A stretch of 64,000 nt of DNA from positions 62,001-126,000 of the forward strand of contig VGCH01000004.1 in NCBI GenBank assembly GCA_016870115.1, read 5' to 3'. How positions within the stretch are numbered: the first letter of the stretch is position 1; each line of letters begins with the position of its first letter. The stretch comes from Alphaproteobacteria bacterium. GTDB taxonomy: Bacteria; Pseudomonadota; Alphaproteobacteria; Reyranellales; Reyranellaceae. The notes beneath the pieces were generated by a model. That model was not told the DNA's origin. It saw only the letters and a list, made by a program, of their open reading frames with translations, and made no database searches. Below are positions 1 to 64,000 of the stretch, in pieces. A program made the translations under genes and the position numbers.

Positions 1-195
1 GGGCTCTATGAGCCATCCTACACGTTTCCAGCGGCGGTCTTCACTGGCCAAGGTTCGATCGAGGGCTTCGACGTAAGGTGCCTGTCGGCGGCCCATCAGA
101 TTGCGCGCAACGGCTACGTCTGGCGCGACAGCGACCATGCCGACGTCCGCGCCCTGTGTGCCCGCTTCAACCTGCCCCTCCCCAGGCCCTCCTGA
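1..195 (+). CDS. C-terminal part of a nucleotidyltransferase-like protein (5' end outside window)
   Basis: An open frame enters at base 1 and runs 64 codons to a TGA at 193-195. The end of the peptide reads DVRALCARFNLPLPRPS. This resembles the C-terminal end of small nucleotidyltransferase-domain proteins (aminoglycoside/lincosamide adenylyltransferase-like), which often finish with a D-V-x-x-L-C-x-R-F-x-L-P-x-P motif. The catalytic N-terminal part lies outside the window, so activity cannot be judged. Its 3' end overlaps the convergent NUDIX gene by 29 bases. The family assignment rests on this short tail only. Confidence 0.5.
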   Translation, partial: GLYEPSYTFPAAVFTGQGSIEGFDVRCLSAAHQIARNGYVWRDSDHADVRALCARFNLPLPRPS

Positions 196-577
196 TCGCG
201 GAGAGATAGCCTTTCGGCAATGGATGGCCAGCAATCGTCTCACCAAGGTCGCCGAGCGCAATCCAGCGCTGCTCCAAATGCTCGTCACTCACCGCGCCCG
301 CGCCTCCAATGAGTGTGCAGCGGTACGCGACGATCCGCACGAACCGGCCCGGCAGCACCTCGAATAGATGTTCGTCGACCCGCGCGCCGGCGCGGACGGT
401 GAGCCCGGTCTCCTCGCGGACCTCGCGCTCGACCGTGGCGCGCTCATCCTCGCCGGGCTCGGGCCGGCCGCCCGGCAGGTCCCACTCACCGCGTTCATTG
501 CGCAGCAGCAGCACGGCACCGTCCTGTAAGACGACGGCCTTGATGGAGAGAGGCGGCGGGTTCGTTGGGGTTGTCAT
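167..577 (-). CDS. NUDIX hydrolase
   Basis: A 136-residue protein of usual NUDIX length. The Nudix box starts near residue 36 with GGRPEPGEDERATVEREV and continues into REETGL. This fits the consensus G-x5-E-x7-R-E-U-x-E-E-x-G-U, which binds Mg2+ and hydrolyses nucleoside diphosphate-X compounds; the substrate cannot be told from sequence. The frame stays open upstream to 751, but the extra residues translate a dispersed intergenic repeat (CHPERSEGS), so the ATG at 577 is preferred. That ATG lies inside the end of the repeat and has no clear Shine-Dalgarno sequence. The gene converges on the nucleotidyltransferase fragment. Confidence 0.85.
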   Translation of the reverse strand: MTTPTNPPPLSIKAVVLQDGAVLLLRNERGEWDLPGGRPEPGEDERATVEREVREETGLTVRAGARVDEHLFEVLPGRFVRIVAYRCTLIGGAGAVSDEHLEQRWIALGDLGETIAGHPLPKGYLSAIRRAWGGAG

Positions 578-616
578 TCTGCGCGCGCTGGATCCTTCGC
601 TCCGCTCAGGATGACA
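572..616 (-). repeat. Dispersed palindromic intergenic repeat, copy 1
   Basis: Outer ends are inverted (TGTCATTCTG and CAGGATGACA). The interior on the minus strand contains GTCATCCTGAGCGGAGCGA followed by AGGATC. The same core recurs in the window at 27632-27662 and 29431-29504. Elements of this type are common between genes in many GC-rich bacteria and are often mistranslated as PERSEGS peptides. The end of this copy includes the likely NUDIX start codon (577). Confidence 0.7.
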
Positions 617-753
617 CCGAGCGAGTTCGCGGCCCAGCAGGAACCGCTCACGCGACTCCGTCCAAGTGGGCACAGGCGATTCGCGATGCCGCGTTCGTCG
701 GCTTCCCCTGCGGCCTATTCCCGCCGGATCGGAACGACTCCAAGATCGCAATG

Positions 754-784
754 AAAAAAGGCCGGGGATAGCTCCCCGGCCTTC
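754..784 (-). terminator. Rho-independent terminator of groESL
   Basis: On the minus strand the sequence reads AAGGCCGGGGAG, a short loop, CTCCCCGGCCTT and then a run of T. The GC-rich stem of about 11 base pairs followed by TTTTTT lies 25-55 bases after the groEL stop. Confidence 0.9.
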
Positions 785-808
785 GTTCGTTCGATCGGTG
801 CGACCGGA

Positions 809-2461
<1,653 letters not shown>

Positions 2462-2499
2462 TCAGTTTGTTGTGCGTGGATTGTTGGTGCGAAGGCCGA

Positions 2500-2814
2500 T
2501 CAGGCGGCCTTCTTGAGGGCGGCGCCGCCCTCGATGATCCCCATGATGTCGCTTTCCTTCATGATCAGAAGGTCAACGCCATCGAGCTTGATCTCGGTGC
2601 CCGACCACTTGCCGAACAGGATGCGGTCACCCTTCTTCACGTCGAGCGGCACCAGATTGCCCTTCTCGTCGCGCGCGCCCGGGCCGACGGCGACGATCTC
2701 GCCTTCCATCGGCTTTTCCTTGGCGGTGTCGGGAATGATGATCCCGCCCTTGGTCTTGGCCTCTTCCTCAACGCGCTTGACGACCACCCGGTCATGCAGC
2801 GGACGGAACTTCAT
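2500..2814 (-). CDS. groES: Co-chaperonin GroES (Hsp10)
   Basis: The 104-residue product starts [18 protein letters not shown] and contains the mobile-loop region ([16 protein letters not shown]) that docks on GroEL. The length is slightly above the usual 95-97 residues because of a short C-terminal extension ending GGAALKKAA. The frame is open for 23 codons further upstream, but the ATG at 2814 is preceded by a GGAGG-type ribosome site and matches the family start. It is the first gene of the groESL operon. Confidence 0.98.
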
Positions 2815-2876
2815 GTCGGTCCTCCTCAGTTGTTGCCACACCATCGCGGATCTTCGCCCGCGACAGAAAATTGCTG

Positions 2877-2903
2877 TTGGCACTCATCGAAAATGAGTGC
2901 CAA
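2877..2903 (-). promoter_or_regulatory. CIRCE operator (HrcA binding site)
   Basis: A perfect inverted repeat, TTGGCACTC-N9-GAGTGCCAA, differs from the CIRCE consensus (TTAGCACTC-N9-GAGTGCTAA) by one symmetric base per arm. It lies 63 bases upstream of the groES start and just downstream of the predicted transcription start, where HrcA would block transcription. hrcA itself is not in the window. Confidence 0.96.
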
Positions 2904-2913
2904 CGCGCGCGGG

Positions 2914-2942
2914 GATGTAGGAGCGCGGCGGGAATGAGTCAA
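2914..2942 (-). promoter_or_regulatory. groESL promoter (RpoH-like / sigma-70-like)
   Basis: On the minus strand a -35 box TTGACT (2937-2942, preceded by C) is followed by a 17-base spacer and TACATC (2914-2919). CTTGAC with a C-C-T-A-C-A-T -10 region resembles alphaproteobacterial RpoH (sigma-32) promoters, while also being readable by the housekeeping sigma factor. The predicted start, near 2907, places CIRCE in the initial transcribed region. Confidence 0.65.
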
Positions 2943-3080
2943 GTCACCGCGATGGGCCGCCGAACCTGGCAGCACTCCCCGCGCACGGCTGATAAGTCAT
3001 TGATATAAAAAGAAAAACTTGATCTCCGCAACGTTCGGCTGGACCATCCATCTGCTTCGTCAGCGTTGAGGGAGTTTGAT

Positions 3081-3347
3081 ATGGATCGTCAGTTTCGTGT
3101 CCAGCTCGACCAGTATCGGATCACCACGGCCGAAATCCTCTACTGGATGCCCGATCACCAGCATGTACTGCAAAGCTACGTCTGGCAGGACCTCGACCTC
3201 GCCCCGCGATTCCCCGTGCTGACGCGCTTTCTCGATTTCTGGCAGCGCAGCCTCGACGGCAAGCTGCATCGGATTCGAGTCGCCCATGCCGGGCTGATCC
3301 AGCCGGCCGAGTATCGCTTCGCCGACATGCTGCAAACGGTCCACTGA
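3081..3347 (+). CDS. Usg family protein
   Basis: An 88-residue protein with the conserved Usg pattern: RITTAEILYWMPDHQHVLQ, WQDLDLAPRFP and then RVAHAGLI. The family is named for a gene upstream of trpF/segC and is almost confined to Alphaproteobacteria; its molecular function is not known. The ATG at 3081 is preceded by GAGGGAG at good distance, so it is preferred over an in-frame TTG five codons earlier. The gene stands alone; an A/T-rich tract around 3000-3025, unusual for this window, lies upstream and may hold its promoter. Confidence 0.9.
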   Translation: MDRQFRVQLDQYRITTAEILYWMPDHQHVLQSYVWQDLDLAPRFPVLTRFLDFWQRSLDGKLHRIRVAHAGLIQPAEYRFADMLQTVH

Positions 3348-3364
3348 GTGCAGTCAACACTCTC

Positions 3365-3387
3365 GTTGACTATCAACTGATTGGTTG
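3365..3387 (+). promoter_or_regulatory. Candidate autoregulatory operator of the ArsR gene
   Basis: Two overlapping dyads lie just before the regulator: GTTGA-CTA-TCAAC (3365-3377, perfect) and CAAC-N6-GTTG (3374-3387). A -35-like TTGACT (3366-3371) with a 16-base spacer to TTAATT (3388-3393) overlaps them, so a bound repressor would block RNA polymerase. This is inferred from position and symmetry only. Confidence 0.4.
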
Positions 3388-3400
3388 TTAATTGGAGCGC

Positions 3401-3787
3401 ATGCCGCGCTCCCTGTCTCCGCATGCCGTCGAGAATGCCGCCCCGTCTCCCGACGGGGTGCTGGACCGGGTGTTCTTTGCCCTGTCGGATCCAGTCCGCC
3501 GATCGATCCTCGAACGGCTGGGTGCCGGCGAGCGCCTGCTGGTCTCCGAATTGGCACGGCCTTTCGACATGTCGCTGCAGGCGGTGTCGCGGCACATTCA
3601 GATTCTCGTGCGCGCGGGCCTCGTCACGCAGGAACGCACCGGACGCATCGCGCGCTGCTCGCTTGCCGTCGGTCCGGTGTTCGAGGCGGCGGTCTGGCTC
3701 AACCGCTACAGCGCCTACTGGCAGGCCCAGTTCGATACGCTCAAGGGCTGGCTGGACCGGCCCGCCACCAAAGGAGGACGGACATGA
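3401..3787 (+). CDS. ArsR-family transcriptional regulator (winged helix)
   Basis: The 128-residue protein has a winged helix-turn-helix between about residues 20 and 85: FFALSDPVRRSILERL, then LLVSELARPFDMSLQAVSRH as the recognition region. It lacks metal-binding cysteines, as expected for the SdpR/HTH_20 branch that usually sits beside SRPBCC or DUF899 genes. Its stop (ATGA) overlaps the start of the adjacent DUF899 gene by 4 bases, so the two are translationally coupled and the regulator probably controls that gene. The ATG at 3401 is only about 8 bases after a -10-like box, so a leaderless message is possible. Confidence 0.85.
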   Translation: MPRSLSPHAVENAAPSPDGVLDRVFFALSDPVRRSILERLGAGERLLVSELARPFDMSLQAVSRHIQILVRAGLVTQERTGRIARCSLAVGPVFEAAVWLNRYSAYWQAQFDTLKGWLDRPATKGGRT

Positions 3788-4362
3788 ACTACGCGTAAGG
3801 TGTCGCCCAGCTGAACGACTACCGCCAGCAGATCACCGCGCTGCGCGGCAAGATGCGCGGTATCCAGGCCGCGCTCGAACCCGCGCCGGTCAAGGTCTAC
3901 GCCCTCGCCAACGGCGCGGGACCGGTGAAACTCTCGGCGCTCTTCGGCGATAAGTCGGAACTCGTCGTGGTGCACAACATGGGTGCTTCCTGCGCCTACT
4001 GCACACTGTGGGCCGACGGCTTCAACGGTCTCTACCCTCACCTCGCCGATCGCGCGGCGTTCTGCGTGGTGACGCCGGACTCGCCCGAGACCCAGGCCAA
4101 GTTCGCCGCGACCCGCGGCTGGCGCTTTCCGATGGCGAGCCACGCCGGCAGCGAGTTCGCGGCCGACATGGGCTATCGTGGCGCCAATGGTGGCTGGATG
4201 CCCGGCCTGTCGGTGTTCCAGCGGCGCGACGCGGAGGTCGTGCGCGTGAGCGATACCGGCATGGGCCCCTACGACGATTTCTGTGCGGCATGGCACATGT
4301 TCGACATGCTGCCCGGTGGTGCCGGCGACTGGCGTCCGCGTTTTTCCTATGGCGCGCGCTAA
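3784..4362 (+). pseudogene. DUF899 thioredoxin-like protein with in-frame TAA at codon 5
   Basis: From the coupled ATG at 3784 the frame reads M-N-Y-A-stop-G-V-A-Q-L-N-D-Y, with a TAA at 3796-3798, and then stays open to 4362. Codons 6 onward match the expected DUF899 N-terminus, and one G-to-T change from GAA would create the stop. The rest is intact, with a thioredoxin-like core, the GASCAYCTLWADG motif and a typical C-terminus (YDDFCAAWHMFDML). The next in-frame ATG is at 3853, which would remove 23 residues and has no good ribosome site. It is either a recent pseudogene, a gene that restarts at 3853, or a sequencing error. DUF899 proteins have no settled function. Confidence 0.8.
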
Positions 4363-4762
4363 GGCGAAGTCCGGCGGCGGCGGGAAGAAGTCGCCGCCCG
4401 AGTTGATCGCGCGCTTCGACGCCGCGATCGCCCGCCATCCCGCGCTCGAGCGTCGCCAGATGTTCGGCTATCCCTGCGCCTTCCTGAACGGGCAGATGAC
4501 CACCGGCTTGTTCCAGGATGGCATGATGCTGCGCCTCAGCGAGGCCGATCGCACGCGCGCCGCACGTGAGTTGGGCGCGACTCCCTTCGAGCCGATGAAG
4601 GGCCGGCCGATGCGTGAGTATGTGGCGTTGCCGAAAGAAGTGGTGGCCGATTCCGCGACGCTCGACGCCTGGCTCGACCGCGCCGTCGACTGGGTCCGCA
4701 CGCTGCCCGCCAAATCGAACAAGCCAAAGAAGCCGGCCCCCGCGAAACGCACGGCACGCTGA
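4349..4762 (+). CDS. TfoX/Sxy N-terminal domain protein
   Basis: The 137-residue product carries a TfoX N-terminal domain: ARFDAAIARHPALERRQMFG near residues 20-40 and GMMLRLSEADR near 63-73. It ends in a Lys/Pro/Ala-rich tail, common in stand-alone homologues. Full-length TfoX/Sxy regulates competence in gammaproteobacteria, but single-domain relatives like this have no proven role. It starts inside the last 14 bases of the DUF899 gene, suggesting cotranscription with the ArsR-DUF899 pair. Confidence 0.85.
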   Translation: MARAKAKSGGGGKKSPPELIARFDAAIARHPALERRQMFGYPCAFLNGQMTTGLFQDGMMLRLSEADRTRAARELGATPFEPMKGRPMREYVALPKEVVADSATLDAWLDRAVDWVRTLPAKSNKPKKPAPAKRTAR

Positions 4763-4833
4763 TCGGTTGCACACGACCGCGATCCCGGCCTACCGTCCGG
4801 TCAGGACCATCCAGGACCCGAGGATCGCACGAC

Positions 4834-7800
4834 ATGGCCAAGCAACCGACCGCTTCGTTTCCCGCCCAGACCGGCGCGCTCAAGTGGCGCTGCATCGGCC
4901 CCAGCCGCGGCGGCCGCGTGGTGGCGGTGGCGGGTGACCCCAACCAGCGCATGACGTTCTATTTCGGTGCCTGCGCCGGCGGCATCTGGAAGACGGTCGA
5001 TGGCGGCGTCTACTGGCGCTGCGTCTCCGACGGATTCATGAACACGGCCGCGGTGGGCTCGATCGCCGTCGCGCGCTCGGACTCCAACGTGATCTATGCC
5101 GGCACAGGCGAGACCGCGATCCGGCTCGACGTGTCCTATGGCGATGGCATCTACAAATCGACCGACGCCGGCCTGACGTGGCGCCATGTCGGCCTGAAGG
5201 AGACGCGCTTCGTCGGCCGCGTCGTCATTCATCCGCAGGACCACGACACGGTCTATGCCGCGGCGCTGGGCGACGCTTTCGGTCCCAACGAGGCGCGCGG
5301 CGTCTATCGCTCGAAGGACGGCGGCAAGAGCTGGCAGAAGGTGCTCTATCGCGACGCCGACACCGGCTGCATCGACCTCACGATGGATCCCAACAACCCG
5401 CGCATCCTCTATGCCTCGATGTGGCAGGCGCGTCGCAGCTTCTGGAACCTGTCGAGCGGCGGACCGGGCAGCGGCCTGTTCCGCTCGACCGACGGCGGCG
5501 ACAGCTGGGAGGAGATCACCCGCAAGCCCGGCTTGCCCGACGGCATGCTGGGCAAGATCGGCGTCACCGCCTCGCCCGCGCGCGCGGGCCGCGTGTGGGC
5601 GCTGATCGAGGCGCAGGGCGACAAGACCGGCCTCTACCGCTCCGACGACGGCGGCGCGCGCTGGACGCAGGTGAGCCAGCATCGCGACCTGATGCACCGG
5701 CCCTGGTACTACACCCACGTCTTCGCCGACACGCGCGATCCCGACACGGTGTTCGTCACCAACCTGCAGATGTGGAAGTCGACCGACGGCGGCGCCTCGT
5801 TCAGCGAGATCACCACGCCGCACGGCGACAACCACGATCTTTGGATCGACCCCGTTGATTCGGATCGCATGATCGAGGGCAATGACGGCGGCGCCAACGT
5901 CTCCTTCAATGGCGGCGCCAGCTGGTCGACGATCTACAATCAGAAGACCGCGCAGTTCTACCGCCTCGATATCGACAACCAGTATCCCTACCGCGTCTAT
6001 GGCACGCAGCAGGACAACACCTCGATCTCGGTGCCGAGCGCCTCGGAATGGGGTGTGATCACGCTGGCCGACTGCACCTATCCCGGCACCGGCGAGAGCG
6101 GCTTCATCGCCGTCCATCCCAAGGATCACAACGTCGTCTATGTCGGCGCCATCGGCTCGAGCCCGGGCGGCGCGGGCGCGCTGCAGCGCTACGACCACCG
6201 CACCCGCCAGATGCAGCTGGTGAATGTGTGGCCCGAGGAATCGACCGGCGTCGCGCCGAAGGACCTGAAGTACCGCTTCGCCTGGACCTTCCCCATCGTG
6301 TTCTCGCCGCACGACGACAACACGATCTATGTCGGCGGCAACTGCGTGTTCCGCACCCGCGACGAGGGCATGAGCTGGCAGGCGATCTCGGGCGATCTCA
6401 GCCTCAACGATCGCGCCCGCCAGGGCCACTCGGGCGGTCCGATCACGCGCGAGAGCGCCGGCGCCGAGGTCCACGCGACCTGCGCCTGCGTGGTCGAGTC
6501 GCCGCATCGCAAGGGCGAGATCTGGGCCTCGACCGACGACGGTCTGGTCCACGTCACGCGCGACGACGGCAAGACCTGGAAGGACGTGACGCCCAAGGGC
6601 ATGCCCGAACTCGCCTATGTCGGCTGCGTCGAGCTCTCGACGCACGACAAGGACACGATCTATGTCGCGGCGACCCGCTACAAGCTCGCCGACTACAAGC
6701 CCTACCTGTTCCGCTCGACCGATGGCGGTCGCAGCTGGAAGTCGATCAACGGCGATCTGCCCAAGGGCGAGATCAGTCGCGTCGTGCGCGCCGATCCGGT
6801 GCGCAAGGGGCTGCTCTATGTCGGCACCGAGACCGGCATCTTCACCAGCCTCGATGACGGCGCCACCTGGCACCGCATGGGCGGCGGCCTGCCGGTCGTG
6901 CCGGTCTATGACCTGAAGCTTAAGGGTTCGGACCTGGTGGCGGCGACGCACGGCCGCTCGTTCTGGGTCCTTGACGACGTGACCCCGCTGCGCGGTCTCG
7001 CCGACGGGCGGCGCGGCAATCGCCTCTTCGCGCCGCGCACCGCGATCCGCACGCGGCTCGCCTGGAGCGCCGGCGCCAATGTGCGCTCGGGCATCAACTA
7101 CGGGCCGGCGTTCGGCATCGACGGCAGCACCGTCATGGTCGACCGGCCGGACGGCACGCGGGTCCGCGAACACCTGAACGTGGGCGAGAACCCGCCCGCC
7201 GGCGCGCTGGTCTATTACTGGCTGGCCGAAGAGGCCAAGGGGGCTGTCACGCTCACGTTCCGCGACTCCACGGGACGCAAGATCACGAGCTTCGCAAGCG
7301 ACGCCAAGGACGCGCCACCGCATCGCAAGCCCGGCACCAAGGCCGGCCTCAACCGCTTCGTCTGGGATCTCAAGTACCCCGGCCCGACCAAGCCCGACGC
7401 CACGCTGGCGCCGGCACGGCCCAAGCCGCTCGCGACCGATCCGGAGAATCCGGCCGGCCCGGTCGTCGTGCCCGGCGCCTACAGCGTCGAACTCTCGGTC
7501 GGCGGCAAGGCGATGGAGGCAAGCTTCGACGTCGCGAAGGACCCGCGGGTCGGCACCGCGCAGGCAGCGTTCGTCGCGCAGTTCGCGCTGCATCGCAAGC
7601 TGTTGGCATCGCTGTCGTCGGTCAACGAGGCGACCAACCGGCTGCGCGCCATGAAGAAGCAGCTGGGCGCTGTCGCCGAGCGCGCCGGCAAGGGCGAGAA
7701 GGCGTTCGCGAGCCGCGCCAAGGCGCTGGCCGGCAAGCTCTCGGACATCGAGCGCGTGCTGGTCGATCCCGAACGCAAGTCGGCCCGCGACGTGTTGCGC

Positions 7801-8013
7801 AATCCGGCCGGATTGAACGACACGCTGCTCGATCTGGTCGCGATGGCGACCATCGCCGACGCGGCGCCCACCACGCAGACCGAGGCGGTGTCGCGCGAGA
7901 TCATGGCCAAGGTCGATGCCGAGGTGGCGAAGCTCGACGCGCTGGCGCGCGGCGACATCGCCAAGCTGAACGCGGCGATGGCCAAGGCACGGGTTGGCCA
8001 TGTGACCGTCTAG
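4834..8013 (+). CDS. Large BNR/Asp-box repeat beta-propeller protein (VPS10/sortilin-like)
   Basis: The 1059-residue protein is built from about a dozen Asp-box (BNR) repeats of the form S-x-D-G-G-x-x-W, for example KTVDGGVYW, RSKDGGKSW, RSTDGGDSW and RSTDGGRSW. They span residues 45 to about 700 and imply one or two multi-bladed beta-propellers. A C-terminal part of about 300 residues follows, with a beta-rich section and an Ala/Lys-rich helical section. Databases often label such proteins glycosyl hydrolase, but I see no sialidase FRIP or catalytic motif, so the role is unknown. No signal peptide is visible at MAKQPTASFPAQTG. It is followed 11 bases later by an MFS gene on the same strand. 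Confidence 0.85.
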   Translation: MAKQPTASFPAQTGALKWRCIGPSRGGRVVAVAGDPNQRMTFYFGACAGGIWKTVDGGVYWRCVSDGFMNTAAVGSIAVARSDSNVIYAGTGETAIRLDVSYGDGIYKSTDAGLTWRHVGLKETRFVGRVVIHPQDHDTVYAAALGDAFGPNEARGVYRSKDGGKSWQKVLYRDADTGCIDLTMDPNNPRILYASMWQARRSFWNLSSGGPGSGLFRSTDGGDSWEEITRKPGLPDGMLGKIGVTASPARAGRVWALIEAQGDKTGLYRSDDGGARWTQVSQHRDLMHRPWYYTHVFADTRDPDTVFVTNLQMWKSTDGGASFSEITTPHGDNHDLWIDPVDSDRMIEGNDGGANVSFNGGASWSTIYNQKTAQFYRLDIDNQYPYRVYGTQQDNTSISVPSASEWGVITLADCTYPGTGESGFIAVHPKDHNVVYVGAIGSSPGGAGALQRYDHRTRQMQLVNVWPEESTGVAPKDLKYRFAWTFPIVFSPHDDNTIYVGGNCVFRTRDEGMSWQAISGDLSLNDRARQGHSGGPITRESAGAEVHATCACVVESPHRKGEIWASTDDGLVHVTRDDGKTWKDVTPKGMPELAYVGCVELSTHDKDTIYVAATRYKLADYKPYLFRSTDGGRSWKSINGDLPKGEISRVVRADPVRKGLLYVGTETGIFTSLDDGATWHRMGGGLPVVPVYDLKLKGSDLVAATHGRSFWVLDDVTPLRGLADGRRGNRLFAPRTAIRTRLAWSAGANVRSGINYGPAFGIDGSTVMVDRPDGTRVREHLNVGENPPAGALVYYWLAEEAKGAVTLTFRDSTGRKITSFASDAKDAPPHRKPGTKAGLNRFVWDLKYPGPTKPDATLAPARPKPLATDPENPAGPVVVPGAYSVELSVGGKAMEASFDVAKDPRVGTAQAAFVAQFALHRKLLASLSSVNEATNRLRAMKKQLGAVAERAGKGEKAFASRAKALAGKLSDIERVLVDPERKSARDVLRNPAGLNDTLLDLVAMATIADAAPTTQTEAVSREIMAKVDAEVAKLDALARGDIAKLNAAMAKARVGHVTV

Positions 8014-8023
8014 GGGCTGGCGG

Positions 8024-9214
8024 ATGTTGCGCCAGCCGCCCGGCTTCTGGGCGGTCTTCGTCACCGATCTGATCGTGCGGGCGGCCTACCAGATGGCCAA
8101 GAGCCCGATCCTACCACTCTTGGCGGCGTCGCTCGGCGCCAACAAGATCGTGATCGGCACGATCGTGGGCGTCTCGACGCTGACCGGCACGGTGTTCAAG
8201 CCGCTGGTGGGCGGGCTGTCGGATCGCTGGGGCAGGCGCGTCTTCTTCTTTGTGGCGCTCTGCTGCTTCGCGGGCTTTCCGTTCCTCTACCAGTTCGTGA
8301 CGACCCCGGATGAGCTTCTGTGGCTGCGCGTGTTGCATGGGTCGGCGACCGCGATCTTCGGGCCGGTGACGCTCGCGCTGGTGAGCGAGATGTCGCCGCA
8401 TAACCGGGGCACACGGCTCGGCGTCTTCGAGATGGCGCGCGGCGCGGGCCACCTGATCGCGCCGGCGATCGCGGGGCTGATGCTGGCCAACTGGAAATCG
8501 CCCGAGCTGGTGTTCACGGTGGTGGGGCTGGTGAGCTGCGCCGCCTTCGTGCCGGCCCTGTTCGTGAAGTTCGACGACAGCCGCCGCGAGGCGAAGGAAC
8601 GTCCGACGCTGTGGCGTGAGCTGGCGAGCGGCGTGCGTCACGCCGCGAGCCGCGCCGAGCTGTGGTTCGTGGGCGCGCTCGAGTTCGCGATCTATGGCTC
8701 GATCTATTCACTGAAGGCGTTTCTGCCGATCTTCGCCCTCGACCAGGGCTACGGCGTCTGGGCGGCGGGGCTGTTCTTCACCCTGCAAGAGGCAGCGCAC
8801 ATGCTTGTGCGGCCGCTGGGCGGGCGACTGGGCGACCGCCGCGGCTACGTACCCACCATCGCCTTCGGCCTGATCGCCATTGGCGCCGCGCTGATCGCGC
8901 TGCCGCAGGCCCCGAATGCGGGCACGCTGCTCGCGCTGGCGGTGGTGGTCGGCATTGGCCAGGGTCTGACGTTCCCGTCGACGGTCGCACTGATCGGCAA
9001 TCGCATCGCCTCGGCCCATGTCGGCCTTGGCCTCGGCTTCTATGGCGCGCTGCGCAATCTCGGCAAGGTGGCTGGCCCCATCCTTGTCGGCGTGCTGTTG
9101 CAGGTCTTCGCCGCCAAGCTGGTGTTTCCCGGCCTCGGCGCCGCGGCCCTCGCGGTCGCCGCGACCCTGCTGGTGATCACGCTCCAGTCGCGCGGCCGCG
9201 TTCAGGCGCCCTGA
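8024..9214 (+). CDS. MFS transporter
   Basis: A 396-residue membrane protein with about 12 hydrophobic segments. The loop 2-3 signature of the major facilitator superfamily is clear (GGLSDRWGRRV, residues 64-74), and it is echoed in the second half (GGRLGDRRGYVP). It is probably a drug/metabolite exporter; the substrate cannot be assigned. Its start is 10 bases after the BNR gene, suggesting one transcript, and its 3' end overlaps the convergent nitronate monooxygenase gene by 13 bases. Confidence 0.88.
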   Translation: MLRQPPGFWAVFVTDLIVRAAYQMAKSPILPLLAASLGANKIVIGTIVGVSTLTGTVFKPLVGGLSDRWGRRVFFFVALCCFAGFPFLYQFVTTPDELLWLRVLHGSATAIFGPVTLALVSEMSPHNRGTRLGVFEMARGAGHLIAPAIAGLMLANWKSPELVFTVVGLVSCAAFVPALFVKFDDSRREAKERPTLWRELASGVRHAASRAELWFVGALEFAIYGSIYSLKAFLPIFALDQGYGVWAAGLFFTLQEAAHMLVRPLGGRLGDRRGYVPTIAFGLIAIGAALIALPQAPNAGTLLALAVVVGIGQGLTFPSTVALIGNRIASAHVGLGLGFYGALRNLGKVAGPILVGVLLQVFAAKLVFPGLGAAALAVAATLLVITLQSRGRVQAP

Positions 9215-10167
9215 CGGGCGGCTTCGTACTCGCGGGCCGTTCGCTCGACGAGTTCCGCCACCGACGGAACATCGGCGACACCCGACACCGCGTGGCCCGC
9301 GCTCCAGATGTCCTTCCAGCGCTTGGGGTTCGGCTTGTCGCGCTCGGCGGCGTTGATGTCCTTTGAAATGTCGATCGCGCCGCGTTGCGGCAGGTTGGCG
9401 GGATCGAGGCCCGCCGCCTCGATCGAAGGCCGCAGCATGTTGGTCTCGAGTCCGGTGAAAGCGCGGGTGAGCTGCACGTCGTCGAGCCGGCTCTTCACCA
9501 GCATGTCCTTGTAGCCGTCCTTGGCGAGGCTCTCGCGCGTGGCGATGAAGCGCGTGCCCATGTAGGCGAGGTCGCAGCCCAGCACCTCGGCCGCGCGAAT
9601 GGCGTGGCCGTCGGACATGCCGCCCGCCATCACCACGATCCCATCCCAGAAAGCGCGCACGGCACGGACGAAGGCGAAGGGATTGGCCCAGCCGGTCTGG
9701 CCGCCGGCGCCCGCCGTCAGCAGCACCAGCCCGTCGACGCCCGCCGCCACCGCCTTCTCGGCGTGGCGCACGGAGGCGACATCGGCCAGCACCAGACAGC
9801 CCGCGTCCTTCAACGGCTTCAGAACCGGCTCGGGCGATCCCACCGACGTGATGACCATCGGCATGCGTGCCGCGATCACGGCGGCGAGGTCGTCGGGCAC
9901 GCGCGGGTTCGAGCGGTGCACGATCAGGTTGGGGCAGAGCGGCGCCGGCGCGCGACCCGTCGCGTCGGCGGCGCGTGCGAGATCGTCGTTCATGCCGGCG
10001 AGCCACTGCTTCAGCTCGTCCGGCGTGCGGCAGTTGGCGGTCGGAAAGGACCCGATCACGCCCGCGCGACAAGCGGCCGTGACCAGCGCCGGCCCCGACA
10101 CCAGAAACATCGGGGCCGCGATCAGCGGCAGGCGAAGCCTCGCCCGCAGCTCGGGAGGAAGGCCCAC
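9202..10167 (-). CDS. Nitronate monooxygenase family flavoprotein
   Basis: The 321-residue TIM-barrel protein matches the 2-nitropropane dioxygenase/nitronate monooxygenase family. It has an N-terminal LPLIAAPMFLVSGP, a central VAAGVDGLVLLTAGAGGQTG with FMN-phosphate contacts (residues 145-164), VVMAGGMSDG and an AYMGTRFIAT motif. The enzymes oxidise alkyl nitronates using FMN and oxygen; some family members instead act as enoyl reductases. It is 3 bases from the GST gene transcribed ahead of it, so the two form a unit. Confidence 0.88.
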   Translation of the reverse strand: MGLPPELRARLRLPLIAAPMFLVSGPALVTAACRAGVIGSFPTANCRTPDELKQWLAGMNDDLARAADATGRAPAPLCPNLIVHRSNPRVPDDLAAVIAARMPMVITSVGSPEPVLKPLKDAGCLVLADVASVRHAEKAVAAGVDGLVLLTAGAGGQTGWANPFAFVRAVRAFWDGIVVMAGGMSDGHAIRAAEVLGCDLAYMGTRFIATRESLAKDGYKDMLVKSRLDDVQLTRAFTGLETNMLRPSIEAAGLDPANLPQRGAIDISKDINAAERDKPNPKRWKDIWSAGHAVSGVADVPSVAELVERTAREYEAARQGA

Positions 10168-10170
10168 CGC

Positions 10171-10797
10171 TCAGGCCGCGGCGGCGAGGCCCTCTTTCTC
10201 CGGGACGCGCTTCACCGCCGGACGCGCCTTCATGCGGGCATAGTGCGCGGCGACGTTGGCGGGCAGCGGCATCTTCATGCGGCCGGCGGCCCAGAACGAG
10301 ACGTAGAAGAGCGCCGCATCGGCGATCGAGAACGAGCCGGTCAGGTACTCCTTGCCGGCCAGCGCCTTGTCCATCAGCGCAAGACCCTTCTCGAAGATCT
10401 CCTTGCCGCGCGCCTTCACCTTATCGTGGTCGGCTTCGGTGAAAGCGTAGTTGCCCGGGCGGAACATGCGCGAGAAGCCGTGCATGTGCATGGTGGACAC
10501 GACGAAATCCATCGCCTCCAGCGCCCGCGCCTCGCCGTCGGCGTCGGCCGGCAGCAGCTTCTTGTCGGGGTTGGTCCGCGCCAGCCACACCGCGATCGCG
10601 GGGAACTCGGTCAGGACCGAGCCGTCGTCGCGCTGCAGCGTCGGCACCTTGGACTTCGGATTGAGCTTCACGAAATCGGGGCCGTACTGTTCCTGCTTGG
10701 CACCATCGATGCGCTGGGCCTCGAACGGCTTGCCAATTTCTTCCAGGATGACGTGGATACCGACCGAGCAGGCGCCCGGCATATAGTAGAGTTTCAT
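10171..10797 (-). CDS. Glutathione S-transferase (beta-class-like)
   Basis: The 208-residue protein has an N-terminal thioredoxin fold, MKLYYMPGACSVGIHVILEE, with the cysteine expected in beta-class GSTs at position 10. A cis-proline region (SKVPTLQRDDGSVLTEFPAI) binds glutathione. An all-helical C-terminal domain contains the N-capping motif SIADAALF. It conjugates or reduces electrophiles with glutathione in the cytoplasm. It is probably cotranscribed with the nitronate monooxygenase gene. Confidence 0.9.
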   Translation of the reverse strand: MKLYYMPGACSVGIHVILEEIGKPFEAQRIDGAKQEQYGPDFVKLNPKSKVPTLQRDDGSVLTEFPAIAVWLARTNPDKKLLPADADGEARALEAMDFVVSTMHMHGFSRMFRPGNYAFTEADHDKVKARGKEIFEKGLALMDKALAGKEYLTGSFSIADAALFYVSFWAAGRMKMPLPANVAAHYARMKARPAVKRVPEKEGLAAAA

Positions 10798-10905
10798 CTG
10801 AGCCTCGTTGGAGCGGGTGGTGAACCGGAGAAGCGTAGAGCAGATCGCGCGCCGCCGGAAAGCCCCGCCGGTCCTCTTCTCGCACGGCAGAACGGAGCCT
10901 TCGCC

Positions 10906-11679
10906 ATGACCGCCCCCTCGCTTCGCGCCCTTCTCACCCGCCCCGGACCCAAGGTCGGCACGTTCTTATTCGAGTTCGCGACGCCCGGCATCGGCCAGAT
11001 CGTGAAGGCGGCTGGCGCCGACTTCGCGGTGCTCGACATGGAGCATACCGGCTTCGGTTTCGACACCGTGCGGGCGACGGTGAAGTCGCTCCAGGCGGCC
11101 GAGCTGCCCTGCGTCGTGCGCGTGCCCTCGCAGGCGCGCCATCACGTCTCGCGCGCGCTCGATGCCGGCGCGGACGGCGTCATGGTGCCCATCGTCTCCT
11201 CGGTCGATCAGGCCAAGGCGATCCTGCAGGCCGCCAAGTACTGGCCGCTCGGCACACGCGGTGTCGCGCTCGGCCTCGCGCACGAGCGCTACGCGCGACG
11301 CAGCGAGCCCCTGCTAAAGCGCTTTGCCGAGCAGAACGATCGCACCGTCGTCATCCTGCAGATCGAGGATGGGCGCGGCGCGGAGGCGGCCGACGCGATC
11401 GCGGCGTTGCCGGGCGTCGACATGCTGTGGCTTGGCCACAACGACCTCTCGGTCGCCCTCGACAAGCCGGGCGCCTTCGACGATCCGGCCTTCACCGCCG
11501 CCGAACAGGCGATGCTCGCGGCCTGCCGCAAACGGGGCAAGGCGGCGGGTCGGCTGGCGGTCGATGCCGCCGAGGCGAAGCGCTTCACCGGTATGGGCTA
11601 CGACTTCGTGTCGATCTCGGGCGATGTCTGGTTGCTGCAATCCGCGCTCGCTGCCGGCATCGCCACCGTCAAGGGATGA
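10906..11679 (+). CDS. HpcH/HpaI family aldolase (class II), copy 1
   Basis: The 257-residue product has the HpcH/HpaI TIM-barrel layout: VGTFLFEFATPGI at the start, DFAVLDMEHTGFGFDT near residues 42-57, the conserved acid/metal segment VVILQIEDGRGAEAAD, and MLWLGHNDLS. These enzymes cleave 2-keto-3-deoxy (hydroxy) acids into pyruvate and an aldehyde using a divalent metal. The ATG at 10906 is chosen because the longer open frame upstream only shadows the opposite-strand genes. The 3' end overlaps the convergent P450 gene by 11 bases. A paralogue lies at 39639-40406. Confidence 0.88.
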   Translation: MTAPSLRALLTRPGPKVGTFLFEFATPGIGQIVKAAGADFAVLDMEHTGFGFDTVRATVKSLQAAELPCVVRVPSQARHHVSRALDAGADGVMVPIVSSVDQAKAILQAAKYWPLGTRGVALGLAHERYARRSEPLLKRFAEQNDRTVVILQIEDGRGAEAADAIAALPGVDMLWLGHNDLSVALDKPGAFDDPAFTAAEQAMLAACRKRGKAAGRLAVDAAEAKRFTGMGYDFVSISGDVWLLQSALAAGIATVKG

Positions 11680-12871
11680 GCCGCACCGGCACTTGCCGAA
11701 AACCACGAATGAAGTTCGAGTAGCTGCGCACCGGCGGCCCGGCGAGCTCGAACCGCAGATCGCGGGCGAGAATCTCCTCCCACAGGATGCGCAGCTGCAG
11801 CTCGGCGAGGCGATCGCCGACGCAGCGATGGATGCCGGCGCCGAAGGCGAGATGCTGGCGGGCCTTCGGCCGGTCGACGATGAAGCGGTCGGGCTCGGCA
11901 ATCGCGCGCTCGCAGCGATTGCCCGAGATGTACCACATGACCACCTTGTCGCCGCGCCGCAGGGTCTTGCCCCCGAGCTCGAGATCGCGCGTCGCGGTGC
12001 GGCGCATATGGATCACCGAGGTGTGAAGGCGGATCATCTCGGGCACGAGACTCGCCACCAGCGCGGGGTTGGCCCGGAGCTTGCGGTCCTCATCGGGATT
12101 GGCCAGCAGCGCGAGCAGGCCGCCACTCATCGTGTGGCGCGTGGTGTCGTTGCCGCCCACGATCAGGAGCGCGAAGTTGCCGATGAACTCGCGGGTCGGC
12201 ATGTTCCGAGTCGCCTCGCCATGCGCCAGCATCGACACCAGATCGAAGCGCGGCGGCTGATCGGCCCGCACCTTCCACAATTCCGTCATCGCGGCCGCCA
12301 TCTGCCCCAGCTCGGCCATGCGCTGGGCGTTGGACTTCACCACCGCCTCGGGGTCCGCGACATTCGCGATCGCCACATCGGACCACCAGGTCAGCTTGCG
12401 CCGCTCGGCCTGCGGGAAGTCGAACAGGGTCGCCAGCATCATGGCGGTCAGCTCGCTCGACACCCGGTCAGCGAAGTCGAAGACGTCGCCCCGTGGCAGA
12501 CCATCCAGGACCTGACGGGTGCGCTCACGGATCAGGCCCTCGAAGTTGGCCAGGTTCGAGGGCGCCACGATCGGCGCCACCGTGCGGCGCTGGGCGGTGT
12601 GGCGCGGCGGGTCCATGCGGATGAAGTTGGGCAGCTCCTCGCCCTGTGGCTGGTCCTGGATCTGGATGCCGCCCAACGTCGAGTCCGACGAGAACGCCGC
12701 GTGATCGAGCTCGACCGCCATGATGTCGGCGTAGCGCGTCACCGACCAGTATGGGCCATAGGCGCTGTCGGGGCAGAGATGCACGGGGTCTTCCGCCCGC
12801 AGACGCGCGAACAGAGGCGCCCATCGGTCGTCGCGGTAGAGCTCAGGTTTGCTGACGTCGATCGGTTCCAA
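11669..12871 (-). CDS. Cytochrome P450
   Basis: A 400-residue soluble bacterial P450 with all hallmarks. The I-helix oxygen-activation motif is GGNDTT (239-244), the ExxR is EMIR (278-281), and the heme loop is FGAGIHRCVG with the thiolate Cys350. It hydroxylates an unknown small substrate using electrons from a ferredoxin/ferredoxin reductase, neither of which is encoded nearby. It has no membrane anchor. The start codon is preceded by a leader with a long inverted repeat (12897-12928). Confidence 0.95.
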   Translation of the reverse strand: MEPIDVSKPELYRDDRWAPLFARLRAEDPVHLCPDSAYGPYWSVTRYADIMAVELDHAAFSSDSTLGGIQIQDQPQGEELPNFIRMDPPRHTAQRRTVAPIVAPSNLANFEGLIRERTRQVLDGLPRGDVFDFADRVSSELTAMMLATLFDFPQAERRKLTWWSDVAIANVADPEAVVKSNAQRMAELGQMAAAMTELWKVRADQPPRFDLVSMLAHGEATRNMPTREFIGNFALLIVGGNDTTRHTMSGGLLALLANPDEDRKLRANPALVASLVPEMIRLHTSVIHMRRTATRDLELGGKTLRRGDKVVMWYISGNRCERAIAEPDRFIVDRPKARQHLAFGAGIHRCVGDRLAELQLRILWEEILARDLRFELAGPPVRSYSNFIRGFRQVPVRLIP

Positions 12872-12896
12872 ACGGCCCTCCCTGAGAGCGCCATTC

Positions 12897-12928
12897 TGGC
12901 GGGCTTTCGCGGTGGACCAAGCCCGCCA
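12897..12928. repeat. Perfect 10-bp inverted repeat in the P450-kup intergenic region
   Basis: TGGCGGGCTT (12897-12906) and AAGCCCGCCA (12919-12928) are exact inverted copies around a 12-base loop, starting 26 bases upstream of the P450 start. It has no T-run on either side, so it is more likely an operator or a 5'-leader hairpin than a terminator. The rest of this 180-base divergent gap shows a -35-like TTGACA around 12983 facing kup, with no convincing -10. Confidence 0.45.
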
Positions 12929-13051
12929 AACCGCGCCGCGAAGTCAAGAACAATAGGGGTACAAACGCGCGATTTGGAGCGTTGACAGGCTGAGGCCTCG
13001 GGCGCAAATCGACGCCCCGCGACCGCACGTCGATCGCGCCCAAACACCCCC

Positions 13052-15028
13052 ATGCCCCCCTCCGACCCGACCCCCACGGCGCCCGACGCTGCCCCGACTC
13101 CCGCCCCCCCGGCGGCGACGGCGGCCAGCAACGGGCACGCCAATGGCAACGGCCACCATGACCCGCACAAGGGTCCGCTGGCCCCGCTGGTGTTGGGCGC
13201 TCTCGGGATCGTGTTCGGCGACATCGGCACCAGCCCGCTCTACGCGGTCAGAGAGTCGTTCGGCCCCAACGCGAACCTGACCCCGACGCCCGAGCATGTG
13301 CTCGGAGTGCTCTCGATCATCTTCTGGTCGATCACGCTGATCGTCACCCTGAAATACATCGTCCTGGTGCTGCGTGCCGACAACAAGGGCGAAGGCGGCG
13401 TGCTGGCGCTGGCCTCGCTCGCGAGCCAAGGCATTCCACGCAACGCCCGGCGCTGGCGTCGGTCGGTCATGGTTCTGGCCGTCATCGGGCTCGCGCTCTT
13501 CTACGGCGACTCGATCGTCACCCCGGCGGTTTCCGTGCTCTCGGCGGTCGAGGGGCTTGAGGTAATCGAGCCCGGCCTCAAGCCGCTGGTCGTTCCGATC
13601 GCCCTGATCATTCTTGTCGGCCTCTTCTCGTTCCAGTCGCGCGGCACCGCGCGTGTGGGACGCCTGTTCGGGCCGGTGATGGTGGTGTGGTTCTTCGTGC
13701 TGGGGGTGCTGGGACTCTGGCAGATCGTGAAGCATCCCGGGGTGCTCGCGGCGCTGTCGCCGCACTACGCGCTCGACCTCATCCAGGACCGCGGCCTCGC
13801 CATGTTCCTGCCGCTGGGCGCGATGGTGCTCGCCGTGACCGGCGCCGAGGCGATCTATACGGACATGGGACATTTCGGCCGGCGGCCGATCCGGATCGCC
13901 TGGCTCGGCGTCTGCATGCCCGGCCTGATCCTGAACTATTTCGGCCAGGGCGCGTTGATCATCGCCGACCCCGAGGTGGCCTCGCAGGTCTTCTTCGAGC
14001 TGGTGCCAAAGGACGGCGTTATCTTTCTCGTCCTGCTCTCGACCGCCGCGACCGTGATCGCGTCGCAGGCGGTGATCTCCGGGGTCTTCTCGCTCACCCG
14101 GCAGGCGATCCAGCTCGGGTATCTGCCGCGCATGGATGTGCGCCACACGTCGGAGACCGAGATCGGACAGATCTACATTCCGCGCATGAATTGGCTGGTG
14201 ATGGCCGGCGTCGTGGCGCTGGTCGTGGGTTTCGGCTCGTCCAGCAAGCTGGTGGGCGCCTACGGCCTCGCGGTGACCGGCGCGATGCTGGTCGATGCCG
14301 CGCTCGCGACGATCGTCGCCGTGCTGGTCTGGCGCTGGTCGTGGCCGGCCGCGGTGGCGACGTTTGGTCTGCTGGCGATCCCCGAAGCCTGCTACTTCAT
14401 CGCCAACCTTCTCAAGATACCGGCCGGTGGCTGGCTGCCGCTGCTGGTGGCGGTGCTGGTGTTCTACACCGTCGCGACCTGGCGCCGCGGCCGGACGATC
14501 GTCGTGCGCGAGCTCTATGACGGCTCGCTGCCGCTGAAGCAGTTTCTGGACCACATGGAGCGGGCGCCTGATCGCGTCGCCGGCACGGCCGTTTTCCTCA
14601 CCAACGATGCGACCTCGACGCCACCCGCCTTCCTGCACAACCTCAAGCACAACAAAGTGCTGCACGAGCGCATCATCATCCTGCAGGTCGACACGGTGGA
14701 CGAGCCGCGCGTGCCGGCGGCCCGCCGCGTCGAGGTCGAACGCCTGGGCAAGGGCTTCTACACGGTGGTCGCGCGCTACGGCTTCATGGAGCAGCCCGAC
14801 GTGCCGGCGGCGCTGCGCGCCTGTCGGCCGCACGGCATCGCCTACGACGAAATGGAAACGAGCTTCTTCCTCGGACGCGAGACGCTGGTCCCGGCGTCGC
14901 GCTCGGAGCTCGGGGTCTGGCGGCAAGCCTGGTTCATCTCGCTGTCGCACACCGCGTCGGCGACCAAGATCTTCTTCCGCATCCCGCCCAACCGGGCGAT
15001 CGAACTCGGCAACCAGATCCAGGTGTAG
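13052..15028 (+). CDS. kup: Potassium uptake protein Kup
   Basis: The 658-residue protein has a Pro/Ala-rich and His-containing cytoplasmic N-terminus (about 45 residues), then the Kup signature LGALGIVFGDIGTSPLYA. About 12 membrane segments follow to residue ~460, and then a cytoplasmic C-terminal domain. Conserved features include NKGEGGVLALASL, YGDSIVTPAVSVLSA and TGAEAIYTDMGHFG. Kup is a K+/H+ symporter of the inner membrane, active at low pH or low potassium. A GNAT gene begins 3 bases after its stop. Confidence 0.96.
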   Translation: MPPSDPTPTAPDAAPTPAPPAATAASNGHANGNGHHDPHKGPLAPLVLGALGIVFGDIGTSPLYAVRESFGPNANLTPTPEHVLGVLSIIFWSITLIVTLKYIVLVLRADNKGEGGVLALASLASQGIPRNARRWRRSVMVLAVIGLALFYGDSIVTPAVSVLSAVEGLEVIEPGLKPLVVPIALIILVGLFSFQSRGTARVGRLFGPVMVVWFFVLGVLGLWQIVKHPGVLAALSPHYALDLIQDRGLAMFLPLGAMVLAVTGAEAIYTDMGHFGRRPIRIAWLGVCMPGLILNYFGQGALIIADPEVASQVFFELVPKDGVIFLVLLSTAATVIASQAVISGVFSLTRQAIQLGYLPRMDVRHTSETEIGQIYIPRMNWLVMAGVVALVVGFGSSSKLVGAYGLAVTGAMLVDAALATIVAVLVWRWSWPAAVATFGLLAIPEACYFIANLLKIPAGGWLPLLVAVLVFYTVATWRRGRTIVVRELYDGSLPLKQFLDHMERAPDRVAGTAVFLTNDATSTPPAFLHNLKHNKVLHERIIILQVDTVDEPRVPAARRVEVERLGKGFYTVVARYGFMEQPDVPAALRACRPHGIAYDEMETSFFLGRETLVPASRSELGVWRQAWFISLSHTASATKIFFRIPPNRAIELGNQIQV

Positions 15029-15031
15029 GCG

Positions 15032-15436
15032 ATGGTCGAAACGGTCTATGCGCGCGAGGACTTCCTCGGCGCCGATGAATACATCGCGGTCGTCCGCGCC
15101 TCCGGTCTGAATCGCCCGGTGGACGATCGCGGCCGCGTCGAGCGCATGCTGGCTCATGCCAACCTGATCCTGACGGCGCGCCAGGACGGAAAGTTGGTGG
15201 GCTTCGCGCGCTCGCTGACCGATTTCTGCTTCTGCTGCTACCTCTCCGACCTCGCGGTCGACCGCGCCTGCCAGGGGCAGGGCATCGGCAAGCACCTGAT
15301 CGAGGAGACCCGCAAACAGGCGGGGGGCGCGCAAACCACCACGCTGCTGCTCTCCGCGCCCGGCGCCCTGAGCTTCTACCGCGCCATCCCGATGCCGCAG
15401 GCCGACAACTGCTTCCTGTATCGCCGCTCGGCGTAA
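15032..15436 (+). CDS. GNAT-family N-acetyltransferase
   Basis: The 134-residue protein has the acetyl-CoA-binding motif A region YLSDLAVDRACQGQGIGKHL (residues 70-89), containing the Q-x-x-G-x-G/A pyrophosphate loop (Q-G-Q-G-I-G). The C-terminal FYRAIPM fits the end of the fold. The acceptor substrate is unknown. It is tightly coupled to kup (3-base gap), so it is probably coexpressed. It faces the convergent hydantoinase gene 13 bases away. Confidence 0.88.
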   Translation: MVETVYAREDFLGADEYIAVVRASGLNRPVDDRGRVERMLAHANLILTARQDGKLVGFARSLTDFCFCCYLSDLAVDRACQGQGIGKHLIEETRKQAGGAQTTTLLLSAPGALSFYRAIPMPQADNCFLYRRSA

Positions 15437-15449
15437 GGGGCGGTCGGCC

Positions 15450-17006
15450 TCAGACGCCGGCCGCGACGTCGCCCACCACGCGCACCCGCACGCGCACCGA
15501 GTTGCCCGGCAGATAGGCGATCGGCATGTCCTCGGTCTCGATGGTCTGAAGCGTGGCGCGCGCCGCGCCCGCGGCCACCGCGCGATCGGCGGCAATGCCA
15601 CGGGCCGCCTCGATCGCGTCGGCACGGCTCAAGTCGCGGAAAATCTGGTCGCATTCCCCGGAAACCTGCGCGATGGCGGCGCCCACGGCGTTGGCGCAGT
15701 CGCCGTGCGGCACATGGATCACCCGGCTGACACCCGGCAAGCGTTCCGGCACCAGAAACGCGCCGCCGCCGACCGCGATCAGAGCCACATCGCCCGCATC
15801 GGTCTTCATGCGATCAATCGCCTCCTCGGCGAGCCGCCCCGCCTCGGCGAAGACGCGCCGGCAGGTGGCGGCATCGAGGTGCGCCACGCGGCCGCGCTCG
15901 CCGAGCGTCAGCACGCCCGCCGCGATCGCGACATCGGTCGTTGTAAGCTGACCGCCCCCGAACGCGACGCCGTCGCGCAGCAGGCGGTAGCCGACCGACA
16001 CCGGTCCGACCTTGAGCGGATCGAGCGAGACGTGGCTGCCGCCGCCCAGTCCGATCGACAGCAGATCGGGCATGCGAAAGAGCGTGCGCACGCCCCCCAC
16101 CTGCACGACCGAATTGGCCTCGCGTGGGAAGCCGTGGCGCAACTGGCCGACATCGGTGGTGGTGCCGCCGACATCGATCACCATCGCGTCCTGGAGGCCC
16201 GAGAGATAGGCGGCGCCGCGCATGGAGTTGGTGGCGCCGGAGGCGAAGCTGTAGACCGGCAGCCGGCGGGCGAGCCCGGCCTCGGCGACGGTGCCGTCGT
16301 TCTGGGTGATGAAAAGCGGTGCGGCGATTCCGGAATCCGCTATCGCGCGCTCATAGGCGGCGATGGTGTCGCGAGCGAGGTCGGCCAGGGCCGCGTTCAA
16401 CAACCCGGCATTCTCCCGCTCGAGCAGCCCGATGCGCCCAAGGTCTGACGAGCAGGTAATGGCGGCGTCTGGCAGTTCGGCCGCCACCAGTTCGGCCGCC
16501 CGCCGCTCGTGCGAGGAGTCGAGCGGCGAGAAGATCGCCGAGATCGCGACGGCGCGCAGGCCGAGCCGCTTCATCTCGCGCGCCGCTGCGATCACCGCGG
16601 CCTCGTCCAGCGGCATGAAGGGCCGCCCGTCGTACTCGTGGCCGCCCTCGACCATCCAGACACCGCCGCGCACCAGCGCCGCCAGATCTTCCGGCCAGTC
16701 ACAGAATGGCGGCAACGAGGCCGACGCCGGCATGCCGAGCCGCAGTGCGGCCACACGCGTCATGTGCCGGCGTTGCACGACGGCGTTGATGAAATGCGTC
16801 GTGCCGATCATCACGCCATCGATGCGCTTGGCCTTGCCGGCGCCGTCTTTCAGGACGCCGGTCGAGGCCAGCCGCGCCAGCGCGTCGAGAATGCCGCCGG
16901 TCACATCCTCGCTGGTCGGTGCCTTGACCGCGCCCGCGACCTTGCCGTCCTCGATCAGGACGGCGTCGGTGTTGGTGCCGCCAACGTCGATGCCGATGCG
17001 TCTCAT
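15450..17006 (-). CDS. Hydantoinase/oxoprolinase family protein (HyuA-like)
   Basis: The 518-residue protein begins MRRIGIDVGGTNTDAVLIEDG, the phosphate-1 loop of the ASKHA ATPase fold used by ATP-dependent hydantoinases and 5-oxoprolinase. A second nucleotide-binding segment (AMVIDVGGTTTDVGQLRHG) lies near residue 273 and SIGLGGGSHVSLDPLKVGP follows. It likely opens a cyclic amide with ATP. A HyuB partner is not in the window; instead the gene overlaps DUF917 by 4 bases (ATGA), a frequent pairing. It is the last gene of the minus-strand locus that starts with an ABC importer near 24.2 kb. Confidence 0.9.
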   Translation of the reverse strand: MRRIGIDVGGTNTDAVLIEDGKVAGAVKAPTSEDVTGGILDALARLASTGVLKDGAGKAKRIDGVMIGTTHFINAVVQRRHMTRVAALRLGMPASASLPPFCDWPEDLAALVRGGVWMVEGGHEYDGRPFMPLDEAAVIAAAREMKRLGLRAVAISAIFSPLDSSHERRAAELVAAELPDAAITCSSDLGRIGLLERENAGLLNAALADLARDTIAAYERAIADSGIAAPLFITQNDGTVAEAGLARRLPVYSFASGATNSMRGAAYLSGLQDAMVIDVGGTTTDVGQLRHGFPREANSVVQVGGVRTLFRMPDLLSIGLGGGSHVSLDPLKVGPVSVGYRLLRDGVAFGGGQLTTTDVAIAAGVLTLGERGRVAHLDAATCRRVFAEAGRLAEEAIDRMKTDAGDVALIAVGGGAFLVPERLPGVSRVIHVPHGDCANAVGAAIAQVSGECDQIFRDLSRADAIEAARGIAADRAVAAGAARATLQTIETEDMPIAYLPGNSVRVRVRVVGDVAAGV

Positions 17007-18085
17007 GACTGGAACACGCTGCGGAACTCGATGTCGTAGCCGAACGCGCGGGGGCCGACATGCTGCAGCCCCTTGGGCGTGAGGAACACCGGCGGGGGCG
17101 GCAGCGCGATCACCGTCACGCGCTGACCGTAGCGGATGGTCTCAGTGCCGACCGCCTCGCCCGACACGCTGTCGAGCACGCAAATGAGATCGGGCGACAT
17201 GGCGACGGGCTGGCCGTCGAGCCAGGCCACGATCCACTCGTTCTGGAAGGCGATTTCCATCGCCGCACCGCGCCACGTGTCCATGCCGTCGAAGCGGGTG
17301 CGGCCGCGCAGGAAGCCTTCCGTGGCGCGACGCTCGACATCGACCACCTTGCCGCGGAACAGCAGCTTGCCCGGCTCGACGGCGAGGATGGCGGCGATCG
17401 GATCCTCATGCCGGCGCTGCGCCTCGCGCACCGCGCGGCCGATAGCAATCGCCTTGGTGGTCGTGCCGTGGATGCCCCAGCGCTTGACCTCCGCGCCGGT
17501 GCGCGGCGCCTTGCAGGTCGAAGCGATGGAGCCGTACTCGACGCAGATCTTGCGGCTCACGCGTTCCATCCACTTCCAGGTCGGAACGCTCTCCACCACC
17601 GACTCAAGACCGCGCACATCCACCGTGGTAAGCGGGCAAGGCTGCAGATCGCCAACCGCGACGGAGGTCATCTGCGCCTCGGGGTAGGCGCGGCCCATCA
17701 TGTCGGAATCGATTACCGGGCGATCGAGATGGGCCGCTGCCATCAGCGGCTGGATCGAGTTTCCGCCACCGATCTCGAGCGCCATGATGCCGGCGAAGCG
17801 GTGGCCGGTGTGGCGCTCCATCAGCGAGACCGCGCGGGCGATGGTGCGGCTGTCGGTGAGCCGCTCCTGCCCCACCAGCGGCGCACCCATGTTCGATACG
17901 GCGGCGACCCAGTCATCGTCGGCCAGATCGTGCGGCGACATCAGGCGCACGCGATGGCCTTCGCGATAGAGTGCGCGCATGTTGAGGAGCCCGAGATAGG
18001 GGCTGCCGCCACCGCCCGTGCCGAGAACCCAGGCGCCGACCGCCAGCGCCTCGATGTCGTCGAGCGTGATCTCCCGCAACGCCAT
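17003..18085 (-). CDS. DUF917 protein (S-methyl-thiohydantoin desulfurase-like)
   Basis: The 360-residue product is a typical DUF917 protein: LDDIEALAVGAWVLGTGGGG at the N-terminus, VSNMGAPLVGQERL near residue 63 and ALEIGGGNSIQPLMAAA near 100. Members of the family include S-methyl thiohydantoin desulfurases, and many sit next to hydantoinase-like genes, as here. This suggests action on a hydantoin-type ring, but the substrate is not shown by the sequence. The start is cleanly set by the family N-terminus. Translation is coupled to the hydantoinase gene. Confidence 0.85.
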   Translation of the reverse strand: MALREITLDDIEALAVGAWVLGTGGGGSPYLGLLNMRALYREGHRVRLMSPHDLADDDWVAAVSNMGAPLVGQERLTDSRTIARAVSLMERHTGHRFAGIMALEIGGGNSIQPLMAAAHLDRPVIDSDMMGRAYPEAQMTSVAVGDLQPCPLTTVDVRGLESVVESVPTWKWMERVSRKICVEYGSIASTCKAPRTGAEVKRWGIHGTTTKAIAIGRAVREAQRRHEDPIAAILAVEPGKLLFRGKVVDVERRATEGFLRGRTRFDGMDTWRGAAMEIAFQNEWIVAWLDGQPVAMSPDLICVLDSVSGEAVGTETIRYGQRVTVIALPPPPVFLTPKGLQHVGPRAFGYDIEFRSVFQS

Positions 18086-18147
18086 GTGTCAAACTCCCCT
18101 TGCGCGCCCCAACCTAGCATCGCTTGAGCGAGCGAGGGAACGACGCG

Positions 18148-18387
18148 GTGACGGACCGGCTGATCCGTATCGCCGCGCTGTGCGGAAGCCTGCGCACGGC
18201 CTCCTTCGATCCCTTGACGGTGGCCGCGGTCGCGACGAGGTCGCGGCTGTCTCCGAACAGCGCGTCCCAGCGCGAGGGCGCGACCTCCGAAGCGGTGGTC
18301 ATCGCATTCGCGACTCGCATGGCGCCCTCCGGACCGCTGGGAGATACCTTGGGGCGATCCGGCGGGCGGCGCCTTGATCTGGATTAG
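18148..18387 (+). pseudogene. Possible N-terminal relic of an NAD(P)H-dependent FMN reductase
   Basis: From a GTG at 18148, preceded by GAGGGA, the first 20 codons read VTDRLIRIAALCGSLRTASF. This is the beta-1/phosphate-loop start of NADPH-dependent FMN reductases (I-x-x-L-x-G-S-L-R-x-x-S). After this the homology stops abruptly and the frame runs on to 18387 with no recognisable sequence. It lies in the otherwise empty 298-base gap between DUF917 and the FAD monooxygenase. I read it as the stump of a deleted gene; chance similarity cannot be excluded because the match is short. Confidence 0.35.
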
Positions 18388-19610
18388 CCAATTGGTACTG
18401 CGGGCGAGAGCACGCGCTCCCGCCGCAGGCCGAGCCCGATCGCACGGGCCGGCAGACGACGCAGCCATGGCACAGCCGCGGTCACACGCATCGGCCAAGG
18501 CGCGCGGAGCGACCCACCGGACAGTGCAGGCGCAATGACGCGGTCCTGGATCGCGACCTGAAGGGCCTGGGTCGCGCGGGTTGGAAGACTACGCCGCGCC
18601 TGGATCGCGGCCAGGTCGGCGTCGCTCACATGGCCTTCGCGCAACGGCACCGCCAGTCGATTGCCGGCGGCGACGGCGTCCTGGATGGCGAGATTGATGC
18701 CGATACCGCCCACCGGCGACATGGTGTGCGCGGCGTCGCCAATGCACAGAACCCCGGGCTTCCACCACAGCTCCAACCGCTCGACCCCGACCGTCAGCAG
18801 CTTGAGATCGTCGACCGAACCCAATCCCTGCACCCGATCGGCAAGCCAGGGCGCGAGCTCGGCCACAAGGAGCCGGATGGCCTCGATCCCCTGCGCCTTC
18901 GCCCGGGTCGCCCCGCCCTTGGGGACCACGTAGCCCAGTTGCCATTGGTCGCCGCGGTTGATGGCGATGAACACCCGACCGGAATCGAACCGGCCCATCA
19001 CGGAGGAAGGATCTTCGGGGCGCCGGGGCAGCGAGAACCACAGCACGTCCATGGGCGCACCAAGCGCGGTGGCCGCGAGTCCGGCGGCACCGCGAACGGT
19101 CGAATGCCGACCGTCGCAGCCGACTACCAGGTCGGCACGAACCTCGCACGCCGCACCATCCACGATCGCACGCACACCCACACAGCGACCCCGCTCCTGG
19201 ATCAATCCGATCGCTTCGGCGCGCCGGCGCAGCACAAAGCCCGGCCAACGCGCCGCCTGGCGTGCCAGGAAATCGAGAAAGTCCCACTGCGGCATGAAGG
19301 CAATGTAGGGGCACTGCACCGGCAAGTGGCGGAAGTCGGCGAGCCATAGCCGTTCTTCGCCGAACTGCAGCTCCATGCGGTCGACCTTTTGGTGCGGCAG
19401 CTTCAGGAACTCGTCGAGCAGACCGAGCTCGTGCATCAACTCAAGCGTCGAGGGATGGATCGTGTCGCCGCGGAAGTCGCGCAGGAAGTCGCCGTGCTTC
19501 TCCAGGACGACCACCGAAACGCCGCCCCGCGCCAGCAGATGGGCCAGCATCAGACCGGCCGGACCGCCGCCCACAATGCAACATTGCGTGCGGATCGTCG
19601 TGGCGGCCAT
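18384..19610 (-). CDS. FAD-dependent monooxygenase (UbiH/PHBH-type)
   Basis: The 408-residue protein has the three FAD-site fingerprints of aromatic hydroxylases. These are GGGPAGLMLAHLLARGG near residue 14, DLVVGCDGRHSTVR (the DG motif) near 158, and CIGDAAHTMSPVGGIGINLA (the GD motif) near 280. It would hydroxylate an aromatic or quinone-like substrate with NAD(P)H and oxygen. The open frame extends further upstream but overlaps aroM there; the ATG at 19610 matches the family start. It follows aroM by 5 bases, so it is part of the same transcript. Confidence 0.9.
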   Translation of the reverse strand: MAATTIRTQCCIVGGGPAGLMLAHLLARGGVSVVVLEKHGDFLRDFRGDTIHPSTLELMHELGLLDEFLKLPHQKVDRMELQFGEERLWLADFRHLPVQCPYIAFMPQWDFLDFLARQAARWPGFVLRRRAEAIGLIQERGRCVGVRAIVDGAACEVRADLVVGCDGRHSTVRGAAGLAATALGAPMDVLWFSLPRRPEDPSSVMGRFDSGRVFIAINRGDQWQLGYVVPKGGATRAKAQGIEAIRLLVAELAPWLADRVQGLGSVDDLKLLTVGVERLELWWKPGVLCIGDAAHTMSPVGGIGINLAIQDAVAAGNRLAVPLREGHVSDADLAAIQARRSLPTRATQALQVAIQDRVIAPALSGGSLRAPWPMRVTAAVPWLRRLPARAIGLGLRRERVLSPAVPIG

Positions 19611-19615
19611 GCCCG

Positions 19616-20287
19616 CTACTCCAGCAACTCGCGCAGCACAGCCCCGGTCGCGGTGATGGCGAGCAAGGTCGGCAGGCCCAAGGCGGCGCGCACGGCGTCC
19701 TTGGTGGCCGGCGTGTAGCTCATGCAATCCATGGCCACGAGGTCGGGTTTGGTGGCACCGAGGCGCGTCGCCGCGCGTGTCGCCTCGTCTGGGTCGGCGC
19801 TGGGCAACAATGCCTCGACCGAGACCTCGACGCCCGGTCGTGCCCATTTGGCGGCGAGTTTCTCCGCCTGCTCGGGCAGCGGCACCAGCAAACCGAGCCG
19901 GCCGCGCGGCAGCAGGCCGGTCGCCAGTCCGTTCAGCACGCGCGAGGGGAACAGGACGCCCGCGTCACCGGACATCGGCGGGAACTCCCCGGTGCAGGCA
20001 TAGACGATCGCCTCGCACCCGTCGGCGCGCAGCGCCGCCAGCGTCGCGGGCGATCGTTCGATGACAGCGCGCTTTGAGATCTTCACATCGCGACCACCGC
20101 GCAGGCGGGTATAGAGCGTGTCGGCTCCATCGACGGGCGGGCGCGCCGCAATGGCGGCGTCGTCGAGCCCGTCCAGCGCGCCACGCAACACGACGCGCGT
20201 GCCGGCCGGCGCGAAGGAAGCGAAGAGCGCCGCGATGTCCTCGCGGGGCGCCTGACCGATGGTGACGATACCGAGCGTGCCTGCCAT
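19616..20287 (-). CDS. AroM family protein
   Basis: The 223-residue protein shows the AroM pattern: LGIVTIGQAPREDI at the N-terminus, RGALDGLDDAAI near residue 35, CEAIVYACTGEFPP near 90, and a C-terminal DLVAMDCMSYTPATKDAVRA. E. coli AroM belongs to the TyrR regulon but has no known activity; the fold resembles Asp/Glu/hydantoin racemases. In this neighbourhood, beside DUF917 and hydantoinase genes, a racemase-like role on a hydantoin or related compound is a reasonable inference. Confidence 0.8.
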   Translation of the reverse strand: MAGTLGIVTIGQAPREDIAALFASFAPAGTRVVLRGALDGLDDAAIAARPPVDGADTLYTRLRGGRDVKISKRAVIERSPATLAALRADGCEAIVYACTGEFPPMSGDAGVLFPSRVLNGLATGLLPRGRLGLLVPLPEQAEKLAAKWARPGVEVSVEALLPSADPDEATRAATRLGATKPDLVAMDCMSYTPATKDAVRAALGLPTLLAITATGAVLRELLE

Positions 20288-20409
20288 AGCGCGATCCTAG
20301 AGTTTTTCCGACCCCGGTGAAATCCACCGGATTGGAAACCCGGCAACCGAGGCACCACGCGAGGGCGTGGCCTCCCGACCCGGGCACCAACGCGGCCGGG
20401 GGTGCCGGT
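20288..20409. other. Intergenic region with hairpins between the ABC ATPase and aroM
   Basis: This 122-base gap holds a GC-rich imperfect hairpin, GAGGCACCACGC-GAG-GGCGTGGCCTC (20348-20373), and a smaller one (GGTGAAATCCACC, 20317-20329). Neither has a T-run, so they are not classic terminators; they could stabilise or process the message between the transport and enzyme genes. Confidence 0.4.
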
Positions 20410-21396
20410 TCAGCGCTCCAGCGTGACCGCGTCCTCGTCGGACCAGACGAGGCCGACGCGCTGGCCGGGATCGCGCGGCGCGCGGTCGCCGGCATGGGTC
20501 TCGCGTGCCAGCAGCAGCCGGCCATCATCGCCCCGCACGCGGTAGAGCGTGCTGCCGCCAAGGAAATTCGCGGTCTCGATCGCACCGGCGACCCGCCCCT
20601 CGCCCGGCGGTGCGAGCCGCACCCGCTCGGGGCGCAGCGCGCGCGGCGCGGCGCCCGGTTCGCTCTCCAGGAAATTGATCTCGCCGATGAAGTCGGCGAC
20701 GAACCGGGTGCGCGGCCGGCCATAGATCTCGGCCGGCGTGCCGACCTGCTCGATGCGGCCGCGATCCATCACGGCGATGCGATCGCTCATCGCCAGCGCC
20801 TCTTCCTGGTCGTGGGTGACGAACACCAGCGTGACGCCCAGCCGGCGCTGCAGCTCCTTGAGCTCGAACTGCATCTGCTGGCGCAGCTTGCGGTCGAGCG
20901 CGCCCAGCGGCTCGTCGCAGAGCAGCACCCGCGGCTCGATCACCAGCGCACGGGCCAGCGCCACACGCTGCTGCTGGCCTCCCGAGAGTTGGGCGGGCCG
21001 CCGCGCCTCAAGGCCGGTCAGCGCGACCTGCGCCAGCGCCGCCTCGACGCGGCGAGCGATCTCGGGCTTGGGCAGCTCGCGCATGCGCAGCCCGAACGCC
21101 ACGTTCTCCGTCACCGTGCGGTGTGGAAAGAGCGCGTAGGACTGGAACACCATGCCCATGTCGCGGCGATGGACGGCGACATCGGTGATATCGGCGCCGC
21201 CAACGTGAATGCGCCCGGAGTCGGGCCGCTCGAAGCCCGCGATCATGCGCAAGGTTGTGGTCTTGCCGCAGCCCGATGGCCCCAGCAGGGCGAAGAACTC
21301 GCCCGCCGCGATCTCGAGCGAGACGTCATCGACGGCCACAACGCGGCCGTCGAAACGCTTGCTGACCCGCTCGAGCCGGATCGCGGCGGAACTCAC
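20410..21396 (-). CDS. ABC transporter ATPase (PotA/spermidine-putrescine type)
   Basis: The 328-residue protein has Walker [10 protein letters not shown] (residues 39-47), the ABC signature [15 protein letters not shown] (near 137), Walker [18 protein letters not shown] and the H-loop [11 protein letters not shown]-terminal TOBE-like domain of about 90 residues follows. It energises import by the permeases encoded at 22485-24229. It lies 10 bases after the binding-protein gene and 122 bases before aroM, all on one strand. Confidence 0.95.
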
Positions 21397-21406
21397 CCCG
21401 GCGCGC

Positions 21407-22465
21407 TCAGTCGCGCAGGATGCGGGTCACCCGCGCGTCGATATCGTCCTTGCGCGCGTTGTACCACTTCCAGTCGGGCTGGATCAGCTGCGCCACCTTG
21501 GCCTCGGTATTGAACAGCTTGGCGTCGAACTTGGGATCGAGCTTCACCTTGCGGTTGGAGGGCGAGTACCAGACGCCCTCGGCCAGCAGCTTTTGCACGT
21601 CGGGTCGCAGCATGTAGTCGATGTAGGCGAAGGCGAGGTCCCTCACTTTCGAGCCCGGCGTCACGTTGAGCACCTGCTCCAGCGCCAGAACGCCCTCGGA
21701 CGGAATGGCGAAGTCGACCGGTTGGTTCTGGCCATCGTAGCGGTAGATGCCGCTGTCGTGGATCACGCCCATCGACACCTCGCCAGCCAACAGCATCTTC
21801 TCCATCTGGCCGGTGAAATCCACGAGCTTGATCGGCTTCAGCTCGGCCATCGCCTTGAACGCCGCGTCGAGATCGTTCAGCCCCTTGCCGTAGACCTTGC
21901 CCAGCATCATGAGATGCGCCTGGCCGAGGCTGTTCACCGGAATGATGTAGCCGCCGCGCTGTCCCGCCAGCTTGGAATCGGCGAGCGCCTTCCACGATGT
22001 CGGCTTCGCCAGGCCCTTGTCGGTGCGGAAGCCGAGCCCGATCGCGGAGGTGAAGATCGACACGCCCACGATCTTGTCGCTGATGGCGTAGGGATAGATG
22101 TCGGCGATGTTCGGCACTTCGCGCGCGGTGATCTTGGCCATCACGAGGCCTTCATCGACCGCCTTCCACTGCTCGTTCGAGTTGGTGTGCAGCACGTCGT
22201 AGATCGGATCGCCCTTGGGGCTTGCCTGCAGCTTGGGCAGGAAGGGGAAGGCCTGGTCGGCCTGCACCGTGCATTTGAACTCCTTCTCGAAGGCCGGCAG
22301 GACCTGGCCCTTCATCATCTCGCCCCACTTGCCGCCCCAGGTGGTGATGCGGAGCGTGCGCGTCTGGGCGCGCAGCACGGCGGGCGCGCCGAGGGTCGCG
22401 GCGGCGGCGAGGCCGGCGGCGGTGCGAATCAGCGAACGACGGCGAAACGGAACGGTACGGGTCAT
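21407..22465 (-). CDS. Periplasmic ABC substrate-binding protein (PotD-type, Tat-exported)
   Basis: The 352-residue product begins with a twin-arginine signal: RRRSLIR followed by a hydrophobic Ala-rich stretch and a cleavage site near residue 33 (VLRAQ). The mature part fits extracellular solute-binding protein family 1/6 ([38 protein letters not shown]). Relatives bind polyamines or other small cations and organic acids. It is flanked by its two permease genes and its ATPase gene, giving a complete importer. Confidence 0.93.
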
Positions 22466-22484
22466 CGGACTCTCCCCAGTTGGC

Positions 22485-23300
22485 TCAGAGTTTCACGTAG
22501 GCTTTCAGGCCGATCAGCTTTTCAAGAATCAGGACGACCGACAAGGCCATCAGGATCGAAACCGTCGAGGCGGCGGCGATCGCGCCATCGAGGTCGAATT
22601 TCATATAGTTGAACAGCACCACGGGCAGCGTTTCGCCATTCGGCTGGACGAGGAACAGCGAGACCGGGAACTGGTCGAACGACACGATGAAGGCGAAGAC
22701 GCCGCCCGCGAAAACCCCCGGCCGGATCAGGGGCAGCGTGACCTCGAAGAACACCCGGATCGGCCCCGCGCCCAGCACCGCCGCCGCCTCCTCGATGCGG
22801 CGGTCGAAATTGTGCAGCACGGCCAACGTGGTGCGGATCACATAGGGCACCGCCACCAGCGTGTGTCCGATGATCAGGCCCCAGACCGGCCGGCCGAGCC
22901 CCGCCAGCAGGTACGACTGGAAAAGCGCCAGCCCGGTCAGGATCGCGGGCAGCATCAGCGGCGACATGAAGAACGCCGTGAGCCAGGCGCGGCCCGGCAA
23001 GTTGCCGCGGGCCAGCGCCAGCGCCGAGGCACCGCCGATCAGGATGCTGAGAACGAGCACGCACGCCGCGATCCAGAGCGAGAGCCACAGCGCGTTCATG
23101 AAATCGGCGCCGGAGAAGAACTTGTCGAACCACCGCCAGGTCACGCCCACCGGCGGGAAAGAAATGTAGGGCGTGGGATTGAGCGCGAACACCAGGATCA
23201 CCGCGATCGGCGCCAGCAGGAACGCGACCAGCAGCGCGTTCACGGCAAGATAGACCGCCCGACCGGCGTCGAAGGGCGTGCGGTTGCGCGCGGCGCTCAT
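22485..23300 (-). CDS. ABC permease (PotC-type)
   Basis: A 271-residue inner-membrane protein with six hydrophobic segments and the EAA loop that contacts the ATPase, EEAAAVLGAGPIRVFFEVTLP (residues ~170-190, 20 residues quoted in part). The ATG at 23300 overlaps the stop of the preceding permease gene by 4 bases. It forms the channel with the PotB-type permease. Confidence 0.93.
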   Translation of the reverse strand: MSAARNRTPFDAGRAVYLAVNALLVAFLLAPIAVILVFALNPTPYISFPPVGVTWRWFDKFFSGADFMNALWLSLWIAACVLVLSILIGGASALALARGNLPGRAWLTAFFMSPLMLPAILTGLALFQSYLLAGLGRPVWGLIIGHTLVAVPYVIRTTLAVLHNFDRRIEEAAAVLGAGPIRVFFEVTLPLIRPGVFAGGVFAFIVSFDQFPVSLFLVQPNGETLPVVLFNYMKFDLDGAIAAASTVSILMALSVVLILEKLIGLKAYVKL

Positions 23301-24229
23301 GCGAGGTTCCCCTGCCCCGACAGCCGCGCGAGGATGCGGTTGTAGGCGACCACGATCGCGAGCGACACGGTGAGCAGGATGACGCCCAGCGCGCCGGCGA
23401 AGCCAGGATTGAAGCTGGTGCCGACTTGCTGGGCGATCAGCATGGGGAGCGTCAGCACGCTGGTTCCCCCCATCAGCGACGGCGTGACATAGGCGCTGAT
23501 CGACAGCGCGAAGACGAGCAACGAACCCGCCAGGATGCCCGGCACGCTGAGCGGCAGCGTGACCTCCAGGAAGGTTCGTGCCCGGCTGGCACCCAGGCTG
23601 CGCGCCGCCTGCTCCAGTCGCTCGTCGATGCGGCCGATCACACCGGTGAGCGTCAGCACCATGAACGGCACATAGATATGGACCAGCGCCACCACTGTGC
23701 CGAACTCGTTGTACATGAGCGGCAACGGCTTCTCGGTGAACCCCCACGAGATCAGGAGCGTGTTCACGACGCCCTTGTCCTGCAACAACGTCATCCAAGC
23801 GAAGGTGCGTACCACGATGCCGGTCAGCATGGGCGCGATCACCGCCATCAGCAGGAGCGCATGACCCAGCCGCGACTGCATGCGCGCCATCCAGTGCGCC
23901 AGCGGATAGCCGATCGCGAGCGCGATCGCCGTCGTGATGAGGCCGATGCGCAGCGTCGACAACAAGGCCTCGTGGAAGATGCCGGCGCTATCGTCGATGA
24001 AGCGCTGATAGTGGCGGAACGTCAGGACCGCGTTCGGGTTGCTGACCGGATTGTGCGAGAAGAACGACATCGTGGCCATCACCGCGAACGGCAGCACGAA
24101 GAAAAGCACAAACAGGAGCGCGGCAGGCGCGATCAGCCAGGCGACGGGCGTGGGGCGGGAGGCGATCACCTTGCGATGGTGACGCAGATCGGGGGCCGCG
24201 CGCAATGGCCGGCGTGGAAGGTCGCGCAT
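23297..24229 (-). CDS. ABC permease (PotB-type)
   Basis: An inner-membrane permease with six hydrophobic segments and the EAA loop LEQAARSLGASRARTFLEVT. The start is uncertain. An ATG at 24229 gives 310 residues, a GTG at 24169 gives 290, and the longest frame (ATG 24301) would run into the divergent MFS gene; none has a strong ribosome site. It is the first gene of the 15.4-24.2 kb minus-strand locus, so the promoter must lie near 24.2-24.3 kb. Confidence 0.9.
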   Translation of the reverse strand: MRDLPRRPLRAAPDLRHHRKVIASRPTPVAWLIAPAALLFVLFFVLPFAVMATMSFFSHNPVSNPNAVLTFRHYQRFIDDSAGIFHEALLSTLRIGLITTAIALAIGYPLAHWMARMQSRLGHALLLMAVIAPMLTGIVVRTFAWMTLLQDKGVVNTLLISWGFTEKPLPLMYNEFGTVVALVHIYVPFMVLTLTGVIGRIDERLEQAARSLGASRARTFLEVTLPLSVPGILAGSLLVFALSISAYVTPSLMGGTSVLTLPMLIAQQVGTSFNPGFAGALGVILLTVSLAIVVAYNRILARLSGQGNLA

Positions 24230-24299
24230 CGGTGGCGGCGGCCCATGCTTCGCTCGCGGCCGAAGGACGGCGGCAGCGCCGTGTGGTATCGCCGAAGCC

Positions 24300-25502
24300 A
24301 TGGGCGCGCGGGCGACACTCCTCCTGATGCTGATCGCGGTGACGTTCCTCAGCCAGTTCTACCGGGTCTCCAACTCGGTGATTGCGCCGGAGCTGTCGCG
24401 CGATCTGTCGCTCGACGCCGCCGAACTCGGCTGGGCCGGCAGTGCCTTCTTCTGGGCGCTGTTCGCCGCGCAAATCCCCGTCGGCATGTGATTCGACCGC
24501 TACGGCGCGCGGCGCACCGTGGCGGCGTTGAGCCTGGTCGCGGTGTTGGGCGCCGTCCTGATCGCGCGCGCGAGCGACGCCACCGACCTGATCGTGGGCC
24601 GCGCCGTGGTCGGGCTGGGCTGCGCGGCCTCATTCATGTCGGTCGTGTTCCTGTGCTCGCGCTGGTATCCGCCCAACCGGCTCGCGACGCCGCTGTCCTG
24701 GGTATTCGCGGGTTCCAATCTCGGCACGCTGTTCGGAGCCACGCCGCTGGCACTGATCGCCGCCAGCGTCGGCTGGCGCAACGGGTTTCTCGGGCTCGCC
24801 CTGGTCACGGTTCTGGTCGCCGTCGGCTTCCTCCTGCTGGTGCGCGATCGGCCGCCCGAGGCGCCGCCGCCACCGGCCCGCCGCGAAAGTCTTGGCGAGA
24901 TCGTCGCGGGGCTGCTCGAGGTCTGGCGTACGCCGGGGCTCGGGCGCGTGCTCGCCATGCACTTCTTCGCCTACGCCACGCTCCTCTCCGTGCTCGGTAT
25001 CTGGGCGGGCCCCTATCTTCATGCCGTGCACGGCCTCGACGCGGTGGCGCGCGGCAATGTCCTGCTCGCCATGGGGCTGGCGCAGATTCTCGGCATCCTC
25101 GCCTATGGCCCGATGGATCGGCTGCTGGGATCACGCAAGAAGGCGGTCGTGGGCGGTGCGACGCTCTCGATCACGACTCTCGTGGCCTTGAGTCTGATCC
25201 CACAGCCGCCGCTCTGGCTCGCCGCGGCGCTGTTGTCGCTGTTCTGCTTCGTCTGCGCCTTCGGCACGGTGATCGTGGCGCAAGGCCGCGCGCTCTTCCC
25301 CGACCGGCTGGCGGGACGCGGCGTCACGACGGTGAACATGGCGCAGTGCCTGGGCCTCGCCGTGCTACCAGCCGCGACCGGCTACATCGTGGGCGGCTTC
25401 GCGGCCGAACTGGCTTATCGCGTGGTCTTCGCGGCGCTGGCCGGCGGGCTTGCGCTCGGCCTGGTCTTCTACGCGCGCTCGCCGGACAAATCGCCGGCCT
25501 GA
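24300..25502 (+). pseudogene. MFS transporter interrupted by an in-frame TGA
   Basis: Together the two open parts give a 400-codon major facilitator protein in one frame. The first part (24300-24491) covers two membrane helices up to AAQIPVGM; a TGA at 24489-24491 follows. Reading resumes with FDRYGARRTVAALSL, exactly the loop 2-3 signature that should come next. The stop replaces one residue in this loop with no frame change. A restart at the GTG 24519 would lack the first two helices, so the encoded transporter is very probably inactive unless the stop is misread or a sequencing error. The gene is divergent from the ABC importer. Confidence 0.85.
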
Positions 25503-25519
25503 GGCGCGGGAGCGTCGGC

Positions 25520-25849
25520 TCAGCCGATCTCGATCTTCGCCTCGGTGCTCCAGCTCTTCTTGTCGTCGTCGGTCCAGGTGAGCTTCAGCGTGCCCGGCTC
25601 GTCGACCTTGAGATAGAAGGCGAGATAGGGATTGGCCGAGATCGCCGGCTCCATCGTGAGGTCGATCACCGGCTTGCCGTTGTAGGTCGCGGCGAAGCCG
25701 GCCACGATCTTGCGCGGCACCAGCTTGCCGTCGGCGTCGCGCCGCTGGCCGCTCTCCATCGGGTGGGTGATGAGGGTCTTCACCTCGATCACCTCGCCGC
25801 GCGCGGCCTTGGCGGGAACCCGGATGCGGGGCTTGATGTCGTCGGACAT
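25520..25849 (-). CDS. soxZ: Thiosulfate oxidation carrier subunit SoxZ
   Basis: The 109-residue SoxZ-type protein has the immunoglobulin-like pattern of the family: IRVPAKAARGEVIEVKTLIT, HPMESGQRRDADGKLVPR and a C-terminal DDDKKSWSTEAKIEIG. SoxZ has no cofactor; it pairs with SoxY, whose C-terminal cysteine carries sulfur intermediates in the periplasm. It lacks its own signal peptide and is co-exported with SoxY, as usual. It lies 13 bases after soxY. Confidence 0.95.
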   Translation of the reverse strand: MSDDIKPRIRVPAKAARGEVIEVKTLITHPMESGQRRDADGKLVPRKIVAGFAATYNGKPVIDLTMEPAISANPYLAFYLKVDEPGTLKLTWTDDDKKSWSTEAKIEIG

Positions 25850-25862
25850 GGATGCCTCCCGT

Positions 25863-26318
25863 TCAGCCGCCGCAGCCGCCGATGGTCACCTTGACCTCTC
25901 GGCTCGCGATGAACACCTGGCCGTCGCTCGTCTCAGCCACCGCCCAGACCTTCTGTGTCGCGGCGAGCCGCATGCGCATCTGCACCTCGGCGCGGCCGGC
26001 GAGCGGCGAGAGCCGCCACGACGCCGCGCCCGGATCGGGATTGCCGTCAGCCGCAACATAGATCGCCTGGACATGGCTGCCCGCCGTTATGGGCGCGTCG
26101 ACCGAGACGGTGATCGGCACGGCCAGGCCGTTCTCGGCGATTTCGGGCGCGCGGATCGCGAGCTTGCCCTCGACGGGCGCTCCCTTGACCTTGCCCAGCA
26201 GCCAGGCGCGGGCCTGCTCGGGCGAGGCGCGCAGCTCCCGCGGCGCCATCGCGAGCGCGATGGCGGCGAGGCCGCCCGCGCTCAGCGTGCGCCGTCCCAG
26301 GGAAACGGATGCGGTCAT
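25863..26318 (-). CDS. soxY: Sulfur carrier protein SoxY
   Basis: The 151-residue protein ends in the family hallmark VTIGGCGG; the cysteine in GGCGG is the covalent attachment site for thiosulfate and its oxidation products. The N-terminus (LGRRTLSAGGLAAIALAM) is a twin-arginine-type export signal, with cleavage near the ELRAS site. The ATG at 26318 is chosen to start this signal; the frame extends 14 codons further upstream. It sits between soxA and soxZ on one transcript. Confidence 0.95.
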   Translation of the reverse strand: MTASVSLGRRTLSAGGLAAIALAMAPRELRASPEQARAWLLGKVKGAPVEGKLAIRAPEIAENGLAVPITVSVDAPITAGSHVQAIYVAADGNPDPGAASWRLSPLAGRAEVQMRMRLAATQKVWAVAETSDGQVFIASREVKVTIGGCGG

Positions 26319-26334
26319 CGGACGCTCCCCCGCC

Positions 26335-27033
26335 TCAATGGCGGATGTTTGGGGCGGCAAGCTCCAGCCCCTCGTTCAGTTTTCTCAGATAAAGTTCCAA
26401 CTCGCCATATTCAACGGCGTCGGGCGGCAATTCGTTGGCCCGGACCTGCACATTGCACCATTGCAGGCGTTTGCGGATGTCCCAGATCTGATTGAGGCTG
26501 GTCCGCCACAGCGGAAAATGGTCGAACTGGCCTTGGGTCGTGCCGAGATACTGCCCGCGCAGCCACTTGCCGGCGCTCTTCTCGTGGCAGTCGATGCAGG
26601 AAAAATTGAACTGCCCCAGCTTTGCCTTCGAAAGCGCGACGCCGCGCCGGAAGGCCGCGTCGGCGGCGGGATCCGACAGATCGACCGCGATCTTCTCGCC
26701 ATTGCCGAGGCTGTGCAGCCAGATCGACATGTCGGTGTTGGCGTCGCTTTGCATCGGCCAGTCCGCGCCCGTCGTGGCGCGGGCGTGCCGGGTGATGAAC
26801 TCCTCCGCGCCGAGGACCTTCTCCAGCCGCTTCTCCCAGCGCGGCATGGTCACGGCCCAGCGCCGGAACGCCGTCTTCGGATCGGCGTGGCACGACGCAC
26901 ACGCCTGACCATTGGGACCGGGCGCGCGGAACAGCGCCTCGCCGACCTCGATCCGGTCGACCGAGGGATTGACGAAAGGTTCGGCGGCGTCGCGATCCTC
27001 GACTGGTTCGGGCCGCTTGTCGGGATCGTTCAG
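26335..27033 (-). CDS. soxA: Diheme cytochrome SoxA, lacking a normal start and signal peptide
   Basis: The frame contains two heme-binding motifs, CASCH and CIDCH, and the active-site cysteine region RLQWCNVQVRANELPPDAVE. These define SoxA, which with SoxX joins thiosulfate to SoxY. No ATG, GTG or TTG occurs between the soxX stop and the conserved start of the protein. The only candidate is a CTG at 27031-27033 that overlaps the soxX TGA (CTGA). From it the protein has 232 residues and no export signal, though SoxA must be periplasmic. The reading frame is shifted by one base from soxX, so the original product may have been a SoxX-SoxA fusion. Confidence 0.8.
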   Translation of the reverse strand: MNDPDKRPEPVEDRDAAEPFVNPSVDRIEVGEALFRAPGPNGQACASCHADPKTAFRRWAVTMPRWEKRLEKVLGAEEFITRHARATTGADWPMQSDANTDMSIWLHSLGNGEKIAVDLSDPAADAAFRRGVALSKAKLGQFNFSCIDCHEKSAGKWLRGQYLGTTQGQFDHFPLWRTSLNQIWDIRKRLQWCNVQVRANELPPDAVEYGELELYLRKLNEGLELAAPNIRH

Positions 27034-27578
27034 CGCATCGGCGTCTTGAGCGTCTTCAGGAACGCGACCATGTCGCGGATCTCGCGGTCGTCGAAGAAGC
27101 TGTGCTTGCCCCAAGGCGGCATCACCGACTCGGGATTGTAGACACGCGGATCGAAGATGTAGTTGTAGAGCCACTGGTCCGTCCGCCCGGCCGTGCCGAT
27201 CTCCGTCAGATCGACCCCGACATTGCCGGGCGACGGCGGCGTTCCCGGGCCCATCACATGGCAAACCATGCAGCCGCCGCCGCGCGTGCGATCGAAGGCG
27301 AGTGCGCGGCCGCGGGCGGCGTCGCCAGTGACGGTGCGCACCACGACCTCGCGACCCGCAGGCGGCGTGCGGTCGCGCCGGTTCAGCGCGTTGTAACCAT
27401 CCCAGCTCGTCTGGTTCCAATTCCGGTAGCGCGCCCACGGCGCGGGCGCGGCGGAGCCCTCAAGAGCGAGCGGCGCTTGGGCAAAGGCGGTCATCGGCGC
27501 AACCGAGACTGCGCCCACGCCGATCGCCAGCACGGCGACAAGCCCGCAAATCACGCCCTCTCGACGCATGCGCGACAT
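27030..27578 (-). CDS. soxX: Cytochrome c SoxX
   Basis: The 182-residue protein has a cleavable hydrophobic signal (GVICGLVAVLAIGVGAVSVA, cleavage near AFAQ), one heme site, CMVCH, near residue 103, and the methionine ligand region VYNPESVMPPWG near 150. SoxX is the monoheme partner of SoxA. The ATG at 27578 follows a GGAGG sequence at short distance; a second ATG three codons on is also possible. It is the first gene of the soxXAYZ transcript and diverges from fccA across a 209-base region with a strong inverted repeat. Its end meets soxA in a different frame. Confidence 0.9.
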   Translation of the reverse strand: MSRMRREGVICGLVAVLAIGVGAVSVAPMTAFAQAPLALEGSAAPAPWARYRNWNQTSWDGYNALNRRDRTPPAGREVVVRTVTGDAARGRALAFDRTRGGGCMVCHVMGPGTPPSPGNVGVDLTEIGTAGRTDQWLYNYIFDPRVYNPESVMPPWGKHSFFDDREIRDMVAFLKTLKTPMR

Positions 27579-27631
27579 CACCCTCCGATCCGCCACTATA
27601 GCAACGCCCGCTCACGAAACATCGCACACCC

Positions 27632-27662
27632 TTGTCATCCTTCGCTTCGCTCCCGGCGACAA
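27632..27662 (+). repeat. Dispersed intergenic repeat, copy 2 (degenerate)
   Basis: TTGTCATCCTTCGCTTCGCT followed by CCCGGCGACAA has inverted ends (TTGTC/GACAA). It also shares the CCTTCGCT-n-CGCT core with the copies at 572-616 and 29431-29504. It lies in the likely 5' leader of soxX. Confidence 0.5.
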
Positions 27663-27680
27663 ACGCGATAATCCCCCTAC

Positions 27681-27707
27681 GCAGTGTATATTTAGAATAT
27701 ATACTGC
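27681..27707. promoter_or_regulatory. Candidate operator between soxX and fccA
   Basis: GCAGTGTATAT-TTAGA-ATATATACTGC is an inverted repeat with 11-base arms and one mismatch, in an A/T-rich patch unlike its surroundings. It ends 2 bases before a -35-like TTGATC facing fccA, and on the minus strand it contains a TATATT that could serve as the soxX -10. Sulfide/persulfide-responsive ArsR-type repressors (SqrR, BigR, SoxR) are known to control such divergent sulfur genes through A/T-rich palindromes. The regulator gene itself is not adjacent here. Confidence 0.6.
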
Positions 27708-27709
27708 CG

Positions 27710-27737
27710 TTGATCATGTGAAATAATAGCCTATGGT
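27710..27737 (+). promoter_or_regulatory. Putative fccAB promoter
   Basis: TTGATC (27710-27715) and TATGGT (27732-27737) are separated by 16 bases and lie 50 bases upstream of the fccA ATG. The -35 box directly abuts the inverted repeat at 27681-27707, so repressor binding would hinder polymerase. Confidence 0.4.
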
Positions 27738-27787
27738 GCCGGCAATCGCCGCCTCAGCCAAATCATGTCTTGGTGAGGAGACAACGA

Positions 27788-28084
27788 ATGCGCATCCGAA
27801 CAGTCGCCCTACTGGCGGGGCTGGCCGTCGCTGCGGCCGCATCGCCGGCAACGGCGCAGGTCCCGCCGGTCGCAGCCAACGGTTGCCTGATGTGCCATGG
27901 CGTTCAGGGCCAGGGCGCGAACGGCATCCCGGCCATCATGCGGGTGCAGAGCCGTGCCGAGTTCACGACAACGATGAAGCTCTTCGCCGAGAACAAGAAG
28001 CCCGGCACCATCATGGGCCGCATCGCGCGCGGCTACACCGACGAAGACCTGGCCGAGCTCGCGGCCTGGTTCGGCAAGCCCTGA
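27788..28084 (+). CDS. Monoheme cytochrome c subunit of sulfide dehydrogenase (FccA-like)
   Basis: The 98-residue protein has a Sec signal (LLAGLAVAAAASPATAQ), one c-type heme site, CLMCHG, near residue 33, and a C-terminal LAELAAWFGKP helix typical of class I cytochromes c. It lies 13 bases before the flavoprotein subunit gene, which identifies it as the electron-accepting subunit of flavocytochrome c sulfide dehydrogenase. The ATG at 27788 has a GGAG ribosome site. Confidence 0.9.
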   Translation: MRIRTVALLAGLAVAAAASPATAQVPPVAANGCLMCHGVQGQGANGIPAIMRVQSRAEFTTTMKLFAENKKPGTIMGRIARGYTDEDLAELAAWFGKP

Positions 28085-28097
28085 GACGGAGAGAGCC

Positions 28098-29396
28098 ATG
28101 ACCGCCAAGACCCCGACCGTCTCCCGCCGCCGCGCGCTGATCGGCGCCGCCGGCCTCGCCGTTCTCGGCGCTCCCGCCATCGCCCGTGCCCAGGCCACCG
28201 CCGGACGGCTGGTGATCGTGGGCGGCGGCTTCGCCGGTGCTACGGCGGCGCGCGCCTCGCGCGAGCGCTTCCCCAACGTGGCCGTGACCCTGATCGAGCC
28301 CGAAAGCTCGTTCGTCACCTGCCCCTACGGCAACCTCGTGCTGGCCGGCCGCGACGCCGATCTGTCGCGCGTCACCCATCGCTACGACAAGCTGCTGGCG
28401 CGCGGCGTGACCAAGATCTCGCAGAACGCGGCGTCGATCGATCCGGTGGCCAAGACGGTCCGCACGGCCGGTGGCCAGACCGTACCCTATGACAAGCTGA
28501 TCGTGGCGCCGGGCATCGACATCAAGTGGAACGCCATCAAGGGCTACGACGAGGCCGCCTCGCGCGTCATGCCGCACGCCTGGAAACCGTCGCTGCAGCC
28601 GGTGACCGCGCTTAGCGAACGACTGAAGGCGATGCCGGATGGCGGCGTGTTCATCCTGTCGGCGCCCGCCAATCCCTTCCGCTGCCCGCCTGGCCCCTAT
28701 GAGCGCGCCTCGATGGTGGCCGAGTATCTCAAGGCCAACAAGCCGCGCTCGAAGGTGTTGATCCTCGACGCCAAGGACGGTTTCTCCAAGCAGCCGCTGT
28801 TCCTCGCCGCCTGGAAGCAGCTCTATGGCGACATGGTCGAATGGGTCGGCTCCGACAAGGAAGGCCGCGTCGTCGCAGTCGATCCGGCGGCGATGACCGT
28901 CGAGACCGAGTTCGGCAAGAAGCACAAAGGCGACGTGATCAATATCGTGCCGCCGCAGCAGGCCGCCCGCATCGCCCGCGAGTCCGGCCTCACCGGCACC
29001 GGCGATTGGGCAGCGATCGACACCCGCACCTTCGAGAGCAAGGCCGTGCGCGATGTCTTCGTGATCGGCGACGCCAACGCCGCGCCGCCGATGCCCAAGT
29101 CGGGCTTCGTCGCCAACAGCACCGCGATCCGCGCCGCAACCGTGGCCGGCGCGCAGATGACGGGCGCCGCGATCCCCAAGGCGATCTACTTCAACACTTG
29201 CTACAGCCACGTCGGCAAGGACTACGGCATCTCGGTCGCGGGCGTGTATCGACCCAACGAAGATGGCAGCAAGATCGACGAGGCCCCCAACTCGGGCGGC
29301 ATCTCCGCCCGCGAGGCCACGCCCGACATCCGCGCGGGCGAAGCGACCTACGCCGACGGCTGGTACCAGTCGATCACCAACTACATGTTCGGCTGA
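28098..29396 (+). CDS. fccB: Flavocytochrome c sulfide dehydrogenase, flavoprotein subunit (FccB)
   Basis: The 432-residue protein starts with a twin-arginine signal (VSRRRALIGAAGLAVLGAPA). An FAD-binding GGGFAGATAARASRERFP follows near residue 40. Conserved cysteines in VTCPYGN and FNTCYSHVG correspond to the redox-active pair near the flavin, and CPPGPYERASMVAEYLK is the substrate-side loop. It oxidises sulfide to sulfur/polysulfide in the periplasm and passes electrons through FccA to cytochrome c. It pairs with fccA in a two-gene operon and ends before a large hairpin. Confidence 0.93.
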   Translation: MTAKTPTVSRRRALIGAAGLAVLGAPAIARAQATAGRLVIVGGGFAGATAARASRERFPNVAVTLIEPESSFVTCPYGNLVLAGRDADLSRVTHRYDKLLARGVTKISQNAASIDPVAKTVRTAGGQTVPYDKLIVAPGIDIKWNAIKGYDEAASRVMPHAWKPSLQPVTALSERLKAMPDGGVFILSAPANPFRCPPGPYERASMVAEYLKANKPRSKVLILDAKDGFSKQPLFLAAWKQLYGDMVEWVGSDKEGRVVAVDPAAMTVETEFGKKHKGDVINIVPPQQAARIARESGLTGTGDWAAIDTRTFESKAVRDVFVIGDANAAPPMPKSGFVANSTAIRAATVAGAQMTGAAIPKAIYFNTCYSHVGKDYGISVAGVYRPNEDGSKIDEAPNSGGISAREATPDIRAGEATYADGWYQSITNYMFG

Positions 29397-29430
29397 TCCG
29401 GCGCGGCGCGCAGCGCGCGCCCCGCCACCT

Positions 29431-29504
29431 CTGTCGCCCTCAGGCGCAGCTGAAGGATCTTTCCGGGATCGGGAAAGACCCTTCGCTGTCGCTCAGGGTG
29501 ACAG
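29431..29504. repeat. Dispersed intergenic repeat, copy 3, forming a long hairpin
   Basis: Two arms of about 33 bases, CTGTCGCCCTCAGGCGCAGC... and its imperfect inverse ending GCTCAGGGTGACAG, meet at TTTCC-GGGATC-GGGAAA. They share the GTCAYCCTGAGCG...GCGAAGG core of the copy at 572-616. It lies between the convergent fccB and TTT-receptor genes, where it could act as a bidirectional terminator or mRNA-stabilising structure. Confidence 0.7.
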
Positions 29505-29550
29505 CGCGAGGGTCGCGGACGCCGCGCCCCACGGTCGCATCGTCGGAGCC

Positions 29551-30528
29551 CTACTCCGCCTTCATGCCGCGCTCGCGGATCAGCGTGCTCCAGCGCTTGT
29601 CCTCGCGCTCGATCAGCGCGGCGAGTTCGGCCGGGCTGGAGCTCGCGAGCTCGACGCCGCGCTCGGCGAAGCTCTTCTTCATGTCGGGGTCGGCGACGAT
29701 CTTGGCGATCGCCGCGCCGAGCCGCCCGATGACGACCGCCGGCGTGCCCGCCGGCACGACCATGGCCTGCCAAAACACCGCGTCGAAATCCTTGAGCGGC
29801 GACACCTCGGCCACCGTCGGCAGGTCGGGGAAGGCTGGCGCGCGCTTGATGCTGGAGATCGCGATGGCGCGGGTGCGACCGCTCGAGATCAGCGGGCTCG
29901 CCTCGAGTGATGCCGAGAACATCATCTGGGCCTGGCCGCCAGCCAGATCCTGGGCCGCCTGCGCGCCGCCGCGATAGGGCACCACGGCATAGTCGAGACC
30001 GAGCCGCGCCTTGAACAGTTCGGCACACATGTGATTGACCGCGCCGATGCCCGACGTCGCCATGTTGAACTTGCCCGGATTGGCCTTCAGGTAGGCGATC
30101 AGCTCCGGCATGTCCTTGGGCGGGAACCCGGCCGTCACGTGCAGGATGAAGGGCGTCAGCGACATCATCGACACCGGCAGGAAGCTCTTGCGCGGGTCGT
30201 ACTGCACATTGCCCTGCAGCGTCGGGTTGATCACCAGCGACGTGCCGGCAGCGTAGATCGTGTAGCCATCCGGCGCGGCCTTCGCCGCGAAGTTGGACGC
30301 CACGGTGGTGGCCGCCCCCGCCTTGTTGTCGACGATGAAGCTCTTGCCGAGGGCGCCCGTCAGCTTGTCGGCAAACGCGCGCGCCACAACATCGTTGAGG
30401 CCACCCGGCGGATAGGGAACCACCATGCTCACGGGTTTGCTCGGCCAGTCGGCCTGCGCGAGCGCGGGCGCACCGCCGGCGAGCGCAGCCGCGCCGGCCC
30501 CGACAGAGAAGTGCCTCCGGGTGATCAT
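29551..30528 (-). CDS. TTT/Bug-family periplasmic substrate-binding receptor
   Basis: The 325-residue protein has an export signal with paired arginines (ITRRHFSVGAGAAALAGG). The Bug-family core follows: WPSKPVSMVVPYPPGGLNDV near residue 28, VDNKAGAATTVAS near 66 and YRGGAQAAQDLAGGQAQMMF near 185. Such receptors capture carboxylic acids, often for tripartite tricarboxylate transporters, but many are orphans; no TctA/TctB genes are nearby. It stands alone, convergent to fccB. Confidence 0.92.
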   Translation of the reverse strand: MITRRHFSVGAGAAALAGGAPALAQADWPSKPVSMVVPYPPGGLNDVVARAFADKLTGALGKSFIVDNKAGAATTVASNFAAKAAPDGYTIYAAGTSLVINPTLQGNVQYDPRKSFLPVSMMSLTPFILHVTAGFPPKDMPELIAYLKANPGKFNMATSGIGAVNHMCAELFKARLGLDYAVVPYRGGAQAAQDLAGGQAQMMFSASLEASPLISSGRTRAIAISSIKRAPAFPDLPTVAEVSPLKDFDAVFWQAMVVPAGTPAVVIGRLGAAIAKIVADPDMKKSFAERGVELASSSPAELAALIEREDKRWSTLIRERGMKAE

Positions 30529-30632
30529 CGATTCTTCTCCCTAGCTGGTTTCTTGTGGTTCGCCGCCCTACGAGGTGCCGGTGTGTGTGTGCGGCGTCAA
30601 GGGGCGGGCCGAGACTTACTCGTTGCGCGCGG

Positions 30633-31064
30633 TCACTCCGGCTCGAAGGCCGGCAGCACGAGCCCTTCCTCGACCGGCTCGAACACCAGCCGGACCCGCA
30701 GGCCGACCGCCATCGCTTCGCGGGCGATGCCGCGCAGCGGGGCGTTGACGCGCAGTGTCGCGCCGCTCGGGCCTCCCGCGTCGAGATCGATCAGCGCCAC
30801 GATCTCGGGGCCAGCCTTCTTGAAGAAGCCGTTGAAGGGGTGGTCGGTCACGGTCCAGCTGTGCACCGCGCCACCGCGCGCGACCTCGCGGAACTCGCTT
30901 TCCATCGAATGGCAATGCGGACAGACGGGGCGCGGATAATGCCGGGGCATTCCGCAGTTGGTGCAATGCTGGATCAGCAGGCGGCGTTCCTTCAAGCCGT
31001 CCCAGTAGGGCTGGCTCTCCCGGCTGGGCGTGGGCTTGGGCCGCTCGAAGGCGGGGGCGCTCAT
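30633..31064 (-). CDS. Zn-ribbon/OB-fold protein (DUF35)
   Basis: The 143-residue product has a rubredoxin-like zinc ribbon, CTNCG...CPHCH (residues 34-51), with flanking helix PYWDGLKERRLLIQH, and then an OB-fold domain (SWTVTDHPF, PEIVALIDLD). DUF35 proteins bind acyl-CoA and act as partners of thiolase-like enzymes. It overlaps the thiolase-like gene by 4 bases, which supports a two-subunit complex like that of Ltp-type aldolases with their DUF35 partner. Confidence 0.92.
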   Translation of the reverse strand: MSAPAFERPKPTPSRESQPYWDGLKERRLLIQHCTNCGMPRHYPRPVCPHCHSMESEFREVARGGAVHSWTVTDHPFNGFFKKAGPEIVALIDLDAGGPSGATLRVNAPLRGIAREAMAVGLRVRLVFEPVEEGLVLPAFEPE

Positions 31065-32221
31065 GCCGCCCTCGCCATGATCGCGAGCGCGCCGTCGCCC
31101 ATGTCGCCGTAGCCGGTCACCAGCCCGACCTCCGCGCCAGCGACCTGCGCGCGGCCGGCCTGTCCCCGCAGCTGGCGCACCAGCTCGATCGCGTGATTGA
31201 GGCCGACGACATGGCCCTGGCTCAGGAGTCCACCGTGGGTGTTGAGCGGCAGCGCGCCTCCCAGCCCGATGCGGCCCTCCATCACGAAGGGGCCGGCCTC
31301 GCCCGGCTTGCAGAAGCCGAGATTCTCAAGCTGGTTGATGACGGTGAAGGTGAAGCAGTCGTAGATCTGCGCAAGATCCATGTCGGCGGGACCGACGCCC
31401 GCCATGGCGTAGGCGCGCGGCGCCGCGCGCACCAGGCCGAACTCCAGCAAGTCAGCTCGCTGGGCAATCGAGGCGGGCGAGTCCGGATGGCCCTCGGCCA
31501 TGCCGAGGATCTGCACCACCGGCTGGCGGAGGTCGCGCGCGGCGTCGGTCGCGCTCACGACCAGCGCCGCGCCGCCATCGCTCTCGAGGCTGCAATCGAA
31601 CAGCCGGAAAGGATCGGCGATCATCCGCGAGGCGTGGTGCTCCTCGACCGTGAGCTCCTTCGTCATCACGGCGTTGCCGTTCAGGATCGCGTGCCGGCGG
31701 ATGGTGACGGCGATCTCGGCGAAGTGGCGCGGTGTCGTGCCATAGAGCGCCATGTGGCGGCGCGCACCGGGAGCGTAGAGCTGCGCCGGGGCGAAGACGC
31801 CCACGGGCGCCTCGAACTCGGCGGCGAGCGCGAATTGCGGAAACTGCTGCAGGCGGGTGCTCACGCGCGCGCCGGAATAGCCGGTGCGGCCGACCGAGAT
31901 CAGCACGTGCCGGCAGACGCCACCGCTCACCGCGATCGTGGCCATCTGCAGCGCCGCGACCAGCGAGGCGCCGCCCATCGGCACGAAGGCCGAGAGCTTG
32001 AGGTCGGGCAGGCCGAGATTGGCGATGAAGTCCTCGGCGATGCCGCCGCCGGGAAAGTAGGGAACGATGCCGTCGATGTCGGCGGGCTTGAGGCCGGCGT
32101 CAGCGATGGCGGCGAGGCTCGCCTCCATTTGCAGCGCGAGGCCGCTCTTGGTCGTGCCCCGGCTATAGGCGGTCTCGCCGATCCCGGTGACGGCGGCTTT
32201 TCCGCGAAGCGGATGGGTCAT
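31061..32221 (-). CDS. Thiolase-like protein (SCP2/Ltp type) without the nucleophilic cysteine
   Basis: The 386-residue protein has the thiolase fold of sterol-carrier/lipid-transfer enzymes: GKAAVTGIGETAYSRG at the start, IYDCFTFTVINQLENLGF near residue 285 and NTHGGLLSQGHVVGLNHA near 328. At the position where true thiolases have the catalytic Cys, it reads VPMGGASLVAA (80-90). Non-cysteine homologues paired with DUF35 proteins include retro-aldolases (Ltp2) of side-chain degradation, so aldol cleavage of an acyl-CoA is more likely than thiolysis. The ATG at 32221 is preferred over one seven codons upstream by homology. Confidence 0.88.
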   Translation of the reverse strand: MTHPLRGKAAVTGIGETAYSRGTTKSGLALQMEASLAAIADAGLKPADIDGIVPYFPGGGIAEDFIANLGLPDLKLSAFVPMGGASLVAALQMATIAVSGGVCRHVLISVGRTGYSGARVSTRLQQFPQFALAAEFEAPVGVFAPAQLYAPGARRHMALYGTTPRHFAEIAVTIRRHAILNGNAVMTKELTVEEHHASRMIADPFRLFDCSLESDGGAALVVSATDAARDLRQPVVQILGMAEGHPDSPASIAQRADLLEFGLVRAAPRAYAMAGVGPADMDLAQIYDCFTFTVINQLENLGFCKPGEAGPFVMEGRIGLGGALPLNTHGGLLSQGHVVGLNHAIELVRQLRGQAGRAQVAGAEVGLVTGYGDMGDGALAIMARAA

Positions 32222-32317
32222 TGCGGGCCTCCCTCGCGGCATCGTGCCCTTCCCTCCCTGAATCCGGAAGCGGTAAGGTTCGATCCGCGAACAACGAAGA
32301 AGAGAGAGGAAGCCCCG

Positions 32318-33841
32318 ATGGCCGACAAGACCCTGCCGACCCTGTCGAGCGTCGAACTGCGCCGCCGCATCGGCAGCCGCGAGGTCTCACCGGTCGAAGT
32401 GCTGGAGGCCTGCCTGGAGCGGATCGAGGCGCTCAATCCGGCGGTCAACGCGGTCACCGCCACCTGCATCGCGCGGGCCCGCAAGGAAGCCAAGGCGGCA
32501 GAACGGGCGGTGCGGAGCGGCGAGCCGCTGGGGCCGCTGCACGGTCTGCCGGCCGGCATCAAGGATCTCGAGGAGACGCAGGGGCTTCTCACCACCTACG
32601 GCTCGCCGCTCTATCGCGACTTTGTGCCGGGCTGGGACAATGTGATGGTGGCGCGCGTGCGAGCAGCGGGTGCCATCGTCGTCGGCAAGACCAACGTGCC
32701 GGAGTTCGGCGCCGGCTCCAACAGCCGCAATCCGGTGTGGGGCGCCACAGGCAATCCGTTCAATCCGATGCTGAACGCGGGCGGCTCCTCGGGCGGCTCT
32801 GCGGCGGCGCTGGCGACCGACCTCTTGCCGGTCTGCACCGGCTCCGATACCGGCGGCTCACTGCGCAATCCCGCGGCCTACTGCGGCATCGTGGGTTTCC
32901 GCCCCTCCCCCGGCATGGTGGCGGTCGAGCGCCGCGCCATGGGCTGGACGCCGATCTCGGTGCTGGGCCCGATGGGCCGGTCGGTGGCCGACACCTGCCT
33001 CCTCTATTCGACGCAGGTCGGCCTGCACGACACCGATCCCCTGTCCTACCCGGTCGATGGCGACTCGCTCGCCGAGCCCTGGCCGGTCGATCTCGGGAAC
33101 CTGCGCGTGGCCTGGACCGAGGATTTCGGCGGCGCGCCGGTCGAGAAGGGCATCCGCGCCACCATGCGCGCGAAGATGAAGGCGATGAAGTCGAACTTCG
33201 CGCGGCTCGATCGCGTCGAGATCGACTATGGCGAGGCGGATCGCTGCTTCGACGTGATCCGGGCGGTGAGCTTCCTGTCGCGCTACCGCGAACTCTACGA
33301 GACCAAGCGGCATCTGCTGGGACCCAACATCGTCGCCAACTACGAGATCGGCACCAAGTTGAGCCTCGCAGACTTCGCTTGGGCGCATGCCGAGCAGACG
33401 CGCATCTTCCGCAAGTTCCAGGAGCTCTATCGCGACTACGATCTGGTGCTGGGGCCAACCGTGGGCTTCTCGCCCTTCCCCTGGAAGCAGCTCTACATCG
33501 ACGAGGTCGACGGCAAGAAGCTGCGCAACTACTACCACTGGATGGCGTCGGTCTACTTCGTGACGCTCGCCAGCAACCCCGCCGTCTCTCTTCCCTGCGG
33601 ACTGGATCATCGCAAGATGCCGTTCGGCCTGCAGGTGATCGGCCGCTTCCGCGGCGACGGCGAGGTTCTGGGTGCCGCCCACGCGATGGAAATGGCGTTC
33701 GCCGGCAATCCCGAACTCGCGCGCCCGCGACCCAACCTCGCCAAGCTCGCCAAGCCGACACCGGCGCTGAAGTCGATCGTCACCCACCCGCCCAAGCTCG
33801 ACGCGAAGATCGCGCGCGGCCCCGCCCCCGGCGCGCTCTGA
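32318..33841 (+). CDS. Amidase (amidase-signature family)
   Basis: The 507-residue protein has the complete amidase-signature triad: Lys82 (GIKDLEE), cis-Ser157 in GGSSGGSAAALA, and nucleophile Ser181 in TGSDTGGSLRNP. It hydrolyses an amide or a related bond in the cytoplasm; the substrate is unknown and no GatB/GatC genes are nearby. The ATG at 32318 follows an AGAGAGAGGA ribosome site. It is transcribed away from the thiolase-like gene, with about 97 bases between them. Confidence 0.92.
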   Translation: MADKTLPTLSSVELRRRIGSREVSPVEVLEACLERIEALNPAVNAVTATCIARARKEAKAAERAVRSGEPLGPLHGLPAGIKDLEETQGLLTTYGSPLYRDFVPGWDNVMVARVRAAGAIVVGKTNVPEFGAGSNSRNPVWGATGNPFNPMLNAGGSSGGSAAALATDLLPVCTGSDTGGSLRNPAAYCGIVGFRPSPGMVAVERRAMGWTPISVLGPMGRSVADTCLLYSTQVGLHDTDPLSYPVDGDSLAEPWPVDLGNLRVAWTEDFGGAPVEKGIRATMRAKMKAMKSNFARLDRVEIDYGEADRCFDVIRAVSFLSRYRELYETKRHLLGPNIVANYEIGTKLSLADFAWAHAEQTRIFRKFQELYRDYDLVLGPTVGFSPFPWKQLYIDEVDGKKLRNYYHWMASVYFVTLASNPAVSLPCGLDHRKMPFGLQVIGRFRGDGEVLGAAHAMEMAFAGNPELARPRPNLAKLAKPTPALKSIVTHPPKLDAKIARGPAPGAL

Positions 33842-33951
33842 TCGACGCGCCATCAAGAATCCACGGTTCGGACAAACGCCCGACAAGCCCGGGCGCTTGA
33901 CTGCGAACCGGACGCAGACCCCACCGGGGTGGCGTCCCTGGGAGGTTGGAA

Positions 33952-34296
33952 ATGGGCATTGTGAAGGGCCTGGTCGCGGTCGGACTGCTCGCGGCGACGA
34001 CGGCCTGTGTCGAAACCTACGATTCGGGATACTCCGGCTATTCCCCGAACTACTACCGTCCGACGCCGACGTACTACGCGCCGACGCCGACCTACTACGC
34101 GCCGCGGCCGACCTACTATGCACCCCAGCCGGTGGTCACGCAGACACGCTACGTGCCCGTGCCGGTTCCGGTCGCCCAGCCGGCGCCGCGACCCTATGGC
34201 TGGCGGGACCGCGACCGCGACGGCATCCCCGATCGCTGGGATCGCGACCGCAACAACGACGGCATTCCGGACAACCCGCGCTATCGCCGGCGCTGA
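33952..34296 (+). CDS. Small Tyr/Pro-repeat surface protein with calcium-type repeats
   Basis: The 114-residue protein has a signal (IVKGLVAVGLLAATTAC) with a cysteine where lipoproteins are acylated, although the lipobox (TTAC) is imperfect. Then come three repeats of P-T-Y-Y-A-P-x-P (residues ~34-60), a Val/Pro-rich linker, and a C-terminal DRDRDGIPDRWDRDRNNDG stretch. The last matches thrombospondin type 3-like D-x-D-x-D-G-x-x-D calcium-binding repeats. It is likely an outer-membrane or periplasmic protein. Its 3' end overlaps the convergent CoA-transferase gene by 16 bases. Function unknown. Confidence 0.75.
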   Translation: MGIVKGLVAVGLLAATTACVETYDSGYSGYSPNYYRPTPTYYAPTPTYYAPRPTYYAPQPVVTQTRYVPVPVPVAQPAPRPYGWRDRDRDGIPDRWDRDRNNDGIPDNPRYRRR

Positions 34297-35435
34297 GCCC
34301 GCGCCAGAGCCCTGATCTCCGCGTCGTGCTCGCCCAGCGCGGGTGCGGCGCGGCGGATCCGGGCCGGCGTGCCAGACAGCTTCAGCGCCGGGCCCAGGGT
34401 CTTGCGCCGGCCGGCGCGGCTATGCTCGACCTCGGCCACCATCCCGCGGGCGAGCGTCTGGGGATCGGCAAAGACTTCGTCGTGGTGCAGGACCGGCCCG
34501 GCCGGAATGCCAAGCTTCTCCAGCGCCGCCATCCAGTGCGCTGTCGGTCTCGCCCGCAACGGCGGTGTCAGGAGCGCGACCAACGCCTCATTGTTGGCCA
34601 CACGGTCGGCGACCCGCGTGAAGCGCGGGTCCTTGGGCAGATCGGGCAGTCCGACCAGCGCGCAGAAGGCCACGAAGAACTTCTGGACGCTGGCACCGAT
34701 GGTCATCCAGCCATCCGCCGTCTGGAAAACCTGATAGGGCGCGGAGCCGGGATGGGCCTGGCCCAGCCGTCGAGGCCGCTTGCCGGTCGCGAAGAAGTTG
34801 GCGGCCTCGTAGACGCCGAGCGACATGGTGGCTTCGAACAACGAGGTCTCGACCCACTGGCCCACGCCGCTGCGGGCGCGGGCCTGCAGCGCCGCCAGAA
34901 CGCCGATCGCGAGATAGAGCCCAGAGCCGACATCGGAGATGGCGAGCGGAATGCGGTGCGGCGGCCCCTCGGCGGGGCCGGTCACCGACATTAGGCCCGA
35001 CATGGCCTGCGCGATCAGGTCGTAGCCGCCGCGCTTGGCGTAGGGACCGGTTTGGCCGAAGCCCGAGATCGATCCCAGGATCAGACGCGGATTGAGCGCT
35101 TGCAGCGTCGCCCAGCCCAACCCTAGCCGATCGAGAACGCCGGGGCGGTAGTTCTCCAGCACGATATCGGCCTGGGCCGCGAGGCCGAGGAACACCTCGC
35201 GATCGGTCTCGGTCTTGAGATCGAGCACGATGCCGCGCTTGTTGCGGTTCCACAGCATGAACGGCGCCGACTCGCCTGCATGGTGCGGCGGTGACGCGCG
35301 CATCGGATCGCCCCCCGGCGCCTCGATCTTGATGACATCGGCGCCGAGATCGCCCAGCTGCATGGCGCAGAACGGACCGGACAGGTTGGTGGTGAGGTCG
35401 AGAACCAGCAGCCCGTCGAGCGCGGTCTGGGTCAT
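34281..35435 (-). CDS. CaiB/BaiF family CoA-transferase
   Basis: The 384-residue class III CoA-transferase has LVLDLTTNLSGPFCAMQLGD near residue 10, GADVIKIEAPGGDPMR near 30, VLENYRPGVLDRLGL near 92 and GQWVETSLFEAT. The catalytic aspartate, usually about residue 169 in the family, fits the AISDVGSGLY region. It moves CoA between carboxylic acids. The ATG at 35435 overlaps the stop of the thioredoxin-like gene by 4 bases. Confidence 0.92.
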   Translation of the reverse strand: MTQTALDGLLVLDLTTNLSGPFCAMQLGDLGADVIKIEAPGGDPMRASPPHHAGESAPFMLWNRNKRGIVLDLKTETDREVFLGLAAQADIVLENYRPGVLDRLGLGWATLQALNPRLILGSISGFGQTGPYAKRGGYDLIAQAMSGLMSVTGPAEGPPHRIPLAISDVGSGLYLAIGVLAALQARARSGVGQWVETSLFEATMSLGVYEAANFFATGKRPRRLGQAHPGSAPYQVFQTADGWMTIGASVQKFFVAFCALVGLPDLPKDPRFTRVADRVANNEALVALLTPPLRARPTAHWMAALEKLGIPAGPVLHHDEVFADPQTLARGMVAEVEHSRAGRRKTLGPALKLSGTPARIRRAAPALGEHDAEIRALARAQRRR

Positions 35436-35818
35436 CCGACGGCCTCGGCAACCGCCTCGAGGATGGCGGGCCACTGCGATGCGCCGAAGCGGTTGGCGAC
35501 CAGCGTGCCATCGCGCACGACCAAGAAACGCGGCGTGCCGCGTTTCTCGGGAAGCTGCTCGAGGATGGCGGCGAGTTCGCCCGGCCAGTACCGCTCCTGA
35601 TAGGCGTCGCGCAGGCGCGGCGTGTCGACCTCGATGTAGCCGACGCGCTTGTAGAGGGCCGACGCCTGCCAGTCCGCCTTGTGCTGGTTCTTCCACCGGG
35701 TGCAGGGCGGGCAATCCCAGCCGCCGACATAGATCACGCTCACCGCTGGCGCGGCACGCGCGGCCGAGACACCCGCCACCGCCGCCACGCCGGCCAACAG
35801 GACACCGCGACGATTCAT
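35432..35818 (-). CDS. Exported thioredoxin-fold protein with CPPC motif
   Basis: The 128-residue product has a signal (MNRRGVLLAGVAAVAGVSAA, cleavage after ARA) and a mature domain starting VSVIYVGGWDCPPC. The CPPC pair is the redox site of a thioredoxin/DsbE-like fold, and TPRFLVVRDG carries the cis-proline strand. It is probably a periplasmic thiol reductase or a SoxW/TlpA-like protein. The ATG at 35818 is preceded by GGAGG. It is coupled to the CoA-transferase gene by a 4-base overlap, though no functional link is evident. Confidence 0.8.
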   Translation of the reverse strand: MNRRGVLLAGVAAVAGVSAARAAPAVSVIYVGGWDCPPCTRWKNQHKADWQASALYKRVGYIEVDTPRLRDAYQERYWPGELAAILEQLPEKRGTPRFLVVRDGTLVANRFGASQWPAILEAVAEAVG

Positions 35819-35857
35819 CTGCGCCTCCTGCGCCATCCCGCTCTAGTCTAGGAGCCG

Positions 35858-36772
35858 ATGTCCACCGCCCGCAACTCCGCCCCTCCCGCCGCCGGTGCGC
35901 CGCTCGAAGCCTGGTTCCGCCACGCCGAGCGACGCTTCCGCGCCGGGCGACTCGCCTACGGCCACGGCACGTCCAATGCGACCGACGAGGCGGCGTTCCT
36001 CGTCCTGGAGGCGCTTGGCCTGCCGATCCAGCGGCTCGATCCGTGGCTCGCGCTAAGGCCCAGCGCTCCGGAGCGGCGCAAGCTTGCCCGGCTGATCGAG
36101 GCGCGGGTCACCACGCGCCAGCCGCTGCCGTATCTGTTGGGGACGGCGTACCTGCACGGGATCCGCTTCCGGAGCGACCCGCGCGCCCTGGTGCCGCGCT
36201 CCTACCTTGCCGATCTTCTGGTCTCCGACGCGTTGCCCTTCGCGGACGGCGCAAAGGTGCGGCGCGTGCTCGATCTCTGCACCGGATCGGGCTGCCTCGC
36301 CGTGCTGGCGGCGCTGATCTTTCCGCGCGCCAAGATCGATGCGGTCGATCTCTCGGCCGACGCGCTGTCTCTCGCCCGCGAGAACGTAGCGCTGCATCGG
36401 CTGGGCGAGCGCATCGCGCTTCATCGCGGCGATCTCTTCGAACCGGTCGCGACGCGGCGCTACGATCTCATCCTGTGCAATCCGCCCTACGTCGATGCCG
36501 CCGGCATGGCGCGACTGCCGCCGGAGTACCGGCACGAACCGTTGCTGGGTCTCGCCTCCGGCGCCGACGGGCTCGACTTCACGCGGCGATTGCTCGCCGA
36601 GGCGCGCAATCGGCTGATGCCGGGCGGCGCCCTTCTCTGCGAGGTCGGCCGCGCCGGCACCACGCTGCAGACGGTGTTTCCGACCCTGCCCTTCCTGTGG
36701 CTCGACACGGCCAACAGTGAAGGCGAGGTCTTCTGGCTGCAGCGCGAGCAGATCGTGGCCGGGAACGCCTGA
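35858..36772 (+). CDS. prmB: PrmB-type N5-glutamine methyltransferase (ribosomal protein L3)
   Basis: The 304-residue SAM-dependent enzyme has motif I VLDLCTGSGCLAVLAA (residues ~126-141) and the catalytic NPPYVDAAGMA loop near 208. The N-terminal helical domain of the PrmB/PrmC family is present (AYGHGTSNATDEAAFLVLEA). The EYRHEPLLGLASGADGLDF segment after NPPY favours PrmB (L3) over PrmC (release factors). It methylates a glutamine on L3 during ribosome assembly. Confidence 0.9.
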   Translation: MSTARNSAPPAAGAPLEAWFRHAERRFRAGRLAYGHGTSNATDEAAFLVLEALGLPIQRLDPWLALRPSAPERRKLARLIEARVTTRQPLPYLLGTAYLHGIRFRSDPRALVPRSYLADLLVSDALPFADGAKVRRVLDLCTGSGCLAVLAALIFPRAKIDAVDLSADALSLARENVALHRLGERIALHRGDLFEPVATRRYDLILCNPPYVDAAGMARLPPEYRHEPLLGLASGADGLDFTRRLLAEARNRLMPGGALLCEVGRAGTTLQTVFPTLPFLWLDTANSEGEVFWLQREQIVAGNA

Positions 36773-36778
36773 GGCGCC

Positions 36779-37846
36779 TCACACGTCGCCGAGACAGATC
36801 CCGAGCCCGCGGGCCGTGTGGACCAGCGTGCCCAACGGGTCGACCGCCCGCGAGCGGCCGACGATCTTGTCGAGCGGCACATCGATCACCTGGCGGTTCC
36901 ACCACGCCACCATGCGGTCGTGCCGGCCCTCGGCCAGCAGATCGACCGCGCGTGTGCCGAGCGCGGCAGCCAGCAGGCGATCCTCGGCGGTCGGCGCCGC
37001 CCCGCGCTGCACATGCCCCAGCACGGTGGCCCGGACCTCAAAGCCGGTCGTCTTCGCGATGAGCGACGCGAGCCACTCGCCCACCCCGCGCGGTGGCGCG
37101 TCGCCGGTCGCGCCGGGCGCGTCGCTCTGGCCCGCGGCCTCGGCCACGACCACCAGCGCCGTCGTCCGACCCGCCGCACGGCCGCGCGCGATGTGGGCGG
37201 CAACCCGGTCGAGTCGCCACGGCACTTCCGGGATCAGCACGACATCGGCGCCGCCCGCGATGCCCGCGGCGATGGCGATATGGCCGGCGTCGCGGCCCAT
37301 CACCTCAAGCACCATGACGCGTTCGTGGCTGAGGCCCGTGGGGTGCAGCCGATCCAACGCCTCGGTCGCGATCGCCACCGCGGTGCCGTAGCCCAGCGCG
37401 CGTTCGGTGCGCGCGACGTCGTTGTCGATGGTCTTGGGGATGCCAACGAACGCAATGCCCGCCGGCACGAACAGCCGCCGCAGGATCGCGAGGCTGCCGT
37501 CGCCGCCGACGCCCACCAGCCCGTCGAGGTCGAGCGAACGCGCGCCGTCCACGATCTCCGCCGAGCGGTCGCGCGTGCTGCCGTCGGGCATGGGAAAGGC
37601 GAAGGGATTGCCGCGATTGGTGCTGCCGAGGAACGTGCCCCCCGCCCGCGCGAGCGCCGCGTCCAGCCGCGCCGGATCGAGCGTGCGCGCGCGCACCGGT
37701 CGATCGAGAAGACCAAGCGTGCCGCGCTCAATCCCGACCGTCGTCCAGCCATGGCCGTGATGCGCGCGCAGAGCGACAGCGCGGATCACCGCGTTGAGGC
37801 CGGCGCAATCGCCGCCACTGGTGAGGATCCCGATCCGCTTGGTCAT
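36779..37846 (-). CDS. pfkA: 6-phosphofructokinase (PfkA family, ATP-type)
   Basis: The 355-residue protein has GILTSGGDCAGLNAVIR at the N-terminus, the phosphate-donor motif GGDGS (114-118), the catalytic PKTIDND (137-143) and the fructose 6-phosphate site VMGRDAGHIA. Gly in GGDGS rather than Asp points to ATP, not pyrophosphate, as donor. It commits fructose 6-phosphate to glycolysis. It converges on prmB with only 6 bases between stops, and diverges from a GNAT gene. Confidence 0.93.
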   Translation of the reverse strand: MTKRIGILTSGGDCAGLNAVIRAVALRAHHGHGWTTVGIERGTLGLLDRPVRARTLDPARLDAALARAGGTFLGSTNRGNPFAFPMPDGSTRDRSAEIVDGARSLDLDGLVGVGGDGSLAILRRLFVPAGIAFVGIPKTIDNDVARTERALGYGTAVAIATEALDRLHPTGLSHERVMVLEVMGRDAGHIAIAAGIAGGADVVLIPEVPWRLDRVAAHIARGRAAGRTTALVVVAEAAGQSDAPGATGDAPPRGVGEWLASLIAKTTGFEVRATVLGHVQRGAAPTAEDRLLAAALGTRAVDLLAEGRHDRMVAWWNRQVIDVPLDKIVGRSRAVDPLGTLVHTARGLGICLGDV

Positions 37847-37873
37847 GGCCCGCCTCCCGCTCTACAGTATCGG

Positions 37874-38428
37874 ATGTCCCGAAATCCGAAGCGACAGCCG
37901 ACTTTCACCACCGAGCGTCTCAAGGTGCGGCCCTTTCGGACGAGCGACGTGGGTGTCATGCATGCGCTCTATGGCGATGCCCACAATGTGCGCTTCAGGA
38001 GCATTGCGCCAACGCGCACCCGCGAGGAGTCCCGCCGCCAGTTGCGCGAGCACCTGGGGTATCGTCCCAATCGCTTCGCCGTCTGGGCGATCGAACGGCG
38101 CGACCAGCGCGGCGTGGTTGGCATGATCAACTATCATCGGCGGGAGCTGCGCCAGAAGCGCGTCGACGTCGGCTGGCTCGCCCTGCCGACGGCCCAGGGC
38201 CAGGGCTACATGACCGAGGCCATGCGCGCGCTGTTGCGCCACGTGATTGACGATCTCGGAGTCCACAAGGTCGAAGCCCAGATCATGAAGGCCAACAAGC
38301 CATCGGTGGCGCTCGCCCGGCGCCTGGGATTTCGCCTGGAGGGCGGACCGATCCGCGATCGCTGGCTGATCGACGGCGAATGGCGCAGTACGATGCTCTA
38401 CGGCTTGATCGCCGGAGAGGAGCGCTGA
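37874..38428 (+). CDS. GNAT-family acetyltransferase (RimJ-like)
   Basis: The 184-residue protein begins FTTERLKVRPFRTSDV, typical of RimJ/RimL-type N-acetyltransferases. It carries the acetyl-CoA loop LPTAQGQGYMTEAMRALL near residue 97 and ends with the KPSVALARRLGFRLEG motif. The acceptor may be a protein N-terminus or a small molecule. Its stop and the start of the amidohydrolase gene overlap (TGATG), so the two are cotranslated. Confidence 0.9.
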   Translation: MSRNPKRQPTFTTERLKVRPFRTSDVGVMHALYGDAHNVRFRSIAPTRTREESRRQLREHLGYRPNRFAVWAIERRDQRGVVGMINYHRRELRQKRVDVGWLALPTAQGQGYMTEAMRALLRHVIDDLGVHKVEAQIMKANKPSVALARRLGFRLEGGPIRDRWLIDGEWRSTMLYGLIAGEER

Positions 38429-39600
38429 TGCGTCCGGTCTTCGATCCCTCGAACGTCCATCGCCTGAAGTTCACGGGCGCCGTCGATGCCGACGGGCATC
38501 TTCTGGAAGATGCCGGTCTTTGGGAGCGCTACATCGAGGCGAAGTATCGCGACCGCGCCATGCGGCTCGCGCGCGACGCGGAGGGGCTGGAGTATCTCGA
38601 GATCGACGGCAAGCCGAGCAAGCGCACCCGCAAGGGCTATCCCGCGACGCTGGGCCGGATGGGTCAGACCGAGCTTGAAGCGTTCGTGCCGCATCCCGAC
38701 AAGACCTATGCAGCCAACATGCCCTATGGCGCGTGCGATCCCGACGAACGGCTGAAGCTCCTCGACGCCGAAGGGCTCGACGCGGCCGTGCTCTATCCAA
38801 CGCTCGGCATCCTGTGGGAGAGCGAGCTGGAGGATGTCGAGCTGAGCCAGGCCTATTGCCGCGCCTATAACCGCTGGATCGCGGAGTTCTGCCGCGGCTC
38901 GCGCGGGCGGCTGGTGCCCATCGCTCATTTGTCCCTCGGCGACCCCGAGGCCGCGGCGGCGGAGCTGGCGCGCGCGGTTCGCGATGGCTGCCGCGGCGCC
39001 TTCGTCGTGCCCTTCGTGTGGAACGGCCGCGCGCATGGCGATCCGGCGCACGACGCGGTGTTCCGCCAGGCCGTCGAACTCGACGTGCCGCTGGCGATCC
39101 ATCCGGCGTTCGAACCGTTCAAGCTGCGCTCGGCCCGCTTCACCGATGGCCATCGCCTGCCGCTGCTCGCCTCGGTGACGGCCGCGGACGGGGTGCGCCA
39201 CGCTTTCACGACCTTCTTCGACCACGGCACGTTCGATCGCTTCCCGACGCTGAAGCTCGTGCTACTGGAGTCCGGCGCGGGCTGGATCGGCTACTGGCTG
39301 GACCGACTGGATGGTGTCGCCGAGGCGACCTATATCGGCGCCAAGGCGGGCCTGCGGTCGCGACCCAGCGACACGTTCCGCCGGCAGGTCTATATCTCCG
39401 GCGATCCGGATGAGCGCACGCTGCCCGCGCTGATGAAGCTCTATGGCGCCGATCGCTTCTTCTGGGCCTCGGACTACCCGCATCCCGACCATACCGGCGA
39501 CTATCTGCAGGCGCTGGAAGCCATGGTCGACGGTGTCGCGGCGCCCGATCGCCCCGGACTGCTGGGCGGCAACGTGCGCCGCGCCTTCGGATTGAGCTAG
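38428..39600 (+). CDS. Amidohydrolase family 2 (ACMSD-like TIM-barrel metal enzyme)
   Basis: The 390-residue protein is an amidohydrolase_2 enzyme: DADGHLLED near residue 14 in place of the usual D-x-D/H-x-H entry, AIHPAFEPF near 228 (metal His), FPTLKLVLLESGAGWIGYWL near 270 and FWASDYPHPDH with the catalytic Asp near 345. Relatives decarboxylate or hydrolyse aromatic or cyclic acids with a divalent metal. It overlaps the GNAT gene and is followed 38 bases later by an HpcH aldolase gene, suggesting a small catabolic unit. Confidence 0.9.
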   Translation: MRPVFDPSNVHRLKFTGAVDADGHLLEDAGLWERYIEAKYRDRAMRLARDAEGLEYLEIDGKPSKRTRKGYPATLGRMGQTELEAFVPHPDKTYAANMPYGACDPDERLKLLDAEGLDAAVLYPTLGILWESELEDVELSQAYCRAYNRWIAEFCRGSRGRLVPIAHLSLGDPEAAAAELARAVRDGCRGAFVVPFVWNGRAHGDPAHDAVFRQAVELDVPLAIHPAFEPFKLRSARFTDGHRLPLLASVTAADGVRHAFTTFFDHGTFDRFPTLKLVLLESGAGWIGYWLDRLDGVAEATYIGAKAGLRSRPSDTFRRQVYISGDPDERTLPALMKLYGADRFFWASDYPHPDHTGDYLQALEAMVDGVAAPDRPGLLGGNVRRAFGLS

Positions 39601-39638
39601 AACAGGACTTCAACGACAACGAAGAGGATGGGACGTCC

Positions 39639-40406
39639 ATGCGAGCGAACAAGATCAAGCAGATGTGGCGCGACAAGAAGTGCGTCACGCTGGGCTGGCT
39701 CTCGGTGGCCAACAGCTTCACCGCCGAGGTGATGGCGCGGCAGGGCTTCGACGCGCTCTGCGTCGATCTCCAGCACGGGCTCACCGAGATGAACGACGTG
39801 GCGCCGATGCTGCAGGCGATCTCGCAGACCGACACGGTGCCGGTCGTGCGCGTGGCCTGGAACGACCCGCCGGCGATCATGAAGGCGCTCGATCTCGGCG
39901 CCTACGGCGTGATCGTGCCGCTGGTGAACAATGCCCAGGAGGCCGCCAAGGCCGTCGCCGCCTGCCGCTATCCGCCGGTCGGCATGCGCTCCAACGGTCC
40001 GATCCGCGCCGCGCACTATGGCGGTTCCGACTATGTCGCCAAGGCCAACGACGAGATCGTGGTGATGGCGATGATCGAGACCAAGGAAGGCCTCGCCAAC
40101 CTCGACGCGATCTGCGCGACGCCGGGGCTCGACGCCGTCTATATCGGGCCGGCCGATCTCTCCTTCGCGCTCGGCCTGCCGCCGCGCGCCGACAATCCCG
40201 ATCCGCTGCACATGGCGACCTGCGACAAGATCAAGGCGGCGGCCCACAAGGCCGGCATCAAGTGCGTGATGCACTGCGCCTCGGCCGCGTTCGCCGCCGG
40301 CGCGGTCAAGCGCGGCTTCGACATGGTGATGCTGACAGCCGACCTCTCCTGCATGATCGCGGGCGCCAAGGCGCAGCTCGAGGAGCTGAAGGCGAAGTCG
40401 GCCTGA
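39639..40406 (+). CDS. HpcH/HpaI family aldolase (class II), copy 2
   Basis: The 255-residue TIM-barrel protein has VTLGWLSVANSFTAEVMARQ at the N-terminus, FDALCVDLQHGLTEM near residue 37 with catalytic His, VVMAMIETKEGLANLD (metal-binding Glu) near 141 and VYIGPADLSFALGL near 167. It cleaves 2-keto-hydroxy acids to pyruvate plus an aldehyde. It differs clearly in sequence from the copy at 10906-11679. It is the last gene before a strong terminator. Confidence 0.92.
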   Translation: MRANKIKQMWRDKKCVTLGWLSVANSFTAEVMARQGFDALCVDLQHGLTEMNDVAPMLQAISQTDTVPVVRVAWNDPPAIMKALDLGAYGVIVPLVNNAQEAAKAVAACRYPPVGMRSNGPIRAAHYGGSDYVAKANDEIVVMAMIETKEGLANLDAICATPGLDAVYIGPADLSFALGLPPRADNPDPLHMATCDKIKAAAHKAGIKCVMHCASAAFAAGAVKRGFDMVMLTADLSCMIAGAKAQLEELKAKSA

Positions 40407-40427
40407 GGCGCCCCGTCCCCGACAAAC

Positions 40428-40456
40428 GAAAGGCCCCGCGTTGCGGGGCCTTTTTC
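40428..40456 (+). terminator. Rho-independent terminator after the HpcH aldolase gene
   Basis: AGGCCCCGC-GTT-GCGGGGCCT followed by TTTTT, 25 bases after the stop. A closely similar terminator precedes the tRNA-Lys 3' end at 41905. Confidence 0.92.
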
Positions 40457-40467
40457 GCGTCTCGCGG

Positions 40468-40482
40468 GATGGTGGGCGCACC
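40468..40482 (-). repeat. Duplicated 3' end of tRNA-Lys
   Basis: GATGGTGGGCGCACC is identical to 41944-41958, which spans the CCA end and acceptor strand of the tRNA-Lys gene. In both places the block lies 36-37 bases after the start of a GGCCCCGC terminator stem. The rest of the tRNA is absent here. No gene is seen between 40457 and 40611. Confidence 0.65.
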
Positions 40483-40611
40483 TGGCCTTGATGAGCGCGG
40501 AGCCACACCGCTTGCGTCGGCCCAACCTCGCGGCCGAGCAGACCGACACGGGCTTCGTCTCTTGCCTGACGCTCATCTCAAACGCTACGCTGGACGCCCT
40601 AAGCACGACAT

Positions 40612-41022
40612 ATGCCTCTGCAGATTCTCCTGCCAATGTTCGCGCACGTGTTGCTCACGGCGCTGCTGTACGTGTTCTTGACCGTCGCGCGAGCGCCATC
40701 GATTTGGGGGGTCGGCCGCCGCCCGGACGGTTCCAATCCCTTCGCCAAGATCGAGCCGCGCATCAGCGCGAACCTGTCCAACCAGTTCGAGTGGCCACTC
40801 CTGTTCTACGCTGGCTGCATTCTTCTCCACCTCGGGGGCACTATTGGTCCGCTCGCCATCGGCCTGGCGTGGCTGTTCGTTCTCGGTCGCCTGGCACACT
40901 CCGTCGTTCAGATCTGCACCACTAATGTCCGACTCCGCGGCGCGGTGTTCACCGTCAACTTCTTGGCGGTTCTCGGCCTCTGGGGGATCGTTCTCCACCA
41001 AGCCATCGTGCGACTTGGCTAG
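40612..41022 (+). CDS. MAPEG family membrane protein
   Basis: The 136-residue protein has four hydrophobic segments and the MAPEG pattern: ARISANLSNQFE-like sequence (EPRISANLSNQFEWPLLFY, residues 48-66) and LAWLFVLGRLAHSVVQ near 84. MAPEG proteins are small four-helix membrane proteins, some with glutathione-dependent activity. It lies in the segment bounded by the two terminator/tRNA-end copies and is followed 6 bases later by a small coupled gene. Confidence 0.88.
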   Translation: MPLQILLPMFAHVLLTALLYVFLTVARAPSIWGVGRRPDGSNPFAKIEPRISANLSNQFEWPLLFYAGCILLHLGGTIGPLAIGLAWLFVLGRLAHSVVQICTTNVRLRGAVFTVNFLAVLGLWGIVLHQAIVRLG

Positions 41023-41028
41023 TCACTC

Positions 41029-41283
41029 ATGCTGCCCCTCAGCGACCGCATGGCCGACGAGCGCGCGAAGCGCATGGCGCCGAGGGGGACGGCCTCCCCT
41101 CTCCCCGATCTACCGCCACCACTGGCGGCCCCAAGCAGTCTCCGAGCCGTGTTGACGACCGCCACGAGAGTGGTCCGCGAAGAGGTGTGGCGCGAAGCCA
41201 TCCAGCGGTTGGCGTCCGGGCACCCGTTCGCCGCGCCGATCGGCAATGGCGTCGCGGTTTTCCGCTCTAGGTCGCCGGCATGA
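41029..41283 (+). CDS. Small hypothetical protein coupled to a methyltransferase gene
   Basis: An 84-codon frame starting MLPLSDRMADERAKRMAPRG and ending GNGVAVFRSRSPA. I recognise no family. Its stop overlaps the start of the methyltransferase gene (ATGA) and its start is 6 bases after the MAPEG stop, an arrangement that favours a real, translationally coupled gene. A long antisense frame across it is a coding shadow. Composition is similar to its neighbours. Confidence 0.45.
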   Translation: MLPLSDRMADERAKRMAPRGTASPLPDLPPPLAAPSSLRAVLTTATRVVREEVWREAIQRLASGHPFAAPIGNGVAVFRSRSPA

Positions 41284-41900
41284 CGATCCGGGTGAGCGGC
41301 ACCGAGGGCTATGGCGAGACCGCCGACGAGCGAGTCGAGCAGTATGAGAGCCTGGCCTTTGCCGACGTCCATCGCGACATGCTGCATCTCTTCCCGACGC
41401 AACCGAGCCGCGTCATCGACATCGGCGCAGGCACCGGCCGCGATGCGGCGGGCTTCGCCGAATTCGGCCACAGGGTGACGGCGGTCGAACCGACACCGGA
41501 GTTGCTGGCCCACGCCCGCCGGCTGCATCGCGAGCCATCCATCACCTGGATCGAGGACTCGTTGCCGGAGCTCGACCGCGTCCACGCGTTGGGCGAGCGC
41601 TATGACGTCGTCATGCTGACCGCGGTCTGGATGCATCTCGACCGCGCGCAGCGCGAGCGCGCCATGGCGCGCGTTGCCCCTTTGCTGCGCTCGAGCGGCC
41701 TGATGGCGCTATCGCTGCGCCACGGGCCGGTGCCGCGCGGCCGTCGCATGTTCGAGGTGACGTCCACCGAGACCCGCGCGCTCGCTGAGCGACACGGGCT
41801 CGTGACGATCCACGACACAGAGCGGCCCGCGCTCTTGGGTGGTCCCTCTGTCTGGTGGAGCCGGCTCGCCTTTCGGGCGCCCGACGGCATCAGGTCCTGA
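41280..41900 (+). CDS. SAM-dependent class I methyltransferase
   Basis: The 206-residue protein has motif I VIDIGAGTGRDAAGFAEFGH (residues 45-64), motif II VTAVEPTPELLAHA and the post-I region YDVVMLTAVWMHLD near 104. It lacks a recognisable substrate domain. It is the last gene of the MAPEG-small protein-methyltransferase group and is followed by a terminator. Other small methyltransferases of this kind act on diverse acceptors. Confidence 0.9.
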   Translation: MTIRVSGTEGYGETADERVEQYESLAFADVHRDMLHLFPTQPSRVIDIGAGTGRDAAGFAEFGHRVTAVEPTPELLAHARRLHREPSITWIEDSLPELDRVHALGERYDVVMLTAVWMHLDRAQRERAMARVAPLLRSSGLMALSLRHGPVPRGRRMFEVTSTETRALAERHGLVTIHDTERPALLGGPSVWWSRLAFRAPDGIRS

Positions 41901-41904
41901 CGAC

Positions 41905-41934
41905 AAAAGGCCCCGCAAATGCGGGGCCTCTTTG
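41905..41934. terminator. Bidirectional terminator between methyltransferase gene and tRNA-Lys
   Basis: AAAGGCCCCGC-AAAT-GCGGGGCCTCTTT has T-rich flanks on both strands, so it can end the plus-strand methyltransferase transcript and the minus-strand tRNA transcript. Confidence 0.85.
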
Positions 41935-41945
41935 CTCTCCGACGA

Positions 41946-42021
<76 letters not shown>

Positions 42022-42095
42022 ATCGTCGGGAGGCGCGGGGTGTAGCAAGGCGGGATGGGCTTGTCGATTCGGATTTCGGGGGTATCTCGGGCCCG

Positions 42096-43232
42096 CTATC
42101 CGGCCCTTGGCAGAGCGGCGTCGCGGTAGACATTGACCCCGATCAGAAGCCCGCAGGCGAACATCACCGACAGCATGGCGGTGCCGCCATTGCTGACCAG
42201 CGGCAGCGGCACCCCGACCACGGGGAGCAGCCCCATCACCATCGCCACGTTGATGAAGACGTAGAGGAACAGCATCGCCGTCACGCCCATCGCGACCAGT
42301 CGGCCGAAATGGTGGCGGCTGCGCAGCGCCACCGAATGGCCGATCAGGATCGCCGCGCCGAACAGCGCCAGCACCACGGCGGCACCGGCGAGACCCCACT
42401 CCTCGACGAAACTCGTGAAGATGAAATCGGTCTGCTTCTCGGGCAGGAAGTTCAGCGAGCTCTGGGTGCCGTGAAGGAAGCCTTTGCCGAACAGACCGCC
42501 CGAGCCGATCGCTATCTTGGACTGGGTGATGTGATAGCCCGCGCCCAGCGGGTCGCGCTCCGGATCGAGGAACGTGAGCACACGCCTGCGCTGGTACTCG
42601 TGCATCAGCGTCCAGGCGACCGGCATCGAGGCGACCGCGGCGAGGCCGGCGGCAGCGAAGGCCCAAAGCCGCGTGCCGGCCACGAACATCACGCAGCCGC
42701 CGCCCATCAGCACCATCAGTGCTGTGCCGAGGTCGGGCTGGACCATCACCAGCGCCACCGGCGCGAGGATGAGCGCGGCGGCCGGCACGGTGTGCAGGAG
42801 CTTGCCCGACTGCTCGGGCTTCAGCCCGTGATAGTAGCGCGCGAGAACGAGGATCACCGCGACCTTGGCGATTTCCGACGGCTGGATCTGCACCGGACCC
42901 AGCACCAGCCAGCGTTGGGCGCCCATGCCGATCTTGCCGACGAGATCGACCGCCACCAGCAGCGCCAGCGACACGAGATAGATCGGCCAGGCCAGCGACA
43001 GCCAAACCTTGGGATGAACGAGCGCGACACCCAGCATCAGCGTCAGCGCGCCGGCATAGCGCAGCGCATGCTTGGCGGCCCACGGCTCGGGCCGGCCGCC
43101 GGCCGCCGAGTAGAGCGCCAGGAAACCCACCGCGGCGATGGCGGTAAGGATGAGCACAAGCGCCCAATTGATGCGCCAGATGCGCTCGGCGAAGGAGATC
43201 TGCGGAGCCTCGCCCGCGGCAAGCATGCTCAT
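42096..43232 (-). CDS. rodA: Rod shape-determining protein RodA (SEDS glycosyltransferase)
   Basis: The 378-residue membrane protein has about ten hydrophobic segments and SEDS landmarks: GAQRWLVLGPVQIQPSEIAK near residue 104, VQPDLGTALM near 166 and FIFTSFVEEWGLAGA near 270. RodA polymerises lipid II into glycan strands, working with PBP2. The ATG at 43232 overlaps the mrdA stop by 4 bases. It is the last gene of mreB-mreC-mreD-mrdA-rodA. Confidence 0.97.
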   Translation of the reverse strand: MSMLAAGEAPQISFAERIWRINWALVLILTAIAAVGFLALYSAAGGRPEPWAAKHALRYAGALTLMLGVALVHPKVWLSLAWPIYLVSLALLVAVDLVGKIGMGAQRWLVLGPVQIQPSEIAKVAVILVLARYYHGLKPEQSGKLLHTVPAAALILAPVALVMVQPDLGTALMVLMGGGCVMFVAGTRLWAFAAAGLAAVASMPVAWTLMHEYQRRRVLTFLDPERDPLGAGYHITQSKIAIGSGGLFGKGFLHGTQSSLNFLPEKQTDFIFTSFVEEWGLAGAAVVLALFGAAILIGHSVALRSRHHFGRLVAMGVTAMLFLYVFINVAMVMGLLPVVGVPLPLVSNGGTAMLSVMFACGLLIGVNVYRDAALPRAG

Positions 43233-45130
43233 CGCTGGGCCATCTTGCGGAACCGGTCGGTGCGGCGCGAGGGATCGCGCTTCATCGTCTCGACCAGGAT
43301 GTCGCGGCCGATCGGTGCGGCGGTCGCGCTGCCGCCCATGCCGTGTTCGACGATCACGCTCACGGCATAGCGCGGATTGTCGACCGGGCCATAACAGACG
43401 AACAACGCGTGGTGGCGCAGATGCCACGGCAATTGCTGCTGGGTGATACCGAGATCGCGCTCGCGCTCGGTGATGCGCTTCACCTGCGCGGTGCCCGTCT
43501 TGCCCGCGAACGCCAGCGCCGGATCGCGCTGGCGCAATTGGTTGGCGGTGCCATGGCCAGAGTTCACCACCTGGTTCATGCCCTCGCGGATCAGCGCCAG
43601 ATGCTGTGGGTTGAGCCGCATCGAGGGCGCCGTCGGCTTGTCACGCACCGTCGTGGGTGGCGCCAGTTCCTCGCGCGGCGTCGCCCGGGCGAGCAGCAGG
43701 TTCGGCTGCACCTCGTAGCCGCCATTGGCCAGCCGCGCCGTCATGATGGCGAGCTGCAGCGGCGTGGAGGTCATGTATCCTTGGCCGATGCCCAGGTTGA
43801 AGGTGTCGCCGTGCTGCCAGGGCTTGCCGTGCTTTTCCTGCTTCCACGCGCGGCTCGGCTGGTTGCCCGCGACCTCGCCGGGCATGCCGAGCTCGGAGAG
43901 CTTGCCGAAGCCCAGCCGCGAGGCCATCTCGCCGATGCGATCGACGCCAGTGCGGCGGGCCGCCTCGTAGAAGAAGCAGTCGCAGGACGCCGCCAGTGCC
44001 TCGACGACGTTGAGGCCGCCGTGCCCGCCCTTCAGCCAGCAATGGAACTTGAGCCCGCCCAGCTCGAGGAAGCCGAGGCACGGCAGTCGGGTCCAGGCGT
44101 CGATCGCGCGGCTCTCCAGTGCCGCCAGCGCCGTCACCATCTTGTAGGTGGAGCCCGGCGGATAGGCGCCCGCGATCGCCTTGTTGTGCAGGGGCCGCTC
44201 GACGCTGTCGAGCAGCTCCTTCCATTCGCTCTGCGTGATCCCGCGGGCGAAGACGTTGGGGTCGAACCCCGGCACCGACACCAGCGCGAGCAGATCGCCG
44301 GTGATCACGTCCATCACCACCGCGGACCCGCTCTGGTGCGCCTTCATTTTCTCGGTCGCGAAGCGCTGGAGATCGAGATCGATGGTCAGCAGCGCATTCG
44401 AGCCCGGCTGGCCTTCGGTGCGGTCGAGCTCCCGCACGACGCGGCCGACGGCATTGACCTCGACCTGCACCGCGCCCGCCCGACCGCGCAGATCCTCCTC
44501 AAGCTGGCGCTCCATGCCCTTGCGACCGACCCGCATCAGGTCGAGCCGCAGCAGCGCGTCGTCGGCGCCACCCAGGTCTTCCTTGTCGACCCGGCTGGTG
44601 TAGCCGAGGATGTGGCTCATCAAGTCGCCCTCTGGATAGTCACGCGACTGGCCCAAGTCGATGAAGACGCCGGGGAGGTCCGGCGCGTTGAACTCCAGCC
44701 GCGCCACTTCCTCCCAGCCGAGATTCTCGCGCACCACGACGGGCTGGGCGTTGCGCGCCCGGCGCAGTTCGCGCAACAGCCGCGCGCGATCCTGCTCACC
44801 CAGCGAAAGGATCTGGTCCAGTCGGTCGACCACGAGATCGGCGCCCCGCCCGCGGTCCGACGTCGCCATCACCCGGAAATTGTTGCGGTTGATCGCGAGC
44901 GGCTCGCCGTTGCGGTCGAAGATCAGACCGCGCGAGGGCGCCAGCAGCCGGAGATTGATCCGGTTCTCTTCGGCAAGCGTGGTGAAGCGTTGCGACTCCA
45001 GCACCTGTAGCTGATAGAGCCGGGCACCGAGTGCGCCGAACAGGCCGAGCTGCAGACCGCCCAGCAACAGGGCGCGCCGCGTGAATAGCGCGCTGCGCTC
45101 AGAGTCGCCTCGGCGCAACCTCTGGCTCAC
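43229..45130 (-). CDS. mrdA: Penicillin-binding protein 2 (MrdA)
   Basis: The 633-residue transpeptidase has an N-terminal membrane helix (ALLLGGLQLGLFGALGARLY) and a dimerisation/pedestal domain. The catalytic domain has SxxK as PPGSTYKM, the SxN-equivalent SCD in AASCDCFFYEA, and KTG in FAGKTGTAQV. It cross-links peptidoglycan during elongation with RodA. The start is a GTG at 45130 that overlaps the mreD stop (GTGA); the open frame further upstream lies within mreD and is a shadow. Confidence 0.96.
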   Translation of the reverse strand: MSQRLRRGDSERSALFTRRALLLGGLQLGLFGALGARLYQLQVLESQRFTTLAEENRINLRLLAPSRGLIFDRNGEPLAINRNNFRVMATSDRGRGADLVVDRLDQILSLGEQDRARLLRELRRARNAQPVVVRENLGWEEVARLEFNAPDLPGVFIDLGQSRDYPEGDLMSHILGYTSRVDKEDLGGADDALLRLDLMRVGRKGMERQLEEDLRGRAGAVQVEVNAVGRVVRELDRTEGQPGSNALLTIDLDLQRFATEKMKAHQSGSAVVMDVITGDLLALVSVPGFDPNVFARGITQSEWKELLDSVERPLHNKAIAGAYPPGSTYKMVTALAALESRAIDAWTRLPCLGFLELGGLKFHCWLKGGHGGLNVVEALAASCDCFFYEAARRTGVDRIGEMASRLGFGKLSELGMPGEVAGNQPSRAWKQEKHGKPWQHGDTFNLGIGQGYMTSTPLQLAIMTARLANGGYEVQPNLLLARATPREELAPPTTVRDKPTAPSMRLNPQHLALIREGMNQVVNSGHGTANQLRQRDPALAFAGKTGTAQVKRITERERDLGITQQQLPWHLRHHALFVCYGPVDNPRYAVSVIVEHGMGGSATAAPIGRDILVETMKRDPSRRTDRFRKMAQR

Positions 45131-45699
45131 GACGCATCTCCCGGACCGCGCGCGGTGCCCCGCGCCTGCACGGGCACGTTCAGAGGATCGCGAGGACGCG
45201 CGCGGGCGAGCAACGGACCGAGCACCGGATAGAGCACGACCACGACACCCCACTGGACCAGCGCGGGCGCGAGATCGAGCGGACTCCACCGCCAAAGCAC
45301 CGTGAAGCCCCAGACCAGCACGACGAAGCCGACCGTGAGCAGCGCGAAGGCGAACCAAAGGAAAGGAAACGGCACGCCCAGAAGATAGCGGCGGTTGGCG
45401 ACGATGGCCGCCCGCATCAGCACGAAGCCGAGCGCGCTCACGCCTACCGGCGCACCGGGTCCCCCCAGTAGCAGATCGAGCAGCACCCCCGCCGCCAACA
45501 GGAGCGGGCCAGGCAAACGCTCGGGCGAGACCAGGCTGAACTGGAACACGACGAGCACGGGCAGAAGCGGCAACGCATCGGACAGCCAGGGCGCCCGGAG
45601 CGGCGCCAGCGTCAGCAGCACCGCCAGCAGCAGCGTGAGGCCGGGCAGCGCCGCGCGACCCCAGCGATCGAGAATGGCGAGCGTGCCCTCGGCGCGCAT
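45127..45699 (-). CDS. mreD: Rod shape-determining protein MreD
   Basis: The 190-residue hydrophobic protein has five to six membrane segments and lies in the conserved mre order. Sequence conservation of MreD is low, but segments such as LLPVLVVFQFSLVSPERLPG and GPLLLAAGVLLDLLLGGP fit the family (function-defining D-L-L-x-G near residue 87). It links MreC to the elongation complex. The ATG at 45699 starts one base before the mreC stop ends, so the two genes nearly touch. Confidence 0.88.
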   Translation of the reverse strand: MRAEGTLAILDRWGRAALPGLTLLLAVLLTLAPLRAPWLSDALPLLPVLVVFQFSLVSPERLPGPLLLAAGVLLDLLLGGPGAPVGVSALGFVLMRAAIVANRRYLLGVPFPFLWFAFALLTVGFVVLVWGFTVLWRWSPLDLAPALVQWGVVVVLYPVLGPLLARARPRDPLNVPVQARGTARGPGDAS

Positions 45700-45700
45700 C

Positions 45701-46591
45701 TCAGCGGCTCCGCGCGCCGGGCGGCGCGGGCTGGGGACTGGGCGGCGTCGTGCGCACGAGACCCGCGACGCCGAAATCGACCACGCGCACAAACTCCAGC
45801 CGCGAGAAGTCCGCGAAGGGACGCACGCGCACGCCGCCCTCGCCCGCCGCGACCACCTCCCCGACCGGGATGCCGACGGGGAAGCTGCCGCCATGGCCCG
45901 ACGTCACGACGCGATCACCGGGCTGCACGCCCGCGACGGTCTGCAGGAGCGTCAGTCTCGGCTGGGCCGAATTGTCGCCTGCCAGGATGGCGCGCTCGCG
46001 GGTGCGTTCGACCTGAACCGGCAGGCGCGAATTGACGTCGGTCACGAAGAGGACACGGGCGCTGTTCTCGCCGGTTTCGGCGATCCGGCCGGCCAGGCCC
46101 TCGGTGGTGACCACAGCCTGTCCGGGGGCGACGCCTCCTCCGCGCCCGACATTCAGCAGCGCGCCGCGCACATAGGCGCTCACACTGTCGCCCACGAGCC
46201 GGGCGGTGATGTAGGAGGCCTCGGGTCCCTCGCGGAACCGCGACAGCTCGCGCAGCCGCTCGTTCTCGTTCTCCAGGCGGCGCGCGGCGGTCTGCCAGGC
46301 GAGCAACCGGGCGTTCTCCTCCCGCAGCCGCGCGTTCTCCTCGCGGAGCGAAGCGAACTCCTTGAGATCGGCGATGGCGCGATTGGTGGCGGCGACGGGC
46401 CGCGCGACCGCTTCGATTGCGGGCACCGCGAGATCGAGCGCCACCACGCGCGCATGCTCGACCGCCACGGTGTCCACCTTGCCCACCAGCATGATCCCGA
46501 AGGCAGCGACGACCAGCAGGGCGAGCGCGAAGCGCTGCACCACGTTGCGGACCTGGCCCGCCGCCGCCTCGAAATCGTCGCGGATCGCCAT
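45701..46591 (-). CDS. mreC: Rod shape-determining protein MreC
   Basis: The 296-residue protein has one N-terminal membrane helix (FALALLVVAAFGIMLVG), a coiled coil near residues 78-115 (LREENARLREENARLL), and a periplasmic double-barrel domain (NVGRGGGVAPGQAVVTTEG, VTSGHGGSFPVGIPVGEV). MreC activates PBP2 and RodA. A Pro/Arg-rich tail ends the protein. It lies 58 bases after mreB in one operon. Confidence 0.95.
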   Translation of the reverse strand: MAIRDDFEAAAGQVRNVVQRFALALLVVAAFGIMLVGKVDTVAVEHARVVALDLAVPAIEAVARPVAATNRAIADLKEFASLREENARLREENARLLAWQTAARRLENENERLRELSRFREGPEASYITARLVGDSVSAYVRGALLNVGRGGGVAPGQAVVTTEGLAGRIAETGENSARVLFVTDVNSRLPVQVERTRERAILAGDNSAQPRLTLLQTVAGVQPGDRVVTSGHGGSFPVGIPVGEVVAAGEGGVRVRPFADFSRLEFVRVVDFGVAGLVRTTPPSPQPAPPGARSR

Positions 46592-46649
46592 GACCGGTCA
46601 GTCTACCCCGAACTGGGCCGCCCCGCGCGGCCTCCGACGCCCTACGGCG

Positions 46650-47828
<1,179 letters not shown>

Positions 47829-47855
47829 TCAAGGGCTTGCGCGGGCCGTGCGGGT

Positions 47856-49007
47856 TCAAAGACCCATCGACTTGGCGATGGTATTGCGCTGGATATCGTT
47901 GGTGCCACCGCCGATCGAACCCACGCGGACGTCGCGGAACAGCCGCTGGATATCGTGCGCCATGGTGTAGCCGGCACCACCCATGATCTCCATCGCGAGG
48001 TGGGCGCAGCGGAACTCGCCGTCGGTGCCCTGGATCTTGGCGATCGCCGTCTCTTCCACCGGATCGAGATCGGCATCGAGCATGTCGGCGATACGCCAGG
48101 TCAGCGCCTGCGTGGTGCGCAGCAGAACGCGCATGTCGGCGAACTTGTGCTGGATCGCCTGGAACTTCGAGATCGGCTGGCCGAACTGGCGCCGGTCGAG
48201 GGCGAATGCCTTCGCGTACTCGATCGCGAAATGCATGTTGCCGCAGGCTTGCGCCGCCAGGCAGAGGCGTTCCAGATTGAGCCCCTTCATCAGGCCGGAC
48301 CAGCCGCGATTCTCGGCGCCGATCACGTGATCGTCCGGCACGAACACGCCGTCGAAGAAGATCTCGTTGGGATGCGTCGTGCGCCGACCGAGCGTCTCCA
48401 GCGGCTTCATCGACACGCCGGTCGAGTGGGCATCGACCCAGAACAGCGTGACGCCCTTGTGACGCGCCTCGGCGTCGGTCTTGGCCACCACCACCAGATA
48501 GTCCGCGACGTGGGCCGCGCTGATGTAGAGCTTCTGACCGGACAGTCGCCAACCATTGCCGTCGCGCACCGCGCGGGTCTTGATGCCGGAGGCGTCCGAG
48601 CCGGTGTCGGGTTCAGAGAGCGCGAAGGCGGCCTTCAGCTTGCCGCGACAGATTTCGGGAATGTAGCGCCGCCGCAGATGCTCGCCGCCACTCAGCTGCA
48701 GATGCATGCCGCCATAGACGACGGTCGGCAGATAGAGCGAGCTCGCGCCGCTATAGTGCCGCGCTAGCGCCTCGACCAGCACGACGAGATCCTTGCGGCT
48801 GCCGCCCATCCCGCCATAGGCGGGATCGAACGGCAGCGCCATGTAGCCCGCCTCGGCCAACGCCTCGAACCCGGCGTGCGGGAACGCGCTGGCGGCGTCG
48901 AGCCTCCGCACTTCCTCGACCGGCAGCGCGCGAGCCATCAGCTCCGCGACATTGCGCCGGATGAGCTTCTGCTCGTCAGTGAGACCGAACTCGTCGAGAT
49001 CGGCCAT
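47856..49007 (-). CDS. Acyl-CoA dehydrogenase
   Basis: The 383-residue FAD enzyme has FALSEPDTGSDASGIKT near residue 128 and the C-terminal EIMGGAGYTMAHDIQRLFRD motif. The position of the catalytic Glu of medium-chain enzymes reads SIGGGTNDIQ, without Glu. A Glu is present in GLNLERLCLAA (E246), where isovaleryl-CoA-type enzymes place their base, so a branched or otherwise unusual acyl-CoA is plausible. It starts where the alcohol dehydrogenase gene ends (1-base overlap). Confidence 0.93.
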   Translation of the reverse strand: MADLDEFGLTDEQKLIRRNVAELMARALPVEEVRRLDAASAFPHAGFEALAEAGYMALPFDPAYGGMGGSRKDLVVLVEALARHYSGASSLYLPTVVYGGMHLQLSGGEHLRRRYIPEICRGKLKAAFALSEPDTGSDASGIKTRAVRDGNGWRLSGQKLYISAAHVADYLVVVAKTDAEARHKGVTLFWVDAHSTGVSMKPLETLGRRTTHPNEIFFDGVFVPDDHVIGAENRGWSGLMKGLNLERLCLAAQACGNMHFAIEYAKAFALDRRQFGQPISKFQAIQHKFADMRVLLRTTQALTWRIADMLDADLDPVEETAIAKIQGTDGEFRCAHLAMEIMGGAGYTMAHDIQRLFRDVRVGSIGGGTNDIQRNTIAKSMGL

Positions 49008-50107
49008 CAGTCGAACACCACCACCCCGCGCGCCACTTCGCCGGCCAGCATGCGCTTCACGCCCTCGTTGATCTCCTCCAGCCGGTAGGTCCGGCTGATC
49101 AGGGCATCGAGGTTAAGTCGCTTGTTCATGTAGTGGTCGACCAGCACCGGGAAGTCGAGATCGGGCCGGACCGAACCGTAGAAGGTGCCGCTCACCTTCT
49201 TCTCCTGGAACACCATCATGAAGGGCGAGTAGCTCGCCTTCACCTGCGGCGCGGAGATGCCAACCGCGACGGCGTGGCCGCCGGGGGCCAGACTGTCGAA
49301 GGCGAGCGCCTGGGTCCTCTCGATGGAGACCGCGTCGAAAGCGTAGTCGACGCCGAGACCGCCCGAATACTCCTTCACCTTCTTCACCGCGTCGTTGTCG
49401 GTCGCCGTGTTCACGGTGTGGGTCGCGCCGAAGGTCCGCGCCATCTCGAGCTTGTTGTCGAGGATATCGGCGGCCACGATGCGGCGCGCGCCCGACAACA
49501 CCGCCCCCTGGATCGCGTTCAGCCCGACGCCGCCGCAGCCGATCACCAGAACGGAGGCACCGGCCTCGATCTTGGCATGGCGGGTCACCGCGCCCACGCC
49601 AGTCGCCACGCAACAGCCGACCAGCGCCGCCTGCGCCCACGGCATGTCCTTGCGGATCGGCACCACCATCTCCTCCGGCACGACGACTTCTTCGGCGAAG
49701 GTGCCGATGCGCGCCATCTGGTTGATGCCCTGGCCCTTGTGTTTCAGCCGCAGCGTGCCGTCATAGAGCGCGCCCGGCGGCACGCTGGCGCGGCCGATGC
49801 AGAGCACGGTGCGGCCCTGGCTGCAGTAGATGCAGCGCCCGCAATGCGGCCGGAACGAGAAGACGACATGGTCGCCCGGCTTCACCGTGACCACCCCGGG
49901 GCCGCACTCCAGCACCTGCCCCGCCGCCTCATGGCCCGGCACCACCGGCATGGGTGTGGGCCAGTCGCCGTTGATGACGTGCCAGTCGCTCTGGCAGACG
50001 CCGGTCGCCTTCATCTTCACCCGTACCTCGAAGGCTTTGGGCGGATCGAGCTCGCATTCCAGGATCTGCATCGGCTCGTTGGGCTTGAACAGGACGGCAG
50101 CTTTCAT
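49007..50107 (-). CDS. Zinc-dependent alcohol dehydrogenase (class III/MDR type)
   Basis: The 366-residue medium-chain dehydrogenase has the catalytic-zinc Cys37 region ATGVCQSDWHV, the GHEAAGQVLECG signature near residue 58, a structural-zinc cysteine group (CGRCIYCSQGRTVLC, 89-103) and the Rossmann motif VIGCGGVGLNAIQGA near 188. It oxidises an alcohol with NAD+. It is cotranscribed with the acyl-CoA dehydrogenase. A terminator for the upstream ilvC gene lies just before it, so it must have its own promoter within about 40 bases. Confidence 0.93.
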   Translation of the reverse strand: MKAAVLFKPNEPMQILECELDPPKAFEVRVKMKATGVCQSDWHVINGDWPTPMPVVPGHEAAGQVLECGPGVVTVKPGDHVVFSFRPHCGRCIYCSQGRTVLCIGRASVPPGALYDGTLRLKHKGQGINQMARIGTFAEEVVVPEEMVVPIRKDMPWAQAALVGCCVATGVGAVTRHAKIEAGASVLVIGCGGVGLNAIQGAVLSGARRIVAADILDNKLEMARTFGATHTVNTATDNDAVKKVKEYSGGLGVDYAFDAVSIERTQALAFDSLAPGGHAVAVGISAPQVKASYSPFMMVFQEKKVSGTFYGSVRPDLDFPVLVDHYMNKRLNLDALISRTYRLEEINEGVKRMLAGEVARGVVVFD

Positions 50108-50146
50108 GGGTGTCTCCTCCTGACCCGACTATAGCAGCGACGCACG

Positions 50147-50178
50147 AAAAAGCGGGCCCGGTTGGGGGCCCGCTTTGG
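50147..50178 (-). terminator. Rho-independent terminator after ilvC
   Basis: Minus strand: AAAGCGGGCCC-CCAACC-GGGCCCGCTTTTT. A 9-10 base-pair GC-rich stem followed by a T-run, about 40 bases after the ilvC stop. Confidence 0.92.
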
Positions 50179-50216
50179 AAGTTCTTATCCGGTCTGAACC
50201 GCGCGGATGACGGCGC

Positions 50217-51281
<1,065 letters not shown>

Positions 51282-51332
51282 TTACTAGACAACCGCGACC
51301 GCAAAGACCAGTCTCGTTTGCTCCAGCGACGC

Positions 51333-51881
51333 ATGACGGCCCTGCGCTCCCTCCTCGCCTTCGCCATTGCCCTGGCCCTCCTCTCGGGCTGCGTCTGGTA
51401 CGAGTCGGGGGTCTCCGGCGGCGGCGACGGGGTGGAGGCGCGGCGGCGCCTCGATACCGCGATCGCCACCGCCACGCCCGCGTCCACCACGGCCGGGATC
51501 GCCAATCGGACTTGGATCCAGTCGCTGGGCAGCAGCGGTCAGGCCGTCCATTATTCTACATCTGATGAGCGTGATTTTCTCTGGATGCCGGAATCCAGCC
51601 GGATCATTGTCGGCCAGTGGCGCGTCGATACCGGCCCCGATGTCCACGGCAGGCCCATCACCCGGCTGTGCCTGCGCTATCCGGGTGAGGCTCGCGGCCC
51701 CCTGGGCGCGGTCGTTGCCGGCGAATGGTACTGCCCGCCGGCCGGCATGATGCTCGATCGCATGACCGACAGTCGCGCCGGCGATCTGCTCGGCCTCGCC
51801 ACTCGGACCCAGGCACCCTTCGCGCGCGGCTACGAGCGCGCGACCATCGCGCAGCTTCTGGCCCGGTTGCCGCGGTCCTAG
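51333..51881 (+). CDS. Hypothetical lipoprotein
   Basis: The 182-residue product has a clear lipoprotein signal: LLAFAIALALLSGC with the LSGC lipobox (Cys near residue 20). The mature part shows STSDERDFLWMPESSRIIVG and a sequence with paired cysteines (RLCLRYPGEA and GEWYCPP), possibly a disulfide. I recognise no family. It is inserted in opposite direction between ilvBH-lysE and ilvC, and has about 96 bases of shared upstream region with ilvC. Confidence 0.7.
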   Translation: MTALRSLLAFAIALALLSGCVWYESGVSGGGDGVEARRRLDTAIATATPASTTAGIANRTWIQSLGSSGQAVHYSTSDERDFLWMPESSRIIVGQWRVDTGPDVHGRPITRLCLRYPGEARGPLGAVVAGEWYCPPAGMMLDRMTDSRAGDLLGLATRTQAPFARGYERATIAQLLARLPRS

Positions 51882-51920
51882 CGAGCGGGACTGTTGTCGG
51901 CGCGGCGGCGCCAAAAAAAA

Positions 51921-52538
51921 CTATCGATCGAGGACGAGCTTCAATCCCAGCGCGCCCAGAACTCCGCCCATGATCCGATCGAGCCAGAGCTTGGCGCGAC
52001 CATAGAGACCCCGCGCGGGGCCCGCCGAGAACAGGAACGTGACGGCGGCGTACCAGGCGAATTCGTTGACGGCGACGATGGCAAGCGCGGTGGCCTCCAT
52101 CCAGGAGGGCGGATTGGCGGGCAGCAGCGACAGAAAGATGCTGCCGAAGAAGACCATGATCTTGGGGTTGGACAGACCCAGCAGGAGTGCCTTGGTGAAG
52201 CCGGCGCCGGTCGGGCTCCCGGCCTCCGGCCGAGGCAGCGGATCGCCCGCATGGCGCCAGAGCTGCCAGGCGATCCAGAAGAGATAGAGCGCGCCGCCGA
52301 TGCGCATCGTGGTGTAGAGCCAGTCAAAGCGCTGGAACAGCGCCTGCAGCCCGCAGAGCGCCGCAGCGGCCCAGGCGACGGCCGCGATGGTGGTTCCGAG
52401 CGCCGCCATGAGCCCCGCGCGGCGACCCGACCCGATCGCGGCTTGCGCCACCAGCATGAAGCTGGGACCGGGGCTCACGACAGCCAGCAGATGGACGAGC
52501 GCAAAGCCCGCCAGCAGCACGACCGTCTCAGCGATCAC
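51921..52538 (-). CDS. LysE/RhtB-family amino acid exporter
   Basis: The 205-residue membrane protein has about six hydrophobic segments and the LysE-family pattern VVSPGPSFMLVAQAAIGSGR near residue 20 and LLGLSNPKIMVFFGSIFLS near 117. Such proteins export amino acids or homoserine lactones. Its start overlaps the ilvH stop by 4 bases, so it is coexpressed with acetolactate synthase; export of branched-chain amino acids or precursors is a reasonable inference. Confidence 0.93.
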   Translation of the reverse strand: MIAETVVLLAGFALVHLLAVVSPGPSFMLVAQAAIGSGRRAGLMAALGTTIAAVAWAAAALCGLQALFQRFDWLYTTMRIGGALYLFWIAWQLWRHAGDPLPRPEAGSPTGAGFTKALLLGLSNPKIMVFFGSIFLSLLPANPPSWMEATALAIVAVNEFAWYAAVTFLFSAGPARGLYGRAKLWLDRIMGGVLGALGLKLVLDR

Positions 52539-53035
52539 AGCGCCTCGCCGCCCCGGCTCATCGCGACGATCCCGGTGCGACCGACATCGACCAGACCCAG
52601 CGACTGCATCAGCCCGATGAAGGTCTGCACCTTGTCGGAGTTTCCGGTGACCTCGAAGACGAAGGAGTCGGTCTTGGCATCGACCACACTGGCGCGGAAC
52701 ACATCGGCGAGCCGCAACGCCTCGACGCGCTTCTCGCCGACACCCTTCACCTTCACCAGCGCCAACTCGCGCTCGATGTGCGGGCCTTCGACGGTGAGGT
52801 CGCGCACGCGATGGACCGGCACGAGCCGGTCAAGCTGCGCCTTGATCTGCTCGATCACCATCGGCGTGCCGCGGGTGACGATGGTGATGCGCGAGAGGTT
52901 CTGTTTGGCGTCGGTCTCCGCGACAGTCAGGCTCTCGATGTTGTAGCCGCGTCCGGAGAAGAGGCCGACAACGCGCGCGAGGATACCCGGCTCGTTGTCG
53001 ACCAGCACCGAGATCGTATGGGCTTCGACAGTCAT
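52535..53035 (-). CDS. ilvH: Acetolactate synthase small (regulatory) subunit
   Basis: The 166-residue protein starts with an ACT domain (TISVLVDNEPGILARVVGLF), carries GRGYNIESLTVAETD and RITIVTRGTP, and has the C-terminal ALS_ss_C domain. It binds valine and gives feedback control of the large subunit. The ATG at 53035 matches the family start; the frame upstream overlaps ilvB. It follows ilvB by 8 bases. Confidence 0.97.
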   Translation of the reverse strand: MTVEAHTISVLVDNEPGILARVVGLFSGRGYNIESLTVAETDAKQNLSRITIVTRGTPMVIEQIKAQLDRLVPVHRVRDLTVEGPHIERELALVKVKGVGEKRVEALRLADVFRASVVDAKTDSFVFEVTGNSDKVQTFIGLMQSLGLVDVGRTGIVAMSRGGEAL

Positions 53036-53043
53036 GGCAGCGC

Positions 53044-54813
<1,770 letters not shown>

Positions 54814-54826
54814 CTCCAACTCCCTG

Positions 54827-54856
54827 AAAAATAGGCCGCAAAACGAGGTTTGCGGC
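54827..54856 (-). terminator. Hairpin with T-run in the ilvB leader (terminator or attenuator)
   Basis: Minus strand: GCCGCAAA-CCTCG-TTTTGCGGC followed by CTATTTTTC. The 8-bp perfect stem and T-rich tail resemble a terminator. It lies between the predicted ilvB transcription start and the ilvB ribosome site. It could end miaA transcripts, or regulate ilvB from the leader. I see no leader peptide with runs of Leu/Ile/Val codons. Confidence 0.55.
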
Positions 54857-54863
54857 GGCGCGG

Positions 54864-54892
54864 ACCATAGTGGCGCGGATTCGGGGGGTCAA
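54864..54892 (-). promoter_or_regulatory. ilvBH promoter
   Basis: TTGACC (54887-54892), a 17-base spacer and TATGGT (54864-54869) on the minus strand form a good housekeeping promoter about 50 bases upstream of the ilvB start. The gene pair can thus be transcribed independently of miaA. Confidence 0.6.
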
Positions 54893-54919
54893 CCCGAAAT
54901 CGGCATCAAACGTAAAGTT

Positions 54920-55852
54920 TCAGGGTCGTGTTTTGTCCAAAAATTGCGCGACCGCGCCGACTGCGTCGCCTCCCAGGCCCTCAAACACAAGATCTGGTGT
55001 GAGCTGGTGACGGGCCCACGTCATCTGGCGCTTGGCATATTGGCGGGTGTGGTCGATCGCGATCCGGCGTGCGTCGGCCAGCGACAACTCGCCCTGAAAG
55101 TGGCGAATGAGCTCCGGCGCGCCATGCGCCTTCAGGCCGGGCCATGTCGGGTCGGGCTGCCGGTCGAAGACGGCACGGACCTCTTCCAGCACTCCGCCCC
55201 CCAGCATCGCGTCAAGACGGCGTTCGATTCGCGCCCGCACCTCCGCGCGGTCGGGCGCCAACAGGATCGTCGTGAAGGCGAGGCGTGGAGGCGCTCCAAC
55301 TGGCGGCGCCGCCTGCCACTCCGAAAGCGGGCGCCCGGTCGCCTCGAGAACCTCCCAGGCACGGATGTGCCGCTGGCGATCATTCAGCGCGAGCCGCGCG
55401 ACCGTCGCGGGATCGCGCGCCGACAACGCGGCGCGAAAGGCGGCGGACCCCAGCTCGTCCCACAAAGCCGTGCCGCGCGTGCGCACCTCGGCGGGGACCA
55501 GCGGCACCGGCGAGAAGCCCGCCATCAGCGCGCGCAAGTAGAGACCCGACCCGCCGCAAAGGATCGGCAGTCGTCCACAGTCATGGGCATGCCCGATCTC
55601 CGCGCCGGCCAGCTCGCGCCAACGCTGCGCGCTGAGCGTTTCCGAGAGCGGCAGCACGCCATAGAGCCGATGCGGTGTCGCCTGGCGCTCGGCCTCTGTC
55701 GGTTGCGCCGTCAGGATCGGAAAGGCGTCGTAGGTCTGCATCGCATCGGCGTTGATCACGACACCACCGCGCGCGCGCGCGAGCTCCAGCGCCAACGCCG
55801 ACTTGCCGCTCGCCGTGGGGCCCACGATCACCAGAACGCGCCGATCCGCCAT
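54920..55852 (-). CDS. miaA: tRNA dimethylallyltransferase MiaA
   Basis: The 310-residue enzyme has a P-loop GPTASGKSALA (residues 10-20), the substrate motif DAMQTYDAFPILTAQPT (a QxYxxxxIxTAkP-like signature) near 38 and GGSGLYLRALMAG near 96. It adds a dimethylallyl group to A37 of tRNAs reading UNN codons. The ATG at 55852 gives the family start; the longer frame is not needed. It is divergent from serB. Confidence 0.96.
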   Translation of the reverse strand: MADRRVLVIVGPTASGKSALALELARARGGVVINADAMQTYDAFPILTAQPTEAERQATPHRLYGVLPLSETLSAQRWRELAGAEIGHAHDCGRLPILCGGSGLYLRALMAGFSPVPLVPAEVRTRGTALWDELGSAAFRAALSARDPATVARLALNDRQRHIRAWEVLEATGRPLSEWQAAPPVGAPPRLAFTTILLAPDRAEVRARIERRLDAMLGGGVLEEVRAVFDRQPDPTWPGLKAHGAPELIRHFQGELSLADARRIAIDHTRQYAKRQMTWARHQLTPDLVFEGLGGDAVGAVAQFLDKTRP

Positions 55853-55923
55853 TCCGGCGCGAGGGAACACCGGCCCGCCCGCGTTTGCAATCAGGACGGG
55901 CCACCAGTAGGGAGAACGCCGCC

Positions 55924-56832
55924 ATGCAGCATGTGCTCGTCCTGATCTGCGATCCCGAGCGACCGGCGCTCGACGAGACACGGGCGCGCGCGGTGGCCGC
56001 CGCCCTGCGGGCCGCCGGTGCGCGTGTCGACGCGGCGGTGTGGCTGGCAGCCGGTGTCGCCTGCGACCTGCCGTTCAGCGCGATCGATCCCGCAGTGGCG
56101 CAGGACGCGGCGAGCGCCGCTCTGGAGGGCGCGCCGATCGACGCGGTCGCCGTGCCAACTGCAGGACGCCGCAAGCGCCTGCTGGTCTGCGACATGGAAT
56201 CGACCATCATCGAGAACGAGATGCTCGATGAACTGGCGGATTTTCTCGGACTGCGCGCGCGGGTCGCCGCCATCACCGCGCGGGCGATGAATGGCGAGAT
56301 CGACTTCCAGGCCGCCCTCGCCGAGCGCGTCGGTCTGCTGAAGGGCCTGCCCGTCTCCACCCTTGATGAGGCCGCGACCCGCATCCGCGTGATGCCCGGC
56401 GCGACCGCCTTGATCGCGACCATGCGGCTGGGGGGCGCCTATTGCGCGCTGGTGTCCGGCGGCTTCACCCACTTCACCCGACTGGTGCGCGGCCGGCTGG
56501 GGTTCGATCTCGATGCCGCCAACACGCTCGAGGTGGCGGGCGACACGTTGGCGGGCACCGTCGCCGCGCCCGTCCTGGGCAAGGAAGCCAAGCTCGCGAC
56601 CCTGGCGCTGCTGTGCGAGCAGAAGTCGATCGCGGTCGCGGACTCGATGGCTGTGGGCGATGGCGCCAACGATTTGCCGATGCTGCAGGGCGCGGGCCTC
56701 GGCGTCGCGTTCCGCGCCAAGCCGGCCGTCGCCGCCGCCGTCGGCGCGCGCGTCGACCACGGCGATCTCACCGCGCTTCTCTACTTGCAAGGCTATCGCC
56801 GCAGCGACTTCGTCACACGGAGCCCGACATGA
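55924..56832 (+). CDS. serB: Phosphoserine phosphatase SerB
   Basis: The 302-residue protein has an N-terminal ACT-like regulatory region (~1-80) and a HAD phosphatase domain. Motif I is VCDMESTIIENE with nucleophile Asp90 and Glu92, motif II is SGGFTHFT near 178 and motif III is VGDGANDLPML near 245. It makes serine from phosphoserine. The ATG at 55924 fits the family; an upstream in-frame start would lie in the intergenic region. Its stop overlaps the start of an MDR reductase gene (ATGA). Confidence 0.95.
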   Translation: MQHVLVLICDPERPALDETRARAVAAALRAAGARVDAAVWLAAGVACDLPFSAIDPAVAQDAASAALEGAPIDAVAVPTAGRRKRLLVCDMESTIIENEMLDELADFLGLRARVAAITARAMNGEIDFQAALAERVGLLKGLPVSTLDEAATRIRVMPGATALIATMRLGGAYCALVSGGFTHFTRLVRGRLGFDLDAANTLEVAGDTLAGTVAAPVLGKEAKLATLALLCEQKSIAVADSMAVGDGANDLPMLQGAGLGVAFRAKPAVAAAVGARVDHGDLTALLYLQGYRRSDFVTRSPT

Positions 56833-57833
56833 CCAAGACCGTCCAAGTCCTGCTCGCCCGCCGCCCGCAAGGCGACGTCACCGCCGACTGCTTCAAGCGC
56901 GTCGAGGTCGATCTTGCGGCTCCCGCCGAGGGCCAGGTGCTGATCCGCTCGCGCTATCTCTCGCTCGATCCCTACATGCGCCCGCGCATGACCGAGACGC
57001 GCTCCTACACGCCGCCCTTCGAGCTCGGCAAGCCGCTGACCGGCGGCGTCATCGGCGAGATCGTGGCATCGGCCAATCCGAAGTTCTCTGCCGGCGACAC
57101 CGTGATCGGTATGCTCGATTGGGCAAGCCACACGCTTCACGACGGCAAGGGGCTGCGCAAGATCGATCCGGCGATCGCGCCGCTACCGGCATGGCTCGGC
57201 ACGCTCGGCATGCCAGGCTTCACCGCCTGGTACGGCATGAACCGCCTCTGCAAGCCCAAGGCCGGGGAGACGGTGTTCGTGTCGGCCGCCACCGGCGCGG
57301 TCGGCCAGATCGCGGGCCAGCTCGCGAAGCTCGCGGGCGCCCGTGTCGTGGGCTGCGCCGGCGACGACGCCAAGTGCAACTTCGCGGTTCGCGAGCTCGG
57401 CTACGATGCCTGCTTCAACCATCGGCTGGAACGCGACTATGGCGCGATGCTCGACCGGCTCTGTCCCAAGGGCATCGACGCCGACTTCGAGAATGTCGGC
57501 GGCAAGATCTTCCACGCGGTGTTCGCGCGTCTGAGTGACTTCGCCCGCGTGGCCTTCTGCGGCGCGATCTCGGAGTACCAGGACAAGGAACCCATGGCGG
57601 GCCCGCCCAAGATGTTTGCGATCGTCCAGCGGCGGCTCAGCATCCAGGGATTCATCATTTCGGATCACCTGCCGCTGATGGGCGAGTTCGCGAGCGAGGT
57701 CGGCGCTTTGGTGCGCGCGGGCAAGCTCAAGAGCCGCGAGACCGTGATCGACGGCCTCGACAACGCGCCGCAGGCCTTCATGGGCCTCCTGAAGGGCGAA
57801 AACTTCGGCAAGCTGGTCGTCAAGGTCGCCTGA
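56829..57833 (+). CDS. NADP-dependent MDR oxidoreductase (leukotriene B4 dehydrogenase type)
   Basis: The 334-residue zinc-free medium-chain reductase has SRYLSLDPYMRPRMTE near residue 38, VFVSAATGAVGQIAGQLAKL (NADPH Rossmann loop) near 147, and DADFENVGGKIFHAVF near 218. These match the prostaglandin/leukotriene B4 12-hydroxydehydrogenase branch, which reduces enones. It is translationally coupled to serB without an obvious metabolic link. Confidence 0.92.
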   Translation: MTKTVQVLLARRPQGDVTADCFKRVEVDLAAPAEGQVLIRSRYLSLDPYMRPRMTETRSYTPPFELGKPLTGGVIGEIVASANPKFSAGDTVIGMLDWASHTLHDGKGLRKIDPAIAPLPAWLGTLGMPGFTAWYGMNRLCKPKAGETVFVSAATGAVGQIAGQLAKLAGARVVGCAGDDAKCNFAVRELGYDACFNHRLERDYGAMLDRLCPKGIDADFENVGGKIFHAVFARLSDFARVAFCGAISEYQDKEPMAGPPKMFAIVQRRLSIQGFIISDHLPLMGEFASEVGALVRAGKLKSRETVIDGLDNAPQAFMGLLKGENFGKLVVKVA

Positions 57834-57864
57834 TCGCAAGCGATCCGACACGCCGCCGCTCCTC

Positions 57865-58236
57865 TCAGAACTTCGCCTGCGCGGTCGACCCGTCGGGAGC
57901 GGTCAGCTGGACCGCGCCCTTCACGCCGCGCGGCACCGGCACCGGAGCGCGACCGACCAGACGATTGTCTGCCGCCGGTTCGAGCGCAAAGCGCACCGCC
58001 TTGCCGTCCACGACCAGAATAGCCTGCGCTCTGAAGCCGCCGGCGGAGATCGGCTTGTCCTGGGCGTCGGAGAGGTACGCCGTCACCTCCGGCACTCCGG
58101 TCGCAACCAACTCAAGGTGCCAGCTCGTACCGGCATCGACCAGACGCCCGCCATGCGGCCCGTCGCGCGGCTCGTGCGCCGATACCGGCAGCGCGAACAG
58201 CAACCCCGCCAGCGCCATCGTGAAGACTCGAAACAT
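57865..58236 (-). CDS. Small exported protein of the metal-efflux locus
   Basis: The 123-residue protein has a signal (FTMALAGLLFALPVSA) and a mature part starting HEPRDGPHGGRLVDAG, rich in His and acidic residues near the new N-terminus. A beta-rich domain follows (LSDAQDKPISAGGFRAQ). Similar proteins occur downstream of CzcA/CusA-type RND genes and are thought to be periplasmic metal-related accessories; no activity is known. It lies 18 bases after the RND gene. Confidence 0.7.
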   Translation of the reverse strand: MFRVFTMALAGLLFALPVSAHEPRDGPHGGRLVDAGTSWHLELVATGVPEVTAYLSDAQDKPISAGGFRAQAILVVDGKAVRFALEPAADNRLVGRAPVPVPRGVKGAVQLTAPDGSTAQAKF

Positions 58237-58254
58237 GCTTGCCTCCCTGGAGCT

Positions 58255-61200
58255 TCAATAGGTGACGACGGCGCCCCGCGGGGCCGTCTCGGTCTCGGCG
58301 CGCAGGCGGGCCAGCGCGGGTCCACCCCAGCGCAGGAACAGCGCCGGCGTGAGCATCGTGTCGAGCAGCGTCGCCGCGATCAGACCGCCGAAAATGGTGA
58401 CCGCGACCGGATGAAGGATCTCCTTGCCCGGCGCCAGCGGATCCCACAGCAGCGGCAGCAGGGCGAGTGCAGCCGTCAGCGCGGTCATCAAGACCGGCAC
58501 CAGGCGTTCCAGGGTGCCGCGCACGACCAGCTCGGGCCCGAAGGGCAGACCGTCATGCAGCGAGAGATTGATCCAGTGGCTGAGCTTCAGGATGCCGTTG
58601 CGGGTGGCGATCCCCGCGAGGGTGATGAAGCCAACCATCGAGGCCACGGACAGCGGCTGACCAGCGATCCAGAGCGCTGCCACGCTGCCCACCAATGCGA
58701 ACGGCACGCTGAGCAGGATCAGCCCGACATACAGAAATGAGCGATACCGGCTGTAGAGGATCGCCACGATCAGGGCGAGCGACAGGAGCGACAGCAGCGC
58801 GATGGTGCGCATCGCGGCCTCCTGCGCTTCGAAGGTGCCCTCGAGCGACGCGAACGTGCCGACCGGCAGCTTCGACTCGGCGACGATCCGGCGCACGTCG
58901 CCCGCGATGCGCGCCATGTCGGCACGACCGTCAGTGTTGGCGAAGACCGCAACGCGACGGCGACCGTTCTCGCGCAGGATCTGGTTGGGACCGTCGCTCT
59001 CGCTCACGTCGGCCAGTCGCTCGAGCGGCACCCAGCCCAGCGGCGTCTGGATCAGCAACTCGCGCAGTCCACGTGTGGTGCGCTGCGTGTCGCCCAACCG
59101 CACCACGACGTCGTAGCGGCGATTGCCATCCACCAACCGCGACACCACCCGACCACCCGAGAGTCGCTCCAGCTGTTCCGTGATGGCCGCGGGCTGCAGG
59201 CCATAGAGCGCTGCCCGGCGATAGTCGACCGCGATGTCGAGCTGCGGGATACGTACCTGGTGCTCGACCTGGAGATCGACGAGACCGGGTACGGACGCGA
59301 GCTTCCCGCGCAGCTCCTCGGCTAGTGCGCGCAACGTGTCGAGGTCTTCGCCGTAGAGTTTCAGCGCCAGCTCCGCGCGGACGCCCGACAGCATGTGGTC
59401 GAGGCGGTGCGAGATCGGCTGGCCGACATTGGTCGCCACGGGCAGGACACCCAATCGGGCTCGGATATCCGCCGCGATCTCCGGCTTGGGCCGGCCACCC
59501 GGCTTCAGCGCCACCTCGATCTCCGAGGAATGGACACCCTCGGCATGTTCATCGAGCTCGGCGCGACCCGTGCGCCGGCCGACCCGCTGAACCTCCGGCA
59601 CTTCGAGGATCAGGCGCTCGGCGATCAGGCCCAGACGATGGCTTTCCGCAAGCGAGATGCCGGGATTGAGCAGCAAATTGACCGTGAAGGTGCCTTCGTT
59701 GAACGGCGGCAGGAAGGCACGCGGCAGTTGGACAGCCACGGCGAGTGCCGCGGCGACCGCGAGCGACGCGGCCGCGAGCAGTGTCCCCGGCCGGGGAAGT
59801 GTGGCCGCAAGCACACGACGGTTGGCGGCCTTGAGGCGTGCGACCAACCAGCCATCGCCGTGGTCCAGCCGACGCAAGGTCGGCAACAACAGATAGGCAA
59901 GAACCGGCGTCAGCGTGACCGCGACCAGCAGGCTCGCGAGGATCGCCACGATGTAGGCCTGGCCGAGCGGCGCGAACAGCCGGCCTTCGATACCCTGGAG
60001 CGCGAACAGCGGCACGAACACCAGCACGACGATCGCGGTCGCATAGACGATGCCCGAGCGCACCTCCTGGCTTGCCGATACCACAACATCGAAGCTCGAC
60101 CGCGGATGGCCGGCAGCGCGATTCTCGCGCAGGCGACGGAAGACGTTCTCGACATCCACGACCGCATCGTCGACCAGCTCGCCGACCGCGATGGCGAGGC
60201 CGCCCAGCGTCATGGTGTTGATGGAAAGCCCCAGCGCCTGAAACACCAGGACCGCGATCAGGATCGATAGCGGAATGGCGGCGAGCGAGATCGCCGTGGT
60301 GCGCGCGTTCAGTAGGAAGGCGAACAGCACGATCGCCACCACGGCCGCCGCCTCGGCCAGCACACGGCCGAGATTGCGCACCGAGGTCTCGATGAAATCG
60401 GCCTGGCGGAACAGGATGCTGTCGGCCTTGACCCCCGGTGGCAGCCCGGGCGCCAGCTCGGCGAGCGCCGCCTCGACCTCGCGGGTGAGTCGTAGTGTGT
60501 CGACGCCGGGCTGCTTTTCGACCGACACGATGACGGCGGCACGCCCCATGAACCCCGCCTCGCCGCGCTTGAGGCGGGGCGCGTAGCCCACCTCGGCGAC
60601 CTGGCGCAGCGCCACCGGCTGACCTGCGACGGTCGCCACCACCACGCCACCGAGATCCTCGAGACTGCGCGTGCGACCGAGATTGCGGATGAGGAACTCG
60701 CGACGCGCCTGGTCGGCGAAACCGCCGCCCGTGTTGGCGCCGAACTGCCGCGGTGCACGCTCGACATCCTCGACCGTCACGCCAAAGGCGCGCAGGGACG
60801 CGGGATTGGGCGAGACCCGATACTGCCGCACCTCGCCGCCGATCGGGATCACCTGCGAGACGCCGGACAGAGCGAGCAGTCGCGGGCGCACCGTGAAGTC
60901 GGCGATCTCGCGCAGCTCCATCGGATCGAAGCCATCGGGCGCGGTGAGCGCGGTCATCACGATCTGGCCCATGATCGAGTTAACCGGGCCCATCTGCGGC
61001 AAAGCGCCGGTCGGCAGCTCGGCCTGCAGCGAGGCGAGCCGCTCGCCCACCAGCTGGCGGTTGCGCCAGAGGTCGGTGTCCCAGCCGAACTCGACATAGA
61101 CGATGGACAAGCCCACACCCGAGACCGAGCGGACGCGCGCGACGCCGGGAAGGCCTGCCATCCGGCTCTCGATCGGCCAGGTGAGAAGCTGCTCGACTTC

Positions 61201-61377
61201 GGGGGGCGCCAGCCCCTCGGCCTCGGTCATGATCGTGACCGTCGGCCGGTTGAGATCGGGGAAGACGTCGACCGGCAGGCGCAGCGCCGTCGCCGCACCC
61301 CAGATCAGCAGCACGGCGGACAGCACCAGCACGAACAGACGGTTGCGCAGCGACCCCGCGACAAGGAAAGCGAACAT
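58255..61377 (-). CDS. Heavy-metal efflux RND transporter (CzcA/CusA family)
   Basis: The 1040-residue inner-membrane pump has full HME-RND length and 12 hydrophobic segments. Landmarks are ALRLPVDVFPDLNRPTVTI at the N-terminus, the membrane proton-relay region AVGELVDDAVVDVENVFRRL near residue 400 (two Asp residues), and VGFITLAGIATRNGILKLSH near 930. It exports divalent or monovalent metal ions with its adaptor (61386-62987) and an outer-membrane channel, whose gene is not seen here. Metal specificity cannot be fixed by reading; the copper-type cupredoxin nearby is suggestive. Confidence 0.93.
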   Translation of the reverse strand: MFAFLVAGSLRNRLFVLVLSAVLLIWGAATALRLPVDVFPDLNRPTVTIMTEAEGLAPPEVEQLLTWPIESRMAGLPGVARVRSVSGVGLSIVYVEFGWDTDLWRNRQLVGERLASLQAELPTGALPQMGPVNSIMGQIVMTALTAPDGFDPMELREIADFTVRPRLLALSGVSQVIPIGGEVRQYRVSPNPASLRAFGVTVEDVERAPRQFGANTGGGFADQARREFLIRNLGRTRSLEDLGGVVVATVAGQPVALRQVAEVGYAPRLKRGEAGFMGRAAVIVSVEKQPGVDTLRLTREVEAALAELAPGLPPGVKADSILFRQADFIETSVRNLGRVLAEAAAVVAIVLFAFLLNARTTAISLAAIPLSILIAVLVFQALGLSINTMTLGGLAIAVGELVDDAVVDVENVFRRLRENRAAGHPRSSFDVVVSASQEVRSGIVYATAIVVLVFVPLFALQGIEGRLFAPLGQAYIVAILASLLVAVTLTPVLAYLLLPTLRRLDHGDGWLVARLKAANRRVLAATLPRPGTLLAAASLAVAAALAVAVQLPRAFLPPFNEGTFTVNLLLNPGISLAESHRLGLIAERLILEVPEVQRVGRRTGRAELDEHAEGVHSSEIEVALKPGGRPKPEIAADIRARLGVLPVATNVGQPISHRLDHMLSGVRAELALKLYGEDLDTLRALAEELRGKLASVPGLVDLQVEHQVRIPQLDIAVDYRRAALYGLQPAAITEQLERLSGGRVVSRLVDGNRRYDVVVRLGDTQRTTRGLRELLIQTPLGWVPLERLADVSESDGPNQILRENGRRRVAVFANTDGRADMARIAGDVRRIVAESKLPVGTFASLEGTFEAQEAAMRTIALLSLLSLALIVAILYSRYRSFLYVGLILLSVPFALVGSVAALWIAGQPLSVASMVGFITLAGIATRNGILKLSHWINLSLHDGLPFGPELVVRGTLERLVPVLMTALTAALALLPLLWDPLAPGKEILHPVAVTIFGGLIAATLLDTMLTPALFLRWGGPALARLRAETETAPRGAVVTY

Positions 61378-61385
61378 CGGCGACC

Positions 61386-62987
61386 TCAGCGGATCTGGTT
61401 CAGGAGCTCGGCGCCCTGCGTCACCACGCGCCGCCTTGGCTCGAGGCCCGAGACAATCAGCACACGATCGCCATCCAGCGGTTCGATTCGCACCTCGCGT
61501 GGCACGAACCGCTCGGCATTGGAGTGCTCGTAAACGATCGCCTGACCGTTGGCGCCGCGCAGCACGGCCGCCCGCGGCACGGCGATGCCGCGACGTTCCT
61601 CCGCGGTCGGCGCCAGGACGGACAGGAGCTGCCCGGCGCGCAAGCCGGCGCCATCTCCCTCGACCTCGAAATGAATCGGGATCGCCTGATTGCGGTCGGC
61701 AAGGCCGGTGCCCCGATAGGCGAGCGCCAGCGTGCGACCGCCGGCCAGCCGGCCGGTCGCGCGCGCGCCCAGCGCCTGGGCATCGTAGGCCAGCGCTTCG
61801 ACCCAGAAGCGCGCCGGATCGACGATGCGGAAGATCACCGCATTGGGTTCGGCCATCTGCCCCGCCACCGCCTGCACCGAGGCGATCACCCCGGCGACGG
61901 GCGCGACCAGATTTTCGCGCTCGCGCCGGTCGAGGTTGGCGCGCCGGACGCGCAGGCCGTTCAATTCCAGCTCGATGTCCTCGATCTGGGCGCGGGCGAC
62001 GATGTTCTGCACCTGGCGGAGCCGTTCGAGGCGACGTTCGGCCAGCGCGATCTGCTGATCGAGCTCGCGCGCCTGCTGCTGCTGGATGGTGCTGTCGGCG
62101 GCGCCGACCGCCGGTTGGACGTAGGCCAGCACATCGCCCGCCGCCACGCGGGTGCCCAGCCGAGGAAAGCCGCCGGCGGGTGGTGCCAGCCGACCTGCGA
62201 TCGCCGCCTGCACGACGCCCGAACCGTCGGGATCGGGAATGACCCGGCCAGGCAGCTCGACCGTGCCGGGGTGAAGCGCCCCCTCAGCGAAGAGCGTACG
62301 GATCCCGAGAATGCGTTGCGTCGACTTGGGGACGAACAGCGCACCATCCGGAAAGCGTTGCGCGATGTCGCGCGTCGCGACCCGGTCGGCGCTGCGGGCG
62401 TCGTCGGCCCGAGCGGATTCCGGCGCGACCGCGGCGAGCGTCAGCAGCGCGACAGCCATGGCCACGGGCCGACGGCGCAGAGCGACAGCAGCGAGCCCCG
62501 CACCGGCGGCGAACGCAAGGGCCGCAGCCAGCCAGAGCACAGGATCGCCGAGACGCCTTGCCATGTCCGGCCGTGCGCCGGCGCTCGCCAGCTCCGGTGG
62601 CGGCACCACGAGTGTCGCCGTCAACACCTCGACATCCCCGCCGGCCTGGACCGTGAAGGCGAGATCGTGGCGGCCGGGTTTGGCCAGCCAGGGCGCGTCA
62701 ATGGCGTAGCCGCCCGCGCCATCGGGCGGGAGCTTCGCTGTACCGCCCGGTCCATCGAGCTCGATCGCGGCGTCGCCGATCGGGGCATTGTCGCGGAATC
62801 GGTCGAGCGTCACGACCAGCCGAGTGCCCCGTGCGACCGCGACGAGTTCGAACAGGTCGGACGAGGCATCGGCGCGCGGCGCGATGGTGGCAGTCACGGG
62901 CGGCGGCGGCGCGCCGTGGTCGTGACCCTCATGCGCCAGCGCCGGCCATGCACCGAGTGCCAGGATCAAGGCGAGGAGACGGGGCAT
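61386..62987 (-). CDS. RND adaptor (membrane fusion protein) with an extra N-terminal metal-rich module
   Basis: The 533-residue protein has an unusual double layout. Residues 1-18 form a signal peptide followed by HEGHDHG and a beta-rich FixH/CopC-like domain (~30-130); 149-170 is a membrane helix. Residues 171-195 look like a second signal peptide (PVAMAVALLTLAAVAPESAR), and only then does the CusB/CzcB-type adaptor start. The adaptor has a coiled-coil hairpin (~275-335), ENLVAPVAGVIASVQAVAG (barrel-sandwich hybrid) and a C-terminal domain. It connects the RND pump to the outer membrane. It appears to be a fusion of two formerly separate genes, and lies 8 bases from the RND gene. Confidence 0.88.
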   Translation of the reverse strand: MPRLLALILALGAWPALAHEGHDHGAPPPPVTATIAPRADASSDLFELVAVARGTRLVVTLDRFRDNAPIGDAAIELDGPGGTAKLPPDGAGGYAIDAPWLAKPGRHDLAFTVQAGGDVEVLTATLVVPPPELASAGARPDMARRLGDPVLWLAAALAFAAGAGLAAVALRRRPVAMAVALLTLAAVAPESARADDARSADRVATRDIAQRFPDGALFVPKSTQRILGIRTLFAEGALHPGTVELPGRVIPDPDGSGVVQAAIAGRLAPPAGGFPRLGTRVAAGDVLAYVQPAVGAADSTIQQQQARELDQQIALAERRLERLRQVQNIVARAQIEDIELELNGLRVRRANLDRRERENLVAPVAGVIASVQAVAGQMAEPNAVIFRIVDPARFWVEALAYDAQALGARATGRLAGGRTLALAYRGTGLADRNQAIPIHFEVEGDGAGLRAGQLLSVLAPTAEERRGIAVPRAAVLRGANGQAIVYEHSNAERFVPREVRIEPLDGDRVLIVSGLEPRRRVVTQGAELLNQIR

Positions 62988-62990
62988 GGC

Positions 62991-63458
62991 TCACTCCACC
63001 GTGACGGTGCCCACCATGCCCGCGGCGAGATGGCCGGGGATCAGGCAGGCGAACTCGAAGCGGCCGGGCTTGGTGAAGTGCCAGAGGATCTCGCCCGTGC
63101 CGCGCGGCTTCAGCCGCTTGGCGTTGGGCTCGTCGTGATCCATGTGCGGGTGCTGCTCCATCTCGATCGCATGGCGACGGTTCTCTTCGGTCGTGGCCAG
63201 CACGAACTCGTGGTCCAGCACGCCCGCATTGCGCGGCACGAAGCGGATCTGCTCGCCGGTGCGCACCCGAACGCTGTCGGGGATGAAGACCATGCGGCCT
63301 TCCCGTTCCTGCATGACAATGGGTACGACCCGAGCAGCTCGTTTGGGATCGCCGGGCTTGCCCCAGGCGGTTTCCTCATGGCCGGCATGGGCGCGGGCCA
63401 GGACAGGCCAAGCGGCCAGCAGCGCCAGCGCGCGCGCGACGCGACGTCGAACGATCAT
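62991..63458 (-). CDS. Cupredoxin-like copper-binding protein
   Basis: The 155-residue exported protein has a signal peptide (ALALLAAWPVLARA). The mature chain starts HAGHEETAWG and has a cupredoxin fold with type-1 copper ligands His83 (LDHEFVLA), Cys138, His143 and Met148 in ACLIPGHLAAGMVG. An extra His/Met/Asp cluster (HPHMDHDEPN, 103-112) adds possible copper sites. It probably binds periplasmic copper and works with the efflux system 3 bases downstream; similar CopI-type proteins give copper tolerance. Confidence 0.92.
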   Translation of the reverse strand: MIVRRRVARALALLAAWPVLARAHAGHEETAWGKPGDPKRAARVVPIVMQEREGRMVFIPDSVRVRTGEQIRFVPRNAGVLDHEFVLATTEENRRHAIEMEQHPHMDHDEPNAKRLKPRGTGEILWHFTKPGRFEFACLIPGHLAAGMVGTVTVE

Positions 63459-63497
63459 CGAACTCTCCCGTGTCTGAAGTTGAACCCTGAAGGGGGT

Positions 63498-63872
63498 TCA
63501 GACTCGGGGAGGTGGCGGATCCTTGGTCGGGAGGTGGCTGACCAGCGGCCGGGCGACGCCCGTGCCGGGCGATACGAAACGGGGCGCGGCCGGCGGCGCG
63601 AGGCCGGGGGCGAGCAGCGCTACCGCGCCCGCCATCATCGGGCAGCAAAGACCGGCGGCGTGCTTGGCGGACCCGTGGGCGGGGCAATCGATCGGCGGTG
63701 GCGGCGGATGGTCTGGGCACTCGCCTTGCGCGGTATCCACGAGGTGATGGCTGTGAGCGCCGGACTTGCCGCTGGCCGCGTGAGCCGTGGCACCGCGCAT
63801 GGCCGGCGCGCCCATCATGGGCACGACGAACGCCGCCAAAGCGATCAGCCAGAGGAACGGGCGCAGGCGCAT
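63498..63872 (-). CDS. Small His/Cys-rich exported protein (DUF2946/CopL-like)
   Basis: The 124-residue protein has an N-terminal hydrophobic signal (FLWLIALAAFVVPMMGAP), then AHAASGKSGAHSHHLVDTAQ, CPDHPPPPPIDCPAHG and a hydrophobic segment containing GLCCPMMAGAV. Clustered His, Cys and Met residues suggest metal binding. Proteins of this shape often lead copper-resistance operons. It precedes the cupredoxin gene by 39 bases. Family assignment is tentative. Confidence 0.6.
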   Translation of the reverse strand: MRLRPFLWLIALAAFVVPMMGAPAMRGATAHAASGKSGAHSHHLVDTAQGECPDHPPPPPIDCPAHGSAKHAAGLCCPMMAGAVALLAPGLAPPAAPRFVSPGTGVARPLVSHLPTKDPPPPRV

Positions 63873-63914
63873 CGGGGGCGACTATCCGGTAACCGGCACG
63901 CCGCGTCGAGGGGG

Positions 63915-64000
63915 CTACTTCGCCAGTCGCAGCGCCGCGAAGCGCGGATCGCCCTGGCGTTCGACAAAGAGCAGCACCGAGCGCTTCTTCTGCGCGACCA
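63915..64000 (-). CDS. C-terminal end of a Do/DegP-type periplasmic protease (5' end outside window)
   Basis: The last 28 codons read AQKKRSVLLFVERQGDPRFA and then ALRLAK, stop. This matches the end of the second PDZ domain of Do/DegP/MucD proteases (K-x-S/A-V-L-L-x-V-x-R-x-G-D-x-R-F-V-A-L). The catalytic domain lies beyond the window. Such proteases often neighbour metal-efflux or envelope-stress genes. It is 42 bases upstream of the His/Cys-rich gene on the same strand. Confidence 0.6.
   Translation of the reverse strand, partial: VAQKKRSVLLFVERQGDPRFAALRLAK

Follow-up and report, generated by a model that had tools for sequence, protein, structure and literature searches.

A soxXA fusion gene very likely disrupted by a 13-base loss in a decaying Sox cluster of a Reyranellaceae genome

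The junction between soxX and soxA described here is, very likely, the product of a recently disrupted soxXA fusion gene within a decaying Sox cluster, from which 13 bases have been lost at the join. The window analysed is the whole 64,000-nucleotide stretch of contig VGCH01000004.1 of the Reyranellaceae assembly GCA_016870115.1 (genome G000), and all coordinates refer to it unless another locus is named (Table 1). The finding is real yet ordinary: the gene belongs to a fused family that is already known, is broken, and lies in a Sox cluster that is losing genes.

Table 1. Features of the Sox cluster and its surroundings in the window
Feature	Positions	Strand	Remarks
MFS transporter	24519..25502	+	in L033 and L078 its relative lies at the far side of soxB/dsrE
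Scar at the soxB and dsrE-like position	25503..25519	.	17 bases between the MFS and soxZ stops
soxZ	25520..25849	-	intact
soxY	25863..26318	-	intact, with GGCGG at its end; private changes at 7 sites that are otherwise invariant
soxA half of former fusion	26335..27036	-	233 codons open, TIGR04484 above cut-off
Deletion join	27026..27046	-	13 bases of aligned relatives missing; single CGCCG copy left
soxX half of former soxXA fusion	27030..27569	-	179 aa, signal peptide, TIGR04485 above cut-off
Small cytochrome c, fccA-like	27806..28084	+	PF00034; divergent from soxX
fccB, flavocytochrome c sulfide dehydrogenase flavoprotein	28098..29396	+	PF21706, PF09242; intact

Both halves of the gene are readily recognizable. 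The SoxX half scores 66 bits against TIGR04485 (cut-off 61) and the SoxA half 148 bits against TIGR04484 (cut-off 110), both thresholds being the curated NCBIfam cut-offs. SoxX begins with the Sec-like signal MRREGVICGLVAVLAIGVGAVSVAPMTAFAQAP, carries a single CxxCH heme motif (CMVCH) together with a Met ligand (MPPW), and ends in ...FLKTLKTPMR, its last codons AAG ACG CCG ATG CGC being followed by TGA at 27032-27030. The SoxA half contains the heme motifs CASCH and CIDCH and the ligand cysteine in WCNVQ. Its frame is open on the minus strand from 27459 to 26335, including most of soxX, and the conserved SoxA part begins at the join as GCG CTG AAC GAT CCC, one frame off soxX.

The initial annotation had reported that soxA follows the soxX stop directly in a shifted frame, that it has no normal start codon apart from a CTG within a CTGA overlap, and that it has no signal peptide. 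All three observations are borne out by the codons and translations at the join, where the CTG of the soxA frame does overlap the soxX stop. Start-type codons in this frame occur at 27438, 27420, 27264, 27174 and 27114, all inside soxX, or at 26853 and beyond, past the first SoxA heme motif, and none of them suits SoxA. No ATG, GTG or TTG lies between 27114 and 26853, which leaves the SoxA half with neither a plausible start before 26853 nor an export signal. The two halves thus lie in different frames and do not form one polypeptide. Each half is nonetheless homologous to the fusions of the family (51-69% for SoxX, 59-78% for SoxA), and the linker is present save for 13 bases. Judged by these alignments, the window locus is a member of the fused SoxXA family by descent, as a broken copy.

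The state of the gene in relatives carries most of this argument. A census of 75 Reyranellaceae genomes found soxX and soxA as a single in-frame open reading frame, roughly 400 aa long and with one signal peptide, in 22 of them (21 full-length fusions and one ended by the contig end, in G104), along with three broken copies, in G000 itself and in genomes G025 and G100. When 60 related genomes were searched, close relatives of SoxA turned up in 12 genomes of the same family. The two halves share one frame at all 12 of these loci, and at 11 they form a single open reading frame at least about 400 aa long; the remaining locus, in G025, is in frame at the junction yet carries further lesions. More broadly, a scan of GTDB species genomes recovered 47 loci, with both halves in frame in 46. 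The sole exception, L078, has soxX and the first part of soxA in frame and is broken inside soxA. These loci span Reyranellaceae-type Alphaproteobacteria and records labelled Thiobacillus, Hydrogenophilus, Rhodocyclaceae, Beggiatoa, Thiomargarita and Marithrix. Given this distribution and the family census, the fused form is the ancestral state here, which strongly supports the earlier suggestion that an indel broke an ancestral fusion of SoxX and SoxA that relied on the SoxX signal.

Two further loci in this set deserve mention. A MAG labelled Candidatus Odyssella carries two tandem fused copies (L060, 4530-5699 and 5953-7206). The complete chromosome of the betaproteobacterium GR16-43 encodes a fused SoxXA (L057, 6001-7230) that sits on a long branch among Reyranellaceae-type sequences, and gene transfer is a possible explanation.

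We also considered the opposite history, in which soxX and soxA were separate ancestral genes, each with its own signal, and this locus simply lost sequence. No genome found in the soxXA clade has separate genes, and we rejected this alternative. Separate genes were found only in a remote paralogous set, at about 30% identity, that is also present in G000. On its contig C13 (L095, 11393-14959) lie an fccB-like gene, soxX, a SoxY-related gene of the AACIE type, a soxZ-like open reading frame and soxA. This set is intact and unfused, its soxX scoring 77 bits (cut-off 61) and its soxA 196 bits (cut-off 110), and each of these two genes has its own signal-like start. According to the census, SoxA of this type is found in most genomes of the family.

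The nature of the lesion follows from comparison with the intact fusions. The aligned relatives are all equal in length at the join and the window is exactly 13 bases shorter than every one of them, so the one-base indel originally proposed must be rejected. In six close relatives (L033, L040, L041, L052, L075 and L078) the join contains two CGCCG copies separated by eight bases, a distance of exactly 13; in L040 this pair is part of a longer repeat. Repeats of five bases at a distance of 13 are rare in these genes (0.14% of positions), and removing one CGCCG copy with the intervening bases yields the window sequence. Most simply, we infer, the 13 bases were lost by slippage between these direct repeats. 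The CTGA overlap itself results from the deletion: where the window has the CTG of CTGA, relatives have a leucine codon, CTG or CTC.

A different possibility is that the missing bases reflect an assembly or consensus error, or a strain polymorphism in the sample, with soxXA still intact and in frame in the living population. The genome is a draft of 59 contigs, and soxA is otherwise pristine. It shows one private change at 82 otherwise invariant columns and no second lesion was found in it, with both heme motifs and the ligand cysteine kept throughout its open codons. Such a condition is as compatible with a very recent event, or with a difference at the level of the assembly, as with decay. 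However, a loss of exactly 13 bases at a site where relatives carry repeats spaced by 13 is typical of replication slippage and is not a usual sequencing error, and the same cluster has independently lost soxB and a dsrE-like gene. We therefore regard an error or polymorphism as unlikely, and favour a genuine disruption of the fusion.

If the disruption is genuine, it is probably young, because soxX and soxA are not over-diverged and soxA is nearly unchanged. Distance ratios to relatives are 1.42 for soxX and 1.57 for soxA, compared with 1.47-2.13 for the neighbouring MFS, TTT, OB-fold and thiolase genes, which suggests that constraint on both halves lasted until recently. With the neighbouring genes as control, relaxed selection was not found for soxX or soxA and so gives no proof of decay, and the longer branch of the window sequence in the tree (0.4) is likewise not specific. 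In soxY, the private changes fall at 7 of 46 invariant sites, with the window as the only member of its genus compared.

The initial annotation also raised the prospect that the pair is read by frameshifting or by CTG initiation, neither of which found support. Programmed -1 ribosomal frameshifting at the join could still yield full-length SoxXA, as the soxA frame has no stop across most of soxX, so that a shift near the end of soxX would give a fused product, and soxA is well conserved. However, a scan of soxX for slippery heptamers of the form X XXY YYZ found none near the join; the only ones are the GC-type GGGCCCG and CCCGGGA, about 220 nt upstream of the stop and just after the heme motif. 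The arrangement is also confined to G000, relatives encode the fusion directly and need no shift, and soxB is missing. We consider frameshifting very improbable. Separate translation of soxA from the CTG, coupled to soxX termination, is hardly more credible. The CTGA does resemble stop-start overlaps, but CTG start codons are rare, no Shine-Dalgarno-like sequence precedes this one, the overlap arose through the deletion, and a product without a signal peptide could not have hemes attached to it in the periplasm. We also give very little credence to the broader idea that recoding bypasses the break, such that full-length SoxXA is made and SoxA remains under selection, acting alongside SoxYZ and flavocytochrome c in a SoxB-less form of the Sox system.

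The surrounding cluster points to decay of a disrupted fusion. In locus L033, the order is soxXA-soxY-soxZ-soxB-dsrE-MFS, with the same thiolase, OB-fold and TTT flanking genes as in the window. The soxB and dsrE-like genes of L033 occupy about 2.2 kb, and in both L033 and L078 they sit between soxZ and the MFS gene, precisely where they are missing from the window. SoxB (TIGR04486), which a functional thiosulfate-oxidising Sox system needs, had no match anywhere in G000, a genome estimated to be 100% complete. By comparison, soxB is kept in all genomes with an intact fusion, although in G073 only a piece is present at a contig end. Among the genomes with a broken fusion, it is missing from G000 and G025 and kept in G100. 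The SoxC equivalog was not found in G000 either, but we dropped its absence as evidence of decay because 4 of 11 intact-fusion genomes are also without SoxC. On the other side of the broken gene, the window carries an fccAB pair (27806-29396) divergent to soxXA; at this position L033 instead has a different small cytochrome c, directly upstream on the same strand.

The remaining two broken copies in the family carry lesions of other kinds. In G025 (L014/L075) there is an in-frame stop in soxX and soxA is lost after about residue 80, and the other genes of its sox cluster have gone from that contig as well. In G100 (L078) an internal deletion in soxA changes the frame. The corresponding loci L075 (89-847) and L078 (51-1087) come from closely related MAGs labelled Asaia bogorensis, with soxXA broken by different lesions. 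Whole-genome kinship places G025 and G100, which match these loci, in the family of the window, and the Asaia bogorensis labels therefore look wrong.

The window copy was also compared with known systems. Its SoxA half matches chain A of PDB entries 2C1D (E 2.7e-22) and 1H31 (3.3e-18), and its SoxX half matches chain B of 1H31 (4.9e-4). These structures represent canonical, separate SoxX and SoxA, in which two genes encode two chains, each exported alone. Unlike canonical SoxA, the window SoxA has no signal, because it is descended from a fusion. A close counterpart is the Reyranellaceae/Enhydrobacter-type soxXA-soxY-soxZ-soxB-dsrE cluster (for example L033, L044 and L047), which shares the same fusion, with SoxA at about 70-75% identity, and the neighbouring genes for thiolase, OB-fold and TTT proteins, soxY, soxZ and MFS. 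The window differs from this cluster in being without soxB and dsrE, in having fccAB beside soxX, and in its broken fusion. Fused SoxAX has already been described from Beggiatoaceae (PMC11172852), and in Beggiatoa leptomitoformis a single protein accession is listed for soxAX, while proteomics detected SoxAXYZ proteins (PMC11507549). An exact-phrase literature search for fused SoxXA returned nothing, and a broader search led to the Beggiatoaceae description. As in the window family, the Beggiatoaceae protein is a single polypeptide with a SoxX domain followed by a SoxA domain. The family alignment also retrieved loci labelled Beggiatoa, Thiomargarita, Marithrix and Ca. Albibeggiatoa, and all of these intact versions are in frame, whereas the window copy lacks 13 bases and its halves do not share a frame.

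Deletions that remove a pathway gene are ordinary events. For this reason, and because a fused protein of this kind was already known from Beggiatoaceae, the view that any explanation of this junction would be unusual was overstated. Most likely we are dealing with an ordinary decaying pathway and not with a new way of reading genes, because soxB is gone too.

The course of events can be outlined on this basis. The ancestral gene would have encoded one exported polypeptide, with SoxX (one heme) and SoxA (two heme motifs) sharing the SoxX signal peptide. Slippage between the two CGCCG repeats would then have removed 13 bases at the join and left soxA out of frame behind a TGA. From its sequence, the gene is predicted to have lost exported SoxA, and SoxX alone can presumably still be made. 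The cell would make and export a short SoxX, and no SoxA would come from this locus. SoxYZ would then not be loaded with thiosulfate here, and Sox thiosulfate conjugation at this locus would be lost. With SoxB missing as well, the Sox cycle would not be expected to run. The roles of SoxAX and SoxB in the cycle are also stated elsewhere (PMC6397845).

These results resolve the odd junction as a lesion of a fused soxXA. They also indicate that SoxX and SoxA matches in such genomes do not by themselves imply thiosulfate oxidation: here the SoxX, SoxA, SoxY and SoxZ models all match, although soxXA is disrupted and there is no SoxB. Finally, they extend the record of fused SoxXA well beyond Beggiatoaceae and show that soxXA has been damaged repeatedly within one alphaproteobacterial family.

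Follow-up and report, generated by a model that had tools for sequence, protein, structure and literature searches.

Why should the 3' end of a tRNA-Lys gene, together with the hairpin terminator that follows it, stand twice in the same orientation in a bacterial genome, with a handful of genes in between? The question is raised by the window analyzed here, a stretch of 64,000 nucleotides (G000:C4:62001-126000) from a genome of 3.56 Mb in 59 contigs, the sole member of its genus among the 75 genomes of its family. The two copies are 1.45 kb apart and enclose two or three genes, depending on whether a weak 84-aa open reading frame is counted. According to our analysis, the block is probably an eroded remnant, devoid of an integrase, of an integrative element that had used a recurrent tRNA-Lys site. 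The features to which we refer are as follows.

36779..37846, minus strand: 6-phosphofructokinase-like gene (a name that we presume from the sequence), far anchor of the variable interval
38380..39600, plus strand: amidohydrolase (PF04909), outside the left copy
39639..40406, plus strand: HpcH/HpaI aldolase (PF03328), outside the left copy and found at another location in relatives
40431..40454, no strand assigned: second copy of the hairpin terminator (hairpin search), joined to the displaced tRNA tail
40468..40491, minus strand: displaced, eroded 3' end of tRNA-Lys, 15 nt exact and approximately 22 to 24 nt recognizable; putative other attachment site
40612..41022, plus strand: MAPEG-family membrane protein, 136 aa (PF01124, E value 4e-18)
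41029..41283, plus strand: open frame of 84 aa, doubtful gene, no Pfam family matched
41280..41900, plus strand: SAM-dependent methyltransferase, 206 aa (PF13649, E value 5.5e-14; PF08241)
41905..41929, no strand assigned: hairpin terminator, downstream of both the tRNA (minus strand) and the methyltransferase (plus strand)
41946..42021, minus strand: tRNA-Lys(CTT), intact, with its 3' CCA encoded (ARAGORN); putative regenerated side of the attachment site
42096..43427, minus strand: rodA/ftsW-type gene (PF01098), fixed anchor on the tRNA side

Two copies of the tRNA-Lys tail and its terminator

The original prediction described a terminator and an identical 15-mer occurring twice with the same spacing, and both statements were borne out. 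The 15-mer GATGGTGGGCGCACC, of which 13 of 15 bases belong to the 3' end of tRNA-Lys(CTT), the only tRNA that ARAGORN called in the window, is found exactly at 40468-40482 and 41944-41958 and, with up to one mismatch allowed, has no further occurrence in the 3.56 Mb of the genome. The hairpin GGCCCCGC(N)GCGGGGCC lies at 40432-40450 and 41909-41928, the sole two occurrences in the window, where 0.01 would be expected, while the motif AAGGCCCCGC..GCGGGGCCT has four sites genome-wide, two of which are the repeat copies. The distance from the hairpin to the 15-mer is 36 nt in the left copy and 35 nt in the right one, and the spacing is therefore equal to within one base. In full, the copy extends beyond the limits initially given to it, 40426-40491 aligning with 41903-41967 over 66 nt in the same orientation, with 79% identity over 67 columns. 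This alignment scores 48.2 bits (E value 1e-8 in the window), compared with a maximum of 31.9 bits for 1242 control tiles of the window against the same target. The repeat is thus confirmed by the genome-wide counts and by its score against the controls. GC-rich hairpins are common in genomes of this sort, and a chance likeness of two of them, each next to a short tRNA-like word, had to be considered; the same counts and control tiles refute it, and it deserves practically no credence.

The left terminator was also evaluated as a terminator of the aldolase gene that precedes it. This was rejected, since no such hairpin stands behind the aldolase gene in any of the eight relatives examined, which implies that the tRNA tail and the terminator are one duplicated unit. 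A promoter scan found none.

Genes between the copies

A MAPEG gene, a small unknown gene, and a methyltransferase gene had been read between the copies; Pfam confirms the first and the third, and the 84-aa frame matches no family. MAPEG matches occur in 3 of the 75 family genomes, one being the window's own, and the other two are just 34 to 36% identical. When compared with the genome_contigs collection, 131 relatives of the MAPEG protein were confirmed, the best 80 of which have 53 to 73% identity. Among the matches listed, from which records close to the window's own genome may be absent, gammaproteobacteria reach 60 to 73% identity, with Lysobacter and Pseudoxanthomonas in the lead, and those with informative names are organisms that we take to be gamma- or betaproteobacteria. 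Judging from these sequence comparisons, the MAPEG gene is foreign to the family, where it has no close relative. The proposal to look for the block at other tRNA genes gave no support: at the best 80 of the 131 MAPEG loci, a tRNA is present in the retrieved stretch at 2 and a tRNA-Lys tail at none.

The methyltransferase is instead a gene of the family, kept by relatives at other loci (28 loci, 56 to 87% protein identity). We dropped it as a tRNA-linked gene, given that these 28 loci and 10 wider stretches contain no tRNA, no tRNA-Lys fragment, and no similar integrase; furthermore, no other gene is common to all of its neighborhoods. Neither the whole block (GC of 0.672 versus 0.682) nor the methyltransferase gene (GC3 of 0.865) is compositionally odd, which counts against a foreign element, while the MAPEG gene alone is slightly low in GC (0.625).

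The absence of a visible integrase, originally remarked on for this locus, was corroborated. No PF00589 integrase lies in or near the block; all five matches of the genome are away from it, with none within 90 kb on the block's contig, and a Pfam scan of the three cargo frames revealed no recombination or conjugation family. The integrases of this genome are just 23 to 31% similar to those at the tRNA-Lys sites of two relatives described below (G019 and G098), and the integrase of a third (G031) matched none of them. This dissimilarity, along with the fact that the block encodes neither an integrase nor another mobility function, argues against reading the block as the remnant of an element. 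Three other integrase genes of the genome (L239 on C19, L240 on C46, and L241 on C5) adjoin tRNA genes, called by ARAGORN as tRNA-SeC, tRNA-Thr, and tRNA-Cys/Asn, respectively.

Displaced tRNA-Lys fragments in the family

The 75 family genomes were scanned, and the stretches containing the locus were then compared by blastn. The rodA gene, tRNA-Lys, and the terminator form a conserved unit in relatives, and many DNA matches start at 41900-41905. The 6-phosphofructokinase-like gene stands to the same side of tRNA-Lys in many loci of the family and is often preceded by a DinB-like gene, a phosphoesterase gene, or an amidohydrolase gene, the first two of these names being presumptive; the amidohydrolase gene is near it in G020 and G081 too. 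The interval between the tRNA and this far anchor is variable: of the 55 oriented loci, 33 have both on one stretch, and the shortest and longest intervals among them are 54 bp (G024) and 12.9 kb (G020). It measures 4.1 kb in the window and approximately 30.8 kb in G031, the latter value being derived from two stretches of one contig.

A second tRNA-Lys fragment, consisting of the 3' part only, was detected in 10 of 74 relatives (G019, G031, G032, G064, G077, G078, G079, G081, G082, and G098), a lower bound since contig ends may conceal further cases. In six of them the fragment and the full gene share a contig, with gaps between the two 3' ends of 69 bp (G079), 0.85 kb (G078), 0.99 kb (G064), 1.03 kb (G077), 6.4 kb (G082), and 26.8 kb (G031); in the other four (G019, G032, G081, and G098) they are on different contigs. 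In 8 carriers the fragment is followed by conserved far-side genes, the exceptions being G078, whose contig ends first, and G081, whose fragment sits elsewhere and has no terminator. Cargo and interval size vary among the carriers. G070 and G093 were discarded as carriers, a contig end cutting the tRNA in both, and the count leaves out a weak match in G093 (71%, E value 0.01) and a G061 match (E value 0.003) that spans hardly more than the terminator.

Most of the relatives' fragments are identical to the gene from the anticodon loop or near it, the position of subsite A in the Islander scheme (PMC4383910). Shorter remnants are found in G078, G064, and G082, and the window keeps just the T-arm and the acceptor end, a short tail that may reflect either erosion or use of a T-loop/J subsite. 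Since these approximately 22 to 24 nt lack the anticodon-loop part, the crossover point is unreadable in the left copy, which weighs against reading the block as an element.

The original prediction had also considered the stump of a deleted second tRNA-Lys. Such a stump would go back to two tRNA-Lys genes in tandem, each with a terminator; genes would have entered between them, and a deletion would have left only the tail of the outer one. The left copy, in which the order of terminator and tail is kept, would fit such an origin, as would G079, where just 26 nt separate the full tRNA from the start of the fragment downstream. However, none of the loci examined has two complete tRNA-Lys genes, and the fragments of relatives are always 3' ends, most of which begin at the anticodon loop instead of at arbitrary points, and integrases stand next to or near three of them. 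We therefore deem a tandem pair quite unlikely.

A rodA tree built from 62 genomes requires 10 changes to account for its 11 fragment carriers, and well-supported branches force at least 9 of these; the branch leading to the window's genome is a long one. The segments of G000 (the window's genome), G064, G077, G078, G082, G031, and G019 have no common DNA beyond the tail and the terminator, apart from one paralogous stretch and one contig-end overlap within the G019 segments themselves. A shared ancestry of the short intervals was consequently rejected, the tail and the terminator being all that they have in common.

Empty and filled sites

Two genomes close to each other on the rodA tree, G027 and G077, provide an exact pair of an empty and a filled site. 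The anchor gene lies 2286 bp from the tRNA 3' end of G027 and likewise 2286 bp from the displaced copy of G077, over stretches that are 87% alike, and G077 exceeds G027 by exactly 1032 bp, located between its two tRNA 3' ends. The outer terminator of G077 matches that of G027, while its tRNA-side terminator is more divergent. A comparison of G064 with G068 and G074 gives the same pattern of terminator and flank in a less clean form, with differing anchor distances.

The gene in the G077 interval (L072:2017-2613), channel-like by eye and without a family call, has its place in 35 relatives either on a different contig or at a distance of more than 100 kb. In G036 (L078) and G097 (L088), which form a close group with G077, it stands at the same tRNA with no displaced copy, accompanied by flanking DNA from its usual locus. 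Taken together, these observations indicate that a rearrangement in several steps can also build intervals here, and G077 was accordingly lowered as a case of a clean, mobile one-gene cassette, its cargo having a multistep history. The old locus of the channel-like gene in G008 and G014 is approximately 5 to 6 kb from the aldolase gene that adjoins tRNA-Lys in the window.

The exactness of the G077 insertion relative to G027 would suit a minimal element of approximately 1 to 1.5 kb, lacking an integrase, inserted as such, and moved in trans by the integrase of an island that uses the same tRNA, as would the intervals of 0.8 to 1.5 kb with one to three genes in G000, G064, G077, and G078. Yet these four short intervals have nothing in common beyond the tRNA tail and the terminator, the history of the G077 cargo speaks against a single step, and mobilization in trans is itself hypothetical; we regard such an origin of the block as unlikely. 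Its extension to a family-wide class of integrase-less elements of approximately 1 to 1.5 kb, each with its own tRNA-Lys tail and terminator, inserted in trans and shuttling individual genes, chromosomal or foreign, to a single tRNA, is improbable in our judgment. G064 carries another copy of the 148-aa frame of its interval, broken and on a different contig, and G082 has an 82% relative of this frame (L292, L293, and L294).

Repair at a chromosomal break could also have duplicated the tRNA tail and the terminator around a captured segment, with no integrase involved. The relocation of the channel-like gene in G077, G036, and G097 and that of the aldolase gene in the window show that rearrangement is common at this site. 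A fresh duplication, however, should yield two like terminators, unlike the pair in G077, and the boundary at the anticodon loop recurs. Break repair is for these reasons very improbable.

Integrase-bearing islands and viral contigs at the same tRNA

In three relatives an integrase accompanies the displaced fragment. A PF00589 integrase gene lies 90 bp from the fragment in G019 and 148 bp from it in G098, whereas in G031, whose element measures 26.8 kb, it is 1.4 kb from the tRNA. The G019 and G098 integrases are 72% identical, and that of G031 is of a different type (28%). As in the window, these islands occupy the same tRNA gene and have displaced a tRNA tail with its terminator, and the far side has the same anchor gene in G031 and G019 and the DinB-like gene in G098; unlike the block, they are larger and contain an integrase and defense-like cargo. 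The latter includes McrBC and DUF3644 in the G031 island (L073/L074), which also contains a resolvase, a SMODS-like nucleotidyltransferase in the G019 stretch (L102), and an SMC/phosphoesterase pair in the G098 stretch (L121).

Seven IMG/VR stretches contain the 43-nt tail without a mismatch, and in five of them the 5' half of the gene is missing. Of these five, four (L296, L297, L300, and L302) encode, at most 1.2 kb away, a frame resembling the G031 integrase with 26 to 29% identity. Such tails look like what would be expected of phage or prophage attachment sites.

Origin of the block and comparison with known systems

We propose that an integrative element entered the 3' part of tRNA-Lys(CTT), where a tyrosine integrase would have recombined the tail carried by the element with the chromosomal one. 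The tRNA gene would thereby have been restored with the tail and terminator of the element, now the right copy, while the original ones would have been displaced to the far side as the left copy. The integrase and most of the cargo would then have been lost, the left copy would have eroded since nothing selects for it, and the foreign MAPEG gene and the methyltransferase gene would have remained. This account is favored because the copy is well above chance and in the orientation expected of integration, because the terminator belongs to the tRNA tail and not to the aldolase gene, because the MAPEG gene is foreign, because fragments limited to the 3' end recur among relatives with a variable interval and about 10 changes on the tree, and because integrases at three of the sites, the G027/G077 pair, and the viral tails point the same way. 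The tiny integrated or remnant element first suggested for this locus is thus supported by the fragments in relatives, the three nearby integrases, and the exact pair. That an integrase acted in the window's own lineage is presumed; the right-hand tail is likewise presumably the incoming one, and the block would descend from a larger element that shrank rather than from a small one that moved in trans.

The mechanism is ordinary, and the block is a small further example of a well-known type of insertion scar at a tRNA site. It accounts for an odd repeat and places it at one tRNA-Lys gene that has been a repeated point of entry in the family, with intervals of 54 bp to approximately 30 kb framed by constant neighboring genes. 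In the Islander approach, an island in a tRNA gene is recognized by an intact tRNA gene, a displaced 3' fragment, an integrase, and a length of 2 to 200 kb (PMC4383910). The block resembles such islands in having an intact tRNA, a 3' fragment downstream in the same orientation, and a foreign gene between them, but it has no integrase, is only 1.45 kb long, and has an eroded fragment. Owing to the missing integrase and the length, it would be removed by two of the Islander filters while showing the tRNA and fragment signature. Finders that require an integrase and 2 kb, such as Islander, miss stubs of this kind, which mark entry points of foreign genes such as the MAPEG gene.

The size of the block is within that of the classical cis-mobilizable elements (CIMEs) of streptococci, which span 1.2 to 13 kb and are reported in large numbers at the 3' end of tRNA-Lys CTT, the same isoacceptor as here, in Streptococcus agalactiae (PMC7563491). 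CIMEs are bracketed by att sites and carry cargo only, without recombination or conjugation genes; by definition they arise from an ICE or IME through deletion and are mobilized in cis when another element comes in (PMC7563491). The block differs in that no ICE or IME adjoins it in tandem and in that one of its putative att copies is worn. Its right site is intact and its left site is reduced to approximately 22 to 24 nt of tRNA plus the terminator, and none of its three frames belongs to a recombination or conjugation family in Pfam. The block therefore looks CIME-like in sequence features; we do not claim membership.

Variation of the tRNA-Lys site

Paired changes in the acceptor and T stems of tRNA-Lys(CTT) were observed among relatives (L086, L094-L100, and L116-L118), giving GGGCGAT, GGGCGCT, and GGGCGCA types. 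In G079, the fragment is of the common tRNA-Lys type and the full gene is of another. Many relatives (L065, L066, L085, L093, L101, and L118) have no hairpin after tRNA-Lys, and such loci show a CACTTAG-like motif approximately 10 to 20 nt past the CCA, which may be an attachment flank borne by elements. The motif is also present on the viral contig L301.
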